From the NCBI GenBank assembly GCA_019637675.1, contig JAHBVE010000001.1, positions 682,001 through 746,000 of the forward strand: 64,000 nucleotides of DNA, written 5' to 3'. A program made the position numbers and the translations under genes. The notes below the pieces were generated by a model. The model was not told the DNA's origin. It saw only the letters and a program-made list of their open reading frames with translations, and did no database searches. This document shows positions 1-64,000 of this stretch, piece after piece (position 1 is the first letter of the stretch; every line of letters starts with the position of its first letter). The DNA is from Anaerolineales bacterium. GTDB taxonomy: Bacteria; Chloroflexota; Anaerolineae; Anaerolineales; UBA11579.

Positions 1-2
1 TT

Positions 3-263
3 GAAATTGTAGAAGACGGCCCGTTCAAGGTGCTGCGCATCCAACTGAAGTATGTGGGTGAGCGCCGTGAGCGCCGCCCCGTCATTTCCGGCCTGGAGCG
101 CGTCAGCAGCCCTGGCCGCCGCATCTATGCCAAGCGCAGTGAGATCCCCTGGGTGCTGTCCGGCCTGGGTACGGCCATCCTCTCCACGCCCAAGGGCGTG
201 ATGAGTGGCCGCCGCGCACGCCAGATGGGCGTGGGTGGCGAGATCCTGTGCAAGGTCTGGTAA
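3..263 (+). CDS. rpsH: 30S ribosomal protein S8, C-terminal part (cut by window start)
   Basis: The frame is open from the left edge and ends at a TAA at 261-263. The 86 visible residues are the conserved C-terminal half of S8: a central [12 protein letters not shown]-type segment, then [15 protein letters not shown] and a terminal GGEILCKVW. This part of S8 contacts helix 21 of 16S rRNA in the small subunit. The gene lies 28 bp upstream of rplF, the normal spc-operon order. The start codon is outside the window. Confidence 0.97.
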
Positions 264-291
264 GCAGGCTCGCAGGTTTGGAGGTTTATAC

Positions 292-840
292 GTGTCTAGA
301 GTAGGACGTTTGCCAATTGAGATCCCTTCCGGTGTGGAAGTGAGCATCAATGGCTCAACAATTAAAGTAAAAGGCCCCAAGGGCGAGCTTTCGCATACCT
401 TCCCGGCTGAGATCAGCTTTGAGAAGGACGGCAACAACCTTGAGGTCAAGCGCAACAGCGAAGAGAAGTTCGGCCGCAGCATCCATGGCACCGCCCGCGC
501 GGTGGTGAACAACATGGTGGTAGGCACCAGCCAGGGCTTCACCAAGACGCTGGAAGTGCAGGGCGTGGGCTACCGTGCCGAGGTTAAGGGCAAGAACCTG
601 GTCCTGCATGTTGGCTATTCCAACCCGGTGGAAGTGGAGCCGCCTGTGGGCATCTCCTACGCCACTGCGGAAGGCGGCCAGATCATTATTAGTGGGCACG
701 ACAAGGTGCTGGTGGGTGAGACTGCCGCCCGCATCCGCAAGGTGCGTCCGCCCGAGCCGTACAAAGGCAAGGGCATTCGCTACCAGGGCGAGTTTGTGCG
801 CCTCAAGGCTGGTAAGGCTGCTAAGGCTGCCTCCGGATAA
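292..840 (+). CDS. rplF: 50S ribosomal protein L6
   Basis: A 182-residue protein starting SRVGRLPIEIPSGVEV, the classic L6 N terminus, and carrying the C-terminal signature PPEPYKGKGIRY. L6 has two similar alpha/beta domains and binds 23S rRNA near the factor-binding centre. The frame is open further upstream into rpsH, but the GTG at 292 is preferred: a GGAGGT Shine-Dalgarno sequence sits at 280-285 and the protein then begins where the family begins. A short Lys/Ala tail (GKAAKAASG) ends the protein. Confidence 0.97.
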   Translation: MSRVGRLPIEIPSGVEVSINGSTIKVKGPKGELSHTFPAEISFEKDGNNLEVKRNSEEKFGRSIHGTARAVVNNMVVGTSQGFTKTLEVQGVGYRAEVKGKNLVLHVGYSNPVEVEPPVGISYATAEGGQIIISGHDKVLVGETAARIRKVRPPEPYKGKGIRYQGEFVRLKAGKAAKAASG

Positions 841-855
841 GGTTGAGAACGAGAT

Positions 856-1221
856 ATGGCAACTAAAACACGAGCACAATCCCGTCAGAAGCGCCACAAG
901 CGTGTGCGCGGCAAGATCAGCGGCACCGCGGCGCGCCCGCGTCTCAACGTGTTCCGCAGCCTGAGCGGCATCTACGTTCAGCTGATCGATGATGTGTCCG
1001 GCCACACCCTGTTGTCGGCCTCCAGCATCGATGGCGAGCTGCGCGGCACGCTGAAGGGCAAGAACAAGACGGACCAGGCCCGCATGGTGGGCGAGGCGGT
1101 GGCCAAGCGAGCTGTCGCCAAGGGCATCAAGCAAGTGGTGATGGACCGCGGCGGTTTCCGCTACGCGGGCCGCATCAAAGCCCTGGCCGAAGGCGCCCGC
1201 AAGGAAGGTCTTGAATTTTAG
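856..1221 (+). CDS. rplR: 50S ribosomal protein L18
   Basis: A 121-residue protein of normal L18 length that binds 5S rRNA with L5. The basic N terminus ([20 protein letters not shown]), the RPRLNVFRS segment and the C-terminal [22 protein letters not shown] block are all family hallmarks. It starts 15 bp after rplF and lies between rplF and rpsE, as in most bacterial spc operons. Confidence 0.97.
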
Positions 1222-1262
1222 GCTCGCCTGCGGCGAACCCAAAATTCAAGTAGGAGAAACCT

Positions 1263-1835
1263 ATGGCTGATACGAAACAACGCACGAAGAAAGATCGCAA
1301 GAGCGAGGCGCCTGCCTACGAGGCAGCCTTCGAGCTTGAAGAGAAGACCATTGAGATCCGCCGTGTATCCAAAGTGGTACAGGGTGGCCGCCGTTTCGCC
1401 TTCCGCGTAACCGTCGTCGTGGGTGACCACAGCGGCCAGGTCGGCGCCGGGGTTGGCAAAGCCACCACCGTGCCCGAGGCGATCCGCAAGGCCACCACGC
1501 GGGCCCGTAAGCAGCTGCGCCGCATGAACGTGTACGGCGGCACCATCCCGCATGCCGTGATCGGCCGTGTGGGTGGCGCCGAGGTGCTGCTCAAGCCCGC
1601 CTCGCCCGGTACAGGCGTTATTGCCGGCGGCGGTGTGCGTGCGGTCATGCAGGCCGTGGGCGTGCGCGACATTCTGACCAAATCAATGGGCAGCGGCAAC
1701 ATTCACAACGTGGTCATGGCCACCCTGGATGCGCTGGACCAGCTCAAGTCTGTGGATGAGCAGGCCCGCCTGCGCGGCAAGGACGTGAAGGAGCTCAAGC
1801 CCTTCTGGGACCGAGGCAAGAAGAATGGCAGCTAA
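1263..1835 (+). CDS. rpsE: 30S ribosomal protein S5
   Basis: A 190-residue S5. The N-terminal double-stranded-RNA-binding-like domain ([27 protein letters not shown]) is followed by the C-terminal domain with the [22 protein letters not shown] segment. S5 helps decoding fidelity with S4 and S12. It is somewhat longer than the 166-residue E. coli protein, with a charged N-terminal tail of about 25 residues and a basic C-terminal tail. Its last 11 bases overlap the start of rpmD, so the two are probably translationally coupled. Confidence 0.97.
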
Positions 1836-2022
1836 AGGCACTGGCAAAAAGATCAAGATCACGCTGGTGCGCAGCCCCATCGGGGCCACGGAGCGCCACA
1901 AGCGCACCGTGAAGGCCCTGGGCCTGCGCAAGATGCACCAGAGCGTAGTGGCTGAAGACAACGCCACCGTACGCGGCATGGTGAACAGCGTTACGCATTT
2001 ATTGAAAGTGGAAGAGGCGTAA
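1825..2022 (+). CDS. rpmD: 50S ribosomal protein L30
   Basis: A 65-residue protein with the L30 core ([29 protein letters not shown]) and the [20 protein letters not shown]-terminal half. The start ATG lies inside the end of rpsE in another frame (11-bp overlap). L30 is a small 23S rRNA-binding protein at the base of the large subunit. The rpsE-rpmD-rplO order is standard. Confidence 0.95.
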
Positions 2023-2025
2023 GCG

Positions 2026-2499
2026 ATGAAGCTTCACGAACTTAAGCCCAACCCGGGCAAGATCACCCGCCGCACCCGTGTGGGCCGCGGCACTGGCTCT
2101 GGCAGCGGCAAGACCTCTGGCCGCGGCACCAAGGGCCAGGGCGCGCGCACCGGTGGTGGGGCTGGCCCGTACCATCAGGGCGGCAACCTGCCGTTCTTCC
2201 GCCGCTTGCCGTTCAAGCGCGGTTTCAACAAGCCGTTCCAGGTGACCTACAACGAGATCAACCTGGACCAGCTGGCCAACTTCAAGGACAACAGCGAGGT
2301 CACGCCGGACACTCTGCGTGCCGCCCGCCTGCTGCCCAAGACCAACCGTCCCATCGTTTTGCTGGGCCGCGGTGAAGTGAAGGCCGCCCTCAAGGTGAGC
2401 GTGCACCGCGCCACTGCGGCTGCCAAGGCCAAGATCGAGAAGGCCGGCGGCAGCATCACCATCCTGCCGATGAAGGGCTCTGAGGAGACCGCTAAATGA
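2026..2499 (+). CDS. rplO: 50S ribosomal protein L15
   Basis: A 157-residue L15. It begins MKLHELKPNPG and has the Gly/Arg/Lys-rich loop (RVGRGTGSGSGKTSGRGTKGQ) and the GGNLPFFRRLPFKRGF signature. L15 is a late-assembly protein of the large subunit. It starts 3 bp after rpmD, and its stop overlaps the secY start by 4 bp (ATGA), which couples ribosomal-protein and translocase translation. Confidence 0.97.
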   Translation: MKLHELKPNPGKITRRTRVGRGTGSGSGKTSGRGTKGQGARTGGGAGPYHQGGNLPFFRRLPFKRGFNKPFQVTYNEINLDQLANFKDNSEVTPDTLRAARLLPKTNRPIVLLGRGEVKAALKVSVHRATAAAKAKIEKAGGSITILPMKGSEETAK

Positions 2500-3842
2500 A
2501 ACGTGGCGCCTGGCGTTATCTCTGGACCGCTCCAGACATTCGCCGCAAGCTGCTGATCACGCTGGCGATCCTGATCCTGTATCGCTTCGTGGCCCACATC
2601 CCCGTTCCGGGCGTAGACCGTGACCTGATCGCTCAGTTCATGGCGCAGGGTGGGGCGGGCAGCACGCTGGTGGGTCTGATCGACCTCATCTCCGGCGGTA
2701 CGCTGCTGCAGTTCTCCGTGCTGGCCATGGGTGTGTACCCGTACATCACCGCCCAGATCATTTTGCAGCTGCTCATGCCACTCATCCCTGCGTTGCAGAA
2801 GCGTATGGAAGAGGACCCGCGTGAGGGCCGCAAGTTCATGGAGCGCTGGACCTACTATCTGGCTGTGCCGATGGCTATTCTCAGCGCGGTGGGTCAGATC
2901 AACATCTTCTCCACCCTGGCGGGTGGGGCGGTAATCCAGGGCTTCGGCTTTGGTGAGGGCCAGCTGTTGCGCTCGGCCACCATCATCATCAGTATGACCG
3001 CTGGCACGATGTTCGCCATCTGGCTGGGTGAGCTGATCTCTGAGTACGGTATCCGCAATCAGGGTCTCTCGCTCATCATCTTCGCCGGCATCATCTCGCG
3101 CATCCCGGGCAACTTTGCCTCGCTGCTGGAGAACCAGGCGGCCGGCTGGGTGTCTGTGCTGGCGATCGTGCTCATCATGATCATCACCATCTTCGTGATC
3201 GTGTATGTGCAGCAGGGCCGCCGCAATGTGCCAGTGATGTACCCGGGCCGCCGCATGGGCAATCGCATGTCCATGCCGGTCAAGGGCACCCTGCCGCTGA
3301 TGGTCAACATGTCCGGCATGATCCCGCTCATCTTCGCCCAGGCTATCTTGCAGCTGCCCTCCATTTTGGCCAGCTTCTTTGCCAACTCCACCACGCCGTG
3401 GGTGGCCAGCCTGTCCAACACGCTCACCACGTTCTTTAACCCGGCTGGCCCGGGCTACTGGACCATGTACTTCATCATGGTGGTGGGTTTCGCCTTCTTC
3501 TATACAGACGTGCTGTTCGCCCAGCAGAACTATGGCGAGAACCTGAAGCGGGTTGGCGCCCAGATCCCGGGCGTCAACCGCGGCGCTCCCACCCAGCGCT
3601 ATCTCACGTCTGTGCTGCGCCGCATCACGTTGCCCGGCGCGGTGTTCCTGGGTGTTGTGGCCATTCTGCCCTTCCTGATGACGCTGGCCATGCCGTTCCT
3701 GGCAACCGGCGGCGGTCAGGGCATGTTCCTGGTGAGCGCCTCTGGCTTGCTCATCATGGTGGGCACCATTCGCGAAGCCTTCTTCAACATCGATGCTGAG
3801 TTGAAGTTGCACGGATACGAAGAGTCGCTGCTGGTTCGGTAA
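2496..3842 (+). CDS. secY: protein translocase subunit SecY
   Basis: A 448-residue integral membrane protein, the channel of the SecYEG translocon. It has ten hydrophobic segments. The start (RGAWRYLWTAPDIRRKLLITLAILILYRFVAHIPVPGVD) and the PYITAQIILQLL segment are diagnostic of SecY. Cytoplasmic loop motifs NYGENLKRVGAQIPG and RRITLPGAVFLG are present. Length is normal for the family. It sits in its usual position after rplO and before adk. Confidence 0.98.
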   Translation: MKRGAWRYLWTAPDIRRKLLITLAILILYRFVAHIPVPGVDRDLIAQFMAQGGAGSTLVGLIDLISGGTLLQFSVLAMGVYPYITAQIILQLLMPLIPALQKRMEEDPREGRKFMERWTYYLAVPMAILSAVGQINIFSTLAGGAVIQGFGFGEGQLLRSATIIISMTAGTMFAIWLGELISEYGIRNQGLSLIIFAGIISRIPGNFASLLENQAAGWVSVLAIVLIMIITIFVIVYVQQGRRNVPVMYPGRRMGNRMSMPVKGTLPLMVNMSGMIPLIFAQAILQLPSILASFFANSTTPWVASLSNTLTTFFNPAGPGYWTMYFIMVVGFAFFYTDVLFAQQNYGENLKRVGAQIPGVNRGAPTQRYLTSVLRRITLPGAVFLGVVAILPFLMTLAMPFLATGGGQGMFLVSASGLLIMVGTIREAFFNIDAELKLHGYEESLLVR

Positions 3843-3862
3843 GCGAAGCTAGCGAGGGCTAA

Positions 3863-4522
3863 GTGCCGGTTTATGTAGTTTTGCTGGGGCCGCCGGGTGC
3901 GGGGAAGGGCACCCAGGCAGGCATCGTGGCCAAGGCCACGGGGTTGGTGCATATCTCCTCTGGAGATCTGTTCCGAGAGCACATTAAAAACCAAACGGAC
4001 TTGGGCAAGCAGGTTGACGCCATTTTGAAACGCGGCGACCTGGTGCCCGATGATGTCACCATCGCCATGATCCGTGAGCGGCTGACCCAGCCAGATTGCG
4101 CCAACGGCGCCATCCTGGATGGCTTCCCGCGCACCCCCGCCCAGGCCGAGGCGCTCAACGGCATGCTGGCGGAATTCGGCGGCAAGGTGGACGTGGTGCC
4201 GTACATCCAGGTGGAGCAGGCAGAGCTGATCGACAGGCTGTCTGGCCGCTGGGTGTGCCGGGCGCACGGCCACGTGTACAACGCCACCTCCAACCCGCCC
4301 AAAACAGCGGGCGTGTGTGATCTGGACGGCTCTGAGCTGTACCAGCGCGATGATGACAAACGAGAAACTGTAGAAAAGCGCATCCGCGTCTACTTTGAGC
4401 AGACCGCACCGTTGATCGAGCACTACCGCGGCGAAGGCCGCCTGGTGGATATCAACGGGGCGCAGGAAATTGCCCAGGTGACGGAGGATCTGCTGAAGGC
4501 GCTGCCGGAGCAGGCTAAATGA
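3863..4522 (+). CDS. adk: adenylate kinase
   Basis: A 219-residue long-form adenylate kinase that interconverts AMP, ADP and ATP in the cytoplasm. The P-loop GPPGAGKGTQ begins at residue 9, followed by the AMP-binding segment (SSGDLFREHI) and DGFPRTPAQA. The LID region has the pattern C-x2-H ... C-x2-D (CRAH, CDLD), an unusual ligand set for the metal-binding LID, which is more often four Cys or Cys3Asp. The start is GTG at 3863. Its stop overlaps map by 4 bp. Confidence 0.97.
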   Translation: MPVYVVLLGPPGAGKGTQAGIVAKATGLVHISSGDLFREHIKNQTDLGKQVDAILKRGDLVPDDVTIAMIRERLTQPDCANGAILDGFPRTPAQAEALNGMLAEFGGKVDVVPYIQVEQAELIDRLSGRWVCRAHGHVYNATSNPPKTAGVCDLDGSELYQRDDDKRETVEKRIRVYFEQTAPLIEHYRGEGRLVDINGAQEIAQVTEDLLKALPEQAK

Positions 4523-5289
4523 GCTGGGAGCGCAATATTGTGCTCAAAACTCCGGCTGAGCTTGAGGTGATGCGCAAGGCGGGGCGCATCAATGCGATGG
4601 CGCTGGCAGAGGTAGCCAAGAACGTACGCCCGGGGATCACCACCGGCCAGCTCGACAAGATCGCCGAGCAGCTGATACGAGACCACGGGGGCACCCCGGC
4701 GTTCCTGAACTACCCCGGGCCGTACCCGTACCCGGCCACGCTGAACACCAGCGTGAACGAGGAGCTGGTGCACGGCTTGCCGGGCAAACGTGAACTGCGA
4801 GAGGGCGACATCCTCTCGGTGGATTGCGGCACCGTCTACGAAGGCTTTGTGGGCGACTCCGCGTTCAGCATGGGCATCGGCGAGGTTTCGGCTGAGGCGC
4901 AGAAGCTGATGGATGTCACGCAGGAATCCCTGCGGCTGGGCATTGCCCAGATGATCCCCGGGAACCATGTGGGGGATGTGTCTGCGGCAGTGCAGGAGCA
5001 TGTGGAAGCGCACGGTTACCATGTGCCGCGCGAATACACAGGCCACGGGGTGGGGCGCAAGATGCACGAAGGCCCGCAAGTACCCAACTACGGGGTGCGC
5101 GGGCAAGGCATTCTGCTGCGCCCGGGGATGACCATCGCCCTGGAACCGATGGTGCTGGTGGGCACGCACCGCACACGGGTCTTGAAAGACCAGTGGACGG
5201 TGGTCTCCGCCGATGGCTCGCTGACCGCTCATTTTGAGCACAGCGTGGCCGTGACCGAAGACGGTCCGTTGGTGTTGACAGCCGTCTAG
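4519..5289 (+). CDS. map: methionine aminopeptidase, type I
   Basis: A 256-residue metalloenzyme that removes the initiator methionine from nascent proteins. Metal ligands of the pita-bread fold are visible: Asp in SVDCGT and in VGDSAF, His in GHGVGRKMHEGP, Glu in ALEPMV and Glu in HFEHSVAVTEDG. No N-terminal zinc-finger extension is present, so this is the short bacterial form. The adk-map pair is standard. In many bacteria infA follows; here a hairpin and a promoter follow instead. Confidence 0.97.
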   Translation: MSWERNIVLKTPAELEVMRKAGRINAMALAEVAKNVRPGITTGQLDKIAEQLIRDHGGTPAFLNYPGPYPYPATLNTSVNEELVHGLPGKRELREGDILSVDCGTVYEGFVGDSAFSMGIGEVSAEAQKLMDVTQESLRLGIAQMIPGNHVGDVSAAVQEHVEAHGYHVPREYTGHGVGRKMHEGPQVPNYGVRGQGILLRPGMTIALEPMVLVGTHRTRVLKDQWTVVSADGSLTAHFEHSVAVTEDGPLVLTAV

Positions 5290-5312
5290 CGTGCGTAGCA
5301 CACGCTAGACGG
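5282..5312 (+). terminator. 12-bp perfect hairpin at the end of map (terminator or attenuator)
   Basis: CCGTCTAGCGTG at 5282-5293 is perfectly complementary to CACGCTAGACGG at 5301-5312, with a 7-nt loop. The TAG stop of map is inside the left arm. There is no U-tract after it (GATGAGAAAAG follows), so intrinsic termination would be weak. It may instead pause polymerase or protect the upstream mRNA end. Its right arm also contains the -35 of the promoter listed next. Confidence 0.6.
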
Positions 5313-5334
5313 ATGAGAAAAGCAAGGATATAAT
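5306..5334 (+). promoter_or_regulatory. sigma70-type promoter for rpmJ-rpsM-rpsK-rpoA-rplQ
   Basis: TAGACG at 5306-5311 (4/6 to TTGACA) and a perfect TATAAT at 5329-5334 are separated by exactly 17 bp. It lies in the 114-bp gap between map and rpmJ, so the alpha-operon genes can be transcribed independently of the spc operon. The -35 lies within the right arm of the preceding hairpin. Confidence 0.65.
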
Positions 5335-5403
5335 CACGCGTTCGCCCAGACGCATGCCGCCAGACTTTGGCGGCTAAAGGCTGGGCTGCAGGAGTAATTT
5401 GCA

Positions 5404-5517
5404 ATGAAAGTAACCGCATCGATCAAGAAACGCTGCGCCAACTGCAAGGTTGTGAAGCGCAAGGGCAAGCTTTATGTCATTTGCAGCAACCCCAAACACA
5501 AGCAGCGACAAGGTTAA
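5404..5517 (+). CDS. rpmJ: 50S ribosomal protein L36
   Basis: A 37-residue protein beginning [20 protein letters not shown]. Cys11, Cys14, Cys27 and His32 form the zinc-ribbon ligand set, so this is the zinc-containing (C+) paralogue. AGGAG at 5391-5395 is a good ribosome binding site. The gene is too short for many gene finders. It sits directly before rpsM, as in most bacteria, but infA, which normally precedes it, is absent here. Confidence 0.96.
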
Positions 5518-5525
5518 GGTGAATG

Positions 5526-5915
5526 ATGGCACGCATTGAAGGCGTAGATCTGCCGCGCGACAAGCGCGTTGAATACGGGCTGACCTATATTTACGGCATC
5601 GGCCTGAATACCTCTCAGCGCATTTTGTCTGAGCTGGAAATCAATCCTGACACGCGCGTGAAGGACCTCTCCGAAGGGGATGTCAGCAAGCTGCGTGAAT
5701 ACATCACCAAGAACCTGAAGGTGGAAGGTGACCTGCGCCGCGAGGTGCAGCTCAACATCAAGCGCCTGATGGAAATTGGCAGCTACCGCGGCCTGCGCCA
5801 CCGCCGCGGCCTGCCCGTGCGCGGCCAGCGTACCCGCACCAATTCCCGCACCCGCAAGGGCCCGGCCAAGACTGTGGCCGGTCGTGGCCGCCGCCGTGGC
5901 GCCACCAAGAAGTAA
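5526..5915 (+). CDS. rpsM: 30S ribosomal protein S13
   Basis: S13 of the small-subunit head, contacting P-site tRNA and L5. The N terminus [26 protein letters not shown] and the C-terminal [20 protein letters not shown] are diagnostic. Two adjacent ATGs occur (5523 and 5526); 5526 gives the family N terminus and slightly better spacing from AAGGTGA at 5516-5522. It is 129 residues long, with a basic C-terminal tail that is expected for the family. Confidence 0.96.
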
Positions 5916-5936
5916 GCGCCAGGAGAGTGAACTGAT

Positions 5937-6386
5937 ATGGCTAACGAAAAAGACACCAACCCCCAGGCCACTGAAGGCGCCTCTGAGCCGAAAGAGAAGC
6001 GCGCCGCGCGTTCTTCCTCTAAGAAGGGCAAGCGTGCCAGCGTTCTCACCGGCCAGATCCATATTTTTGCTTCGTTCAACAACACCATCGTCACTGTGAC
6101 CGATGGTCAGGGCAACACCATCTCGTGGGCCAGCGCCGGCTTGGTGGGCTTCAAGGGCTCTCGCAAGAGCACGCCCTTCGCCTCCCGCCTGGCGACCGAG
6201 CGCGCTGTCAAGGCCGCCCAGGATCTGGGCATGCAGGAAGTGGAGCTCTACGTGAAAGGCCCCGGCCCCGGCCGCGAATCGGCCGTGCGCGCCGTGCAGA
6301 CCATGGGCATGCGCGTGCGCTCCATCTCGGACGTGACGCCACTGCCGCACAACGGCTGCCGCCCGCCGAAGCGCCGCAGAATGTAA
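5937..6386 (+). CDS. rpsK: 30S ribosomal protein S11
   Basis: A 149-residue S11 of the platform region. The conserved core begins near residue 38 ([18 protein letters not shown]) and ends with the invariant [12 protein letters not shown]. The first 35 or so residues form a charged Lys/Ala/Ser-rich extension. It follows rpsM by 21 bp. rpsD, which often follows rpsK, is not here; rpoA comes next after a 100-bp gap that holds a strong hairpin. Confidence 0.97.
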
Positions 6387-6390
6387 TTAA

Positions 6391-6425
6391 ACGCAGCAGA
6401 CCCGCCGCAAGGCGGGTGGCTGCGT
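6391..6425 (+). other. strong hairpin in the rpsK-rpoA gap
   Basis: ACGCAGC ... CCCGCC-GCAA-GGCGGG ... GCTGCGT forms a two-part stem closed by a GCAA tetraloop at 6407-6410. No U-tract follows, so it is probably an mRNA structural element (processing, stability or protein binding) rather than a terminator. It stands where rpsD lies in many alpha operons. Confidence 0.5.
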
Positions 6426-6488
6426 AGAACTCAACCGGGTGGCTGCGCTGTGAAGCGCCATCCACATGGCTGGGGAAGGAATGAAACT

Positions 6489-7478
6489 GTGATCGTACTA
6501 AGCAATATGGTGACGCCCCGCATCGAGCGTGAAGCGGAGGCCCGTAATTATGGAAAGTTTGCCATTGCCCCGCTGGAGCGCGGCTATGGTCACACGCTCG
6601 GCAACTCGCTGCGCCGTGTGCTGCTCTCCTCGCTGGAGGGCGCGGCCATCACGTCCATCCGGGTGACGGACGCCCAGCATGAGTACAGCCAGATCCCTGG
6701 CATCCGCGAGGATGTCATCCAGATCATGCTGCAGCTCAAGCAGGTGCGCCTGATCCTGCACGAGGGCGAGACCAGCCGCATGCACCTTGAAGTCAAGGGT
6801 GAGGGCACCGTGACCGCCGCCGATATTATTGCCCCGGCCGAAGTGGAAATTGTGAACCCTGACCTGTACCTGTTCACCTCGGACAGCAGCAAGACCAAGC
6901 TGCAGATCGAGCTGACCGTAGAGCGCGGCCGCGGCTACTCCCCGGCCAACGAGCGCAGCGGCAAGCTGCCGATCGGCGAACTGCCGGTGGACGCCATCTA
7001 TACCCCGGTGCGCCGCGTGAACTGGGAAGTGACCCAGGCCCGCGTTGGCCAGAGCACCAACTATGACAAGCTCATCATGGAAGTATGGACCGACGGCACG
7101 GTGCGCCCTGAGGAAGCCCTCAGCACCTCCGCCGGCATCATGATCGAACACCTGCGCCACATTGCCGGCGTGAAGGAAATTGCCCTCAGCCCTGCGCCGG
7201 AGAAGGTTGTCACTGACAACCGCCTCTCCAGCGAGGTGTATGACACCCCGATCGAGAACCTCGATCTGTCTGTACGGGTCTTCAACTCCCTGAAGCGCGC
7301 CGGCATCACCACCGTGGGCGAGGTGATGGAACTGCTCGACAAGGGCCTGGATGCGGTGATGTCGATCCGCAACTTTGGCGACAAGAGCATGGATGAATTG
7401 GTAGAGAAGATGCAGGAGAAAGGCTACATGCCCCAGGACGCCAAGGCGCCCTCTGCTGCAGATGGAGAAGGTGAATAG
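6489..7478 (+). CDS. rpoA: DNA-directed RNA polymerase subunit alpha
   Basis: A 329-residue alpha subunit. The N-terminal dimerisation domain shows FAIAPLERGYGHTLGNSLRRVLLSS, and the C-terminal domain (from about residue 250) shows PIENLDLSVRVFNSLKRAGITTVGEVM, which binds UP elements and activators. The frame opens upstream, but GTG at 6489 has a GGGGAAGGA ribosome binding site 8 bp before it; an ATG at 6507 is the alternative. rplQ follows by 3 bp. Confidence 0.96.
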   Translation: MIVLSNMVTPRIEREAEARNYGKFAIAPLERGYGHTLGNSLRRVLLSSLEGAAITSIRVTDAQHEYSQIPGIREDVIQIMLQLKQVRLILHEGETSRMHLEVKGEGTVTAADIIAPAEVEIVNPDLYLFTSDSSKTKLQIELTVERGRGYSPANERSGKLPIGELPVDAIYTPVRRVNWEVTQARVGQSTNYDKLIMEVWTDGTVRPEEALSTSAGIMIEHLRHIAGVKEIALSPAPEKVVTDNRLSSEVYDTPIENLDLSVRVFNSLKRAGITTVGEVMELLDKGLDAVMSIRNFGDKSMDELVEKMQEKGYMPQDAKAPSAADGEGE

Positions 7479-7481
7479 AGC

Positions 7482-7859
7482 ATGCGTCACAAAGTAGCAG
7501 GCAAGAAACTCAGCCGCCATGTCGGCGCCCGCACCGCGCTGCGCCGCATCCTGGTGAAGCAGCTGTTCGAGCACGAGCGCATCACCACCACCCGCGCCAA
7601 GGCTGAGGCCATCCGCGGCCAGGCTGAACGCCTGATCACGCTGGCCAAGAAGGGCAACGCCGCCGAGCAGGCCTCTGCCAAAGTGCATGCCCGCCGCCTG
7701 GCCGCCGCGCGCTTGAACGACGCCAAGATCGTCAAGAAGCTGTTTGACGATATTGCGCCGCGTTTTGCCGAGCGCAAGGGTGGCTACACCCGCCTGACCA
7801 AGCTCGGCCAGCGTGAGGGCGACCGCGCTCCCATGGTTCTGCTGGAGCTGGTCGACTAA
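7482..7859 (+). CDS. rplQ: 50S ribosomal protein L17
   Basis: A 125-residue L17 near the exit tunnel. It begins MRHKVAGKKLSRHVGARTALRR and contains the typical LVKQLFEHERITTTRAKAEAIR segment; the C terminus GQREGDRAPMVLLELVD is characteristic. It follows rpoA by 3 bp and is almost certainly cotranscribed with it. Confidence 0.97.
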   Translation: MRHKVAGKKLSRHVGARTALRRILVKQLFEHERITTTRAKAEAIRGQAERLITLAKKGNAAEQASAKVHARRLAAARLNDAKIVKKLFDDIAPRFAERKGGYTRLTKLGQREGDRAPMVLLELVD

Positions 7860-7910
7860 GATCGTGATGTCCGGCATTTTGTGCCGACAAGGTTCCACCG
7901 GCCTCTTGAG

Positions 7911-8645
7911 GTGGACATAGCACGTTACAAAGTTATTCTGGCTTATCACGGCGCCGCATTCAGTGGAATGCAGCGCCAGGCCCGCCGGCGCAGTGTGCAG
8001 GCGGTGCTGGAAGAAGCCCTGCGAACCCTCGGCTGGGCCGGGCGATCGATATTGATCGCCGGGCGCACGGATGCCGGGGTGCATGCCAGCGGGCAGGTGG
8101 CCGCCTTTGACCTCGAGTGGAAGCACTCCAGCGAGAGTTTGCAAAAGGCGCTGAATGCCCAGCTGCCGCCGGATGTGGCGGTGCAGGCGGTGAGCGTGGC
8201 GGCGGGTGATTTTCACCCGCGTTATGATGCGCGCAAGCGCACCTATCGCTACCGCATCTACTGCCAGCCGCAGCGAGACCCAATTCGGGAGGGGCTCGCC
8301 TGGCGGGTGTGGCCGGCGCCGCAGTTGCGCCGCCTGCAACAGGCTGCCAAGCAGTTGCGCGGCGAGCATGACTTCATCGCCTTCGGCACGGCGCCGCAAG
8401 CCGGCGGGCATACCCGCCGCCGCGTGCATGCCGCCAGCTGGCGGGCAGACGGAGACGAGTTTGTCTTCGAGGTGACCGCTAATGCCTTCCTCTATCACAT
8501 GGTCCGCCGCATGGTGGGCCTGCAGGTGAAGGTGGGGCAGGGGCTGGCTGAGCCAGATGCAGTCAAGGCCGCGCTGAGCAGCACCCAGCGCGTGCGAGAA
8601 TTGGCGCCGGCCCACGGGCTGGCGTTGGTAAGTGTGGAGTATTAG
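7911..8645 (+). CDS. truA: tRNA pseudouridine(38-40) synthase TruA
   Basis: A 244-residue TruA that makes pseudouridine in the tRNA anticodon arm. The catalytic Asp lies in GRTDAGVHA; FHPRYDARKRTYRYRI and FLYHMVRRMVG are further family motifs. The chosen GTG at 7911 gives a family-like N terminus (DIARYKVILAYHGAAFSGMQ); a GTG at 7881 would add ten residues. No strong ribosome binding site decides. Placement between rplQ and rplM is common in Firmicutes and Chloroflexota. Confidence 0.95.
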   Translation: MDIARYKVILAYHGAAFSGMQRQARRRSVQAVLEEALRTLGWAGRSILIAGRTDAGVHASGQVAAFDLEWKHSSESLQKALNAQLPPDVAVQAVSVAAGDFHPRYDARKRTYRYRIYCQPQRDPIREGLAWRVWPAPQLRRLQQAAKQLRGEHDFIAFGTAPQAGGHTRRRVHAASWRADGDEFVFEVTANAFLYHMVRRMVGLQVKVGQGLAEPDAVKAALSSTQRVRELAPAHGLALVSVEY

Positions 8646-8729
8646 CGCAGGCGGAGCACATGCCGCCGGCGATGCAGTGAGCGGTTGCGCAAGCAGCTAC
8701 GAGACTGAAAGAAGGAACTGAGGATTAGG

Positions 8730-9167
8730 ATGCAACAAAAAAGCTATTATCCCAAACCGGGTGATGTTGAAGGGCAGTGGTACCTTGTGGACGCCACCGG
8801 CCAGAATTTGGGCCGCCTGGCTTCGCAAATTGCCACCATCTTGCTGGGCAAGCACCGCCCCGAGTACACCCCGGGCGTAGACCTGGGGGATGCGGTCATC
8901 GTGCTGAACTGCGGCCAGATCACGGTTACGGGCACCAAGATGACCGACAAGACCTATTACCGCTACAGCGGTTTCCAGAGCGGTCTCAAGGAGACCAGCC
9001 TGCGCCGCATGCTGGAGACTCACCCTGACCGCGTGATCCAGGAAGCGGTGTGGGGCATGCTGCCGCACAACAAGCTGGGCCGCCAGCTGATTAAGAAGCT
9101 GAAGATTTACGCCGGCAGTGAGCACCCGCACACCGCCCAGAAACCGCAGCCGCTGGCTGTGAAGTAA
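8730..9167 (+). CDS. rplM: 50S ribosomal protein L13
   Basis: A 145-residue L13, an early-assembly 23S rRNA-binding protein. Motifs WYLVDATGQNLGRLASQIATILLGKH, the DAVIVLNCGQITVTGTK block and VWGMLPHNKLGRQLIKKLKIYAG are canonical. A short leader with AAGGAAC/GAGGATTAGG precedes the ATG. It forms a pair with rpsI, 12 bp downstream. Confidence 0.98.
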   Translation: MQQKSYYPKPGDVEGQWYLVDATGQNLGRLASQIATILLGKHRPEYTPGVDLGDAVIVLNCGQITVTGTKMTDKTYYRYSGFQSGLKETSLRRMLETHPDRVIQEAVWGMLPHNKLGRQLIKKLKIYAGSEHPHTAQKPQPLAVK

Positions 9168-9179
9168 GGTAGGAGACTT

Positions 9180-9572
9180 ATGGCTGAACAATTTTACGAA
9201 GGCGTAGGCCGCCGCAAGACCAGCAGCGCCCGCGTGCGCGTAATGAGCGGCGCCGGGGCCTTCATGGTCAATGGCAAACCGCTGGAAGAATACTTCCCCC
9301 GCATTGGTGACGCCGCCCTGATCCAGGGCGTGCTGCAGGATGCCAGCGCCGGCGGCACGGTGGATGTGAGCGTGATCGTGCGCGGCGGTGGCCGCACCGG
9401 CCAGGCTGGCGCCGTACGCATGGGCCTGGCCCGTGCGCTGGTCAAGATGAACCCGGACTATCACCCGGCGATGGCCAAGAACATGCACCTGCGCCGCGAT
9501 GCGCGTGCCAAGGAACGCAAGAAACCCGGCCTCAAGCGCGCCCGCAAGGCTCCCACCTATACGAAGCGCTAA
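9180..9572 (+). CDS. rpsI: 30S ribosomal protein S9
   Basis: A 130-residue S9 whose basic C-terminal tail, ending YTKR, reaches the P-site tRNA anticodon. EGVGRRKTSSARVRV, the GGGRTGQAGAVRMGLARAL block and RDARAKERKKPGLKRARKAP are diagnostic. It is the last gene of the long ribosomal array and is followed at once by an intrinsic terminator. Confidence 0.98.
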   Translation: MAEQFYEGVGRRKTSSARVRVMSGAGAFMVNGKPLEEYFPRIGDAALIQGVLQDASAGGTVDVSVIVRGGGRTGQAGAVRMGLARALVKMNPDYHPAMAKNMHLRRDARAKERKKPGLKRARKAPTYTKR

Positions 9573-9592
9573 GGCTCTATCGGAGCACAATC

Positions 9593-9623
9593 AAAAAACC
9601 GCAGCGAAAGCTGCGGTTTTTTT
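9593..9623 (+). terminator. intrinsic terminator of the ribosomal operon
   Basis: CCGCAGC at 9599-9605, a GAAA tetraloop, and GCTGCGG at 9610-9616 are followed by seven T residues. The A-run before the stem pairs with the T-run, so the stem extends on both sides. This is a classic Rho-independent terminator 20 bp after the rpsI stop. Confidence 0.93.
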
Positions 9624-9633
9624 ATACGCCGTG

Positions 9634-9770
9634 CATCCCGAGCGTAGCGAGGGATACTCATAGGCATGTTCTGAAAATGGCGCGCTGCATGGAAGATATG
9701 CCAGCAAGGATTCCTCACTGTTCCGGCTCCGGCGGTCTGGTGTAGATGCTTATACCCGTTCGGAATGACA
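9634..9770. repeat. dispersed inverted repeat, 'cattccgag' type (diverged copy)
   Basis: The left end CATCCCGAGCGTAGCGAGG (9634-9652) and the right end CGGAATGACA (9761-9770) resemble the ends of the better-preserved copy at 27761-27861. The 100 bp between them has no recognisable gene. This fills the gap between rpsI and mazG. Confidence 0.5.
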
Positions 9771-9797
9771 TGGGGCGCGAAGGTGTATCATCTCCCC

Positions 9798-10868
9798 ATG
9801 ACCGATATCCCATCTCTGCTCGCCAAACAGCCCAATACCGCCACGGAGAATATCAGCCTCATCTACGCCCCCACGCTGGCCGGGCAGTACCATCCCACCT
9901 TTCCGCCGCACATGCCCGCCCTTGTTCACGGCATTGACTCCGCTGAGCTACTGGCCAAAGTACAAAGCCTGTTGGCGCTCGTCTATCCTGCGTCACACCC
10001 CATCCACCTGGGCAGCGAAGAGATTACATTAGCAGACCTTTCAGTCAAGCCGCCCAGCGACTATCCGGCCAGCCTCTACATCCCGCCCCTTGGCCCCAAC
10101 ACCTCGCTCGAGGAGTTCCAGGAGCTGATCGCCCACCTGCGCGCCCCGGATGGCTGCCCCTGGGACCGCGAACAGACCCACCAAAGCCTGCGCCGCAACC
10201 TGATCGAAGAGAGCTATGAGGTGGTCGACGCGCTGGATGCTAATGACCCAAGAGCCATGCAGGAGGAGTTCGGCGATCTGATGGTGCAGGTGGCCCTGCA
10301 CGCTCAGATCGCCAGCGAGGCCGGCGAGTTCCGCATGGCGGATGTGCTGCACGGCATCATCACCAAGCTGATTGCTCGCCACCCACACGTCTTCGGCGAC
10401 GTACAGTTGGGCGATGCCGAAGCGGTCATCGCCAACTGGGAGAATCTGAAAGCGGCCGAGCGCGAGCAGCAGGGTACCGAGAAAGGCTTGCTGGACGGTG
10501 TATCGGCGGCGTTGCCGGCCCTCAGCCAGGCCGAGGCCTACACGACCCGTGCGGCCCGGGTGGGCTTTGAGTGGCCGAATATTGAGGGCGTGCTGGGGGA
10601 TGTGGCCGAGGAGATCCAGGAATTCCGCGCCGAGTCGGCCGGCTCGGCCGAGCAGGAGGCCGAGTTCGGCGACATATTGTTCGCGCTGGTGAACCTCTCG
10701 CGTTGGCTCAAGATCGACGCTGAGGCGGCGCTACGGGCAGCCAACGCCCGCTTCCGCAAACGCTTCGCGTTTGTGGAAGCAGGGGCGCGGGCGCAAGCGC
10801 GCCTGCTCAGCGAGCTGAGCCTGGACGAGATGAACGCGCTGTGGGAGGCGAGCAAGGCTGGGGAGTAA
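9798..10868 (+). CDS. mazG: MazG-family nucleoside triphosphate pyrophosphohydrolase
   Basis: A 356-residue protein. From about residue 105 it is a MazG double domain that hydrolyses (d)NTPs to (d)NMPs and PPi. It shows LRAPDGCPWDREQTHQSL, the metal-binding EESYEVVDAL and EEFGDLMVQVALHA pair, and in the second domain AEEIQEFRAE with EAEFGDILFALVN. The first 100 residues are not MazG. They look like the tail of a tetrapyrrole-methylase domain (LLALVYPASHPIHLG ... ASLYIPPL) as found in YabN-type fusions, but without its N-terminal SAM site. The ATG at 9798 is chosen; an in-frame ATG at 9765 exists. Confidence 0.93.
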   Translation: MTDIPSLLAKQPNTATENISLIYAPTLAGQYHPTFPPHMPALVHGIDSAELLAKVQSLLALVYPASHPIHLGSEEITLADLSVKPPSDYPASLYIPPLGPNTSLEEFQELIAHLRAPDGCPWDREQTHQSLRRNLIEESYEVVDALDANDPRAMQEEFGDLMVQVALHAQIASEAGEFRMADVLHGIITKLIARHPHVFGDVQLGDAEAVIANWENLKAAEREQQGTEKGLLDGVSAALPALSQAEAYTTRAARVGFEWPNIEGVLGDVAEEIQEFRAESAGSAEQEAEFGDILFALVNLSRWLKIDAEAALRAANARFRKRFAFVEAGARAQARLLSELSLDEMNALWEASKAGE

Positions 10869-10898
10869 TGCTTCGCTGCTGCCCAGGCAAGCCCGCCT

Positions 10899-10993
10899 GT
10901 CATTGCGAGGACGTGAGGCGGCGTAGCCGCTGAACGACGAAGCAATCCCCAGGAGTGTCTGCTTGGGGATTGCTTCGCTTCGCTCGCAATGAC
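10899..10993. repeat. dispersed inverted repeat, 'cattgcgag' type (full copy)
   Basis: The ends GTCATTGCGAG (10899-10909) and CTCGCAATGAC (10983-10993) are perfectly inverted. Internal arms GAAGCAATCCCCA and TTGGGGATTGCTTC also pair, giving a long imperfect cruciform of 95 bp with no coding capacity. It lies between mazG and the convergent UvrA-like gene. Related copies are at 27486-27555 and 27638-27749. Confidence 0.75.
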
Positions 10994-11034
10994 GGCAGCG
11001 GCCTTCCTGCTCGCTGCTCACTGCTCACTGATTT

Positions 11035-13266
11035 CTAAATATACTTACTCGTGATCGAGCCCTTGGCCTTCTTCAACTCGGCGGGCGTGCCCTCGAACAG
11101 CACCTGGCCGCCGCGGCTGCCGCCCTCGGGACCCATGTCAATGATCCAGTCAGCGTTGCGCACCACATCCATGTTGTGCTCGATCACGATCACCGTGTTG
11201 CCGCCGTCCACCAGGCGGTTGATGATCTCCAGCAGGTGAGCCGTGTCCGACATGTGCAGGCCGGTGGTCGGCTCGTCCATCACGTACAGGCTGCCTTCCT
11301 TGTGCAGCTCGCTGGCCAGCTTAATGCGCTGGCACTCGCCGCCCGATAGCGTGTTGAGCGGCTGGCCCAGTTTGAGGTACGTCAGGCCAACATCGCTCAT
11401 CGCCTGCAGGCGGCGCGTGATCTCAGGCTGGGTGAAGTGCGTCAGCGCCTGCTGCACAGTCATCTCCAGCACATCCGCGATCGATTTGCCGTCCAGTTTG
11501 TAGGCCAGCACCTCATCCTTGAAGCGCTTGCCGTTGCAGATCTCGCAGGGCGACTTGACCACATCGAAGAACGACAGATCGGTATACACCACGCCCAGGC
11601 CCTGGCAGTTCTCGCAGGCACCCTTGGAATTGAAGCTGAACAGGCCAGCATTCACCTTGTTGGCGGTGGCGAACGCCTTGCGGATATCGTCCATGATGCC
11701 GGTGTAGGTGGCCGGGTTGGAGCGCGAATTGGCGCCGACGGCCGACTGGTCGATCACGATGGCCTCGGGGTAGGCCTCGACGAAAGCCTGGTTGATGAGC
11801 GAGCTCTTGCCGGAGCCGGCCACGCCGGTCACCACGGTGAACACGCCGGTGGGGATGTTGACGCTGACCTTCTTGAGGTTATTGACATTCACATTGCTCA
11901 GCTTGAAGTGCTTCTTGGCCGTGCGGAACTCTTTCTTGATGGGTAACTTTTGGGTCAAGTGACTGCCGGTTAACGTATTGGCCTTCAGCAGGCCTGCATA
12001 GCTGCCCTGGTACACGATCTCGCCGCCCTGGCTGCCAGCCTTCGGCCCCACATCGATAATGTGGTCGGCGATCTCGATCACATCCGGGTCGTGCTCGACC
12101 ACCAGCACCGTGTTGCCCTTGTCGCGCAGCTTTTGCAGCATCTCATTCAGGCGATGCACATCCCGCGGGTGCAGGCCGATGCTGGGTTCGTCGAAGACGA
12201 ACATCACATCCACCAGGCTGCTGCTCAGGTGCTTCACCATCTTTATGCGCTGCGACTCGCCGCCCGAGAGCGTGTCAGTCTCGCGGCTCAGGGTCAGGTA
12301 CTGCAGGCCAATATCCACCACATGCTGCAGGCGCTCGACCAGGCTCTGCACGATCGGCTTGGCCACCGGGTCCTTGATGCCCTTGAGCACGGTGATGAGT
12401 TCGCCCACTTCCATGGCGGCCATATCGGCAATGTTGTAGCCCTCGATCTTGCAGCCCAGCACAGCTTTGTTGAGGCGGGCGCCCTTACACTCGGGGCAGG
12501 GGCCTTCTTCCAAATACGGCGCCACTTGCTTCTGCGTCCGCTCGGAGAGCGCCTTCAGGTCGCGCTTGATGTAGGAGTTGGAGAACTTGAGGATGATGCC
12601 TTCGTAGGTGGCCTTGAAGGCGCCCATACTGACCTTGCGGCCTGAGCCGTACAGCAGCAGCTCGAGCTCGTCCTTGGTGTACTTGGAGAGCTTCTTGTCA
12701 TTGTCGAAGAAGCCACTGGTCTGGTACAGGCCGACCCAGCTGCCGAAACCCGGCACGCGGATCGGGCTTTCGTTCAGCGACTTGCTCATGTCGAGGATCT
12801 TGTTGATCGCCGGCTGCAGCTTGCGGCCGAAGCCGTTGCACTCCGGGCACATGCCGGCCGGGTCGTTGAACGAGAAGGCGTTGGAGTAGCCCACGAACGG
12901 CTTGCCGACCCGCGAGAACAGCAGACGCAGCGCGGTGTAAATATCGGTGATCGTGCCCATGGTGGAGTGCGAACCGCCGCCCAGGCGCTTCTGGTCTACC
13001 ACGATCGCCATGCTCAGATTCTCGATCGAGTCCGCATCCGGCTGCGAATAGCGCGGCAGGAAGTTGCGCACGAACATGCTGAAGGTTTCGTACAGCTGGC
13101 GCTGCGCCTCGGTGGCCAGCGTATCGAACACGATGGAGGATTTGCCCGAGCCGGAGACCCCGGTGAAGATGGTGATCTGGTCCTTGGGGATGCGGACGTC
13201 AATGTCCTTCAGGTTGTTTTCGCGCGCACCGCGGATCTGGATAAAGTCTTGTCTGGCTTCGGGCAT
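11035..13266 (-). CDS. short UvrA-like ABC ATPase lacking the UvrB-binding domain
   Basis: A 743-residue UvrA-family protein (canonical UvrA is about 940). It has two ABC modules, with Walker [10 protein letters not shown] near residue 36 and GVAGSGKSS in the second half, two LSGGE signatures, and paired zinc-binding Cys motifs (CPEC/CPEC and CENC/CEIC). After FSRVGKP it passes straight to [18 protein letters not shown], skipping about 120 residues that form the UvrB-binding domain in UvrA. Such short forms (UvrA2/DrrC-like) are linked to damage or drug tolerance and are not expected to replace UvrA in UvrABC. The gene is single, convergent with mazG. Confidence 0.9.
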
Positions 13267-13338
13267 GGTTCCTCTTGATTTTTGGGTCTGGACAGGGGGA
13301 GAAGTTTACCCGCTTTGTTGGGGAGGGCGACCCCGGAT

Positions 13339-13372
13339 CCCTTGACAGCCAGCGTGGGCTGGCTGTCAAGGG
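13339..13372 (-). terminator. 15-bp perfect hairpin between the DUF1801 gene and the UvrA-like gene
   Basis: CCCTTGACAGCCAGC at 13339-13353 pairs perfectly with its complement at 13358-13372 around a 4-nt loop. It touches the stop codon of the minus-strand DUF1801 gene at 13373, so it probably ends or stabilises that transcript. No T-run follows on either strand. Confidence 0.55.
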
Positions 13373-13882
13373 CTATTTGCTGGTCTTGACTGAATTCAGG
13401 CGCATGCCGCCTTGCACCAGCGCGGTGAGGGCGGCTTTGTCTATGCTGCCATCCTCTGGGAAGTCAATGGTGCGCACGGAGCTGCTGTCCAGGCGGGCAT
13501 TGAACAGCTTTTTGGGGTCTTTCAGTTGCTTGCCCTTGTGGAAGTTGATACGCACGGAAGTCTTGAGCACATCCGCATGGCACACGATGCCATTGTGCGA
13601 CCACACGATCACACCTTCAGGCTTGGAGGGCATCTTCCATTTGACCTCTTCCAGCAGGGCCGGGTCGGCCTTGCTGATAATGGCGCGCAGCTCGGTTAGC
13701 TTCTTGCCCTTCCAGCCTTCGGCCTTTTTGATGATGGCGTTGATCTCGCTGGCGCTGGCCTTGACGCCGGCTGCCGGCGCTTTCGCCTTCGCCGCCGGCC
13801 TCTTTGCCTTCGCCACCAGCTTGCGGGCGGCTGGCTTTTTCGCCGCCGGTTTTCTGGTGGCTGCCTTTTTCTTGGCTGGCAT
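13373..13882 (-). CDS. DUF1801-type protein with a histone-H1-like Lys/Ala tail
   Basis: A 169-residue protein. Residues 1-50 are almost wholly Lys, Ala, Pro and Arg in AAKKPAARK-like repeats, resembling histone H1 tails. The rest (ELRAIISKADPALLEEVKWKMP ... VCHADVLKTSVRINFHKG) is a DUF1801/YdhG-like fold, whose members are often labelled iron chaperone without firm evidence. The start ATG at 13882 (MPAKKKAATRKP) matches the start of its neighbour. It lies 2 bp after the next minus-strand gene, so the two form an operon. Confidence 0.75.
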   Translation of the reverse strand: MPAKKKAATRKPAAKKPAARKLVAKAKRPAAKAKAPAAGVKASASEINAIIKKAEGWKGKKLTELRAIISKADPALLEEVKWKMPSKPEGVIVWSHNGIVCHADVLKTSVRINFHKGKQLKDPKKLFNARLDSSSVRTIDFPEDGSIDKAALTALVQGGMRLNSVKTSK

Positions 13883-13884
13883 TT

Positions 13885-14337
13885 TTAGCCTAGCGCTTTC
13901 TTGATCAGCTTGGCGATTTTGGCTTCCTCGGTCGGTGTGATCTTGGTCAGCGCGAAGGCGTTGGCCCACAGGTTGCCGTCATCCAGCTTGGCCAGATCGC
14001 TGAAGCCCAGGGTGGCATAGCGCGTGCCGAATTTTTCGGCCGGCTGGAAGAAGAAAATGTTCTTGCCGTCCCTATTGGCGTAGCCGGGCATGCCGTACCA
14101 GGTCTTAGGCAGAATGTCCGGAGCGATCTTCATAATGATCTCGTGCAGGCGTTTGGCCATGGCACGGTCGCTGGCGGGCAGCTTGTCAATGGCGGCCAAT
14201 AGGTCCTTCTCGCTCTTGGCTTTGTCGTTGCCGTACTTCTCTTGCGCTTTCAGTTCGCGGGCGCGTTCTTTCATCGCGGCCATTTCTTCCGCGGTGAAGC
14301 CGCTGGTGTTCTTAGTGGTCTTCTTCTTGGCGGGCAT
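13885..14337 (-). CDS. DUF1801-like (YdhG-type) protein
   Basis: A 150-residue protein beginning MPAKKKTTKNTSGFTAEEMAAMKERARELK. Motifs LPASDRAMAKRLHEIIMKIAPDILPKTWYGMPGYA and FFQPAEKFGTRYATLGFSD match a widespread bacterial family in the DUF1801 clan. The function is unknown. The shared MPAKKK start with the next gene suggests a paired or duplicated origin. An ATTTGTGCCTCC ribosome binding region precedes it on the minus strand. Confidence 0.75.
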   Translation of the reverse strand: MPAKKKTTKNTSGFTAEEMAAMKERARELKAQEKYGNDKAKSEKDLLAAIDKLPASDRAMAKRLHEIIMKIAPDILPKTWYGMPGYANRDGKNIFFFQPAEKFGTRYATLGFSDLAKLDDGNLWANAFALTKITPTEEAKIAKLIKKALG

Positions 14338-14359
14338 TTGTGCCTCCTTGTCGAGTAAG

Positions 14360-14394
14360 CTGCCTGGCCTGGGCCATTGGCCCAGGCCAGGCAG
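14360..14394 (-). terminator. 16-bp perfect hairpin between the AHSA1 and DUF1801 genes
   Basis: CTGCCTGGCCTGGGCC at 14360-14375 and its exact complement at 14379-14394 are separated by only 3 nt. It lies between two minus-strand genes, after the AHSA1-type gene. It has no T-tract but its GC-rich stem could end transcription or block 3' exonucleases. Confidence 0.55.
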
Positions 14395-14430
14395 CGTGGT
14401 GATAGTAGAAACGGGGTGCGCTGTGCGCGG

Positions 14431-14877
14431 TTACTTGGCCAGGTAGTCGGCCAGGGTTTCCAGCGCCTGCTTGGCGCCGCCCACGGCGCCGTAGCTTGCG
14501 GCCTCCTGGTAGGCTTCGGCGCTGGCGAAAACCAGGTGCAGGGTCACTTTGGTCTTGCCGCCCTCGTCTTCAAAGGAGACGTTGGTGCGCACCGGGTCGC
14601 CGGCGTACTCGCCTTCGTTGCCATAGTCGTACACCAGGCGGGCGGGCTTGTCGATCTCGATGAAGGTGATCTTGAAACCGTAGCTCTCACCATCCGGCGT
14701 GGCGGTGCTGTAGCGCCACACGCCGCCGGGCTTGGCGTCCCACTCCTGCGTGGTGGAGCCGGGTGGCAGCCACCATTGCTCGGCGTGCTCCTTCTCAGTG
14801 AAGGCGGCGAAGACGGTCTCGCGTGGGGCGTCGAACACACGGGTTGCGATGATCTCGCGGTCTGCAGTATTGCTCAT
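14431..14877 (-). CDS. SRPBCC/AHSA1-family protein
   Basis: A 148-residue helix-grip protein of the AHSA1 (activator of Hsp90 ATPase-like) group. It shows REIIATRVFDAPRETVFAAFTEKEHAEQWWLPPG at the start and the alternating strands of a START-like cavity. Such proteins bind small hydrophobic ligands. It overlaps the ArsR gene by 1 bp (TAATG), the common ArsR-AHSA1 arrangement, in which the regulator controls its own pair. The ligand is unknown. Confidence 0.88.
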   Translation of the reverse strand: MSNTADREIIATRVFDAPRETVFAAFTEKEHAEQWWLPPGSTTQEWDAKPGGVWRYSTATPDGESYGFKITFIEIDKPARLVYDYGNEGEYAGDPVRTNVSFEDEGGKTKVTLHLVFASAEAYQEAASYGAVGGAKQALETLADYLAK

Positions 14878-15218
14878 TACGAATCTCCTTTTTGTATCTT
14901 GCGTAGATAGTCTTGCAGGCGGTCAAAATTGGCTTCCCAATGCTGGCGATAATCTTCCAGCCAGGCGGAGACATCCCGCAGCGGGGCGGCCTGCAGCTGG
15001 GCAGGCCGCCACTGCGCCTCACGCCCCCGTTGAATGAGGCCCGCCCGCTCAAGCACCTTGAGGTGCTTGGAGATGGTGGGCATGCTCAGCGTGAAAGGCT
15101 GGGCCAGCTCTTTGACGGTGGCGGGGCCTTGCGCAAGGCGCGCCAGCATGGCCCGGCGGGTGGGGTCTGCCAGGGCGGCAAAGGTAAGGCTGAGGGAATC
15201 GGTATCGGTGGGAAGCAT
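14877..15218 (-). CDS. ArsR-family winged-helix repressor
   Basis: A 113-residue regulator. FAALADPTRRAMLARLAQGPATVKELAQPFTLSMPTISKHLKVLERAGLI is the ArsR helix-turn-helix and wing. No metal-binding ELCVCDL Cys motif is present, so it is probably not a metal sensor. It belongs to the SdpR-like group that pairs with AHSA1 proteins. A perfect 16-bp palindrome just before its start is the likely operator. Confidence 0.9.
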   Translation of the reverse strand: MLPTDTDSLSLTFAALADPTRRAMLARLAQGPATVKELAQPFTLSMPTISKHLKVLERAGLIQRGREAQWRPAQLQAAPLRDVSAWLEDYRQHWEANFDRLQDYLRKIQKGDS

Positions 15219-15220
15219 AC

Positions 15221-15265
15221 TTAGCTAATTAGCTAAATGGTAAAGTATGCAGAGCAAATTGTCAA
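15221..15265 (-). promoter_or_regulatory. promoter and 16-bp palindromic operator of the arsR-AHSA1 operon
   Basis: On the minus strand a perfect TTGACA (15260-15265) and TACCAT (15237-15242) are separated by 17 bp. Directly after the -10 lies the perfect palindrome TTAGCTAATTAGCTAA (15221-15236), covering the expected transcription start. The ATG of arsR is 2 bp beyond the palindrome, so the mRNA leader would be only about 10 nt with no Shine-Dalgarno sequence. Confidence 0.8.
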
Positions 15266-15315
15266 GGCCAAAGAGAATGTAAGTGATATGCCTGCCCATC
15301 CGCTATAGTTGAACT

Positions 15316-15909
15316 ATGAAACGGGGAAAGGTACTGCTCTTGTTGAGCGCACTGCTTGCCGCCAGCCTGGCAGCCTGTGCGCAGGCGCCCGCCGCTGAGC
15401 CGCAAGCGCGCATTCTGTATTTTACGCATCGCACGGATGCCGAGCCCAGCTTGCTGGCGCCCGGCCACCTGCGCCAGACCCTGGGCGCCCAAGCCGTGGG
15501 CGAGTGGGGCGATCTGATGGTGCTGCACCGCGCCCAGCCGGCCGAAGCGATCATCATCGATGGCGCCGCAGTGGCGCAGGCCAACCTTGATGACCTGGCG
15601 GCTTTGTACCGCCAATGTGTCGTGCTGGCCTTCTTCAACCTCTATTCGCCCGAGGTGGCGCGCCTGGTGGATGACCCCAGCGTGCGCGCAGGCGGTTGGA
15701 TGGATGGCAGCGAGCCATACCCGAGTGACTTTTACATAATGGTGCAGCGCGAGGCTCGCACGGATGAGGAAACCTGCGCGGCCGATGCGCTGCCGAGTGA
15801 ACTGAGCGGCCTGGGCAAGAGCCGCAGCCAGTACTCGTTGGCAAGCGATGCGGATTTTGAAGTGTTTACCGGCGTGTTGAACACACGGCTTTCCGACCCG
15901 CAACCTTAG
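15316..15909 (+). CDS. putative lipoprotein of unknown function
   Basis: A 197-residue protein with a lipoprotein signal: MKRG, a hydrophobic stretch and the lipobox LAAC with Cys at residue 21. The mature part has no motif I recognise; it contains two later Cys residues (YRQCVVL and EETCAAD) and a predicted alpha/beta pattern (AEAIIIDGAAVAQANLDDLAALY). It is likely anchored outside the cytoplasmic membrane. A TATAGT -10-like box is at 15304-15309. It is convergent with the LRR gene, with stops 1 bp apart. Confidence 0.75.
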   Translation: MKRGKVLLLLSALLAASLAACAQAPAAEPQARILYFTHRTDAEPSLLAPGHLRQTLGAQAVGEWGDLMVLHRAQPAEAIIIDGAAVAQANLDDLAALYRQCVVLAFFNLYSPEVARLVDDPSVRAGGWMDGSEPYPSDFYIMVQREARTDEETCAADALPSELSGLGKSRSQYSLASDADFEVFTGVLNTRLSDPQP

Positions 15910-15910
15910 A

Positions 15911-16720
15911 CTATACGTACACCAGGCAATCCGCCAATACCGGCGCGGCTTCGAACTGGTTCCAGCGCAGATCCAGCTTGCGCAGATTCTTGAGCGCGGA
16001 CAGGCTGGCTGGCAACTCGCTGAGCTGGTTGTTGCGCAGATCCAGATAGTAAAGCTCCGCCAGATCCCCGATCGCTTCCGGTAGGCTGGCCAGCCTATTG
16101 CTGCGGGCATGCAGCTCGCGCAGTTGGGCCAGCTTGCCGACTGCATCTGGCAGTTGGCCGATGCGATTGTTGTAGATGCGCAGCTCTTGAAGCGCGCCCA
16201 GCTCGCACACGGCCTCTGGCAGTTCGTCGAACTGGTTGTCGGTCATGCTTAAATAGGCGAGGCTGTGCATATGCCTGAGTTCATCCGGCACGCTGTTGAG
16301 CTTGTTGTCGCTGATATATAGGAATTTCAACGCATGCAACTGGCCGAGTTCAGCCGGCAGGCTGCTGAGCTGGTTGTGGGCAATGTCCAGCACTTCGAGC
16401 TTGCCTAATTGCCCCAACGCAGCCGGCAGGCTGCGGGCCGGCGTGCCGAAGAAGAACAGCTGGCGCAGCTCCCGCAGCTGGCCCATGGCGGCGGGCAGCT
16501 GGTCGAGCCGGTCTTCGCCCAGTGAAAGCGTCTCCAAGTCGCCAAGCTCCCACAGCTCGGCCGGCACTTGCTGCCAGCCGCAGCCGCGCAGCGAGAGGGC
16601 GGTGATGCGCTCGCCGTCCTGGCAGTAGGCGATCTTGTGCGTGTGCAACTGGCTGCGCGGCACGCGCGGGATGGGCTGGCTGAGCTTCCGCTCTAACTGC
16701 TGCAATAAGTTTGCTGGCAT
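15911..16720 (-). CDS. leucine-rich-repeat protein
   Basis: A 269-residue protein made mostly of about nine LRR units of 23 residues (LxxLxxLxLxxNxLxxLPxxLGxL), for example LEVLDIAHNQLSSLPAELGQL. No signal peptide or membrane segment is seen, so it is probably a cytoplasmic binding scaffold. The first 55 residues are a non-repeat cap. It lies 18 bp after the HD-domain gene on the same strand and may belong to the tryptophanase operon. Confidence 0.85.
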   Translation of the reverse strand: MPANLLQQLERKLSQPIPRVPRSQLHTHKIAYCQDGERITALSLRGCGWQQVPAELWELGDLETLSLGEDRLDQLPAAMGQLRELRQLFFFGTPARSLPAALGQLGKLEVLDIAHNQLSSLPAELGQLHALKFLYISDNKLNSVPDELRHMHSLAYLSMTDNQFDELPEAVCELGALQELRIYNNRIGQLPDAVGKLAQLRELHARSNRLASLPEAIGDLAELYYLDLRNNQLSELPASLSALKNLRKLDLRWNQFEAAPVLADCLVYV

Positions 16721-16738
16721 GTTTTGTATGTGTAGTAG

Positions 16739-17161
16739 TTAGTCTGTCTGGAGTGCGTTCCAGGCTGCGTGGTACTTTTGCAGTTTTTCCAATGACCCAG
16801 GCGTGATCTCTTTCAGGCGAAGGATGTTGGCGTTGTCTTCAAGATCAGCCAGTTTGACCCTGCGGGCAAGCGGCACTCGCTTGATAGCGGCTATGTAGTC
16901 CTCGTAACTCTGCTCATTCAGGTGGGTCAGGGCTTCCAGCGCTTCAAGGATCGGCTCGGCAAAGCCCAGCTTCTTCAGATCAGCCAGCGTGGTGTCTGAA
17001 TCCTCTACTACATCATGCAGAACGGCTACGATCATCTCTTCAGCCGTTTGCATACGCAGCATGAGACGCAGCGGATGCAGGATATATGGCGCGCCGGCCT
17101 TGTCTACCTGCTGCCTGTGTGCGGCGAGCGCCAATCCAATAGCTGTGTTGAGATCAGCCAT
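16739..17161 (-). CDS. HD-domain (RelA/SpoT hydrolase-like) small protein
   Basis: A 140-residue protein with only the HD phosphohydrolase domain of the SpoT type: HRQQVDKAGAPYILHPLRL, then VAVLHDVVEDSDTT, and later LARRVKLADLEDNANI. This is the MESH1-like pattern (a stand-alone (p)ppGpp or related hydrolase), but the substrate cannot be told from sequence. There is no synthetase, TGS or ACT domain. The ATG at 17161 overlaps the end of the DUF1684 gene by 8 bp, so the two are coupled. Confidence 0.82.
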   Translation of the reverse strand: MADLNTAIGLALAAHRQQVDKAGAPYILHPLRLMLRMQTAEEMIVAVLHDVVEDSDTTLADLKKLGFAEPILEALEALTHLNEQSYEDYIAAIKRVPLARRVKLADLEDNANILRLKEITPGSLEKLQKYHAAWNALQTD

Positions 17162-17999
17162 GTGAACTCGTGTACCGTTCGCCCACCTCGATCGCCACGG
17201 GTAGCACATTGCTGGCCTGCGGCAACGGGCAGGTGGCGAATTCAGTGAAGGCGCACGGCGGGCTGTAGAGCTTGTTAGGATCCAGCGCCACTTCATCACC
17301 CACGGGTAGTTCGCTGGTCAGGAAGCGGCCTGCGCCATAGCTGCCTTTGCCCGCGCTGGCGTCTTTGACCAGCAGGTAGTACGTGCCATCTTCCAGCAGC
17401 TCAGCCTGCGGGGCGCAGTGCACGCCGCCGTACTCGAAGTGCAGCGCAGCGTGCATTTCAGTCTCCTGCTGGATGCCGACGATGTCGTCGCGCAGCACGC
17501 GCACGGGCGGCTCGTAGCGCTCGATGCGCGCCGTCACCCGGGCGGCCGGGTCCGGCGGGAACCAGACGCGGCCGGTGGCCGTTTGGCGCTCCGGGCGCTG
17601 CGGGTCCCATATGCGGATCGCATAGCGATCACCGCGCCGCAGTACCAGCATGCGTACATCCTCCCAGAACACGAAGGTGGGCTGCTCGCTGTGGTCGTCG
17701 TGCAGCCGGGGCTCGCCGCTAACCGGCGCTTCGCCCGCGGCCGGGTTGGCGCCGGCGCTCAGGGCGGCGTCAGGCGTAGGATGCAGGGTTACCTGGCCAT
17801 TGGCCAAGTGTAGGCTGCCCAGGCTGCCGGGGGCGCGGGCGGGCAGCTGGACGCGGCTGCCGGGCGCTCTGCCGAGGCTGTTCTCGCCCTCGTGCAGCCA
17901 AAAGAGGCCGGTCAGCGTCAGCCAGCTGTACGGAGCGCGCAAGCGCTCGCCCATCTCCGCCCGCCAGGCGTCCAGGTTCTGTAGGTAGTCAGCCGGCAT
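17154..17999 (-). CDS. DUF1684 protein
   Basis: A 281-residue protein starting LQNLDAWRAEMGERLRAPYSWLTLTGLFWLHEGEN and ending with the strongly conserved YSPPCAFTEFATCPLPQASNVLPVAIEVGE block, both hallmarks of DUF1684. The biochemical role of the family is unknown. Its start overlaps the tnaA stop by 1 bp (TAATG) and its end overlaps the HD gene, giving a tight three-gene operon. No signal peptide is visible. Confidence 0.85.
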   Translation of the reverse strand: MPADYLQNLDAWRAEMGERLRAPYSWLTLTGLFWLHEGENSLGRAPGSRVQLPARAPGSLGSLHLANGQVTLHPTPDAALSAGANPAAGEAPVSGEPRLHDDHSEQPTFVFWEDVRMLVLRRGDRYAIRIWDPQRPERQTATGRVWFPPDPAARVTARIERYEPPVRVLRDDIVGIQQETEMHAALHFEYGGVHCAPQAELLEDGTYYLLVKDASAGKGSYGAGRFLTSELPVGDEVALDPNKLYSPPCAFTEFATCPLPQASNVLPVAIEVGERYTSSHG

Positions 18000-19369
18000 T
18001 AAACGTACTCGAACTGGGCCGTAAAGTGACGCAGCAACTCTGGCGCATAGGTCATCTTCATGCCGCGGATCTTGCCGGCATCGGCCTTGATCTCGCCGAT
18101 CACCTCGGCCACATAATCGAAGTGGCTTTGGGTGTATGTGCGGCGCGGGATCGCCAGGCGCACCAGCTCCAGCGGCGGGAACTTCCACTGGCCGTCCACC
18201 AGCTGGCCGAAGGCGATCGTGCCCATCTCCACGGCGCGGATGCCGCCGTATTGGTACAACGCCACGGAGAGCGCCTGGCCCGGCAGCTGTTCGCGGCTCA
18301 GGTGCGGCAGCAGGCCGGCCGCATCCAGATAGATGGCGTGCCCGCCGGTCGGCTCGATCAGCGGCATGCCCGCCTGGCGGATGCGGTCGGCGGCGTAGGC
18401 GGTTTGAGCCAGGCGGTAGGCCAGGTAATCCTCCTGCAAGCCGTCGCGCAGGCCCACGGCCAGCGCGTCCAGGTCGCGGCCGGCCAGGCCGCCGTAGGTG
18501 GGGAAGCCCTCGCGCAGGATCAGCTCGGCCCGCACGCGCTCGAACAGCTTGTCGTCGTTCGTGGCCAGGAAGCCGCCGATGTTGACCATGCCGTCCTTCT
18601 TGGCGCTCATCGTTGCGCCGTCGGCCAGGGCAAAGATCTCGCGGGCGATCTCCAGCGGGGTCTTGTCGGCATAGCCCGGCTCGCGCAGCTTGATGAAATA
18701 GGCGTTCTCGGCATAGCGGCAGGCGTCAATAAAGAAGGGGATGTTGTAGCTGCGGTAGATCTCCGAAACGGCGCGCAGGTTGGCCAGCGAGACCGGCTGG
18801 CCGCCGCCGGCGTTGTTGGTGATCGTCATCATGCCGAACGGGATGTTGGCCGGACCCTTCTCCTCGATCCAGGCCTTGAGGGCGTCAGTGTCCATATCGC
18901 CCTTGAAATCCACGACCGTTTGCGGCTCATAGGCGACTTGCTTGACCAGATTGGTCGGCACACCGCCGCGCGCCAAGATGTTGCCTTCGGTCGTATCGAA
19001 ATGCATATTGGAGGGCACGAACTGGCCCGCCTTCAGCAGCACCGCTGCGAGGATGTTCTCGGCAGCCCGCCCCTGGTGGGTGGGCACAAAATGCTTGAAG
19101 CCGAAGATATCCTCCATGACTTCTTTGAGGCGATAGAACGAACGCGCCCCGGCGTAGGATTCATCCCCAGACATCATGGCCGACCATTGCGCCTGGCTCA
19201 TGGCGCCAGTGCCCGAATCGGTCATTAGGTCAATGTACACATCTTGAGCACGCAGGCCAAAAACGTTGTAGCCCGCGGCTTTCAGCGCTTTCTCACGCTC
19301 CGCCTGGTTGATGAGCTGGATCGGCTCGACGACCTTGATGCGGAACGGTTCCGGCAGGTACTTGGGCAT
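17999..19369 (-). CDS. tnaA: tryptophanase (PLP-dependent beta-eliminating lyase)
   Basis: A 456-residue member of the tryptophanase/tyrosine phenol-lyase family, splitting tryptophan to indole, pyruvate and ammonia. LPEPFRIKVVEPI, LMTDSGTGAMS, the THQGRAAEN cofactor loop and the PLP lysine in MSAKKDGMVNIGG are visible. The C-terminal LRHFTAQF has His where tryptophanases have the His important for indole binding and tyrosine phenol-lyases have Phe; this favours tryptophanase. No TnaC-like leader is visible in the short upstream gap. It heads an operon with DUF1684 and HD genes. Confidence 0.9.
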   Translation of the reverse strand: MPKYLPEPFRIKVVEPIQLINQAEREKALKAAGYNVFGLRAQDVYIDLMTDSGTGAMSQAQWSAMMSGDESYAGARSFYRLKEVMEDIFGFKHFVPTHQGRAAENILAAVLLKAGQFVPSNMHFDTTEGNILARGGVPTNLVKQVAYEPQTVVDFKGDMDTDALKAWIEEKGPANIPFGMMTITNNAGGGQPVSLANLRAVSEIYRSYNIPFFIDACRYAENAYFIKLREPGYADKTPLEIAREIFALADGATMSAKKDGMVNIGGFLATNDDKLFERVRAELILREGFPTYGGLAGRDLDALAVGLRDGLQEDYLAYRLAQTAYAADRIRQAGMPLIEPTGGHAIYLDAAGLLPHLSREQLPGQALSVALYQYGGIRAVEMGTIAFGQLVDGQWKFPPLELVRLAIPRRTYTQSHFDYVAEVIGEIKADAGKIRGMKMTYAPELLRHFTAQFEYV

Positions 19370-19426
19370 GTAATCTCCTTGGTATGGGGTGGTTGCACAC
19401 GGCGCGTATGGCTACCGTGCGCAAAG

Positions 19427-19432
19427 TATAAT
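19427..19432 (+). promoter_or_regulatory. -10 box upstream of the MBL-fold gene
   Basis: A perfect TATAAT lies 10 bp before the ATG at 19443, implying a very short or leaderless mRNA. No convincing -35 lies at 16-18 bp. It is in the 73-bp divergent gap with tnaA. Confidence 0.45.
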
Positions 19433-19442
19433 CCCGCTCACC

Positions 19443-20081
19443 ATGCCGCTTGAAATTGTGAAAATGACCCTGGGTCCGGCCCACACCAACTGCTACATCG
19501 TGGCCGAGCAAGCTAGCTCGGATGCGGTCGTGATCGACCCGTCGTGGGATGGCCACCTTATTTTGGAGCAGATGCAGGCGCGGGACTGGCGCACGGCCGC
19601 CATCTGGCTGACCCACGCCCACTGGGATCACTTTGGCGGCGCGGCCGCCGTGGCCGACGGCAGTGTGACGCCGCCCCAAGTGGCCCTGCACCCCGATGAT
19701 TACGTGCTGTGGCGCGCCGGCGGCGGAGCGCGCAACTACGGCCTGACCTTTGACCCCGGCCCCGAGCCCACCATTGACCTGGCGGGCGGGCAGACTCTCT
19801 ACATCGGCAAGACCGCGCTGGAGGTGCGCTTTGCACCCGGCCACTCGCGCGGCAGCGTCATGTTCTATGCGCCCAGTGAGCGGCTCATGTTCTGCGGTGA
19901 TGTCATCTTCCAAATGAGCATCGGCCGCACCGATCTGCCCGGCGCCGACCACCAAACCCTGATCGATAGCATTACCCGCGAGGTACTAAGCCTGCCCGAC
20001 GATGTGGTGCTGCTGCCCGGGCACGGGCCGGAGACCACGGTGGGGCAGGAACGCCAATTCAATCCATTTTTGCAAGACTGA
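19443..20081 (+). CDS. MBL-fold metallohydrolase (glyoxalase II-like)
   Basis: A 212-residue metallo-beta-lactamase-fold hydrolase. Metal ligands are visible in order: THAHWDH (HxHxDH), the later His in APGHSRGS, Asp in FCGDVIF and His in LLPGHGPETT. The FQMSIGRTDLPGAD segment places it in the hydroxyacylglutathione-hydrolase-like group, probably acting on a cytosolic thioester. The ATG at 19443 gives the family N terminus (IVKMTLGPAHTNCYIV). A DinB-like gene follows 8 bp later. Confidence 0.9.
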   Translation: MPLEIVKMTLGPAHTNCYIVAEQASSDAVVIDPSWDGHLILEQMQARDWRTAAIWLTHAHWDHFGGAAAVADGSVTPPQVALHPDDYVLWRAGGGARNYGLTFDPGPEPTIDLAGGQTLYIGKTALEVRFAPGHSRGSVMFYAPSERLMFCGDVIFQMSIGRTDLPGADHQTLIDSITREVLSLPDDVVLLPGHGPETTVGQERQFNPFLQD

Positions 20082-20089
20082 GGAGTGCA

Positions 20090-20587
20090 ATGCTGAAGGA
20101 ACTTTTGCTGGATATGTACGATTTCACCTGCTGGGGGCGTGACCTGATCCTGGAGCAGGCCGCCAAGCTGACCCCGGAGCAGTTCGAGGAAGAGACCCGC
20201 TTCCCGATCAAGAGCGTCAAGGAAACCCTGGTGCACACGCTCTCGGCGGAATATGCCTACCGCGTGCGTTGCATGGGCTTGGCGTATGAGCCCGTCAAGC
20301 CGGAGCAGTTCGCCGACCTGGCCGCGCTGCGTGCCCGCTGGCAGGCCGAGGAAGCCGAGATGCGCGCCTACCTGGCCGCCGCCAGCGATGATGAGCTGCA
20401 GGGAACTGTGACCTACACCGTCTCCACCGGTGAGGAGTTCACCCGCGGGCGCCTGTTGCTGCTCAAGCAGCTGCTCTTCCACAGCATGCAGCACCGCGCC
20501 GAACTGGCCCAGATGCTGACTGAGTTCGGTCATTCGCCCGGCAATATCGACTACACCTTGTTCTACATGAGCAAGCAGGCCGCCTAG
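20090..20587 (+). CDS. DinB-like four-helix bundle protein
   Basis: A 165-residue DinB/YfiT-like protein. Histidines at VKETLVHTLSAEY and in FHSMQHRAELAQM fit the three-His metal site of this superfamily. Some members are bacillithiol- or mycothiol-dependent S-transferases; the substrate is unknown here. The GAGG before the ATG is a good ribosome binding site. It is likely cotranscribed with the MBL-fold gene and is followed by a terminator. Confidence 0.85.
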   Translation: MLKELLLDMYDFTCWGRDLILEQAAKLTPEQFEEETRFPIKSVKETLVHTLSAEYAYRVRCMGLAYEPVKPEQFADLAALRARWQAEEAEMRAYLAAASDDELQGTVTYTVSTGEEFTRGRLLLLKQLLFHSMQHRAELAQMLTEFGHSPGNIDYTLFYMSKQAA

Positions 20588-20607
20588 GCCGCTGACGCCA
20601 CCAAAAG

Positions 20608-20640
20608 CAGGCTGCGGTTACCGCAGCCTGTTTGGTTTTA
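20608..20640 (+). terminator. intrinsic terminator after the DinB-like gene
   Basis: CAGGCTGCGG at 20608-20617 pairs perfectly with CCGCAGCCTG at 20621-20630 (3-nt loop) and is followed by TTTGGTTTTA. Confidence 0.88.
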
Positions 20641-20729
20641 AGTTGCTTGTGAACAGGGAGCAGGACGGGGCCGGATTGTGTTTTTGCCTCTCCGGTTCAC
20701 TGGTTTCTGCTCACTGCTCACTTTTTATG

Positions 20730-20758
20730 TTCATAATTTCACAATATTGTGATATAAT
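20730..20758 (+). promoter_or_regulatory. promoter with a 14-bp palindromic operator in its spacer
   Basis: TTCATA (20730-20735) and a perfect TATAAT (20753-20758) are 17 bp apart. The perfect palindrome TCACAATATTGTGA (20739-20752) fills most of the spacer, where a bound repressor would exclude polymerase. It is upstream of the membrane-protein gene at 20807. The cognate regulator is not identified. Confidence 0.75.
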
Positions 20759-20806
20759 GCACATGTAGCAATCAACCGGTTTCGCCTTAGGGAAAGGAAG
20801 GTTGCC

Positions 20807-21295
20807 ATGTTTGCGTTCTACCTGTTCCTCGTTAGTCTTGTCAGCTTTATGGTGTTGTGGGGCACATCACTGGGGGCGGTGAATGACTGGCTGCACATCC
20901 AGCAGGGCACCGGCTTTCGGGCGGCGGAGGGGTTCGTGTCGGCCGTAGGCTGGGCGCTGGCCGCCGGCCTGGTGTGGGTATTCCACTGGCGCAGCTTACG
21001 CCGCGGCCTGCGCACCGGCAGCCGCTCGGTCCGCGGTGCGGTGTTGATCTATCTGGTCTTCGTAACCTTTGGGCTGGCGATGGGCCTGATGACGAGCGGC
21101 TCTTCGCTCTTTGAAGAGGCGACCGCATTGCTTACCGGGGTAGTGCAAGGCAGCACCCTGGAGCTGGGGACGCAGGCGCTCAAGCTGGCTATCAGCGGCG
21201 GCCTGTGGGCACATCACTTGGTTATGTTCTATCAGGAGGCTAAGTACGATATGACCGTAGACAAGAAAGAAACCAAGCGGGCTAAGCGCAGTTGA
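20807..21295 (+). CDS. small integral membrane protein (DUF5671-like)
   Basis: A 162-residue protein with three or four membrane segments (residues about 3-28, 42-62, 77-98 and 118-145) and a charged C-terminal tail rich in Lys. The opening FAFYLFLVSLVSFMVLWGTSLGAVNDW resembles DUF5671 membrane proteins, but I hold this loosely. GGAAAGGAAGG gives a strong ribosome binding site. It stands alone behind a promoter with a palindromic operator and in front of a terminator, so it is a one-gene regulated unit. Confidence 0.75.
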   Translation: MFAFYLFLVSLVSFMVLWGTSLGAVNDWLHIQQGTGFRAAEGFVSAVGWALAAGLVWVFHWRSLRRGLRTGSRSVRGAVLIYLVFVTFGLAMGLMTSGSSLFEEATALLTGVVQGSTLELGTQALKLAISGGLWAHHLVMFYQEAKYDMTVDKKETKRAKRS

Positions 21296-21315
21296 TCGCT
21301 GACCCGTACATGGAA

Positions 21316-21354
21316 GAGAGGCAGCATGCGTTTTTGTGCATGTTGCCTCTCTTT
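21316..21354 (+). terminator. terminator of the membrane-protein gene
   Basis: GAGAGGCAGCATGC (21316-21329) pairs with GCATGTTGCCTCTC (21338-21351) with one G-U pair and an 8-nt loop, followed by TTTGC. Confidence 0.8.
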
Positions 21355-21401
21355 GCTTCACCTAGCGTACACGTTGATAGGCGTGTATCTAAGACAGGGT
21401 A

Positions 21402-21439
21402 GGGGATTGCTTCGCTCGTTTCACTCGCTCGCAAAGACA
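21402..21439. repeat. partial 'cattgcgag'-type dispersed repeat
   Basis: GGGGATTGCTTCGCTCG followed by CGCTCGCAAAGACA matches the right half of the copies at 10899-10993 and 27638-27749. The left half is missing. Confidence 0.6.
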
Positions 21440-21501
21440 AAAAACAGCCTGCATCTGCGTTTATCTGCGGCAGAATCTGCGTTCATCTGTGGATACCAAA
21501 T

Positions 21502-21540
21502 AAAAGAGAGGCAGCCGCAAGGCTGCCTCTCTTTTGTGGC
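21502..21540 (-). terminator. bidirectional terminator between the membrane gene and rny
   Basis: AAAAGAGAGGCAGCC (21502-21516) pairs perfectly with its complement at 21521-21535 around a GCAA tetraloop, with T-runs on both strands. It ends the minus-strand recA-recX-rny transcript and backs up the preceding plus-strand terminator. Its stem sequence (GAGAGGCAG) repeats that of the hairpin at 21316. Confidence 0.88.
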
Positions 21541-21554
21541 TTTTGTGGTGAGTC

Positions 21555-23069
21555 CTACTTCGCGAACTCGCTCGCCCGCGTCTCACGCAATACCGTCACC
21601 TTGATCTGGCCCGGGTACTGCATGGTCTCTTCGATCTTCTTGGCGATGTCACGCGCCATGCGGGCCGCTTCCAGGTCGTCCACGTCCTCGGGGCGCACGA
21701 TGATGCGCACTTCGCGCCCGGCCTGCAGCGCGTAGCTCTGCGTCACGCCCTTGTAGGAGTTGGCCAGGTCCTCCAGCGCCTTGATGCGCTTGATGTACTG
21801 CTCCAGGCTCTCACGGCGGGCGCCGGGGCGGGCGCCGGAGATGGCGTCGGCGGCTTCCACGATCACCGCCTCCACGCTCTCCTGCTCCACCTCATGGTGG
21901 TGGGCGGCGATCGCGTTGACCACCAGCGGGTTCACGCCGTAGCGCTTGGCGAACTCGGCGCCGATGGCGGCGTGCGTGCCCTCCACGTTGTGGTCCATCG
22001 CCTTGCCCAGATCGTGCAGCAGGCCGCCCATCTTGGCCAGCTCTACATCCGCGCCAAGCTCGGTGGCGATGACGCCGGCCAGGCCGGCTGCCTCCACCGC
22101 ATGGGCTAGCTGGTTCTGCCCGTAGGAGGTGCGGTATTTCAGGCGTCCCAGCATCTTGACGATCTCTTTGTGCAGGTGCGGCACGCCAGCTTCATAGACG
22201 GCGTTCTCGCCGGCCTCCTGCATGGCCTTGTCCACCTCATCTTGCTCTTTCTTCAGCAGCTTCTCGATGCTGGCCGGGTGGATGCGGCCGTCCTGCACCA
22301 GCTTCTGCAGCGTGCGGCGGGCAACCTCACGCCGCACGGGGTCGAAGCTGGAGATGGTGACCGCCTCAGGCGTGTCATCGACGATGACGTCAACCCCGGC
22401 CGCCTGCTCGAACGAGCGAATGTTGCGGCCATTGCGGCCGATGATGCGGCCCTTCATATCGTCTGAGGGCAGGGTCACCACCGAGGTGGTGTTCTCCGAA
22501 ACATACTCAGACGCCACACGCTGTACGGCCATGGCCACCAGGTTGCGGGCGCGCTTGTCGCCCTCTTCCTTGGCCTCAGCCTCGATCTGGCGGATGATGC
22601 GCGCCATATCGCCGCGTGATTCCTTCTCGACCTCATCCATGAGCACTTTGCGGGCTTCGTCCCGCGTCATGGATGAGACGCTCTCCAATTTCTTGACGAT
22701 CTCGCCGCGCTGCTCGTCGAGCTCGTTGTTGCGCTTGTCCAGGTTGCTCTGGCGTTTGTTCAGGGTCTGCTCGCGCTCTTCCAGCTTTTCGGTGCGGCTG
22801 TCGAGGTCAGAGCGGCGGCTGCGTAGCCGGTCGTCCTCGCGACTCAGGTCCTTGCGCTTGCGCTCGATGTCGCCCTCGGCGCGTTGGCGCAGCTCCAGGG
22901 CTTCGTTCTTGGCCTTGAGCTCCACGCTCTTGGCTTCCTCGCGCGCCTGCGCCAGGATGCGGTCGGCCTCCTCCTGATTGCGGCGCTTGGCGCTCTGCAC
23001 TTGCAGATGGCGCAGCCCAAAGCCGGCTGCGGCTGCCACAAGGGCTACGATGATGGTGATGGTGTCCAT
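21555..23069 (-). CDS. rny: ribonuclease Y
   Basis: A 504-residue membrane-anchored endoribonuclease that starts mRNA decay. One N-terminal transmembrane helix (ITIIVALVAAAAGFGL) is followed by a long charged coiled coil (about 30-190), a KH domain with GRIIGRNGRNIRSFE, and an HD domain with GGLLHDLGKAMDH and AAHHHEVE. Length is normal. It lies 12 bp downstream of recX; the recA-recX-rny order is seen in several phyla. Confidence 0.97.
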   Translation of the reverse strand: MDTITIIVALVAAAAGFGLRHLQVQSAKRRNQEEADRILAQAREEAKSVELKAKNEALELRQRAEGDIERKRKDLSREDDRLRSRRSDLDSRTEKLEEREQTLNKRQSNLDKRNNELDEQRGEIVKKLESVSSMTRDEARKVLMDEVEKESRGDMARIIRQIEAEAKEEGDKRARNLVAMAVQRVASEYVSENTTSVVTLPSDDMKGRIIGRNGRNIRSFEQAAGVDVIVDDTPEAVTISSFDPVRREVARRTLQKLVQDGRIHPASIEKLLKKEQDEVDKAMQEAGENAVYEAGVPHLHKEIVKMLGRLKYRTSYGQNQLAHAVEAAGLAGVIATELGADVELAKMGGLLHDLGKAMDHNVEGTHAAIGAEFAKRYGVNPLVVNAIAAHHHEVEQESVEAVIVEAADAISGARPGARRESLEQYIKRIKALEDLANSYKGVTQSYALQAGREVRIIVRPEDVDDLEAARMARDIAKKIEETMQYPGQIKVTVLRETRASEFAK

Positions 23070-23081
23070 GTGCTTTTAGTG

Positions 23082-23714
23082 TTACCTCGTTTCTTGTGAG
23101 TGGGCACGCTGCCAGGCTTCGCGGCAGACATCGGCTACGATGTCGTAGCCGAAGCCGCGGCGGGCCAGGTGCGCGCCAAGCTTGTTGCGGAAGGTTTCCC
23201 AATCCAGCCCCTGCAGCTGGCGCAGTTTGCGCTCAGCCGCCTGGCTGGCCAATGCGTGCTCATCCAGGTCTTGCACGGCATCGTCAATAAGTGCGTCTGG
23301 CATGCCCTTGAGGCGCAGTTCCATGCGCAGGGCACGCGCGCCGCGCGGCTTGAAGGCGGCGCGGTCCTCGACCCAGCGGCGGGCGAAATCGGCGTCGTCC
23401 AGCAGGCCGTTGGCCCGCAGGCGCTCGATGACCGTATCGATCACATCCGGCGCAACCTCAAACTTCTTGAGGTTGCGCTGCACCTCGGCCGTGGAGCGGG
23501 GGCGGTAGCTGATGAAGTTGAGGGCGCGCTGCAGGGCGGCCTCGACCCCGTCTTTGGCTTGCAATTCGGCGATCTTCTCAGGGTTTAGCTCTTGGCCCAG
23601 CGTGAGCCAGGCCGCCACGATCTTGGCCAGGGGAAACGCATATTCCCCATCCAGGTAGATATTGACCCGGTTGGGGTTGCGCTTCTGTTGCGTGATCGCA
23701 GTGATCGTTCCCAT
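23082..23714 (-). CDS. recX: RecX, regulator of RecA
   Basis: A 210-residue RecX that binds the RecA filament and limits recombination. Three-helix repeats are seen: ALNFISYRPRSTAEVQRNLKK, the GLLDDADFARRWVEDR segment and ALASQAAERKLRQL. The ATG at 23714 (GTITAITQQKRNPNRVNIYLDGEYAF) is chosen; the frame continues upstream but through a terminator hairpin. No Shine-Dalgarno sequence precedes this ATG; the U-run of the terminator abuts it. Confidence 0.92.
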   Translation of the reverse strand: MGTITAITQQKRNPNRVNIYLDGEYAFPLAKIVAAWLTLGQELNPEKIAELQAKDGVEAALQRALNFISYRPRSTAEVQRNLKKFEVAPDVIDTVIERLRANGLLDDADFARRWVEDRAAFKPRGARALRMELRLKGMPDALIDDAVQDLDEHALASQAAERKLRQLQGLDWETFRNKLGAHLARRGFGYDIVADVCREAWQRAHSQETR

Positions 23715-23748
23715 AACAAAAACAGCCGTTCGGCCAGGGCCGCGGCTG
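23715..23748 (-). terminator. terminator/attenuator directly before the recX start codon
   Basis: On the minus strand CAGCCG (complement of 23743-23748) pairs with CGGCTG (complement of 23723-23728), with an inner GCCG/CGGC helix, followed by GTTTTTGTT that ends at the recX ATG. This would stop most recA-proximal transcripts before recX. Confidence 0.75.
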
Positions 23749-23940
23749 CTTTGGCTGGTTCTGAGTGCTGCTGAAGTTGTGCTACGGCACACTACGGCAT
23801 AGCGCCGTGTGTGGATGCGTTTACAGGCGCAGGAGTCCCCTGGGGAGGGTGGTGCACTGGTGCGCGAGTGAGATCATATGCGTAGCGTTACGTATCAGCC
23901 CGCCGAAGGATTGCTTTCGGCATCGTCCAGAATTCAGTTG

Positions 23941-23970
23941 AAAAGCCAGCCGGCCTGTGGCCGGCCTGGC
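23941..23970 (-). terminator. terminator of recA
   Basis: GCCAGCCGGCC at 23945-23955 and GGCCGGCCTGGC at 23959-23970 form a near-perfect GC stem with a 3-nt loop. On the minus strand it is followed by TTTTC. It begins 10 bp after the recA stop. Confidence 0.7.
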
Positions 23971-23979
23971 GGCCGTGAT

Positions 23980-25005
23980 CTAGTCTTCGTCGGTGGGCTC
24001 GGCAGGGCCCAACAGCATGTTGGGGTCTGCCTGGGCACGCACCTTTTGTTCGATCTCGGCGGCCAGGTTTTTGTTCTCCCGCAAGAAGGCTTTCGCATTC
24101 TCACGGCCTTGCCCCAAACGCTCCTCGCCGTACAAATAGTGCGAGCCACGCTTGGTGATGATATCCATTTGGCTAGCCAAGTCCAGCAGGTCGCCAGCCT
24201 TGGAGATGCCCTCATTATACATGATGTCAAATTCGGCAGTGCGGAAGGGGGCTGAGACCTTATTTTTGACGATGCGCACCCGCGTACGGCTGCCCACAAT
24301 GTCTTGGCCTTCTTTAATAGACTGGATCCGGCGCACATCCATGCGCACCGAAGCGTAAAACTTGAGGGCCATGCCGCCGGTGGTGGTCTCGGGATTGCCG
24401 AACATCACGCCGATCTTCTGGCGCAGCTGGTTGGTGAACACGACCGCCGTATTCGTCTGACGAATGACGCCGGAGAGCTTGCGCAGCGCCTGTGACATCA
24501 GGCGGGCCTGCATACCCATGGTGGCGTCGCCCATATCGCCCTCGATCTCGGAGCGCGGCACCAGCGCCGCCACCGAATCGACGATGACCACATCCACCGC
24601 CCCGGAGCGCACCAGCGCCTCGGCGATCTCGAGCGCCTGTTCGCCCGTATCCGGCTGGGAGACCAGCAGCTTCTCGATGTCCACGCCGCAGCGGGCCGCG
24701 TAGTTGGGGTCTAGGGCGTGCTCCATGTCCACATAGGCGGCCGTGCCGCCGCGCTGCTGCACCTCGGCCACGATGTGCTGGCAGATGGTGGTCTTGCCCG
24801 AGGATTCGGGGCCGTAGATCTCGGTCACCCGCCCGCGCGGCACGCCACCCACGCCCAGCGCCAGGTCGAGCGAAAGCGAGCCGGTGGGGATGGCATCCAC
24901 CTCCATGCTCTCTGATTCGCCCAGGCGCATGATGCTGCCTTCGCCCCAGCGTTTGGTGATCTGCTCAAGCGCATTTTGCAGCGCGTTGTCTTTTTCTTTG
25001 CTCAT
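23980..25005 (-). CDS. recA: recombinase RecA
   Basis: A 341-residue RecA that forms filaments on single-stranded DNA, drives strand exchange and triggers LexA cleavage. Walker [10 protein letters not shown] (near residue 65), Walker [14 protein letters not shown], the L1 and L2 loops (MGLQAR-like [14 protein letters not shown] and [19 protein letters not shown]) are present. An acidic C-terminal tail ends in EPTDED. It heads the recA-recX-rny group. Confidence 0.98.
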
Positions 25006-25029
25006 GGTCTCTTTCTAACGGGTCAGGCC

Positions 25030-25057
25030 AGTGTACCAGTGATGGAACGATCGTGTT
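25030..25057 (-). promoter_or_regulatory. possible recA promoter with an 8-bp palindrome
   Basis: On the minus strand an extended -10 (TGG-TACACT, box at 25030-25035) lies about 25 bp before the recA ATG. The sequence ACGATCGT (25047-25054), within a wider GAAC-N4-GTGT context, sits just upstream. It only half matches the Gram-positive-type LexA box (GAAC-N4-GTTC), so SOS control is not shown. Confidence 0.35.
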
Positions 25058-25214
25058 GGAAAAGCGAATGGGGAGTAGGGCGTGGGCTTAGGGTCATTCG
25101 TCACTAGGCCACGACTCAGGTAGTAGTATCATAAATCCGCATCTGAGAAGACATTCCCGTGCTCGCGCGGCTGTTTTCCCGACGACTCAACGCTGGATAG
25201 GATAAAGCACCACC

Positions 25215-27482
25215 ATGGCAGACCTACGACAAGACGCGCTCGATTACCACCACCTCAATGACAAGCCCGGCAAGATCTCGATCCTGCCCACCAAGCCGCT
25301 GGATACGCAGCGCGACCTGGCCCTGGCCTATTCGCCCGGCGTGGCCGAGCCGGTGCTCGAGATCGAAAAAGACCCCAGCCTGGCCTACAAATACACCGCC
25401 AAGGGCAACCTGGTGGCGGTCATCTCCAACGGCACCGCCATCCTTGGCCTGGGCGACCGTGGCCCGCTGGCTTCCAAACCCGTCATGGAAGGCAAGGGCG
25501 TGCTCTTCAAGAAGTTCGCTGATATTGACGTCTTTGACATCGAGGTCAACGCCACGGATGTGGACGAGCTGGTGCGCATCATCGCCGGCATTGCGCCCAC
25601 CTTCGGCGGCATCAACCTGGAGGACATCAAAGCCCCCGAATGCTTCGAGGTCGAGCGCCGCCTGATCGAGATGCTGGATATCCCCGTCTTTCACGATGAC
25701 CAGCACGGCACCGCCATCATCGCCAGCGCCGGCCTGCTGAATGGATTGGACCTGCAGGGCAAGAAGATTGAGAAGGTCAAGATCGTCGTCTCCGGCGCAG
25801 GCGCCTCGGCGCTCACCTGCGCCCGCATGGCGATCAAGCTGGGCGCCAAGCCCGAGAACGTGCTGCTGGTGGACAGCAAGGGCGTGGTCTACAAGGGCCG
25901 CACCGACGGCATGAACCAGTATAAAGAAGAGTTCGCCGTGGAGACCAAGGCGCGCACCTTGGCGGATGCCATGAACGGCGCGGATGTGTTCTACGGCTTG
26001 TCCGTGGGTGGCCTGCTGACCCCGGAAATGGTCAAGACCATGGCCAAGAAGCCGCTCATCTTTGCCATGGCCAACCCTGACCCTGAGATCAGCTATGACC
26101 TGGCCAAGCAGACCCGGCCGGATGCGATCGTGGCCACCGGGCGATCGGACTTCCCCAACCAGATCAACAACGTGCTCGGCTTCCCCTTCATCTTCCGCGG
26201 CGCGCTGGATGTGCGCGCCCGCACCATCAACGATGAAATGAAGGCCGCCGCCGCCCGCGCCCTGGCCGCCCTGGCGCGGGAAGATGTGCCAGACAGTGTG
26301 CTGCGCGCCTACGGCATCGAGAGCCTCAAGTTCGGGCCGGACTACATCATCCCCAAGCCGTTTGATCCGCGTGTGCTGCTGTGGGAGGCGCCGGCCGTGG
26401 CCGGGGCGGCCATGCAGTCTGGCGTGGCCCAGCAGCCGGTGGACCTGCAGCAATACCGCGATGAGCTGGCCCTGCGCCAGGGCCGCGGCCAGCAGGTGCG
26501 CCAATACTTCATCAACAAGGCCAAGCTGCTCAAGCAGCGCGCCCGGGTCGTCTTCCCTGAAGGCGAGGACAGCAAGATCCTGCGCGCCGCCGCCCAGGTG
26601 GAGGAGGAGGGTATTGCCCATCCCATCCTCATCGCCCGCCCGGAGGTGATCGAGCAGCAGCTGGCTGACCTGGGCCTCGACTACAAGCCGGAGATCGTGG
26701 ACCTGCGCACCTTCGACAAGACGGATGCCTACTACCAGGTCTACTACGAGCTGCGCCAGCGCAGCGGCGTCACGCGCGTCAGCGCCGAAAAGATGCTGCG
26801 CGACCGCAACGCCTTCGCCGCCATGATGGTCAAGATGGGCGATGCGGATGCCATGATCTCTGGCCGCACCTTCGAGTATCCCGAAGTCATCCGCCCGGCG
26901 CTGCAGATCCACCACACCGCCCCCGGCGTCAACAAGGCCTGCGGCGTCTACATTCTCATCATCGAGCAGCGCGTGTATCTGTTCACCGACGCCACTGTGA
27001 ACATTGACCCCAGCGCCGAAGACCTGGCTGACATTGCCATCCTGGCGGCCGACTTCGCCCGCCAGATCGGCTTGGAGCCGCGCGTGGCCATGCTCTCGTT
27101 CTCCAACTTCGGCGCCACCCCGCACCCGCAGTCGTTCAAGGTGCGTAAGGCGGTCGAGCTGGCCCAGGCGCGTGCCCCCGAGCTGGTCATTGACGGCGAA
27201 ATGCAGGCCGATACCGCCGTAGTGTCCGAGATCGTCGAGAATCGCTATCCCTTCAGCAAGGTGAAGAACGCCAATGTGCTCGTCTTCCCCTCGCTGGAGT
27301 CGGCCAACGTCAGCTACAAGCTGCTCAACCGCCTGGGCGGCGCTCACACCATCGGCCCGATCCTGCTCGGCCTCGGTGCGCCGATCCAGGTGCTGCAGAC
27401 CGGCGACCAGGTGCAGGACATCGTCAACATGACCGCCGTCGCCGTCCTCGACGCCGACGGAAGAATGAACGCGAAGAAATAG
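25215..27482 (+). CDS. maeB: NADP-dependent malic enzyme, MaeB type
   Basis: A 755-residue two-domain enzyme. Residues 1-430 are the malic enzyme part, decarboxylating malate to pyruvate with NAD(P)H formation: [26 protein letters not shown], the [10 protein letters not shown] metal site and the nucleotide-binding VVSGAGASA. Residues from about 440 resemble phosphotransacetylase ([37 protein letters not shown]) but in this family serve a regulatory role, typically acetyl-CoA inhibition. Length is normal. It is followed by a block of repeats. Confidence 0.96.
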
Positions 27483-27485
27483 CCC

Positions 27486-27555
27486 GAAGCAATCCCCAAC
27501 ACCCTTGGGGATTGCTTCACTCGCGCTACTTCGTAGCGCTTCGCTCGCAAAGACA
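27486..27555. repeat. 'cattgcgag'-type repeat, right two-thirds
   Basis: GAAGCAATCCCCAA and TTGGGGATTGCTTC form a 14-bp inverted pair separated by 4 nt, followed by a CGCTACTTCGTAGCG stem and GCTCGCAAAGACA. It begins 4 bp after the maeB stop and may act as its terminator-like structure. Confidence 0.7.
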
Positions 27556-27569
27556 AACACGTCGGTGTA

Positions 27570-27591
27570 GGGGCGGGTCTCAGACCCGCCC
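27570..27591. repeat. short GC-rich hairpin
   Basis: GGGCGGGTCT and its complement AGACCCGCCC form a perfect 10-bp stem with almost no loop, between two dispersed repeats. It resembles short hairpin units common in intergenic regions. Confidence 0.5.
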
Positions 27592-27603
27592 TTGCCTTTT
27601 GCC

Positions 27604-27616
27604 GTCATTGCGAGGC
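27604..27616. repeat. end fragment of a 'cattgcgag' repeat
   Basis: GTCATTGCGAGGC matches the left end of the full copies at 10899 and 27638. The rest is absent, as if a later copy inserted or recombined here. Confidence 0.5.
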
Positions 27617-27637
27617 CTGCGGAAAGTTGCATCGTCC

Positions 27638-27749
27638 GTCATTGCGAGGCCGTGAAGCGGCGTAGCCGCTGAACAACGAAGCAATCCCCAACACAGACTT
27701 GGGGATTGCTTCACTCGCGCTACTCCGTGGCGCTTCGTTCGCAAAGACA
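27638..27749. repeat. 'cattgcgag'-type repeat, full copy
   Basis: It runs from GTCATTGCGAGGC through GCGGCGTAGCCGC, then the inverted pair GCAATCCCCAA / TTGGGGATTGC, to CGTTCGCAAAGACA. It closely matches the copy at 10899-10993, including the GCGGCGTAGCCGCTGAAC internal hairpin. Confidence 0.75.
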
Positions 27750-27760
27750 AACATGGGACT

Positions 27761-27861
27761 GTCATTCCGAGCGAAGCGAGGAATCCTTTAGGGCAAGAAA
27801 AACCAAGCTTATTTCCTATGTCCTAAAGGATTCCTCCCTCACTTCGTTCGGTCGGAATGAC
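27761..27861. repeat. 'cattccgag'-type dispersed repeat, full copy
   Basis: The ends GTCATTCCGA (27761-27770) and TCGGAATGAC (27852-27861) are perfectly inverted, and the inner arms AGGAATCCTTTAGG and CCTAAAGGATTCCT also pair. It is a 101-bp palindromic element of the kind scattered in many Chloroflexota and other genomes, with no coding capacity. Confidence 0.75.
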
Positions 27862-27914
27862 GATCCGGTAATGGAAGCCATTCATCCTTCATCCTTCCCT
27901 CCACTCCCTCCCGA

Positions 27915-27920
27915 TATAAT
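27915..27920 (+). promoter_or_regulatory. -10 box upstream of the LMW-PTP gene
   Basis: A perfect TATAAT lies 8 bp before the ATG at 27929, suggesting a nearly leaderless mRNA, since no Shine-Dalgarno sequence is present. No good -35 is seen at the usual distance. Confidence 0.45.
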
Positions 27921-27928
27921 CACTCACA

Positions 27929-28423
27929 ATGTCCACGCCCACCCGCATCCTCTTCGTCTGCCTCGGCAACATCATCCGCAGCCCGCTGGGCGAAAAGCTC
28001 TTCGAGCACGTCGCCAATGAAGCCGGGGTAGGGGAGAAGTACGAAGTCGACTCGGCCGGCACCTCCGCCTATCACATCGGCGAGTTGCCTGACGAGCGCA
28101 TGCGCCGCACCGCCAAGCGGCGCGGCTTTGCCTACAGTGGCAGCGCTCGCCAGGTCAAGCCGCGCGATCTGGACGATTTCGATCTCGTCATCGCAATGGA
28201 CATGGAGAACATGCACAACCTGCTCGCCCTGGCCGGCACCGAGGAGCAGCGCGCCAAGATCCACCTCATGCGCAGCTTCGACCCGGACGCGGACGGCGCG
28301 GTCGCCGTGCCCGACCCGTGGTACGACGGCCCGCAGGGCTTCGAGACCGTCTACGACATCGTAGACCGCAGCGTGCGCGGGCTGCTGCACGCCATCGAGA
28401 GCGGCAACCTCAAAGTCAAATGA
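27929..28423 (+). CDS. low-molecular-weight protein-tyrosine-phosphatase family protein
   Basis: A 164-residue phosphatase. The P-loop C-x5-R-S is VCLGNIIRS with Cys11 and Arg17, and the general-acid Asp lies in the C-terminal PDPWYDG. The second Cys of the usual CLGNICRS loop, used for redox protection, is Ile here. The gene overlaps the fructosamine-kinase gene by 4 bp. That pairing suggests a role in removing phosphate from phosphorylated Amadori adducts on proteins rather than from phosphotyrosine, but this is inference. Confidence 0.9.
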   Translation: MSTPTRILFVCLGNIIRSPLGEKLFEHVANEAGVGEKYEVDSAGTSAYHIGELPDERMRRTAKRRGFAYSGSARQVKPRDLDDFDLVIAMDMENMHNLLALAGTEEQRAKIHLMRSFDPDADGAVAVPDPWYDGPQGFETVYDIVDRSVRGLLHAIESGNLKVK

Positions 28424-29271
28424 AGCTGCCCGCCGCCGTGACCGAATGGCTCGCCCAGCACGGCCACGGCGCCATCGTTTCCAGCAGCCTGGCCGCCGGC
28501 GGCTGCATCAACAATGGCACCCATCTGCTCACGCAGTCGGGCGCCTGCTTCTTTCTAAAGACGAATTCGCACGCACCCGCTGGCATGTTCGCCCGTGAGG
28601 CTGAGGGGCTGGCGGCCTTGGCTGCCACGGCCAGCCTACGCGTCCCGGCCGTCCACCTCGCTGGCCCAGATTTCCTGCTGCTCGAGGATCTGCAGCCAGC
28701 CGCCCGCGCCGCCGGCTACTGGCCGGCGCTGGGGCGTGGCCTGGCCAAGCTGCACCAGCACACCAGCCCTGAATTCGGCTTCGCCCACGACAACTACATC
28801 GGCAGCACGCCCCAGCCCAACGGCTGGCTGGCAGATGGCTACGCGTTCTTCGCCGAACGGCGTCTGGGCTATCAGGCTCACCTTGCGCATAGCCGTGGCC
28901 TGCTGACCGCAGACGAGGTCGCCGCCATCCAGCGCCTGGCCGCCCGGCTGCCGCAGCTGGTGCCGCCGCAGCCGGCCAGCCTGCTCCACGGCGATCTGTG
29001 GGCCGGCAACGCCATCGCCGATGCGCACGGCGCACCGGCGCTGATCGACCCAGCCGTCTACTACGGCTGGGCCGAAGCCGAGCTGGCCATGACCGCGCTG
29101 TTCGGCGGCTTCCCGCCGGAGTTCTACGCCGCCTACGCCGCGGAGCGCCCGCTGGAGCCCGGCTGGCGTGAGCGCTTTGGCTTGTACAACCTGTACCATC
29201 TGCTCAATCACCTGAATCTGTTCGGGCGCAGTTATCACGAGCAGGTGATGGAGATCGTGGATAGCTATTAG
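28420..29271 (+). CDS. fructosamine/ribulosamine 3-kinase family protein
   Basis: A 283-residue aminoglycoside-phosphotransferase-like kinase. GGCINNGTHLL is the typical loop, with Lys in FFLKTN, the catalytic LLHGDLWAGNAI and the metal-binding LIDPAVYYGWAEAELAMT. Bacterial members mostly phosphorylate ribulosamine or erythrulosamine adducts on protein amino groups, starting deglycation. The ATG at 28420 overlaps the stop of the phosphatase gene (ATGA). The frame is open upstream but that part would overlap the phosphatase. Confidence 0.92.
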   Translation: MKLPAAVTEWLAQHGHGAIVSSSLAAGGCINNGTHLLTQSGACFFLKTNSHAPAGMFAREAEGLAALAATASLRVPAVHLAGPDFLLLEDLQPAARAAGYWPALGRGLAKLHQHTSPEFGFAHDNYIGSTPQPNGWLADGYAFFAERRLGYQAHLAHSRGLLTADEVAAIQRLAARLPQLVPPQPASLLHGDLWAGNAIADAHGAPALIDPAVYYGWAEAELAMTALFGGFPPEFYAAYAAERPLEPGWRERFGLYNLYHLLNHLNLFGRSYHEQVMEIVDSY

Positions 29272-29315
29272 CGGTAAGCGGTAAGCGGTCAGCTATAAGC
29301 TATAAGCTGTAAGCC
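29270..29315. repeat. short tandem repeats after the kinase gene
   Basis: AGCGGTA occurs as adjacent copies, followed by AGCTATA copies and AGCTGTA. This is low-complexity, heptamer-like DNA directly after the stop codon and has no coding potential. Confidence 0.6.
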
Positions 29316-29349
29316 AGCCCAAAGCTCTGAGTGCCCCGCCGCGCTATGT

Positions 29350-29376
29350 GTCATCCTGAGCGAAGCGAAGGATGCT
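29350..29376. repeat. end fragment of a 'catcctgag' dispersed repeat
   Basis: GTCATCCTGAGCGAAGCGAAGGATGC has the same plan as the ends of the 27761-27861 element (a GAGCGAAGCGA core with a CATCCT/AGGATG inverted pair). Only one end is present. Confidence 0.55.
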
Positions 29377-29410
29377 TATAGAGTTGAACTTTGTGTTCTT
29401 TGTGCCTTTG

Positions 29411-29439
29411 TGGTTAAGCCTTTCTCAAATTGGTATTAT
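29411..29439 (+). promoter_or_regulatory. extended -10 promoter for the GNAT-deacetylase pair
   Basis: TATTAT (29434-29439) is preceded by TGG, an extended -10 motif. A weak TGGTTA (29411-29416) lies 17 bp upstream as a possible -35. The ATG is 13 bp downstream. Confidence 0.45.
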
Positions 29440-29452
29440 CATCTTTCACGCT

Positions 29453-30589
29453 ATGGACTCGATCCGCATTGAGCGCATAACACTCAAAGACCTGCCCGCC
29501 ATCGCCGCTCGCTACGCCGAGCGTGCCCCGCGCGGCACCTTCATCCCCATCACCCAGCATCGCGCCGCCGCCATGACCCAAAACCCGCACGCTACGTCTG
29601 AAGACGTGGCGCTGCTGCTGGCCCTGGATGGCGAGCGTCCGGTCGGCTACTTCGGCGTCATGGCGGTGCAGTTGGCCCATGCGGGCCACCTGCACACCGT
29701 CCACTGGCTCACCACCTGGGCCGTCAGCAAAGATATGTTGGGTAAGGGGCTTGGCTCGCGCCTGATGCAGGCCGCCCTGGACCTGGATGTTGATCTGGCC
29801 ATCGTCGGCAGCGCGCCGGCCCGCCGGGTCAGTGCCAAGTTTGGTTTCAAAGAAGTGCCGCCGCTGCACTACGCACGCATCAACTTCGATCTCCTCGGGC
29901 GTTACAACCCGCTCAGCCTGGTGTTGCGCGGCGTGCGCAAGCTCGCCAAGCTAGCCGGCCTCAACATCCACATTGAGCCCGCATTAGGTTTCTTTCACAC
30001 ACTTTTCGAAACTCTGATCGGCTGGCTGCTGCGCCCGTTGTGGTATCTGATCGCCTACATCGGTGTCAGCGAGCCCGCGCCGACCCGGAAGCTGGTTCCG
30101 CCCGTGCAGCTGGAGGCTCCGCCGCCAGCTGGCCCCGGCTTCTATCGCGACAGCCAGGTGCTGAGTTGGATGCTGGAACACCGCTGGGTCATGCCCTGGC
30201 CTTCGGACAGCGCCTGGCTGGATTATGAGTTTACCGATTGGCGCTCTGGCTTCCAGATCTTTGGCGTCGGTGACGAGCGCGAGTATGCGCTCTTCCAGTT
30301 CTCCAAGATCCGTGGCCGCGGCGTGCTAAAGGTGCTCGACGCCACGCTGCCGCTCCGCCGCCTGCTGCCGGCCGCCCTGTGGGCGGCGGTCAGCCGCGGC
30401 GCACGCATCATCGAAGGCCCGGCCGCCCTGGCCGATGCGCTCAATCCGCTGGCGCGTGCCCTGTTCGTCCAGCGCCTGGAGCGCACGCTGCAGCTGCACC
30501 CGCGGGCCGGGGTCAGCCCGCTGGCGCAAGCCATCTCCAGTGGCAAGTTCACCCAGCACTACACCGACGGCGACATGGCGTTCACCTAA
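29453..30589 (+). CDS. GNAT-family acetyltransferase-like protein with a long C-terminal extension
   Basis: A 378-residue protein. Residues 1-145 have the GNAT plan, with the acyl-CoA loop region LTTWAVSKDMLGKGLGSRLMQAAL and a later VSAKFGFKE. Residues 165-215 contain hydrophobic stretches (FFHTLFETLIGWLLRPLWYLIAYIG) that may sit at the membrane, and the rest is an unassigned domain. The 1-bp overlap with a polysaccharide deacetylase gene suggests that the pair modifies a cell-surface polysaccharide. The substrate is unknown. Confidence 0.8.
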   Translation: MDSIRIERITLKDLPAIAARYAERAPRGTFIPITQHRAAAMTQNPHATSEDVALLLALDGERPVGYFGVMAVQLAHAGHLHTVHWLTTWAVSKDMLGKGLGSRLMQAALDLDVDLAIVGSAPARRVSAKFGFKEVPPLHYARINFDLLGRYNPLSLVLRGVRKLAKLAGLNIHIEPALGFFHTLFETLIGWLLRPLWYLIAYIGVSEPAPTRKLVPPVQLEAPPPAGPGFYRDSQVLSWMLEHRWVMPWPSDSAWLDYEFTDWRSGFQIFGVGDEREYALFQFSKIRGRGVLKVLDATLPLRRLLPAALWAAVSRGARIIEGPAALADALNPLARALFVQRLERTLQLHPRAGVSPLAQAISSGKFTQHYTDGDMAFT

Positions 30590-31644
30590 TGAGACGGCTG
30601 GCGGGCAAAGTACTGCGCGGGGTGGGGCGGGCGCTGCCCTTGGGCGCCTATCAAACCCTATTCCGGCGCGATGTGGTTGGCATCTTCTATCACTCCGTCT
30701 CGGACGAGCCGCTGCCACATGTGCAGCACCTCTACGCGCCTGAACCGGTGGCGCGCTTTGAAGCCGCGCTGGAGTACATCAAGCAGCATTTCCATCCCGT
30801 GACCGACGCCGAGATCGAAGCCCATCGCATCGAAGGCAAACCGCTGCCACGCAGCGCCATCCACCTCTCGTTCGATGATGGCTTCAGCGAATGCTACAGC
30901 GTCGTGCGCCCATTGCTGCTCAAGCACAGCATCCCCTGCACCTTTTATGTGACCACCGGCTGGCTCGATAACGCCAGCATGTTCTATCGCAACAAGACCT
31001 CGCTATGTATCGAGCAGATGCGTAGCCTGGAACGCGACGCTGCCAAGATGGTACTCACCAGCCTCAACAATGCTCTCGGCCTCAGCCTAGCGGACGCGGC
31101 GGGCTTCGAACGCTGGATCAAGACCCAGCAAGCCGCCGAGGAAGGCGTCATCGATATGACCGCCAAGATGCTCGGCGTGGACGTGAAGGCTTACCTGAAG
31201 GAGCGCAGCCCGTACCTGACCCGCGAGCAGGTGCACGCCTTGCACGCCGATGGTTTCACCATCGGCGCTCACACCGTGCGGCATGCCAAACTGGCCACCC
31301 TGAGCGACGCCGAGATCGAAAGCGAGATCGTCACCTCCGCCCGCGAGGTACAAGCCATCACCGGCCAGGAGCGCGTGACGCTATCGTTCCCGTACTCGGG
31401 CAACGGCTTGTCGCGCAAGCTGCTGGCGGATATCCGTACTCGCCATCCGTTCCTGGGTCTCTTCTACGATACGCAAGACCTGCAGCGGGATGTGCCTTTC
31501 ATCGTCCAGCGCATTTGGGCCGAGAAGGCCGCCTTCCGCCAGGTGGGGCGGCCCACCAATGTACCGGCGCTGCTGCGTGACGCCTACGAACAACAGCTGT
31601 ACGATGTGGCCCGCCGCGGCCCCGGCACGCGTGACGTAGGCTAG
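30589..31644 (+). CDS. polysaccharide deacetylase (NodB-like)
   Basis: A 351-residue carbohydrate esterase family 4 protein. The catalytic SFDDGF motif, the metal-binding HTVRHAKL (His-x3-His) and a later FPYSGNG are visible. The typical order is interrupted by an inserted region of about 100 residues (MFYRNKTSLCIEQMRSL ... PYLTREQV). No clear signal peptide is seen, so it may act on intracellular or membrane-bound precursors. It overlaps the GNAT gene by 1 bp and ends before a terminator. Confidence 0.88.
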   Translation: MRRLAGKVLRGVGRALPLGAYQTLFRRDVVGIFYHSVSDEPLPHVQHLYAPEPVARFEAALEYIKQHFHPVTDAEIEAHRIEGKPLPRSAIHLSFDDGFSECYSVVRPLLLKHSIPCTFYVTTGWLDNASMFYRNKTSLCIEQMRSLERDAAKMVLTSLNNALGLSLADAAGFERWIKTQQAAEEGVIDMTAKMLGVDVKAYLKERSPYLTREQVHALHADGFTIGAHTVRHAKLATLSDAEIESEIVTSAREVQAITGQERVTLSFPYSGNGLSRKLLADIRTRHPFLGLFYDTQDLQRDVPFIVQRIWAEKAAFRQVGRPTNVPALLRDAYEQQLYDVARRGPGTRDVG

Positions 31645-31663
31645 CCACTTCGCTTCCCACACC

Positions 31664-31699
31664 AAAGGCCACAAAGCGTTCGCTTTGTGGCCTTTTCGT
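31664..31699 (+). terminator. intrinsic terminator before the dcw cluster
   Basis: AAAGGCCACAAAGC (31664-31677) pairs perfectly with GCTTTGTGGCCTTT (31682-31695) around a GTTC loop and is followed by TTCGTT. It isolates the division cluster from upstream transcription. Confidence 0.9.
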
Positions 31700-31735
31700 T
31701 GCCCTCTCGCGCTAGTACCAATGGATTAAATAGTC

Positions 31736-31811
31736 GTGGGGCCAATTGCTTGCATTGTGGGGGAAATGGCGTATACTGTGGGGACTTGTGGGACGAAGTG
31801 GCATAAAGTGG
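31736..31811 (+). promoter_or_regulatory. mraZ promoter with an array of MraZ boxes
   Basis: GTGG occurs at 31778, 31788, 31798 and 31808, exactly 10 bp apart, matching the direct-repeat operator of MraZ. Two further GTGG copies at 31736 and 31757 keep a 21-bp step, the same helix face. A TATACT -10 (31772-31777) precedes the four-box array, with TTGCAT (31750-31755) as a weak -35. Bound MraZ would cover the transcription start and early leader. Confidence 0.85.
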
Positions 31812-31861
31812 AGCGCCGGGAACTATCCCGGCGTTCTGCAATTAACCCACAGTTAGAACTT

Positions 31862-32305
31862 ATGTTTCTGGGCGAATACTCTCACTCCATCGATGACAAG
31901 GGCCGCCTCACCGTGCCGGCCCGCTTCCGCCAGCTGCTCGCGCAGGGCGGCGTCATCACGCGTGGGCTGGATGGCAACCTGGTCGTCATGCTGCCGGATG
32001 CCTTCGCCGCCATGGTGCGCCACCTCGAGGCGCTCAGCATCACTGACCCCAAGGTGCGTGACCTGCGCCGCGTCATTACCGGCCAGGCCGAGCGCGTGGA
32101 GCCTGACGGCAGCGGTCGCATCCTCATCCCGCAATTCCTGCGGGATGAGTTCAAGCTCGGCTCCGAGGTCAAGCTGGTTGGCATCAGTGACCAGTTCGAG
32201 ATCTGGCCGCAGGAGACCTGGGTCAAAGTGCGTACCCGCATCGACCAGGCCATGAAGGATGACCCCGGCAGCTTCTCCGGCGTGGACTTGGCTTCGAAGC
32301 CTTAA
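31862..32305 (+). CDS. mraZ: transcriptional regulator MraZ
   Basis: A 147-residue protein with two SpoVT/AbrB-like domains: MFLGEYSHSIDDKGRLTVPARFR and, in the second half, VEPDGSGRILIPQFLRDEF. MraZ forms ring-like multimers and represses the dcw operon by binding spaced GTGG repeats. The ATG at 31862 is chosen as the family start; the frame is open upstream through the operator region. It is the first gene of the cluster, 3 bp before rsmH. Confidence 0.96.
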   Translation: MFLGEYSHSIDDKGRLTVPARFRQLLAQGGVITRGLDGNLVVMLPDAFAAMVRHLEALSITDPKVRDLRRVITGQAERVEPDGSGRILIPQFLRDEFKLGSEVKLVGISDQFEIWPQETWVKVRTRIDQAMKDDPGSFSGVDLASKP

Positions 32306-32308
32306 CAC

Positions 32309-33247
32309 ATGAATCTAGATGGTAGCGGCCAGCCCGCACATCTTTCGGTACTTTACAAAGAAACACTGGAAGCGCTGGCGCCACACCCCGGCGGCCTGTA
32401 TGTCGACGGCACGCTGGGGGCGGGCGGGCACGCCTGGGGGCTGCTGGAGGGCAGCCACCCCGGCGGCCAGCTGCTGGGGCTGGATGTGGATCCGGCCGCG
32501 CTGGCCCTGGCAGCCCAGCGGCTGGCGCCCTTCGGTGAAAGGGCGCACATCCGCCCGGGCTCCTACGCAGACCTGGCCCAGCACCTGGCGGCGCTCGGCT
32601 GGCCCGCGGTAGACGGCATCCTGCTCGATCTGGGCGCTTCGTCCATGCAGTTCGACCAGGCCGAGCGCGGCTTCTCCTTCCAAAAGGAAGGCCCGCTGGA
32701 TATGCGCTTCAACCCCACCGCCGGCCGCAGCGCCGCCGATCTGGTCAACAGCCTGCCGGAGGGCGAGCTGGCTGACCTGCTCTACGAATACGGCGAGGAG
32801 CGCCAATCCCGCCGGGTGGCGCGGGCCATCGTAGCCGCCCGCCCGCTGCACACCAGCACCGAGCTGGCCGCCGTGATCGCCAAGGCGATTGGCGGCAAGC
32901 GCACCGGCATCCACCCGGCCACGCGCAGCTTCCAGGCCCTGCGCATCGCCGTCAACAGCGAGCTGGACGCTGTCGCCGGAGTGTTACCGCACGCGGTGGC
33001 AGCGCTCAAGCAGGGTGGGCGGCTGGCGATCATCTCCTTCCACTCGCTGGAGGATCGCCTGGTCAAGCAATATTTCCGCCAGGAGAGCCGGGACTGCATT
33101 TGCCCGCCCGGCCAGCCGGTATGCACATGTGGGCACACAGCCAGCCTGCGGGAGCTGACCCGCAAGCCGGTCCAGCCCAGCGAGCCGGAGATTCAGGCCA
33201 ACCCGCGGGCTCGCAGCGCCCGCCTGCGGGCGGTCGAGAAACTTTAA
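32309..33247 (+). CDS. rsmH: 16S rRNA (cytosine1402-N4)-methyltransferase RsmH
   Basis: A 312-residue SAM methyltransferase that modifies C1402 in the ribosomal P site. HLSVLYKETLEAL, the SAM-binding YVDGTLGAGGH, DGILLDLGASSMQFD and GGRLAIISFHSLEDRLVK are diagnostic. Length is normal, with a small Cys cluster near the C terminus (DCICPPGQPVCTCGH). It is standard as the second dcw gene. Confidence 0.97.
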   Translation: MNLDGSGQPAHLSVLYKETLEALAPHPGGLYVDGTLGAGGHAWGLLEGSHPGGQLLGLDVDPAALALAAQRLAPFGERAHIRPGSYADLAQHLAALGWPAVDGILLDLGASSMQFDQAERGFSFQKEGPLDMRFNPTAGRSAADLVNSLPEGELADLLYEYGEERQSRRVARAIVAARPLHTSTELAAVIAKAIGGKRTGIHPATRSFQALRIAVNSELDAVAGVLPHAVAALKQGGRLAIISFHSLEDRLVKQYFRQESRDCICPPGQPVCTCGHTASLRELTRKPVQPSEPEIQANPRARSARLRAVEKL

Positions 33248-33256
33248 GAAAACAAG

Positions 33257-33324
33257 GTGCCGTTAGGCACAGGCTTTGCACCGTTTTGCAAGCGTGGCAA
33301 TGCCGCAGGAATTGCGGCATTGCC
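33257..33324 (+). other. two hairpins in the rsmH-ftsL gap
   Basis: GTGCC-GTTA-GGCAC (33257-33270) is a small hairpin. GGCAATGCCGCA (33296-33307) and TGCGGCATTGCC (33313-33324) form a perfect 12-bp stem with a 5-nt loop. There is no U-tract. This is the longest gap between rsmH and ftsQ, so it may be a processing site or an mRNA stabiliser. Confidence 0.55.
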
Positions 33325-33360
33325 AAAGCACTTTCGCTGGATGGAGGCGCCAGCAAAACT

Positions 33361-33834
33361 ATGCGAAACAAAAGCTATGTACAAGCGCACAGCCAGACCC
33401 CCTGGCGGCGCCAAATGCAAGTGATAGGCTTCTTTGCAGCGGCCGTAGCGGCGTTAGCGCTACTGGCCGGTTTGTATTTAAATGTCACGGCCCGCGCCTC
33501 CACCATTGGCCGCCATGTGCAGAGCCTGCAGAACGAGCGCATCCGCCTGCAGCAGCAGATCGAGAGCATGGAGAGCCAGCTTGCCTCGCTGACCTCCAAC
33601 GAGGCCATGCAAGCGCGTGCCACCCAGCTCGGCTTCGCCCCTGTGCAGCCCGGCGCGGTCACCTACCTCACCGTCGAGGGCTACCGTGGCCGCCCCAACC
33701 TGCAGCTGGCCCCGCGGGCCGGCGGCCAGTTCATCGGCGTGCCGCGCCTGCCTGAGGCCTACACCGAATCCCTGCTGGATTGGGTCGGCAAGCTCTTCGA
33801 CGAATACGGCTTCGGCCTGCTGGGGGGCTACTAA
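33361..33834 (+). CDS. ftsL: FtsL-like cell-division protein
   Basis: A 157-residue bitopic protein: a short cytoplasmic N terminus, one membrane helix (residues about 21-42, VIGFFAAAVAALALLAGLYLNV) and a coiled coil (HVQSLQNERIRLQQQIESMESQLASL). This is the plan of FtsL/DivIC septal proteins, and its place before ftsI supports FtsL. The C-terminal 65 residues after the coiled coil are longer than in E. coli FtsL. GGAGG at 33343-33347 is 13 bp from the ATG, a long spacing. Confidence 0.82.
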   Translation: MRNKSYVQAHSQTPWRRQMQVIGFFAAAVAALALLAGLYLNVTARASTIGRHVQSLQNERIRLQQQIESMESQLASLTSNEAMQARATQLGFAPVQPGAVTYLTVEGYRGRPNLQLAPRAGGQFIGVPRLPEAYTESLLDWVGKLFDEYGFGLLGGY

Positions 33835-33835
33835 G

Positions 33836-35620
33836 ATGCCGCGCGAACATATGTGGCGCTACCTGGTGATGGCCGCCTTCTTCGCCATCTTCGGCTCGCT
33901 GATCCTCTACAAGACCTTCAGCATCCAGAACAGCCCGCAGGCCGAGGTTTTTTTGCGCCAGGGCGAGTTTTACAGCCGCGAGCATGATGTCATTCAACCG
34001 CCGCGCGGCATCATCTACGATCGCAATGGCAACATACTGGCCGGCAACCGTACCGTGTACGAGATCGGCGCGGACCTGGCCTCCGTGCGTGATCCACATG
34101 CCATCGCCCTGGCGCTTAGCGCCCTGGTAGGCGCCGACTACAACACCGTGCTCGAGCGCGCCAGCATCCCCGCCTCTGCCAACTCCGTATACGTTGTCCT
34201 CGCCAGCTATGTGCTGCCGGAGAAGGTCAATCTGCTCAAGAGCTACGACGTGACCCGTGAGGCCGAGCCGATGGACAGTACGCGCTGCTCCAATGACCCG
34301 GCTCTGTTCGCCCTGCGCTGCGAGGCCCAGTTGGCCCGCAGCTACCCGGAGCGTGACCTGGCCTCCAACCTGCTGGGCTTCGTCAACCGCGAGAGCCTGG
34401 GCTACTTCGGCGTGGAGCAGCAGTACCAGAACCTGCTGGCTGGCCAGCCGGAGAGCATTTGGATCCCGGTGGCGCCCACCCGCGTGCAGGAGCGCCCCGA
34501 GGTGCCCGCCGGCGCAAGCCTGGTGCTCACCATCGACCGCGAGATCCAGGCCATGGTCGAAGACACGCTGGATGCCCACATCACCCAGACCGGCGCCGAG
34601 TCCGGCACCGTGATCGTGATGGATCCCAAAACCGGCGAGCTGCTGGCCATGGCCAGCACGCCGCGCATGGACCTGAACGAGTTCCAGAACTACGGCGACA
34701 TTTACACCAATGAGGTGCCTTACAACCGCGCCATTGGTGAGATCTACGAGCCCGGCTCCATCTTCAAGGTCATCACCGCCGCCGCCGCGCTCGACCAGGG
34801 CGTCGTGACTCCCGAAACCGAGTACGAAGACCGCGGCGTCTATACCATCGGCGGTATCACCATCCGCAACTGGAACAACCGCGCCTGGGGTTTGCAGACC
34901 GTGCAAGGCTGTATGCAGCACTCGCTCAACGTGTGTCTGGCCTGGATGGGTGAGAAGCTGGGCCAGGAGAAGTTCTACGAATACATAGACCGCTTCGGCT
35001 TCGGCCACACCACCGGCGTTGACATGGCCGGCGAGCAAAGCGGCACGGTCAAGCGCCCCGGCGACCCCAACTGGTACCTGGCTGATCTGGGTGCCAACAC
35101 CTTCGGCCAGGGCATTGCCGTCACGCCCATCCAGATGGTGATGGCGGTCTCGGCTTTCGTCAACGACGGCCAGATGGTCATTCCGCATATCGTCAAGGCC
35201 GTCATCCAGGATGGCTCGCAATATAACGTGGCCCCGCAATTCGCCGGCCAGCCCATCTCAGCCGAGACGGCTCGCACCATGACCGACATGCTGGCCACCT
35301 CGCTGGAGGGCGAAAGCTCGCTGGCCCTGGTGGCCGGCTACCGCCTGGCGGGCAAGACCGGCACGGCCCAGATCCCTGTGCCCACCGGATACGAAGAGAA
35401 CCAGACAAACACCTCCTTCATCGGCTGGGGTCCGGTCGAGGATCCGCGTTTCATCGTCTTCGTGTGGCTCGAGCGGCCCGAGACGTCCACCTGGGCCTCC
35501 GAGGTCGCCTCGCCGCTGTTCGCCGATATCGTTGAACGCCTGGTGGTGCTGCAAGGCATTCCGCCCAACTTCCAGAACATCGGCACCGTTTCAAATTCGG
35601 GGCAGGGGAGCCAGCAATGA
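33836..35620 (+). CDS. ftsI: septal peptidoglycan transpeptidase FtsI (class B PBP)
   Basis: A 594-residue penicillin-binding protein that crosslinks septal peptidoglycan. One N-terminal membrane helix is followed by the dimerisation domain (RGIIYDRNGNILAGN) and the transpeptidase domain with the S-x-x-K at Ser308-Lys311 (GSIFK), S-x-N at Ser363-Asn365 and K-T-G at Lys507. No PASTA domains follow. It begins 1 bp after ftsL and overlaps murF by 4 bp. murE, the usual next gene, is absent. Confidence 0.95.
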   Translation: MPREHMWRYLVMAAFFAIFGSLILYKTFSIQNSPQAEVFLRQGEFYSREHDVIQPPRGIIYDRNGNILAGNRTVYEIGADLASVRDPHAIALALSALVGADYNTVLERASIPASANSVYVVLASYVLPEKVNLLKSYDVTREAEPMDSTRCSNDPALFALRCEAQLARSYPERDLASNLLGFVNRESLGYFGVEQQYQNLLAGQPESIWIPVAPTRVQERPEVPAGASLVLTIDREIQAMVEDTLDAHITQTGAESGTVIVMDPKTGELLAMASTPRMDLNEFQNYGDIYTNEVPYNRAIGEIYEPGSIFKVITAAAALDQGVVTPETEYEDRGVYTIGGITIRNWNNRAWGLQTVQGCMQHSLNVCLAWMGEKLGQEKFYEYIDRFGFGHTTGVDMAGEQSGTVKRPGDPNWYLADLGANTFGQGIAVTPIQMVMAVSAFVNDGQMVIPHIVKAVIQDGSQYNVAPQFAGQPISAETARTMTDMLATSLEGESSLALVAGYRLAGKTGTAQIPVPTGYEENQTNTSFIGWGPVEDPRFIVFVWLERPETSTWASEVASPLFADIVERLVVLQGIPPNFQNIGTVSNSGQGSQQ

Positions 35621-37056
35621 GCGCGCCTCGTCCCCTCAGCCTGGCTGACATCATCGAAGCGCTGAGCGGCGTGCGCCCCGCGGCCGCCGAGTCGTTGGCG
35701 CTCAGCGGCGCAGTGCACGACTCGCGTGAGGCCAAAGCCGGCAGCCTGTTCGTCGCCCTGCGCGGCGAGCGCGTGGACGGGCATGACTTCGTACAGGCCG
35801 CCTTTGCGGCCGGCGCCCTGGCCGCCCTGGTCGAGCGCCCGCTTGATGGCACTGCCACCCTGGATCTGCGCGGCGGCCAACCGGCCGCGGCCGGCTTTGC
35901 CACCAGCACACCGCTGTGTATCGTCGTGGATGATGCCCTGCAGGCCCTGCAGCAGGCGGCCCGCTTCTGGCGCCGCAAGCTCAGCAGCCTGCGCGTCATC
36001 GGCATCACCGGCAGCGTAGGCAAGACCACCACCAAAGAACTCACCGCCGATGTACTCGGCCAGCGCTACCGCACCTTCAAATCCGTGGGCAATTTCAACA
36101 ATGAGATCGGCCTGCCGCTCAGTGTGCTCTCCATCACGCCCGACACCGAGCGCGCTGTGCTCGAGATGGGCTTCTACGTCATCGGCGAGATCGCACTGCT
36201 GGCCGATATTGCGGTACCCGAGGTCGGCGTGGTCACCAACGTCGGCACGGTCCACGCTTCGCGGGCCGGCTCGCAAGAGGCCATCTACCAGGGCAAGGCT
36301 GAGCTGGTGCAGAGCCTGAACAGCGATGGCATTGCCATCCTCAACTATGACGATCCGTTCGTGAAACGCATGGCGCAGGAGACCAAGGCGCGTGTCTTCT
36401 TCTACGGGCTCGACCCGGCTGCTGACCTGTGGGCCGATAACATCGAAGGCCTGGGCTTGGATGGCGTACGCTTCCGCCTGCATTATCAGGGCGAGATCCT
36501 GCACGTGCGCATTCCGCTCATCGGCCGCCACTCGGTGCATACCGCCCTGCGCGCCGCCGCCGTGGGCGTGATCGAAGGCATGGACTGGGGCGCGATCCTC
36601 AGCGGCCTGCGCATGGGCAACGCCCAGCTGCGCCTGATGGCCGTGCCCGGCCGCAACGGCTCGTTGCTGCTGGATGACACCTATAACGCCTCGCCCGAAT
36701 CCACCGTGGCCGCCCTCAATCTGCTCAGCGAGCTCGAAGGCCGCAAGGTGGCCGTGCTGGGGGATATGCTAGAGCTTGGCCAGTATGAGGAGCAGGGCCA
36801 CCGCGTGGTGGGCAACCTGGCCGCCCGCGTGGCTGACCTGCTGGTCACCGTGGGGCCGCGTGCCCACATCATCGCCCAGACCGCCCGCAGCGCCGGCCTG
36901 CAAGCGGCCGCCGTCAGCGAATTCGAGGACACCGAGGGCGCGCTGGCCTATTTGAAGGACGCCCTGACTGCTGGCGATGTGGTGCTGGTCAAGGGCTCGC
37001 GCGGCGTGCATATGGACAAGATCGTGCCCGATCTGGAGGAACGCAATGAACGTTAG
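35617..37056 (+). CDS. murF: UDP-MurNAc-tripeptide D-Ala-D-Ala ligase MurF
   Basis: A 479-residue Mur ligase adding D-Ala-D-Ala to the UDP-MurNAc tripeptide. The N-terminal domain DSREAKAGSLFVALRGERVDGHDF, the ATP-binding ITGSVGKTTTKEL, GNFNNEIGLPLS and the C-terminal LDDTYNASPESTVAAL are MurF motifs. The NNEIG and DTYNASP motifs separate MurF from MurE. It overlaps mraY by 11 bp. Confidence 0.96.
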   Translation: MSAPRPLSLADIIEALSGVRPAAAESLALSGAVHDSREAKAGSLFVALRGERVDGHDFVQAAFAAGALAALVERPLDGTATLDLRGGQPAAAGFATSTPLCIVVDDALQALQQAARFWRRKLSSLRVIGITGSVGKTTTKELTADVLGQRYRTFKSVGNFNNEIGLPLSVLSITPDTERAVLEMGFYVIGEIALLADIAVPEVGVVTNVGTVHASRAGSQEAIYQGKAELVQSLNSDGIAILNYDDPFVKRMAQETKARVFFYGLDPAADLWADNIEGLGLDGVRFRLHYQGEILHVRIPLIGRHSVHTALRAAAVGVIEGMDWGAILSGLRMGNAQLRLMAVPGRNGSLLLDDTYNASPESTVAALNLLSELEGRKVAVLGDMLELGQYEEQGHRVVGNLAARVADLLVTVGPRAHIIAQTARSAGLQAAAVSEFEDTEGALAYLKDALTAGDVVLVKGSRGVHMDKIVPDLEERNER

Positions 37057-38035
37057 CGCCACCGCTTTGGTGCTGGCGGGCGTGAGTTTTATTCTCACCG
37101 TCATTTGGGGTGGCCCGCTGATCCGCATCCTGCGCCGCCTCGAAGTGGGCGACAGTATCCGCGTCGAGGCGCCCGAGCGCCACATCGTCAAAGTTGGCAC
37201 GCCCACCATGGGCGGCGTCATGTTCATTCTGCCCGTGCTGCTGGTCACCGTGCTGCTCAATGCGGTCTCGCTGATCGGCCTGAGCGGGGTGGGCCTCTCC
37301 GTCCTGGTGCCGATGGGCGCCATGATCGCCTTCGGCGTCCTGGGCAGTCTCGACGATATTCGCAAGCTGCAGCGTAGAGTAGGCGAGGGCATGCGCGCCC
37401 GCAACAAGTTCCTGCTGCAGGTCGCCCTGGCGACCGTGCTGGCCATTGCCCTGCGCGAGTTCCTACACGTGCCGGATATGTATCTGCCCGGCTCTCCGCA
37501 TGAGTTCGATCTCGGCCTGCTGTTCTACCCGGTGGCGGTCTTCATCATCGTCGGCGCAGCCAACGCGGTTAACTTTACGGATGGCCTGGATGGTATGGCC
37601 GGCCTCATCAGCGCCACCGCCTTCGCCACCTTTGGCTGCATCGCGTTGCTGCAGGGTCAGGTCTTCCTGGCGCAGTTCTGCTTCACCCTGGTGGGTGCGC
37701 TCTTCGGCTTCTTGTGGTTCAACGTGCATCCCGCTCAGCTCATCATGGGTGACACCGGCGCTATGGCCCTGGGCGCCTGCCTCGGCGTCGTAGCCTTGAT
37801 GACCGGCCAGTGGATCCTGCTGCCGTTGATCGCCGTGATCCCGGTCAGCGAAATTCTCAGCGTGATCTTGCAGGTTGGCTTTTTCAAACTTACCGGCGGG
37901 CGGCGCGTCTTCAAGATGACCCCGCTGCATTTGCATTTTGAGCTCTCCGGCTGGAGTGAAACGCAGATCGTGCAGCGTTTCTGGCTCATGAGCCTGTTGT
38001 TCGCCATGGTGGGCGTCGCCCTGGCGGTGTTGTAG
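37046..38035 (+). CDS. mraY: phospho-MurNAc-pentapeptide transferase MraY
   Basis: A 329-residue membrane enzyme making lipid I. About ten membrane segments are seen. Catalytic motifs include GTPTMGGVMF, the DD pair in GSLDDIRKL, NAVNFTDGLDGMAG and the final FKMTPLHLHFELSGWSE with the His triad. The ATG at 37046 lies inside the end of murF, an 11-bp overlap. Confidence 0.96.
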   Translation: MNVSATALVLAGVSFILTVIWGGPLIRILRRLEVGDSIRVEAPERHIVKVGTPTMGGVMFILPVLLVTVLLNAVSLIGLSGVGLSVLVPMGAMIAFGVLGSLDDIRKLQRRVGEGMRARNKFLLQVALATVLAIALREFLHVPDMYLPGSPHEFDLGLLFYPVAVFIIVGAANAVNFTDGLDGMAGLISATAFATFGCIALLQGQVFLAQFCFTLVGALFGFLWFNVHPAQLIMGDTGAMALGACLGVVALMTGQWILLPLIAVIPVSEILSVILQVGFFKLTGGRRVFKMTPLHLHFELSGWSETQIVQRFWLMSLLFAMVGVALAVL

Positions 38036-38037
38036 CC

Positions 38038-39404
<1,367 letters not shown>

Positions 39405-39408
<4 letters not shown>

Positions 39409-40700
39409 CCGAAGAAACCTTTGACCAGTTTGAAGCCACCACCGAATCCTTCGAGCGGCCCCAGCGCGCCCGCCGCCGCGGCCGGCGCAAGGGCGCCAGC
39501 CTGTGGCCGCAGCTTGAGCTCAACTTTGACGTGCCCATGGCGCTGGCCATCTTCGCCCTGCTGGTCTTCGGCCTGCTGATGGTGTACTCCGCCAGCTGGG
39601 ACTTCTCGCTCAGCGAATATGACGACCCCACCTTCATGTTCCGCCGCCAAATGCTCACCATGAGCATCGGCCTGATCGGCGGCCTGGCCGCCTATTTCAT
39701 TGACTATCGCTTTTGGCGCAAGTACGCCGTGCCGCTGATCGCCGCCACCATCCTGAGCCTCCTGGTCGTGCTGGTGGTCAACGAAGTCCGCTTCGGCTCG
39801 GCGCGTGCCCTCAGCGGCGGCTCCTACATGCCGGGCGAGGTCGCCAAGGTCGCCACGATCCTGTATCTCTCCGTTTGGCTCAGCTCCAAGCGTGAGCAGC
39901 TCGCCAGCGTCGGCCGCGGCATCCTGCCGCTCGGCCTCATCGTTGGCCTGATGGCCGGCCTGATCCTGCTCCAGCCTGATTTCAGCGCCGCCGCCACCAT
40001 GGTGGTGCTGGGCGGCCTGATGTTCTTCTTGGCCGGCGGCAGCATCAAGCAGATCGCCTTCATGTTCGTGGGCGCCAGCCTGTTGAGCGCCCTGTTCGTC
40101 AGCGTCAGCACCACCAGCCAGGTGCGTATCAGCAGCTACCTGGATAGTTTGCAGGACCCCACCCAGGCCAACAGCCACGTTTTGCGCTCCTTCGAAGCCT
40201 TCGTGAAGGGCGGCTGGTTCGGGGTGGGCATCGGCCTGGCCGACACCAAGCTGACCGGCCTGCCCGTGCCGCCCACCGACAGCATTTTCGCCGTCGTGGG
40301 CGAGGAGCTTGGCCTGGTCGGCTGCGCCATCCTCACGTTGCTTTACGGGGTGGTGCTGTGGCGCGGCATGGTCATCGCCAACCGCGCCCCGGACATGCTG
40401 GGGGCGCTGATCGCCGGCGGCATCACCGTATGGGTCACCATGGAAGCCTTCATCAACATGGGCGTAATGGTCGGCCTGTTGCCGTTCGCAGGCAACGCCT
40501 TGCCGCTCATCAGCTTTGGCGGTTCCAGCCTGGTCTCCGTGCTGGGCGCGCTCGGCATCGTGATGAGCGTTTCCCGCGCTTCAACTGTAAAGAGTCAGAA
40601 CAACGAAAGGATCCTGGATGCGACTACTCGTGGCCGCCGGGGCGAGCGGGGGTGGGGTCTATCCCGCGCTCGCCGCGCTTCAAGAATTGGGCGCAACTGA
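39405..40700 (+). CDS. ftsW: septal peptidoglycan polymerase FtsW
   Basis: A 431-residue SEDS-family glycosyltransferase polymerising lipid II at the septum with FtsI. Ten membrane segments follow a basic cytoplasmic N terminus (RARRRGRRKG). Motifs LMVYSASWDFS, RGILPLGLIVGLMAGLILLQPDFS and PLPFAGNALPLISFGGSSLVS-like LLPFAGNALPLISFGG are diagnostic. The basic C-terminal tail overlaps murG by 83 bp in another frame, an unusually long overlap. Confidence 0.93.
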
Positions 40701-41724
40701 CCTTGAGCTGCTGTGGGTGGGCGGCGAAGGCGGCATGGAGGAGGAGCTGGTGACGCGTGCCGGCTACACCCTCACCACACTGCCCGCCGCCGGCCTGCAC
40801 GGCGTGGGTCTGGCTCAGCTGCCCGGCAACCTGTGGCAGCTGGCCCGCGGCGTGCTGGCTGCCCGCCGCATCCTGGCCCGCTTCAAGCCTGATGTGCTGT
40901 TCTTCACCGGCGGCTTCGTCGCCGCGCCCGTCGCCATCGCCGGCCGCCGCGTGCCCACCCTGGCCTTCGTGCCGGATGCGCGCCCCGGGTTCACCCTGCG
41001 CTTCATCGCCCGCTTCGCCGATGTGATCGCCACCGTGGCCGCCGAGGTCGGCGGCCACTTCACCCGCCAGCGCGTCGAGGTCACCGGCTACCCGGTGCGC
41101 AGCGAGCTGGCTGCCTGGGCGCAGCCCGCCCGCCGCGCCGAGGCGCTGCGCCACTTCACCCTGAACGCCGATCTGCCCACGCTGCTCATCTTCGGCGGCA
41201 GCAAAGGCGCCCAAAACATTAACCGCGCTGCGGTGGCGGCATTGCCGGACTTATTGCAAGATATGCAAGTGATCCACATCAGCGGGCAGACCAACTGGGA
41301 CGAGGTCAACGACGCTCAGGCCCAGCTCACGCCCTCGCAAGCCGCACGCTACCGTGCCTTCCCATACCTGCATGAAGACATGGGCGCCGCCTTCGCCGCC
41401 GCAGACCTGGCGGTCTGCCGCGCCGGCGCCTCCACCCTCGGCGAGCTGCCCCTGTTCGCGCTGCCTGCCGTGCTGGTGCCGATCCCGTTCGAGCAGCACA
41501 TCCAGCACGACAACGCTGCGCTGCTGGCGCAGCGCAGCGCCGCCGTCGTGCTGGCCGACGCCGACATGCCCAGCCAGCTGGCCGCCACCCTGCGCGGCCT
41601 GCTGGCCGATAAGCCCCGCCTGCAGGCCATGCGCGCCGCCATGGCCGCCCTGGCCGCGCCGGACGCCGCCGCCCGCCTGGCGGGCTTGCTGCACCAGCTC
41701 GGCACGCAGGAGGCGCACGCGTGA
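40618..41724 (+). CDS. murG: UDP-GlcNAc transferase MurG
   Basis: A 368-residue GT-B glycosyltransferase that converts lipid I to lipid II at the inner membrane face. The N-terminal glycine loop AAGASGGGVYPALA, the FFTGGFVAAPVAIAG segment and the C-terminal donor-binding FGGSKGAQNIN, CRAGASTLGELPLFALPAVLVPIPF motifs are typical. The ATG at 40618 is needed to keep the glycine loop, so the overlap with ftsW is real. AAAGGA is 8 bp upstream. Confidence 0.95.
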   Translation: MRLLVAAGASGGGVYPALAALQELGATDLELLWVGGEGGMEEELVTRAGYTLTTLPAAGLHGVGLAQLPGNLWQLARGVLAARRILARFKPDVLFFTGGFVAAPVAIAGRRVPTLAFVPDARPGFTLRFIARFADVIATVAAEVGGHFTRQRVEVTGYPVRSELAAWAQPARRAEALRHFTLNADLPTLLIFGGSKGAQNINRAAVAALPDLLQDMQVIHISGQTNWDEVNDAQAQLTPSQAARYRAFPYLHEDMGAAFAAADLAVCRAGASTLGELPLFALPAVLVPIPFEQHIQHDNAALLAQRSAAVVLADADMPSQLAATLRGLLADKPRLQAMRAAMAALAAPDAAARLAGLLHQLGTQEAHA

Positions 41725-42218
41725 TCTCGTTGGCGGCTCTGCTGTGGATGCTGGTGGCCATGTTCGCCCTCATGGGGCTCATGCGCGGCTTCGGCAAGGA
41801 AGTGCTCGTCACCGCCTCGCTGATCCTGGCCGTGTTCATCATCGCCGTGGTGCTGCCCATCTTCCCGATCCAGGGCGGCAGTGACGTTCAGTTCATGGTG
41901 CGCGGCGGCATTGTGGTCGCCTGCGCCGTGGCCGGCTACCAGAGCCAGCGCCTGCAGCGCATCTCGGATGCGCTCACCAAGGCCCGCTGGCGCAACGGCT
42001 TGCTCGGCATGCTGCTGGGCGGCGTCAACGGCTATATGCTGGTCGGTTCCTTGCTGTATTACCTGCACCAGTTCAACTATCCCTTTGATTTCCTCTCCGC
42101 CCCCGGGCCGGAGCTTACCAATCTGCTGCAGTACATGCTGCCGCAGTGGCTGGTGGGCGTATGGGTCTCGGTGGCGATGGCCCTGGCCCTCTTGATGATC
42201 CTGGTGTTGTTCGTATGA
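41721..42218 (+). CDS. CvpA-like small membrane protein embedded in the dcw cluster
   Basis: A 165-residue protein with about four membrane helices (residues about 3-22, 30-50, 57-75 and 140-164). The opening LLWMLVAMFALMGLMRGFGKEVLVTASLILAVF resembles CvpA/colicin V production-type membrane proteins, but the match is weak. Both ends overlap neighbours by 4 bp (murG and murC), so it is fully coupled to peptidoglycan precursor genes. A scaffold or transport role in wall synthesis is possible but unproven. Confidence 0.75.
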   Translation: MISLAALLWMLVAMFALMGLMRGFGKEVLVTASLILAVFIIAVVLPIFPIQGGSDVQFMVRGGIVVACAVAGYQSQRLQRISDALTKARWRNGLLGMLLGGVNGYMLVGSLLYYLHQFNYPFDFLSAPGPELTNLLQYMLPQWLVGVWVSVAMALALLMILVLFV

Positions 42219-43594
42219 GCGAGAGCACGCACTTCATCGGCATCGGCGGCACGGGTTTGTCCGCCATTGCGCGCGTCCTGCTGGAGCGTGGCGAGCACAT
42301 CAGCGGCTCCGACCGTGAGTCGTCGCCGCTAGGCGAGCTGCTCAGCCAGGCCGGCGTCAAGGTCAGCATCGGCCATGCCGCCGCCAACATCAACGGCGCC
42401 ACCCGCGTCGTGCGCTCCTCCGCCGTGGGGGAGGACAACGTCGAGGTCCAGGCCGCGCGTGCCAAGGGCATCCCGGTCTACAAGCGCTCCGAGTTCCTGG
42501 AGCATTTGCTGGTTGACCAGCAGGTGATCGCCGTCGCCGGCTCGCACGGCAAGACCACCACTACCGCCATGCTGGCCTGGCTGCTTAGCGCCCTCAACCA
42601 GCGGCCCGGCTACATCATTGGCAGCCTGGCCGCCAACCTCGGCGCCAATGCCGCCGCCGGCGGCGGGCGCCTCTTCGTCATCGAGGCCGACGAGTACGAC
42701 TACATGTTTCTTGGCCTGCGCCCGCGCTACGCGCTGGTCACCAACGTCGAACACGACCATCCGGATATGTTCGCCACTCCGGCTGATTTCCAGGCCGCCT
42801 TCGAGCGCTTCGTCGACCGCCTCCAGCCGGAGGGCGAGCTGATCGCCTGCGCTGACGACCCCGGGGCGGCGGCTTTGTTGGCCTATGCCGCCGAACGCGG
42901 CTTCAAAACCAGCAGCTATGCGCATAGCCACGAAGGCGCAGACTACCGCATGGAGATCATTTCCACAGAAGGCGAGGGCTACACCTTCACCGCTCACGTC
43001 GGCGCGCAGCCGCTGGCTCGCGTCCAGCTGCAAGTGCCCGGCCTGCACAATGCCCTCAACGCGCTCGGCGCGCTGGCCGTGGCCCACAAGCTGGGCTTGA
43101 ACCTCGACGAGGCCGCCCTGGCCCTGGCTGATTTCCGCGGCACCAGCCGCCGCTTCGAAGTGCGCGGCGATGCCGCCGGCATAACCGTCGTGGATGACTA
43201 TGCCCACCATCCCAGTGAGATCCGCACCACGCTGGCCGCCGCCCGCGCCCGCTACCCCGGCCGCCGCGTGGTGGCCGTGTGGCAGCCGCACACCTATAGC
43301 CGCACCCATACCCTGGCGGCCGACTACGCCACCGCCTTCGCCGATGCCGATCGCCTGCTGGTGCTCGATGTATACGCTGCCCGTGAGGAACGCCCGGCCG
43401 GTTTCGCGCTGGAGCAGCTCGTAGCAAATATTCCGCATGCCGCGTTCACCCCCACGTTTGAGCAGGCCCAGCAAGTCCTCCTGGCTGAGCTGGCCGCCGG
43501 CGACGTGCTGGTGGTGATGAGCGCCGGCGATGCCATTCAACTAAGCGCCGCGGTCTTTGCCGGCCTGCAAGACAAGGAGAGCAAACATGCTTGA
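42215..43594 (+). CDS. murC: UDP-MurNAc:L-alanine ligase MurC
   Basis: A 459-residue Mur ligase joining L-Ala to UDP-MurNAc. The N-terminal GIGGTGLSAIARVLLERGEHISGSD, the P-loop AGSHGKTTTTAMLA, EADEYDYMFLGLRP and VTNVEHDHPDMF, and DDYAHHPSEIRTTLAAAR are all MurC markers. The ATG at 42215 overlaps the CvpA-like gene by 4 bp. Its end overlaps a 58-codon gene by 8 bp. Confidence 0.96.
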   Translation: MSESTHFIGIGGTGLSAIARVLLERGEHISGSDRESSPLGELLSQAGVKVSIGHAAANINGATRVVRSSAVGEDNVEVQAARAKGIPVYKRSEFLEHLLVDQQVIAVAGSHGKTTTTAMLAWLLSALNQRPGYIIGSLAANLGANAAAGGGRLFVIEADEYDYMFLGLRPRYALVTNVEHDHPDMFATPADFQAAFERFVDRLQPEGELIACADDPGAAALLAYAAERGFKTSSYAHSHEGADYRMEIISTEGEGYTFTAHVGAQPLARVQLQVPGLHNALNALGALAVAHKLGLNLDEAALALADFRGTSRRFEVRGDAAGITVVDDYAHHPSEIRTTLAAARARYPGRRVVAVWQPHTYSRTHTLAADYATAFADADRLLVLDVYAAREERPAGFALEQLVANIPHAAFTPTFEQAQQVLLAELAAGDVLVVMSAGDAIQLSAAVFAGLQDKESKHA

Positions 43595-43763
43595 GCAAAA
43601 AGAGAAGAAGGTCATGCCCTTCATCGTCGCTTACGGTGAGGAGTACGACCTGACCAAGATCAAGGTGGCCCCTGCGCCCAAACGCCCCGGTAGCCACGTC
43701 ACCAAGGATGAAGCCACCCGTGAGGTGCTTAACCGCATCGTCACCCGCGTCAAGAAGATCTGA
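43587..43763 (+). CDS. 58-aa basic protein between murC and murB, unknown function
   Basis: A short frame with ATG at 43587 preceded by AAGGAGA (43574-43580), overlapping murC by 8 bp and murB by 1 bp (TGATG). The product (MLEQKEKKVMPFIVAYGEEYDLTKIKVAPAP and so on) has a Tyr/acidic front, a central KRPGS and a basic end (RIVTRVKKI); no membrane segment, Cys or known motif is seen. The overlaps at both ends, the strong ribosome binding site and codon use like that of its neighbours argue that it is a real gene. Confidence 0.7.
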   Translation: MLEQKEKKVMPFIVAYGEEYDLTKIKVAPAPKRPGSHVTKDEATREVLNRIVTRVKKI

Positions 43764-44692
43764 TGCACGTGAGCGAGCGCACACTCCCCATCGCCGCACT
43801 CCAAGCGGCCTTTGGTGACCGCCTCCGGCTTGATGAGCCGGTGGGGCGGCTCACCTCTGCGCGCATCGGCGGCAACGCCGATGCGCTGGTCGGCGTGCGC
43901 TCGGCGGATGAGCTGGCTCAGACCGTCGAGACCCTCTGGCAGCTCGAGCTGCCGTACTTGGTCATGGGCGGCGGCTCGAACATGCTCGTCAGCGATGCTG
44001 GCGTCCGCCAGGTGGTGGTGCTCAACCAGGCCAACAAGGTCGAGTTCCACGAGAGCGCCGTCTGGGCCGAATCCGGCGCAGGGCTTGGCTCCCTGGCCCG
44101 CCAGGCGGCCCGCAAGGGCCTGGGCGGGCTGGAGTGGGCCGCCGGGGTGCCTGGCACCCTGGGCGGCGCGGTCGCCGGCAACGCCGGCGCCCACGGCGGC
44201 GACATGGCCGGCTGCCTGCAGCTGGCAACAATCTTGCATCATGAGAAGGGCCGCCAGGACTGGACTCTGGCGGATTTGGGCTTTGCCTACCGCGAAAGCT
44301 GGCTGAAGCGCAATCCCGGCCAGGCCGTCGTGCTCAGCGCCCAGTTGGCGCTGACCCCCCGGCCCGAGGCCGAGATCCGCGCTGAGATGGATACCTTCCA
44401 GGCCTACCGCCGGCTGACCCAGCCGCCGGGCGCCAGCATGGGCTCCATGTTCAAGAACCCGGCCGGCAACAGCGCCGGGCGGCTGATCGAGCAAGCTGGC
44501 TTGAAGGGCAAACGCATCGGCAATGCCCAGATCAGTCCGCTGCACGGCAATTTCTTCCTCAACTTAGGGGAGGCGCGTGCGGCCGATGTATATGCACTTA
44601 TTCAGGAAGCACGCCAGGCGGTCCTCAAGACCGCCGGCATCGAGTTGGAGTTGGAAGTACAGCTGGTGGGTGAATGGCCCCAGCAAGACTAG
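43763..44692 (+). CDS. murB: UDP-N-acetylenolpyruvoylglucosamine reductase MurB
   Basis: A 309-residue FAD enzyme that reduces enolpyruvyl-UDP-GlcNAc to UDP-MurNAc. SARIGGNADALVGV, the FAD-binding YLVMGGGSNMLVSDAGV, the GVPGTLGGAVAGNAGAHGG loop, PPGASMGSMFKNPAGNSAGRLIEQAGLKG and a final Glu-containing ELEVQLVGEW are typical. Its length and SMFKNP pattern indicate a type II MurB. The ATG shares 1 bp with the preceding stop. Confidence 0.95.
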   Translation: MHVSERTLPIAALQAAFGDRLRLDEPVGRLTSARIGGNADALVGVRSADELAQTVETLWQLELPYLVMGGGSNMLVSDAGVRQVVVLNQANKVEFHESAVWAESGAGLGSLARQAARKGLGGLEWAAGVPGTLGGAVAGNAGAHGGDMAGCLQLATILHHEKGRQDWTLADLGFAYRESWLKRNPGQAVVLSAQLALTPRPEAEIRAEMDTFQAYRRLTQPPGASMGSMFKNPAGNSAGRLIEQAGLKGKRIGNAQISPLHGNFFLNLGEARAADVYALIQEARQAVLKTAGIELELEVQLVGEWPQQD

Positions 44693-44697
44693 GAAAC

Positions 44698-45819
44698 ATG
44701 GCAGAGACTAAGATCAACATCGCAGTTATTTTCGGCGGCCGCTCCGGCGAGCACGCCGTTTCGCTCATGTCAGCCAAGTTTGTGCTGCAGATGTTGAACC
44801 CTGCCCGCTACCAGGTCATCCAGATCGGCATCACCCGTGATGGCGCATGGTACGCCGGCGACGGTGTGCTGGCCGCCCTGGAAGCCGAAGACGTCAGCGG
44901 CCTGCAAGCCGCTACCTTGCTGGCCGACCCGACCCGCGCGGGCATCAAGAGCATCTTCGCCACCGAAGGTGGCGAGATGCTAAAGACCCTGGCCGATGTA
45001 GACGTGGTCTTCCCCGTGCTGCACGGCACCTACGGCGAAGACGGCACGCTGCAAGGCCTGCTGGAGATGGCCGGCGTCGCTTACGTCGGCGCGGGCGTGC
45101 TCGGCTCCTCAGTGGGGATGGACAAAGCCCTCTTCGCCGATGTGATGAAAGCCAACAACATTCCTGTCGCAGACAGCGTGCTGTTGCTGCGCAGCGAGAT
45201 CCAGAACGACACCGAAGCCGCCATCGCCAAGGCCGAGGCGGTCAGCAGCTATCCGCTGTTCATCAAGCCAGCCAACCTCGGCTCCTCGGTCGGCGTCAGC
45301 AAGGCCACCAGCCGCGCCGACCTGCTCGAGGCGCTGATGTACGCCGCTCAGTACGACCGCCGCATCGTCGTGCAGCGCGGCTACAACGCTCGCGAGATCG
45401 AGGTCAGCGTGCTCGGCAACGACCAGCCCCAGGCTTCGGTCTGCGGTGAGGTCGCCCCCGAAGCCGAGTTCTACAGCTACGAAGCCAAGTACCACGACGA
45501 CCGCTCCAAGACCTACATCCCGGCCGATATTCCCGCCGAGACCAGCACCCGTATCCGCCAGCTTGCCGTGCAGGCCTACCTGGCGTGCGATCTGGCCGGT
45601 CTGGCCCGCGTAGATTTCTTCCTTGACCGGGATACCGGTGAAGTCGTGCTCAACGAAGTCAACACCTTGCCCGGCTTCACCTCCATCAGCATGTATCCCC
45701 AGTTGTGGAAGGCCAGCGGCCTGGATGGGGAAGCCCTGGTGGACCGTTTGATCGAACTGGCACTGGAGCGCCGCAATGAGCGCGCTGCCACCGTGCACGA
45801 ATACAGGAGGGGCGGCTAA
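44698..45819 (+). CDS. ddl: D-alanine-D-alanine ligase
   Basis: A 373-residue ATP-grasp ligase. IAVIFGGRSGEHAVSLMSAKFV, VFPVLHGTYGEDGTLQGLLEMAGVAYVG, the ATP-binding LFIKPANLGSSVGVSKA and the metal-binding VLNEVNTLPGFTSISMYP are diagnostic. In the D-Ala pocket SVG... and the Tyr of YYS-type loops fit D-Ala rather than D-lactate specificity, though I could not test this. The ATG at 44698 follows murB by 5 bp; ftsQ overlaps its end by 1 bp. Confidence 0.95.
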   Translation: MAETKINIAVIFGGRSGEHAVSLMSAKFVLQMLNPARYQVIQIGITRDGAWYAGDGVLAALEAEDVSGLQAATLLADPTRAGIKSIFATEGGEMLKTLADVDVVFPVLHGTYGEDGTLQGLLEMAGVAYVGAGVLGSSVGMDKALFADVMKANNIPVADSVLLLRSEIQNDTEAAIAKAEAVSSYPLFIKPANLGSSVGVSKATSRADLLEALMYAAQYDRRIVVQRGYNAREIEVSVLGNDQPQASVCGEVAPEAEFYSYEAKYHDDRSKTYIPADIPAETSTRIRQLAVQAYLACDLAGLARVDFFLDRDTGEVVLNEVNTLPGFTSISMYPQLWKASGLDGEALVDRLIELALERRNERAATVHEYRRGG

Positions 45820-46799
45820 TGGCCACCGGTGAAAGCAGTCTGACCCGCGCAGAGCAGGTACGCGCCCGCCGCCTTGACCGGCGCGAGGGCAAGCCCATCT
45901 TGAACCGCCTGGCCACCAGCGCCAGCAAGGCGGCTAACGCCGCCCGCATGCCGCGCATGGTGGCCCGCAACGCCCAGACCGAGCGCCGCCTGCAAGAGCT
46001 GGCCGAGCGCAAGCTGCGCCGCCCGCGCTACATCAAGCTGGCCGAGGCCGGCGCCGAGCTGCGCCTGCCGGCCCTGCCCAGTGTGCAGGTCGGCTGGCGC
46101 GTGGTCTCCGCTTCGCTGGTGGGGCTGTGCCTCTTCCTGCTCTACAGCATGTTCGCTTCGGATACCTTCACCGTGGCGCGGGTCGCCTTGCAAGGCGCCC
46201 AGCGGGTGGATGGCAATGCCATCAACAGCGCCCTCGGCATCAGCGGCAGCAGCATCTTCGCCATCGAGCCGGACGAGCTCTACACGATCCTGCGTGACCA
46301 GTTCCCTGAACTCGAGCGCGTCTCGGTCAGCATCGCGCTGCCCGGGCGCGTCACCGTCACCGTCAAAGAGCGCGAGCCCATCATTGTGTGGGAGCAGGCA
46401 GGCCTGACCCTCTGGCTGGACGCTGCCGGGGTGGCCTTCATGCCCCAGGGTGACGCCGCCAGCCTGATCCGCGTCACCGCGCTGGATGCTCCGCCCGCCA
46501 TGGCCAGCAACAACGTCACCAGCAGCCACCAGCTCATCCGGCCTGAGATGGTCTTCGTCATCCAGGCTCTCGATCGCATTGCCCCTGAGGATGCGCCGCT
46601 CATCTATGACCCGAAGCAAGGCTTCGGCTGGAGCGACCCTGGCGGCTGGCTGGTCTACTTCGGCCAGGATGGTCAGGACATTGACCAGCGCCTGGCCGTG
46701 TACCTGAAAATTTTGGATGAATTGCGGGCGCGCCGCATGGTCCCCACCATGATCAGCGTCGCCCAACTGCACGCCCCGTACTATAGGATGGACTACTAA
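45819..46799 (+). CDS. ftsQ: cell-division protein FtsQ (POTRA domain)
   Basis: A 326-residue bitopic protein. A long basic cytoplasmic region (1-90, with many Arg/Lys/Ala) precedes one membrane helix (VVSASLVGLCLFLLYSMF) and a POTRA domain (FTVARVALQGAQRVDGNAINSALGISGSSIFAIEPDELYTIL), followed by RVSVSIALPGRVTVTVKEREPI. FtsQ links FtsL/B to the Z ring. It overlaps both ddl and ftsA by 1 bp. Confidence 0.9.
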   Translation: MATGESSLTRAEQVRARRLDRREGKPILNRLATSASKAANAARMPRMVARNAQTERRLQELAERKLRRPRYIKLAEAGAELRLPALPSVQVGWRVVSASLVGLCLFLLYSMFASDTFTVARVALQGAQRVDGNAINSALGISGSSIFAIEPDELYTILRDQFPELERVSVSIALPGRVTVTVKEREPIIVWEQAGLTLWLDAAGVAFMPQGDAASLIRVTALDAPPAMASNNVTSSHQLIRPEMVFVIQALDRIAPEDAPLIYDPKQGFGWSDPGGWLVYFGQDGQDIDQRLAVYLKILDELRARRMVPTMISVAQLHAPYYRMDY

Positions 46800-48025
46800 T
46801 GGCCGCACCAATTGTCGTTGGCATTGATATAGGCACTACCAAAATTTGCACCATTGTTGCCCGCGTGGAGCAGGATGGCCGCGTGCGCGTGCTGGGGGTA
46901 GGGGTGGAACCCTCCCAGGGTGTCCGCAAAGGCACCGTGGTGGATATCAACGCCGCCACCCGCGCCATCGGCCACTCGATCGACAAGGCCGAGCGCAGCT
47001 CCGGGCTGGAGATCGCCTCGGCCCTGGTCAGCCTGGCCGGAGCGCATGTCACCTCCAACAACAATATCGGCGCGGTCGGCATCGCCAACCGCGTCATCAG
47101 CCATGATGATGTCGGCCGCGCCCTCGAAGTGGCTCGTGCCGTTGCCATCCCGCACAATCGTGAGGTCATCCATGTCATCCAGCGCGGCTTTATCGTCGAT
47201 GGGCAGGATGGGATTGCCATCCCCGTCGGCATGCACGGCTTCCGCCTCGAGGCCCAGGTGCACATCATCACTGCTGCCGCTTCGGTGGTGGATAACCTGC
47301 GCCAATGCGTCGCCGAGTCCAATGTCGGCGTCAGCCAGTTCGTGCTCAACCCGCTCGCCTCGGCGGAAGCCGTGTTGACCCCCACCGAGCGTGAGATGGG
47401 CGTGGTGGTCTGCGATATCGGCGGCGGCACGACCGACATGGCCATCTTCGTTGAGGGCGATGTGCAGCACACCAGCGTCCTGGGCGTCGGCGGCAACCAT
47501 GTGACCTCAGACATTGCCCACGGCCTGCGCTTGCCCTTCTCGCAGGCGGAGGAGATCAAGCTGCGCTACGGCCACGCCCTGCCGGTCGAGATCGACCCGG
47601 CCGAGACCTTCGCCGTCAAAGCTGTCGGCGCGGCCGAAGCCATCGACATCAATCGCCATGAGATGAGCCAGATCATCGAGGCTCGCATGGAAGAAGTCTT
47701 CACCCTGCTGCATGAGGAGATCGGCCGCACGGGCTACGCCGAGCTGTTGCCCGCCGGCGTCGTGCTCACCGGCGGCAGCAGCGCCATCAAGGGCCTGCCG
47801 GAGCTGGCCAGCCGCGTGCTGGGCATGCCTGTGCGCATCGGCCAGCCGGAGAAGCTCACCGGCATCGTGGATAAGCTGCAGTCGCCCGCCTACGCCACCA
47901 GCGTGGGCCTGCTCAAGTGGGCCGTCTTGATGAACGAGGTCAGTCCCAACACCGCCTCGCAGAATGGGCACGGCCCGCAAAAGAACATTGACTGGAAAGA
48001 GATGCTGCGCCGTTTCCTGCCCTAA
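46799..48025 (+). CDS. ftsA: cell-division protein FtsA
   Basis: A 408-residue actin-like ATPase tethering FtsZ to the membrane. VVGIDIGTTKICTIVA (phosphate 1), CDIGGGTTDMAIF (phosphate 2) and VVLTGGSSAIKGLPELA (adenosine) are visible, with the FtsA-specific 1C domain between. The C-terminal KNIDWKEMLRRFLP is the likely amphipathic membrane-targeting helix. It precedes ftsZ by 92 bp. Confidence 0.96.
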   Translation: MAAPIVVGIDIGTTKICTIVARVEQDGRVRVLGVGVEPSQGVRKGTVVDINAATRAIGHSIDKAERSSGLEIASALVSLAGAHVTSNNNIGAVGIANRVISHDDVGRALEVARAVAIPHNREVIHVIQRGFIVDGQDGIAIPVGMHGFRLEAQVHIITAAASVVDNLRQCVAESNVGVSQFVLNPLASAEAVLTPTEREMGVVVCDIGGGTTDMAIFVEGDVQHTSVLGVGGNHVTSDIAHGLRLPFSQAEEIKLRYGHALPVEIDPAETFAVKAVGAAEAIDINRHEMSQIIEARMEEVFTLLHEEIGRTGYAELLPAGVVLTGGSSAIKGLPELASRVLGMPVRIGQPEKLTGIVDKLQSPAYATSVGLLKWAVLMNEVSPNTASQNGHGPQKNIDWKEMLRRFLP

Positions 48026-48064
48026 ATTGCGGGCGGGAAATGAGCGAACAGTCTATATTTGAAT

Positions 48065-48091
48065 CTTAAGTGTCGCAGCATTGCACTTAAG
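48065..48091 (+). other. inverted repeat in the ftsA-ftsZ gap
   Basis: CTTAAGTG (48065-48072) and CACTTAAG (48084-48091) form a perfect inverted repeat with an 11-bp spacer, 26 bp before ftsZ. It could be a dimeric operator (19-bp centre-to-centre) or an RNA hairpin. A TATATT is at 48054-48059 but no -35 is evident. Confidence 0.45.
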
Positions 48092-48117
48092 CATATCGCT
48101 TAGCTTGGAGGAGCTAA

Positions 48118-49239
48118 ATGGCAAACAACAATCACACTGAAGCACTGGCCCGCATCAAAGTTGTGGGCGTGGGTGGCGGCGGTTGCAACGCTGTCAACCG
48201 CATGATCGAGCAGGGCATGCCCGGCATTGAGTTCGTGGCGGTGAACACGGACGCCCAGGCCCTGCAATTCTCCAACGCGCCCATCAAGGTGCGCATTGGC
48301 AACAAGCTCACCAAGGGCATGGGCTCCGGCGGCGACCCGGACACCGGGCGCAAGTCCGGCGAGGAATCCGCCGAAGAGCTGTATGAGGTCCTGCGCGGCA
48401 CCGACATGGTGTTCGTTACCGCCGGCATTGGCGGCGGCACCGGCACCGGCGCCGCGCCCATCGTCGCCCAGGTCGCCCGCGAGGTTGGCGCGCTGACCAT
48501 CGGCGTCGTCACCAGCCCCTTTGAATTCGAAGGCAAGCGCCGCAAGCAGAACGCTGAAGCCGGCATTGCCCGCCTAAAAGAGCACGTAGACACCCTCATC
48601 GTCATCCCCAATGACCGCCTGCTGCAACTCGTAGACAAGCGCGCCGGGCTCAACGATGCCTTCCGCGTGGCCGATGATGTGCTGCGCCAGGGTGTCCAGG
48701 GCATCTCTGAACTCATCACCGTACCGGGTCTCATCAACCTGGACTTTGCCGATGTGCGCACCATCATGTCCGAGGGTGGGGCGGCCCTGATGGCTGTCGG
48801 CGAGGCCGAGGGCGAGAACCGCGCCCAACTGGCCGCCGAAGCCGCCATCAATAGCCAGCTGCTCGACATCACCATTGATGGCGCCCGCGGCATCCTCTTC
48901 AACATCACCGGCGGCCCCAACATGTCGCTGTTCGAGGTCAACACCGCCGCCGCCATCGTCAAGGAAACCGCCCACCCGGATGTCAATCTCATCTTCGGCG
49001 CGGTCATTGACGAGAACATGGGCGACAAGGTGCGCATCACCGTCATCGCCACTGGCTTTGACCGCAAGGGCATGCCCCGCCGCATGCTGCGCACGCAGCC
49101 GGGCGCCCAGCCCGCGGCCCAGGGCCACGAAGGCCACATCCAGGCCGCCCCGCGCCAACAGGAAAGCGAGATGGCCGCCAACATCAACCCCAAGGATCTG
49201 GATATCCCCACCTTCCTGCGCAACCGCGTAGGCCGGTAG
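48118..49239 (+). CDS. ftsZ: cell-division GTPase FtsZ
   Basis: A 373-residue tubulin-like GTPase forming the Z ring. The nucleotide loop [14 protein letters not shown], the tubulin signature [10 protein letters not shown], the synergy-loop [19 protein letters not shown] and the conserved C-terminal peptide [10 protein letters not shown] (which binds FtsA) are present. The linker before the tail is short, about 40 residues. GGAGGAGC is a strong ribosome binding site. A terminator ends the dcw cluster right after it. Confidence 0.98.
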
Positions 49240-49297
49240 TTCGCATTCTCTCGTAGGTGTACCACCGGGCGTACTATCCGACCCTCCACGGAGCCCG

Positions 49298-49336
49298 AAA
49301 AAGACCACGCTGCCTCACCGGGCAGCGTGGTCTTTT
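49298..49336 (+). terminator. terminator of the dcw cluster
   Basis: AAAGACCACGCTGCC (ending 49314) pairs perfectly with GGCAGCGTGGTCTTT (49321-49335) around a 6-nt loop, with A- and T-runs on both sides. Confidence 0.92.
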
Positions 49337-49384
49337 GTTTCAGCCGCATGTTTCGATTATGATTTTCCTTCACGGAGGCGCGCC

Positions 49385-50479
49385 ATGGCCCGCAAAGTCA
49401 AAGGATACGTTGAACTCTACTGGACCTGTCCAAGTTGCGCCAATCAGAATGCCGGCTCGCACGCCTACTGCATGTCATGCGGCAGCCCGCAGCCGCGCAA
49501 TGTAGACTTTCATCAGGGTAGCCTTAGTCAGCTCCTCACCGATGATGAAAAGATTCGCCGTGCCAAGCAGGGTGCAGATATCCACTGCGGCTTTTGTGGC
49601 ACGCGCAATCCCGCTGGCGCCAAAAATTGCTCTCAGTGCCAGGCTGACCTTACTGCCGGGGCTAGACGGGGCTCCGGCAAAGTGCTCGGGGCTTTCAAAC
49701 CAAATGCCCAGGGTGCGGTTGCCCCGCTGGAATGTCCAAGTTGTGGGGCGCTGAACGCAGGCACACGCCGCACCTGTGGTAGTTGCGGCGGCAGCCTGGC
49801 GCCCACTCCGCCGCCTGCTAAGGCGGCTAACCAGGCCAAAGCCGCTGGCAAGCCGTTGGGCCGCAAGGTCTTTGTGATTGTGGGTCTGGTGCTCTTTTCC
49901 CTTTGCGCCATTGTCTATTTTCTTTTTCTGCGCACCACCGAGATCGAAGCTATCGTCGCCGGCGTTGAATGGCAGCGTTCGGTCGTGGTGGAGCAGTACG
50001 GACCAGTTGAAATGGAAGCCTGGCTTGATCAGGTGCCAGGCAGTGCTGCCGGTCTTAGCTGCAGCGAGCGGGTGCGTACCACGCAGAACCAGCCGCCGAG
50101 CAATTCCCGCTTCCGTGAGGTCTGTGGCACCGAATATGTCGTCGACACCGGCAGCGGTTCCGGTGAGGTCGTCCAGGACTGCGTTTACGAGGTGTATGCC
50201 GACTATTGCTCCTATACCGTGGACGCCTGGGCGCCCTACGACACGGTCGAGCTGAGGGGCGTCGGCCTGAGCCCTCAGTGGCCGCAGCCTTCCCTCAACT
50301 CTGTTCAGCGCCTGGGTGAGCAGGAAGAGAGCTACATTTGCATCTTCCGCTCAGGTGGTGATACCTACCGATATCAAACCGGCGCCTATAGCCAGTTTCA
50401 GCGTTGCGTCACCGGCTCCAACTGGCTGCTCGAGATCAATAGTCTTGGTGGGGTGACATCCATTACGCCTGCCGATTGA
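49385..50479 (+). CDS. membrane-anchored triple zinc-ribbon protein
   Basis: A 364-residue protein with three C-x2-C ... C-x2-C units at residues 15-32, 68-85 and 117-134, one membrane helix at about 161-182, and a 180-residue extracytoplasmic part rich in Cys, Tyr and Trp (LSCSERVRTT, EVCGTEYVVD, QDCVYEVYADYCSY). The Cys pairs outside may form disulfides. I do not recognise the outer domain. The plan, zinc ribbons inside and a sensor-like part outside, suggests a signalling or binding role. It is a single gene between terminators and nrdR. Confidence 0.8.
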   Translation: MARKVKGYVELYWTCPSCANQNAGSHAYCMSCGSPQPRNVDFHQGSLSQLLTDDEKIRRAKQGADIHCGFCGTRNPAGAKNCSQCQADLTAGARRGSGKVLGAFKPNAQGAVAPLECPSCGALNAGTRRTCGSCGGSLAPTPPPAKAANQAKAAGKPLGRKVFVIVGLVLFSLCAIVYFLFLRTTEIEAIVAGVEWQRSVVVEQYGPVEMEAWLDQVPGSAAGLSCSERVRTTQNQPPSNSRFREVCGTEYVVDTGSGSGEVVQDCVYEVYADYCSYTVDAWAPYDTVELRGVGLSPQWPQPSLNSVQRLGEQEESYICIFRSGGDTYRYQTGAYSQFQRCVTGSNWLLEINSLGGVTSITPAD

Positions 50480-50559
50480 CTTGCGCAGCAGGTTGCCATA
50501 CGGGCCGCCGACGCGCGTCTTAAAGTTTCTGCGAAACGCAAATTTCGTGCCAAAAATGC

Positions 50560-50647
50560 TTGCGTGCCTAAAACCTGCATGCTAGAATGGCGAACTTTTC
50601 CCCCGAAATATAGCGGTACTTTTGTACTGCTCGCCATATATGGGGGC
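50560..50647 (+). promoter_or_regulatory. nrdR promoter with paired NrdR-like boxes
   Basis: A promoter TTGCGT (50560-50565)-17 bp-TAGAAT (50583-50588) is followed by two AT-centred 16-bp boxes, CCCCGAAATATAGCGG (50601-50616) and CGCCATATATGGGGGC (50632-50647). Their starts are 31 bp apart (three helical turns), the spacing known for NrdR box pairs. The inner GCGGTAC/GTACTGC arms can also pair. Confidence 0.7.
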
Positions 50648-50700
50648 AATTTGAGCAGTTCGGCAGTAGTTCAACAGTAGAGAGGCAAAGGACCCGCATT

Positions 50701-51162
50701 ATGTTGTGCCCGCATTGCAAAGACGCCAACCAGGAAGGCAGCAAGGTCATCGACACCACCCATGATGCGCGGGGTGGTATTCGCCGCCGGCGTGAATGCA
50801 AGAACTGCGGCAAGCGCTACAGCACCTATGAGCGACCCATCCTGGCCGCCCCGCTCATCATCAAGAGCGATGGTGGGCGTGAGGAGTTTGACCGCGAGAA
50901 GCTGATGCGCAGCGTGCAGCTTGCCTGCGTCAAGCTGCCCGTTGCCGCCGCCGAGATCGACCGCCTGGTCGGCGAGATCGAAACCAAGCTCATGCAGATG
51001 GAGAAGTCCGAAGTCTCGTCCCGCGTCGTCGGCGATATGGTCCTCGCCGGCTTGAAAGACCTCAGCGAAATTGCCTACATCCGTTTCGCCCTCGTATACC
51101 TCGGCCTGAATGACCTGCAGGCCATCCGCAAAGAAGTAGACAGCCTGATCGCAGCAAGTTGA
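50701..51162 (+). CDS. nrdR: transcriptional repressor NrdR
   Basis: A 153-residue repressor of ribonucleotide reductase genes. The N-terminal zinc ribbon (CPHC ... [13 protein letters not shown]) is followed by an ATP-cone domain ([24 protein letters not shown]), which senses ATP/dATP. The gene is followed directly by nrdJ and preceded by likely NrdR boxes, so it probably controls both itself and nrdJ. Confidence 0.96.
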
Positions 51163-51229
51163 CGCAGCACCACCCGCCCCCAAGCCGGGGGCGGAGTGTC
51201 GCTGCGTCCCCCGCACTATGGAGGAAGCG

Positions 51230-53816
<2,587 letters not shown>

Positions 53817-53824
<8 letters not shown>

Positions 53825-53849
53825 GCTGGGCTTCGCCCAGCCTAGCATT
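53817..53849 (+). terminator. hairpin at the end of nrdJ
   Basis: AATGCTAGGCTGGGC (53817-53831) pairs perfectly with its complement at 53835-53849 around a 3-nt loop. The nrdJ stop codon is in the left arm. The T-tract is poor (TTTAG). Confidence 0.65.
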
Positions 53850-53918
53850 TAGACTGATCTAAGGGTCGGCAGATTAGGCTCCGTTTCAGAGCTTAAAAAC
53901 GAATTCACTTCAGGACTA

Positions 53919-55337
53919 GTGATTGGCCCGATATACAAAGGCTGGTTTGTGAAGGACTCAATTGAAATTAAGGGGTTGTGGTGGCTGCCAGAAGATGACA
54001 ATATTCAGCTTCCTGGCACTCTTTCTTTTTCTCAGCAAAATGGCGCAATTCTGGAAATTATCGGCACATTTCGTGATCCTTTCTCCAACCAGAGACAAGA
54101 TGCAGCGGTCATCTTGGGAATGAGTCAAGATGGAAAACAGATAACTTTGCATCGATGTATTCCGATGAGTTGGTCTGCTCCAGTCATGAGCTTGGGTGCA
54201 GCAAAGTACAGAGCTCACCTTGTTTTTGAGGGAGTCCATTTTGAGGCAGAAGAATCCGCTTGCTTTAGCATGCTCACCGCTGCTTATTCAGATCTAGATG
54301 CATGGGTAGATATTTATGGATTTACGATTGACTATCTGCATGCTAAAGATGCTGCCTTTGAAGCACATGTTAACTATAAAAAACCATCTTCAATTTTGTT
54401 TGATATTCGAAATGATTTCCAGGCCGGCGTCAGTTTTGCTGTAAGTGGTCCTGCCATGCTATCTGTTCAAAAGGAGGCAATTATTAGGCAGGAGGCTTAT
54501 TTGTTTATCAAGACAGCAAACGATGATGATGTGCCTTTTAAGGACTTATTTGATCTTCTCAATCAATTTTCTTACCTTCATCAACTAGCTGTTCAGCGGA
54601 TGAATTATCCTATTAGGATTAAGGGCACTTCCAAGAGTAACACCCAACTTCTTTCAGATGGCACTACTTACTACCCCGACATTCATATTTATTTTCAACC
54701 TATTGAGCCATTTGTTCAGCGACAAGATAAATATGCACATGAAATGCTGTTTACTTTTAAAGATTTGGAGGATGAAAACTTAAAGGCTTGGTTTGCGGCG
54801 TTTCCAGATTATGCGACAATGATCCATCTGTATCGAAGCCTTTTCTATACCGATCGGCTGTTTATCGACACCCGATTTTTACACATTACTCAAGCCTTAG
54901 AGTCTCTTCACGGCATCTTGTTTGATGGTCGATATCTGAGTGAAGAGGAGTTTAGGAGGCGTAGAGAATTGGCGCTTGCGCCGCTCGCCGATGACTTACG
55001 AGATTGGGTTTCCTTGGCTTTGGGCAACGCAAACTACAAGCGTTTGCGCCTAAAAATTGCCGAACTGCTTGGGCCAAAGTTTCACTTGTTCGAGGGTTGC
55101 GTGGAAGATGTTGATAACTTCGTAAAGCGAGTAGTTGCAACTCGAAATTCATTCGTCCATCACAATGAAAGTAGCGATGCCTTTGCGCATGGTGAGGAAC
55201 TAGTAGCTGCTATTAATTTGTTGACTTATCTTTTTGAGGCATACATATTGGAGTTACTTCAGCTTCCTGAAGCAAGGATAAAGGAACTTTACAAGAGCCG
55301 AGTGCAAAGACATTTATCTAGATGGAGGCCTCTGTAA
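53919..55337 (+). CDS. ApeA-like HEPN protein (probable anti-phage abortive-infection ribonuclease)
   Basis: A 472-residue protein with clearly lower GC than all neighbours (many TTA, TTT, ATT and AAT codons), suggesting recent transfer. The N-terminal half has the ApeA N-terminal-domain pattern: IEIKGLWWLPEDDNIQLPGTLSF, then IIGTF and VILGMSQDGKQITLHRC. The C-terminal half is a HEPN domain of the Apea type: HEMLFTFKDLEDE, RFLHITQALESLHG and the ribonuclease motif R-x4-H at Arg409-His414 (RNSFVH). ApeA-type genes act as single-gene phage defence through RNA cleavage. GTG at 53919 is the only plausible start; its ribosome binding site (AGGA, 3 bp away) is poor. A hairpin overlaps its stop. Confidence 0.82.
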   Translation: MIGPIYKGWFVKDSIEIKGLWWLPEDDNIQLPGTLSFSQQNGAILEIIGTFRDPFSNQRQDAAVILGMSQDGKQITLHRCIPMSWSAPVMSLGAAKYRAHLVFEGVHFEAEESACFSMLTAAYSDLDAWVDIYGFTIDYLHAKDAAFEAHVNYKKPSSILFDIRNDFQAGVSFAVSGPAMLSVQKEAIIRQEAYLFIKTANDDDVPFKDLFDLLNQFSYLHQLAVQRMNYPIRIKGTSKSNTQLLSDGTTYYPDIHIYFQPIEPFVQRQDKYAHEMLFTFKDLEDENLKAWFAAFPDYATMIHLYRSLFYTDRLFIDTRFLHITQALESLHGILFDGRYLSEEEFRRRRELALAPLADDLRDWVSLALGNANYKRLRLKIAELLGPKFHLFEGCVEDVDNFVKRVVATRNSFVHHNESSDAFAHGEELVAAINLLTYLFEAYILELLQLPEARIKELYKSRVQRHLSRWRPL

Positions 55338-55355
55338 TCCTGCGTCAGGATTACA
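55333..55355 (+). terminator. hairpin at the stop of the ApeA-like gene
   Basis: TGTAATCCTG (55333-55342) pairs perfectly with CAGGATTACA (55346-55355) around CGT. The TAA stop is inside the left arm. There is no T-run, so termination strength is uncertain. Confidence 0.6.
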
Positions 55356-55436
55356 TAAAGCTGGCTAAGAATCCTCACTGACTCAGCTAGCTCAAATGCC
55401 AATCTTCGCTCAATCCTATTCCGCTGGTAGCTCACA

Positions 55437-56435
55437 TCAACCCTGCCCATACCAACCCAAGACCCGCAACGCCCGCAGCGTGTTCCAATAGCTGTCCGTC
55501 CCGCTCGCGCCTTCCATGTCAACGGCCACCGGGTCGCCGTGCACGTTCTCGCGCGGCCAGCGCCCGTTCGAGTTTTGCTTCTTTGCAACTAGTTCGATCG
55601 CCTCAGCAACCCGCGCATTCGGAGTAACCCCGGCACTGCGCATATAGTCCAATCCGCGCAGCACATCGTAGTGCTTCGAGGTCGGGTAGGAGAACAGCGT
55701 CCATGCCGGCGACTCTTCCGTCATCCGGTCGATCGCCGGCATCTCGCCGGTCGAGAGGGAGCGCAGCATCCCGCGTTCCAGGAAGTACTCCTCACCCCGC
55801 TGCCGCGCCGCCGTCACCGCCGGCGAGCCGCCGGTCGCCTTCTCGTACTCCAGCAGCCCTTCCAACACGCAGATCGTAGAGTGAAACGAGCCGCGCACCG
55901 AATCCTCCTCGCAGTTCCAGCCGCCATCGGCCTTCTGCTCACCCAGCAGCCGCTCTACCACCGGCTGCATGTCCTCGCCAAAGTACGCACCAGCCTTCAC
56001 AACCCGTCCGTTCATACAGGCCTCCACCTCGCCGGCAAAGAACGGCTTATGCCACCAGTGGATGTCCATGTCTTTTGGCAGCTCGTCCTCGGTAATGTTC
56101 ATCAGCCATTTCACGTTCGCTCGCACGCGGTCGATTGCGTTGCGGGCTTGCTCGCTTTTCGGGTCCAGCCCCATATCGCACAACAGCTGCAGCGTGCGCA
56201 GGGTAGGGTATTCAGGGATGCGCGCCTCCCCCGGCCAGGTGCCGTTTTCAGCCTGGGCTGCCAGGATCGCAGCACCCCAGCCCTCGCTGGCCACCTTGGC
56301 CCGCTCGGCAGCGATCGCCGCGTCAGACTCTCCGGTCAGGTCACGCATCACCTGCCATCGGATAGCTGGGTCAGACTCCAGTAGCCAGTCTATAACTGCC
56401 TTGGTTGGCTCGGGGATATCTAGTTTCGGTTCCAT
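55437..56435 (-). CDS. squalene-cyclase/prenyltransferase-like alpha/alpha-barrel protein
   Basis: A 332-residue protein with repeated QW-like motifs (NGTWPGE, QKADGGWNCEE, QNSNGRWPREN) of the alpha/alpha toroid fold shared by terpene cyclases and protein prenyltransferases. It lacks the DxDD acid motif of squalene-hopene cyclase, so true cyclase activity is doubtful. IDWLLESDPAIRWQVMRDL is typical of an uncharacterised bacterial family often labelled squalene cyclase. Base composition is like the rest of the chromosome. A decayed tRNA lies just upstream. Confidence 0.75.
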   Translation of the reverse strand: MEPKLDIPEPTKAVIDWLLESDPAIRWQVMRDLTGESDAAIAAERAKVASEGWGAAILAAQAENGTWPGEARIPEYPTLRTLQLLCDMGLDPKSEQARNAIDRVRANVKWLMNITEDELPKDMDIHWWHKPFFAGEVEACMNGRVVKAGAYFGEDMQPVVERLLGEQKADGGWNCEEDSVRGSFHSTICVLEGLLEYEKATGGSPAVTAARQRGEEYFLERGMLRSLSTGEMPAIDRMTEESPAWTLFSYPTSKHYDVLRGLDYMRSAGVTPNARVAEAIELVAKKQNSNGRWPRENVHGDPVAVDMEGASGTDSYWNTLRALRVLGWYGQG

Positions 56436-56441
56436 GTTCGC

Positions 56442-56513
56442 CTCCGCACACCAAGATTCGAACTCACGGCCAAGGGCTTATGAGTCCCCTGCACTACCTG
56501 AGCTTAGCTCACG
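56442..56513 (-). pseudogene. degenerate tRNA gene with CAT anticodon (Met/Ile2 type)
   Basis: Read on the minus strand, an anticodon arm GGGGACTCATAAGCCCT with CAT anticodon and a canonical T-loop (TTCGAAT, in GAGTTCGAATC) are recognisable. The T-stem no longer pairs (GTGAG against CTTGG), the D-arm (GCTCAGGTAGTGC) has a mismatch and too short a loop, and no 5' acceptor strand matches the 3' end. It is therefore a decayed copy or 3' remnant, not a working tRNA. Confidence 0.6.
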
Positions 56514-56540
56514 CGCAGCATCGCTGCCCACACATTCTTT

Positions 56541-56577
56541 GTCATCCCGAACGAGGCCGTAGGCCGAGGAGGGATCC
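56541..56577. repeat. partial 'catcccgag'-type dispersed repeat
   Basis: GTCATCCCGAACGAGGCCG followed by GGCCGAGGAGGGATCC has the end-plan of the 27761-27861 elements (GTCATCCCGA end and a GGGAT inverted match). It lies in the gap next to the tRNA remnant. The rest of this 300-bp gap (56578-56735) holds a second GAGCTCACGCGCAG copy near 56645 but no gene. Confidence 0.5.
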
Positions 56578-56735
56578 GTCAAGGGCCAATTAGATTCTGC
56601 CTAATCTGAAAAGCATCTGCTTCATTTCTCCGGCTTACCTTGCCTGAGCTCACGCGCAGAAGCCTCGCGTGGCGTCAGCCGAGCAGCTTTCTCCCGCGCA
56701 GCGCAGCTGCGCACTCATCCTTCCGTCTTCCGCCT

Positions 56736-57344
56736 TCATCCTTGATCCTTACTTCGTACCACCATCCCAAACACAACCGCCGCCACTCCAATAGCCCCCA
56801 GGATCAACGCCCACAGCGTGCCAGCCGAACTTGCCACTCCGGCGAAGAACGGCGTATTGTGCCCCGGCCCGATGGCGAAACCTAAAGCGGCCAGCGCCAT
56901 GCGCCCGGCTGCCTGCTTGCTGCGGCCTACTAACAAGCCCGCCAGCGCCCCGGCGATCGCCGAGGTCAGGAACAGGTCCACCGCAAAGCGGGTCAGGATG
57001 GTGCCCAGCCGGCCCGGCAGCGCCTGATTGCGGAACACCATATTGGCGATCGGCTCCTGTACGCTGCTGGCAAAGAAAGCTGCAACCTGCGTCAGCGTCA
57101 GCAGGGCCACGAAGGCCAGCACCGCCAACCAGGTATTCTGCGGCAACCGCGGGCGCAGCGCATCATAGGCCCACGCCACCAGCAGCCCGGCCAGCGCCGC
57201 CACCACCGCCCCGAACGGCGCAATGAACCAGATCGGCCGTATCAGCGCCTGGTGGATGAACAGGAAAGCCAGAAAGCCGCCCAACCCGGCCAATACCCCA
57301 GCCAGGGCGGTGCGTGAGGTCAGGAACGGTTGCGTCTTTGCCAT
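56736..57344 (-). CDS. integral membrane protein of unknown function
   Basis: A 202-residue protein with about five membrane segments (residues about 12-32, 37-60, 70-92, 113-142 and 170-195), rich in Ala, Gly and Leu. The loop GPGHNTPFFAGVASSAGTLWAL between the last segments is distinctive but I cannot name the family. No partner gene is near. The ATG at 57344 has no strong ribosome binding site. Confidence 0.7.
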   Translation of the reverse strand: MAKTQPFLTSRTALAGVLAGLGGFLAFLFIHQALIRPIWFIAPFGAVVAALAGLLVAWAYDALRPRLPQNTWLAVLAFVALLTLTQVAAFFASSVQEPIANMVFRNQALPGRLGTILTRFAVDLFLTSAIAGALAGLLVGRSKQAAGRMALAALGFAIGPGHNTPFFAGVASSAGTLWALILGAIGVAAVVFGMVVRSKDQG

Positions 57345-57733
57345 GCCTCATCCTAACATGGCCTGCATATCATCTGTCCAATGCCTTGATTTCTAGTCGA
57401 GTTTCTCTCACGCACAGATAACCGCTGTATAAGTGCGCTATGCCCTTCCCGCTCCCGCGCAGGATCCTGCGCAGCGCAGCTGCGCCCACCCTACAGTGGG
57501 TTGTCAAGCCCCTTGAACTATTAACGGCTGGCCCCACACCCGTTTCCGCCATGATGATGATTAAAACTTTCTCCTCGCCTGAGCTGGCGGTGTGCCGGCG
57601 GCATAGCCTTTCAAGCTTGCAAGCCAGCATCCTCAGCCATTCGCTCACCAGGGTAACGCTGAACAGAGATTTGCGTTTTCTCAGGGATAGCTGTCCAGCG
57701 TCAGCTGGAAACTTCATTACAAGGAGCTTACCT
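57345..57733. other. 389-bp gap without a recognised gene or element
   Basis: This divergent gap separates the membrane-protein gene (-) from the SH3 lipoprotein gene (+). It contains GCGCAGCGCAGCTGCGC-like palindromic DNA near 57470-57487 and a CACGCACAG at 57411-57419, but no complete riboswitch, tRNA or coding frame with good signals. GGAGC precedes the ATG at 57734. The length would allow a long mRNA leader. Confidence 0.5.
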
Positions 57734-58543
57734 ATGAGCAGAAGAGTACTCGTGGCCCTGGTGTTACTTGCCCTGGCCCTGGCCGCTTGCGGCCCCAGCA
57801 CCGAGTCGGTCATCGCTACCGGCATCGCCCAGACCCAGCAGATCAGCCAGCTGGAGACGGCGGCCGCCGGCGGCAACGCCACCAGCACGCCGCTCGCCCA
57901 GCAGACCGCAACCGAGGCCACCCAGCAGGTCACCACCAGCCGGGATGTCAACATGCGCTCCGGCGACTCGACCGCCTATGGCGTCGTGACCGTCATCCCC
58001 GGCGGCCAAACGGTGGATGTGCTCGGCATCAACGCCGCCGGCACCTGGCTGCAGGTGCGCTATGCCAGCGCCACCGGCTGGATCTCGATCAGCTTCATCG
58101 AGGGTGATGTCCTCGCCGGCCTGCCCGTCGTCACGCCGCCACCGCCCCCAACCGGCGGCGGGGGAGGCGGTGGCGGCAACAACACCGGCGGCGGAGGTGG
58201 CGGTGGCGACACCGGCAACACCCAAGACTTCTCGCTGGTGCTCTCGGCCAACAACACCGACAACAAGTCCATCACCGGTCAGGTTCCGGCCAACACCACC
58301 CACCGCATCATCATCCGCGTGGATGATCTCACTGGCAACTCCGAAGTGGATATTGCCTTCCAGTGCGATACCAGCATGCCCGAGTATGTAGAGATCACCG
58401 CCCCCGGCGCAGATGACAACACCATCTGCAACAACAACTGGTCGCACCAGGTCTCGCCCGGCAGCAACACCTTCACCATCTCGCTCAAGATCACCCAGAG
58501 CAATCCCGTCAAGTGGACTGTGATCGCCAACGTAAGCCCATAG
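57734..58543 (+). CDS. lipoprotein with a bacterial SH3 domain
   Basis: A 269-residue lipoprotein: signal peptide with lipobox LAAC (Cys at residue 19), a Thr/Gln-rich linker, an SH3b domain at about 68-130 (VTTSRDVNMRSGDSTAYGVVTVIPGGQTVDVLGINAAGTWLQVRYASATGWISISFI), then a very low-complexity Pro-Gly linker (VTPPPPPTGGGG ... GGGGG) and a C-terminal beta domain. SH3b domains bind cell-wall peptides, so it is probably an envelope-binding protein. The ATG at 57734 follows AAGGAGC. Confidence 0.88.
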   Translation: MSRRVLVALVLLALALAACGPSTESVIATGIAQTQQISQLETAAAGGNATSTPLAQQTATEATQQVTTSRDVNMRSGDSTAYGVVTVIPGGQTVDVLGINAAGTWLQVRYASATGWISISFIEGDVLAGLPVVTPPPPPTGGGGGGGGNNTGGGGGGGDTGNTQDFSLVLSANNTDNKSITGQVPANTTHRIIIRVDDLTGNSEVDIAFQCDTSMPEYVEITAPGADDNTICNNNWSHQVSPGSNTFTISLKITQSNPVKWTVIANVSP

Positions 58544-58557
58544 CCTCAAAGTAACAA

Positions 58558-58597
58558 AAGAGCGGCCTGCATTTGCAGGCCGCTCTTGTTTTCTTTT
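58558..58597. terminator. bidirectional terminator between two lipoprotein genes
   Basis: AAGAGCGGCCTGCA and its complement TGCAGGCCGCTCTT (58558-58587) form a perfect stem with a 2-4 nt loop, followed by GTTTTCTTTTTC on the plus strand and preceded by an A-rich stretch that gives T-residues on the minus strand. Confidence 0.88.
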
Positions 58598-58614
58598 TCA
58601 TTTGCGAGGAGTGC

Positions 58615-59448
58615 TTACGGGATCGAAACCGTCAGGGTGTAGTCCACCGTGCGGCCGCCCTGCGGCACCACTTCGATGATGTAGTACTGCGTCTGCGGCA
58701 GGTTCAAGCTGAAGTTGGTCACGCCGTTCTGCGCCCGGGCGTACGGCTCACCGGTGTTGAAGCCCCAGATCGTCAGGGCCGCATCGCTGGCGCTGGTGTT
58801 CACGCTGACCTCCAGCTGCTTGCCGGCCTGCGCGTAGATCGTGTAGGTCACCGGGTTGCCGCCCACCGTGCGCCCGGTGTAACTGGCGCTGCTGGCCCCG
58901 CTGGCGAAGTTGACCGGCACCGCGAACGCCACCGACAGCGTGAAGTCCTGGGCGCTGCCGCCGCCGATCACGGTGAACTCGTAGTCCTGCGTCTTGGTCA
59001 GCAGCGTGCGGTACGAGTTGTAGCGCAGCGACTCAGGCAGCAGCGTGCTGCCGTCGGCGCCCTTGATCTCAAGGATGGCGCTGCTGGAGGGGGTGAACAG
59101 ATTGGCAATGATCACCTGGTTGGCCGCCGCGCCAGCCCTGAAGCTGACCCGTTGGTTGGCCTCCACCCGGCCGGTCACGATGCCGTTGGTGGCGCCGGTT
59201 GCCAGGTTGATGCGCCCTTCCTCCTGGGTGGGGGTGGGCTCCGGCGTAAACGTCGCGGTCGCTTCCGGCTCCGCGGTCGTCGTAGGCGGCGCCTCGGTAG
59301 GCGGCACGGCCGCGGCCGTTTCGGTGCTCACCGCCGAAAGCGTGCTGGCCACGCTGGTGAACAGGGCATTGGCGTCCGGCGTTGCTGGCGCCGGGCTGCA
59401 GGCCGCCAGGGCCAGCAATACGAGCAGGGGTAGGGCGATTCGTTTCAT
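58615..59448 (-). CDS. lipoprotein with pre-peptidase-like beta domains
   Basis: A 277-residue lipoprotein with MKRIALPLLVLLALAAC (lipobox LAAC), then a long Thr/Pro/Glu linker (PPTEAPPTTTAEPEATATFTPEPTPTQ), and two beta-rich modules (GRVEANQRVSFRAGAAANQVIIANL ... and GGNPVTYTIYAQAGKQLEVSV ...). This resembles secreted pre-peptidase C-terminal (PPC) domains, often found on Chloroflexota surface proteins. The ATG at 59448 follows AGGAGAAG. It is probably anchored on the outer surface; its partner is unknown. Confidence 0.8.
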   Translation of the reverse strand: MKRIALPLLVLLALAACSPAPATPDANALFTSVASTLSAVSTETAAAVPPTEAPPTTTAEPEATATFTPEPTPTQEEGRINLATGATNGIVTGRVEANQRVSFRAGAAANQVIIANLFTPSSSAILEIKGADGSTLLPESLRYNSYRTLLTKTQDYEFTVIGGGSAQDFTLSVAFAVPVNFASGASSASYTGRTVGGNPVTYTIYAQAGKQLEVSVNTSASDAALTIWGFNTGEPYARAQNGVTNFSLNLPQTQYYIIEVVPQGGRTVDYTLTVSIP

Positions 59449-59543
59449 GTTTCTTCTCCTTACTTCGATAAAGATTATCCCACTAGAAATTAACACCTGG
59501 ATTTGTGATTCGTCCCGCGCCGCTTTATGTATACTCCCTCATT

Positions 59544-60188
59544 ATGGCTGCAAAACATCTTGTGCTGGTTGCCGGCAACATCGGCGCCGGCAAAACCTCG
59601 CTCGTCACGCAACTGGGTGACCGCCTGGGTTGGCGCACTGGCTTCGAAACCGTGGAGACCAACCCGTATCTCGGCAAATTCTATGCCGATATGCGCAGCT
59701 GGGCCTTCCACCTCCAGGTGTTCTTGCTCGCTCAACGCTCGCAACTCCACCTGGAAGCCTACCGTGACCCGAGCTCAGCCATCCTCGACCGCAGCATCTA
59801 CGAGGACTATTACATCTTCGCCCGCGCCCTGCACTCGCTCGGCAACCTCAGCCCTGAGGATCTGGAGACCTACTCACGCGTGTACGAGCTCGTGATCGCC
59901 TCGCTGCCCAAGCCCGATCTGCTCATCATGCTGAAGGCGCCCGTGCCCGCGCTGCTCGGCCGCATCCAGGCCCGCGGTCGCGAGATGGAAGCCGGCATCA
60001 CCGCCGAGTACCTCGGCCTCTTGGATGGCTATTACGATGAATGGCTGCGCAGCTTCGATCTCTGTCCGGTGCTCACCATCTCCTCCGGCGATCTCGACTA
60101 CGTCAACGACGAGGCCCACCTCGACATCGTCATCAAGACCATCGAGGACAAGCTCTCCGGCCGAGACGAACTCATCTTCGATGAGTAG
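59544..60188 (+). CDS. deoxynucleoside kinase (dAK/dGK type)
   Basis: A 214-residue kinase of the deoxyadenosine/deoxyguanosine kinase family. The P-loop GNIGAGKTS is at residues 11-19, with the catalytic Glu region VETNPYLGKFYADM, the conserved LDRSIYEDYYIFARAL (DRS motif) and a RIQARGREME lid. It salvages deoxynucleosides to dNMPs, complementing nrdJ. A TATACT is at 59530-59535. It is convergent with the M1 peptidase, with stop codons abutting. Confidence 0.9.
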   Translation: MAAKHLVLVAGNIGAGKTSLVTQLGDRLGWRTGFETVETNPYLGKFYADMRSWAFHLQVFLLAQRSQLHLEAYRDPSSAILDRSIYEDYYIFARALHSLGNLSPEDLETYSRVYELVIASLPKPDLLIMLKAPVPALLGRIQARGREMEAGITAEYLGLLDGYYDEWLRSFDLCPVLTISSGDLDYVNDEAHLDIVIKTIEDKLSGRDELIFDE

Positions 60189-61745
60189 CTACTGGTAGTC
60201 CGAGAAGTACAGCCCCATCTCCGGAATGTCTGGCACATCCGTCGCATACAGCCAGCCATCGAAGAACTCCTGCAGGTCCTGGCCGCTCACCTCACTGGCG
60301 ATGGCCACAAAATCCGCCGTGGTGGCATTGCTATCCTGGAAGCGGGCGTAATACGCCTGCAAGATGCCGAAGAAGGTCTCGTCGCCCACGCGCTCACGCA
60401 GCGCATGCAGAGCCAGCGCACCGCGGTAGTACACGCCAAAGTTGAACAGGTCGTCCGGCCCGGGGTTGCCCGGCGGCGAGGCGAATGGCCCGCTCTGCGC
60501 GATCTGCCAGTAGTACCACTCGATCTCGTCCTTCAGCGCCGCTTCGCCGTAGGCGTGCTCAGTCCACAGTACGCTCAGGTAGGTGGCGAAGCCTTCGTTC
60601 AGCCACAGATCCTGCCAGCAAGTGAGCCCAACGCTGTTGCCGAACCACTGGTGCGCCAGCTCGTGCGCCACCACGTACTCATCCGTAAAGCCAGAGCCGA
60701 ACACGCTCATCGTCTGGGTTTCCAGCGCGAAGCCAAAGTCAATATCGTGCACGATCACGCCGGTGACCTCAAAGGGGTAGGGGCCGACCAGCTCATTGAA
60801 TAGCTCCAGCATTTCAGGCGTGCGTGCAAAATCGTCACGCACTTCTTGCGGAATATCGCGCTCGAAATAATCACGGATCTGCAGCCCGTTGGGGCCGGCG
60901 CTGGTCTCGATGTCAAACACGCCGATGCCAACCGTCGCCAGATAGCTGGCCATCGGATGAGCTGAGTTCCATACAAAGGTGCGCGTGCCGTCGCCATGGT
61001 CAATCGTGTCCTGCAGCAGGCCGTTGGCGGCGGCCATGTACGGCTCCGCCACGGTGATGGCGTAGCTGTAAGTGGCCTTGTCGGAGGGATGCTCGTTGAC
61101 CGGCATCCAAGTGGAGTTGCCGCTCGGCTCGGCCGCCACATAGGCGCCCTCGCCATCGCCGTACCAACCCCAGCCCACCTCGAACTCCTCCATGCCGCTG
61201 AAGTCCATGCCTTCGCCCGGGCTGCCGCTGTAGGCCACGGCTACTTCGAAAGTTTGCCCAGCCTCCAGCGCACGCGCTGGCGTGATGGTCAGCTCGTTGC
61301 CCTGGCGGGTGTAGTCTGCCGCCTGGCCCTGCACGCTCAGGCTGTCGACTTGCATACCGGCCAACTCCAGGTTGAAGCTGCTCAGAGTCTGGGTGGCGAT
61401 AGCGTCAATGCGCACCGCACCGTCCAGGTGCCGGAGCGCCAGATCCACGGTGAGCTCAATGTGATAGTGCTGAACGTCGTAGCCGCCATTGCCCAGGTGC
61501 GGGTAGTACGGGTCGCCCAGGCCTTCGGCGCCGGGTGCGGCTGCGCCGCCCTCGCCGACGCTGGGCGGCAGCACTGGGCACGCCTGCAACGGAGGTGCTG
61601 GCTGCGTATTGCCGCCAAAGTCGCCGCTGCCGCCGCTGGGCGTGCGCTGTGCCTCGGGGGTGGGGGTGCTGGGCGCTGGGGCGCCAAAGCGGCAGGCAAT
61701 CGAGATCAACCCTAGAATGCAAAGTGGCAAAAGAGTGCGTTTCAT
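60189..61745 (-). CDS. secreted M1-family zinc metallopeptidase lipoprotein
   Basis: A 518-residue lipoprotein (Cys18 in LISIAC) with a Pro/Gly/Ser linker and an M1 fold. The zinc site is HELAHQW at 361-367 with the third ligand Glu384 in NEGFA. The usual GAMEN substrate motif is replaced by ALETQ (Glu342 kept), as in a subset of bacterial M1 enzymes. A later Tyr (FGVYYRGALALHALRE) fits the transition-state Tyr. No ERAP-like C-terminal domain follows, so it is a short form. ATG 61745 is chosen over GTG 61751. It lies 28 bp downstream of the gdx gene. Confidence 0.9.
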   Translation of the reverse strand: MKRTLLPLCILGLISIACRFGAPAPSTPTPEAQRTPSGGSGDFGGNTQPAPPLQACPVLPPSVGEGGAAAPGAEGLGDPYYPHLGNGGYDVQHYHIELTVDLALRHLDGAVRIDAIATQTLSSFNLELAGMQVDSLSVQGQAADYTRQGNELTITPARALEAGQTFEVAVAYSGSPGEGMDFSGMEEFEVGWGWYGDGEGAYVAAEPSGNSTWMPVNEHPSDKATYSYAITVAEPYMAAANGLLQDTIDHGDGTRTFVWNSAHPMASYLATVGIGVFDIETSAGPNGLQIRDYFERDIPQEVRDDFARTPEMLELFNELVGPYPFEVTGVIVHDIDFGFALETQTMSVFGSGFTDEYVVAHELAHQWFGNSVGLTCWQDLWLNEGFATYLSVLWTEHAYGEAALKDEIEWYYWQIAQSGPFASPPGNPGPDDLFNFGVYYRGALALHALRERVGDETFFGILQAYYARFQDSNATTADFVAIASEVSGQDLQEFFDGWLYATDVPDIPEMGLYFSDYQ

Positions 61746-61773
61746 TGTCACCTCAAGGCCGTTAGTGCGTCAG

Positions 61774-62094
61774 CTAGGCAGAATTTTTAAGCCCGATGAT
61801 GCTGACGATCAGCAACCCCAAGAATACCAACTTTGCAGGATTTGCGACTTCTTTAAACAGGAGAATGCCGAGCAGACTGGCGCCCACGGTCCCAATGCCT
61901 ACCCACACAGCATAAGCCACGCTCAGCTCGAGCTTCTTGGTGGCGATCGAAAGCAGATATACGCTGAGGCCTAGGGTAATTACCGCGAACAAGCTCGGCC
62001 AGAGCTTGGTGAACCCCTCGGTGTATTTCAGGGCTACGGCCCAGCAAACTTCAAACAACCCAGCAAGCAATAAGATGATCCAAACACCGGTCAT
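61774..62094 (-). CDS. gdx: SMR-family guanidinium exporter (Gdx/SugE)
   Basis: A 106-residue four-helix transporter of the small multidrug resistance family. The membrane Glu15 in LFEVCWAVALKYTEGFTKLWPS is the proton/substrate residue, and the surrounding sequence is of the Gdx (SugE) type rather than EmrE/Qac. Gdx proteins export guanidinium in exchange for protons. A guanidine-III riboswitch directly upstream supports this strongly. GGAGG is 6 bp before the ATG. Confidence 0.93.
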   Translation of the reverse strand: MTGVWIILLLAGLFEVCWAVALKYTEGFTKLWPSLFAVITLGLSVYLLSIATKKLELSVAYAVWVGIGTVGASLLGILLFKEVANPAKLVFLGLLIVSIIGLKNSA

Positions 62095-62096
62095 AA

Positions 62097-62128
62097 GACG
62101 CCTCCAAACAAAAAAATTTGTTTGCGTC
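62097..62128 (-). promoter_or_regulatory. SD-trapping expression hairpin of the guanidine riboswitch
   Basis: On the minus strand the last five aptamer bases GACGC can pair with GCGTC beyond the ribosome binding site, and AAACAAA pairs with TTTGTTT around a T4 loop. This 12-bp helix (62097-62128) leaves GGAG in a bulge. It is mutually exclusive with the aptamer helix, so guanidine binding should free the Shine-Dalgarno sequence. A T7 run is also present, so a termination role is an alternative. Confidence 0.6.
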
Positions 62129-62164
62129 GTCTTGTCCTGACCGGGTACGGCGCGTCTCGTCCGG
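62124..62164 (-). ncRNA. guanidine-III (ykkC-III) riboswitch aptamer
   Basis: Read on the minus strand, a 41-nt block has the full ykkC-III pattern: CCGGACGAG, CGCGCCGTACCCGG, then TCAGGACAAGACG and a terminal ACGC. The pseudoknot helices CCGG/CCGG and GCGCCGT with ACGACGC can form, the latter with one C-A mismatch that is a G-C pair in the consensus. It lies just upstream of a guanidinium exporter gene, exactly the expected target. Confidence 0.88.
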
Positions 62165-62209
62165 GTGTTGCTTTGAGAATACAGCGGCTAGCTTAACCCC
62201 AGGTGAACA

Positions 62210-64000
62210 CTAGCGCACCAGCATGCGGCTTACCACCACCGCTTCGGTGGGGGTGGCGCCGGCAATCTCTTTGCCGGCCATGCCTTGATACACCAGGATC
62301 TTGCTGCCTTCTTTGGTGAACTTCTTGTTCACCAAAGCTTGCCCGGTCAGCGTGCCTTCGCTATCCAGCGAGCAGCTGGTGACCTCGCCGATGCGCTTGC
62401 CGTCGGCGTCCGTGACCGGGTCGCCCTGGTGAGCGATGCGCACGCCCTGCGGCAAGCGGAAGCGGGCCACTTCGCGTTTGCGCTCTGCTTCCTGCTCCAG
62501 GAAGACGTCACGACCCACGAACCACGGCTTGTAGGTCTTGACGAAGGCGCGGAAGCCGGAGTGGCCCACGCCCAGGTTGAGCGGGCCGGCCAGCTCATGC
62601 CCATACAGGGGCAGGCCGGCTTCGATGCGCAGCGAGTCGCGGGCCGCCAAGCCGCACGGCTTGAGGCCGTGCTTGGCGCCGGCGGCCAGCAGTGCATCCC
62701 ACAAGGCCAAAGCCTTGTCGGGATGCACGAACAGCTCGAACGAGACTGGCTCACCGGTGTAACCGGTGCGCGAGAGGATGAGGTCAAAGCCGCCCAGTTT
62801 CACTTTGGCGACGCCGAAGCGTTTGAGCTTGCGGATGGTTTGCTTGTCGGCCGCATTGGCGCCCAATGCCAGCAAGACCTTGCGAGACTTGGGGCCTTGC
62901 AGCGCCAGGTCCACGCGCTGGTCCTTGCCGCTGCTGGCGTCGCGCAGGTTGCGCAGCCGGGCGCCGCGGCCCAGCACCAGGGCGCCGGGCTGCTGCGCGT
63001 CCACCAGCACCGCGCCGGCTTGCACCGCGGTGAGCCAGGCCCAGTTCTTGTCGTCGTTGGCGGCGTTCACTACCACCAGGTAATGCTGCTCAGCCATGCG
63101 ATAAACGATCAGGTCATCCAGCACATTGGCGTCGGCATCCATGAAATGGGTGTAGATCGACATACCCACGGGCAGGCTGGCAATGTCGTTGCCGCACACC
63201 GAGTCGAGGAAGCTGGCCGCCTGCAGGCCGCTCACATCGTATACGCCCATGTGGGTGACATCGAACAGGCCGGCGGCCGTGCGCACGGCGGCATGCTCCT
63301 CACGCACGGAGCTGTAGCGCAGCGGCATGTCCCAGCCGGCGAACGGAACGATCTTGGCGCCCAGCGCCACATGCGCATCGTACAAGCCCGTGCGTTTGAT
63401 GGCTGCCTCGGCAGGCTCATGCCAATCGAACTTGGGCAACGCCTTGGCTTTGGACTTGCCAATGCCGAAGTAGAACGGCTTGTCGGCTGGGGCGGCTTTG
63501 CCCGCTGGCGCAGCCAGCTTGAGCTTGGACTCGCGCACGGTCACCGGGCCGGGCGCCTTGCGCTGGAGATCGGCCGGGTCGATGGTCACATACCCATCCG
63601 AGAGGGCGCGCAGCCAGGCGGTCGCCAGCCCAAACTGAGCCCGTTTCACGCCTAGCAGGTAGCCGCCGCCTGGCAGGGCTTTGATGCTGCCATGTACATC
63701 GCCCTTGGGTGTGTGCATCAAGCAGGCGGCGCCTTTGCCGGCGGATTCGATATCGCTGGCGATGGCCATGTTGAGTAGGACCGTGGCTTGCGGGCCGTGT
63801 ACCTCAATGCCGATCCATGCGCCTTTGGCTTTGGGCTTGTCGTCTATATAGTAGAAGTGCGGATAGCCACTCGAGGTGGCTTTGAAATCGATGCCGGCTT
63901 TCTCCGCCAAGGCGCGGGTGCGCAGCTTGGCATCCTCCAGCACGGCGAAGTCCACCTTGGCGCGCTGGCTCAGGCTGGTCTCGCTGCGGTCACGGTAGGG
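62210..64000 (-). CDS. gcvT: glycine cleavage T protein (aminomethyltransferase) with an N-terminal extension, 5' end outside the window
   Basis: From about residue 190 of the visible part this is GcvT: GLYDAHVALGAKIVPFAGWDMPLRYSSVREEHAAVRTAAGLFDVTHMG, then LDDLIVYRM, SRTGYTGE and CGLAARDSLRIEAGLPLYGHEL. It transfers the aminomethyl group of glycine to tetrahydrofolate. Upstream are at least 170 more residues (VDFAVLEDAKLRTRALAEKAGID ... GYLLGVKRAQFGLATAWLRALSDGYV) that are not GcvT core; the frame runs open to the window edge. A GTG at 63955 could start it, but a longer fusion is more likely. Confidence 0.88.
   Translation of the reverse strand, partial: PYRDRSETSLSQRAKVDFAVLEDAKLRTRALAEKAGIDFKATSSGYPHFYYIDDKPKAKGAWIGIEVHGPQATVLLNMAIASDIESAGKGAACLMHTPKGDVHGSIKALPGGGYLLGVKRAQFGLATAWLRALSDGYVTIDPADLQRKAPGPVTVRESKLKLAAPAGKAAPADKPFYFGIGKSKAKALPKFDWHEPAEAAIKRTGLYDAHVALGAKIVPFAGWDMPLRYSSVREEHAAVRTAAGLFDVTHMGVYDVSGLQAASFLDSVCGNDIASLPVGMSIYTHFMDADANVLDDLIVYRMAEQHYLVVVNAANDDKNWAWLTAVQAGAVLVDAQQPGALVLGRGARLRNLRDASSGKDQRVDLALQGPKSRKVLLALGANAADKQTIRKLKRFGVAKVKLGGFDLILSRTGYTGEPVSFELFVHPDKALALWDALLAAGAKHGLKPCGLAARDSLRIEAGLPLYGHELAGPLNLGVGHSGFRAFVKTYKPWFVGRDVFLEQEAERKREVARFRLPQGVRIAHQGDPVTDADGKRIGEVTSCSLDSEGTLTGQALVNKKFTKEGSKILVYQGMAGKEIAGATPTEAVVVSRMLVR

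Follow-up and report, generated by a model that had tools for sequence, protein, structure and literature searches.

The gene 3' of nrdJ is an intact member of the ApeA family

The locus described here raises the question of what a markedly AT-rich gene directly after nrdJ does in an Anaerolineae genome and how it came to lie there. The window, which is the whole 64,000-nucleotide stretch of DNA analyzed, holds this gene at positions 53919-55337 of the forward strand as an open reading frame of 472 amino acids with a GTG start. A sequence-only reading of the window had assigned it to ApeA from an N-terminal pattern, KGLWWLP...PGTLSF, and a HEPN ribonuclease motif, R-x4-H, at residues 409-414, and had named a profile search as the check. 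The search bore out the assignment. Pfam ApeA_NTD1 (PF18862) matched residues 16-287 (positions 53964-54779; E 1.9e-43, 149.4 bits against a cut-off of 25.5), a region that includes both parts of the pattern, at residues 18-24 and 32-37. HEPN_Apea (PF18739) matched residues 321-451 (positions 54879-55271; E 1.9e-17, 64.4 bits against a cut-off of 24.4). The PADLOC profile PDC-S58 spanned residues 14-464 of the 472 with an E-value of 1.4e-72. No NCBIfam entry was found for the protein at E 1, and no solved structure matched it by sequence.

An AlphaFold2 model built from 71 sequences had a mean pLDDT of 90.9 and a pTM of 0.88. It consists of a beta-rich N-terminal half, the proposed sensor (pLDDT 91-92 for the domain), followed by a helical HEPN half, the proposed RNase. 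The gene is a real, intact and strain-specific ApeA-family member. As a system it is ordinary; its location is modestly interesting, and only the slot in which it sits is somewhat unusual.

The model was also compared with known folds. VIA-align gave Z scores of up to 8.8 for the whole model (4qxz, 2.7 A over 94 residues) and 7.5 for the N-terminal domain alone, with PilZ domains, which bind a cyclic dinucleotide, at 5.0-6.8. Foldseek searches against the PDB and viral models gave no match under E 0.001. The apparent resemblance of the first barrel of the N-terminal domain to PilZ and Hcp/tail-tube barrels, at middling Z scores of 5-8.8 that are common by chance, is only a lead.

Conservation of the HEPN active site

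The R-x4-H motif of the protein reads RNSFVH (positions 55143-55160, forward strand), exactly where it had been placed from sequence. R409, N410 and H414 do not vary in an alignment of 71 homologs, a set in which conservation of the motif is biased since the pattern [TV]RNYLTHY served to retrieve part of it. R409 and H414 are also invariant among the homologs found by the N-terminal profile, and there the residues between them differ (RNYLTH, RNWCVH, RHKSTH). RNSFVH is therefore a variant with its catalytic residues intact. In the second HEPN motif, E-x3-[KR], E328 is kept and position 332 is G, compared to R in 91% of homologs; this motif is common in many HEPN families without being universal (PMC3710099).

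Near the active site the protein departs from most homologs at S411, F412, V413, H415 and G332. Ten of the 42 nearly invariant columns differ, G332 included, equaling the most for any of the 71 sequences. These differences, together with the long branch of the protein in a quick tree, could mean that this is a diverging or failing copy that is losing its function while its fold and strictest residues remain. We consider this unlikely. The frame is intact, R409, N410, H414 and E328 are all kept, and the difference in the motif is largely inflated by the collection of homologs partly with RNYLTHY; the profile-found relatives with RNWCVH and RHKSTH vary there as well.

Distribution, base composition and neighbors of ApeA genes

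The sequence-only reading had called the host unusual, which does not hold: ApeA_NTD1 is present in 12 of 298 Anaerolineae (Chloroflexota) genomes, and ApeA homologs span many phyla, archaea, contigs from viral collections and plasmids. In the same class, a stop codon interrupts the N-terminal domain of one ApeA-like gene (G290:C28:217245-218120), and three genomes (G328, G077 and G175) carry two ApeA copies each.

None of 40 relatives searched, including 10 congeners, contained a match to the protein itself, and so the gene is not a syntenic core gene. Scanning with it revealed no close relatives in the genome contigs, viral contigs or phage records covered. E. coli contained no DNA match of the gene; an E. 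coli HEPN relative was found, in a region with integrase remnants. In the quick tree the long branch of the window protein falls within a group that mixes archaea with Chloroflexota, Bacteroidota and Cyanobacteriota. This placement and the spread of the family would fit repeated horizontal transfer.

The gene is more AT-rich than its neighbors, as first described. Its GC content is 0.423 and its GC3 0.391, compared to a GC3 of 0.66-0.87 in the eight neighboring genes, and its GC lies at z = -8.9 relative to windows of 1419 bp taken from the rest of the 64 kb (mean 0.634, sd 0.024, lowest 0.577). Among the 59 homologs with enough flanking DNA for comparison, 58 were likewise AT-richer than their own flanks, by 10 points on average. 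AT-richness is therefore not specific evidence of import here, and low GC characterizes the family as much as it signals recent arrival in this genome.

To look for a partner gene, 658 neighboring ORFs of 84 homologs were clustered. No conserved partner emerged, with no family present in more than 7 of the 84 loci. The largest family, a type IIG/ISP restriction enzyme, accounted for those 7 loci (L125, L126, L138 and four others) and lay at most about 0.8 kb from the ApeA homolog. Plasmid and E. coli homologs stand alone, several of them close to toxin-antitoxin genes, IS elements or remnants of integrases. ApeA is a single-gene system without a conserved partner, in agreement with the original description of this gene.

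These neighborhoods also bear on another explanation, that the protein is a HEPN toxin for stress or plasmid maintenance with a trigger other than phage. Toxin-antitoxin systems commonly contain HEPN domains (PMC3710099) and ApeA homologs do occur on plasmids. However, a conserved antitoxin partner is lacking, the PADLOC matches are defense candidates, and restriction enzymes recur next to some of the homologs, which makes a toxin of this kind improbable compared to a defense role.

A variable slot at the 3' end of nrdJ

The new finding here is a variable slot in the DNA that follows the 3' end of nrdJ. It covers positions 53825-55385, is unmatched in the congener G008 and is filled by different genes in other congeners. 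Homology to congeners stops at the nrdJ stop codon or within a few bases of it and picks up again near 55386-55435 in the two closest congeners. The gene had been described as lying between an nrdJ hairpin and a squalene-cyclase-like gene. The hairpin is real: a perfect inverted repeat with two 15-nt arms and a 3-nt loop at 53817-53849 (forward strand) overlaps the nrdJ stop codon. It is not followed by a T-run, and a terminator scan found no terminator there. The second neighbor, at 55437-56435 on the reverse strand, had no Pfam match at E 1, leaving its squalene-cyclase label unconfirmed.

nrdJ was found in nine genomes of the genus, the window's included, and in six of them a low-GC gene follows it directly. 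The GC content of all six genes was recomputed over their open frames and ranged from 38.8% to 46.9%; nrdJ itself has about 65-66% in the window genome (G000) and G008. The occupants are a HEPN (PF05168) protein in G008 (38.8%), a protein without an assigned family in G002 (41.9%), ApeA in the window genome (42.4%), a 229-aa protein with no Pfam match over the cut-off in G007 (43.6%), a 122-aa protein on the opposite strand in G003 (46.4%) and an Rce1-like protein in G004 (46.9%). A HEPN domain is thus found in two of the six. In G008 no start codon occurs in the frame upstream of base 162; the gene there may be truncated on its 5' side, or it may begin within the frame. The slot is without such a gene in the three other genomes, G009, G010 and G005. 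Compared to window positions 53824-62221, the neighborhood in G005 is rearranged 3' of nrdJ and part of the window's downstream genes is inverted.

The base composition of the ApeA gene, so far from that of its flanks, could be taken as an artefact of assembly or binning that joined foreign DNA into the genome. However, the gene lies inside a 930-kb contig, both flanking sequences align with congeners, and five congeners have other low-GC genes in the same slot, all of which make an artefact very improbable.

Across the 64 kb, only two window stretches longer than 1 kb are unmatched in G008: the nrdJ slot and 49341-50511, which makes a further variable slot on the opposite flank of nrdR-nrdJ. 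Immediately ahead of nrdR the window carries a zinc-ribbon protein gene (49385-50479) that G008, G007 and G002 lack at the corresponding position. Further variable sites were seen in G002 and G005 and, thus, the nrdJ slot is not the sole one. The nine genomes suggest, and do not prove, that the nrdJ 3' end is a true hotspot. No target-site duplication was seen, as neither of the direct-repeat pairs found sits at both ends of the inserted stretch. In G008, G007 and G002 the slot gene is followed on its 3' side by a GIY-YIG gene of roughly 100 aa (L021 5885-6436), which in G008 has direct repeats of 48, 28 and 23 nt on its flanks that are 81-87% alike. The window has one remnant of this flanking repeat, at 55364-55413, and no GIY-YIG gene there. 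One tentative explanation, which we regard as possible and rather doubtful, is that the nrdJ 3' end serves this genus as a docking site at which single genes, AT-rich and partly defense-like, would be swapped as one-gene cassettes with no integrase in evidence; in this genome ApeA would be the current occupant.

Proposed mode of action and comparison with known systems

Our main reading, to which we give a probability of roughly 0.7, is that the gene by itself makes up an abortive-infection system, one belonging to the ApeA family (PADLOC candidate PDC-S58). The protein would act as a HEPN dimer, with the N-terminal domain holding the HEPN RNase inactive and sensing a product of infection. The freed RNase would then cut RNA, either tRNA or mRNA, and growth of the infected cell would halt before phage release. 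Horizontal transfer would have brought the gene into the variable site next to the nrdJ 3' end. As for the trigger, the likeliest kind may be a small nucleotide released when DNA is broken down, which is favored because the title of a 2026 preprint (cited in PMC13405049) reports deoxydinucleotides as activators of ApeA. The suggestion in the sequence-only reading that trigger and target may be new finds nothing in the sequence to bear it out.

We infer the anti-phage role and abortive infection from the family. ApeA is cited as a defense system of Gao et al. 2020 (in PMC7699616 and PMC10952713). A 2013 survey described ApeA-NTD1 fused to HEPN and predicted RNase activity, HEPN domains with R-x4-H being metal-independent RNases (PMC3710099). 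The window protein shares with ApeA the same two domains in the same order, the R-x4-H motif and the single-gene arrangement; it is, however, far in sequence from every homolog in the set collected here, at best about 29-31%. It matches PDC-S58, itself a computational candidate, over nearly its full length, and nothing counts against membership. The S. aureus prophage protein Tha is likewise a single effector with a C-terminal HEPN RNase and R-x4-H. Tha degrades RNA when switched on by phage tail proteins; unlike the window protein, it has 301 aa and no recognizable N-terminal domain, and its trigger is minor tail proteins (PMC11087260). The two may at most work alike, and no shared membership is claimed.

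The abortive-infection reading is supported by both domains scoring over their cut-offs, the catalytic residues, the confident model and the lack of a partner. Further support comes from the nearby IIG/ISP enzymes, the plasmid homologs, the E. coli region with integrase remnants and the absence of the gene from the 40 relatives. It is weakened by the active-site differences, by a trigger known from a title and by the fact that most PADLOC candidates are without validation (PMC12988326). No experiment on the window protein or PDC-S58 was found.

Taken alone, the ApeA gene extends a known defense family by one more genome, and the AT-richness seen throughout the family is a caution that low GC does not prove recent import. 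If the nrdJ slot is a true exchange site, it would provide a position-based way to find small defense genes where defense islands are not obvious, as well as a natural experiment on the movement of single genes without an evident integrase.
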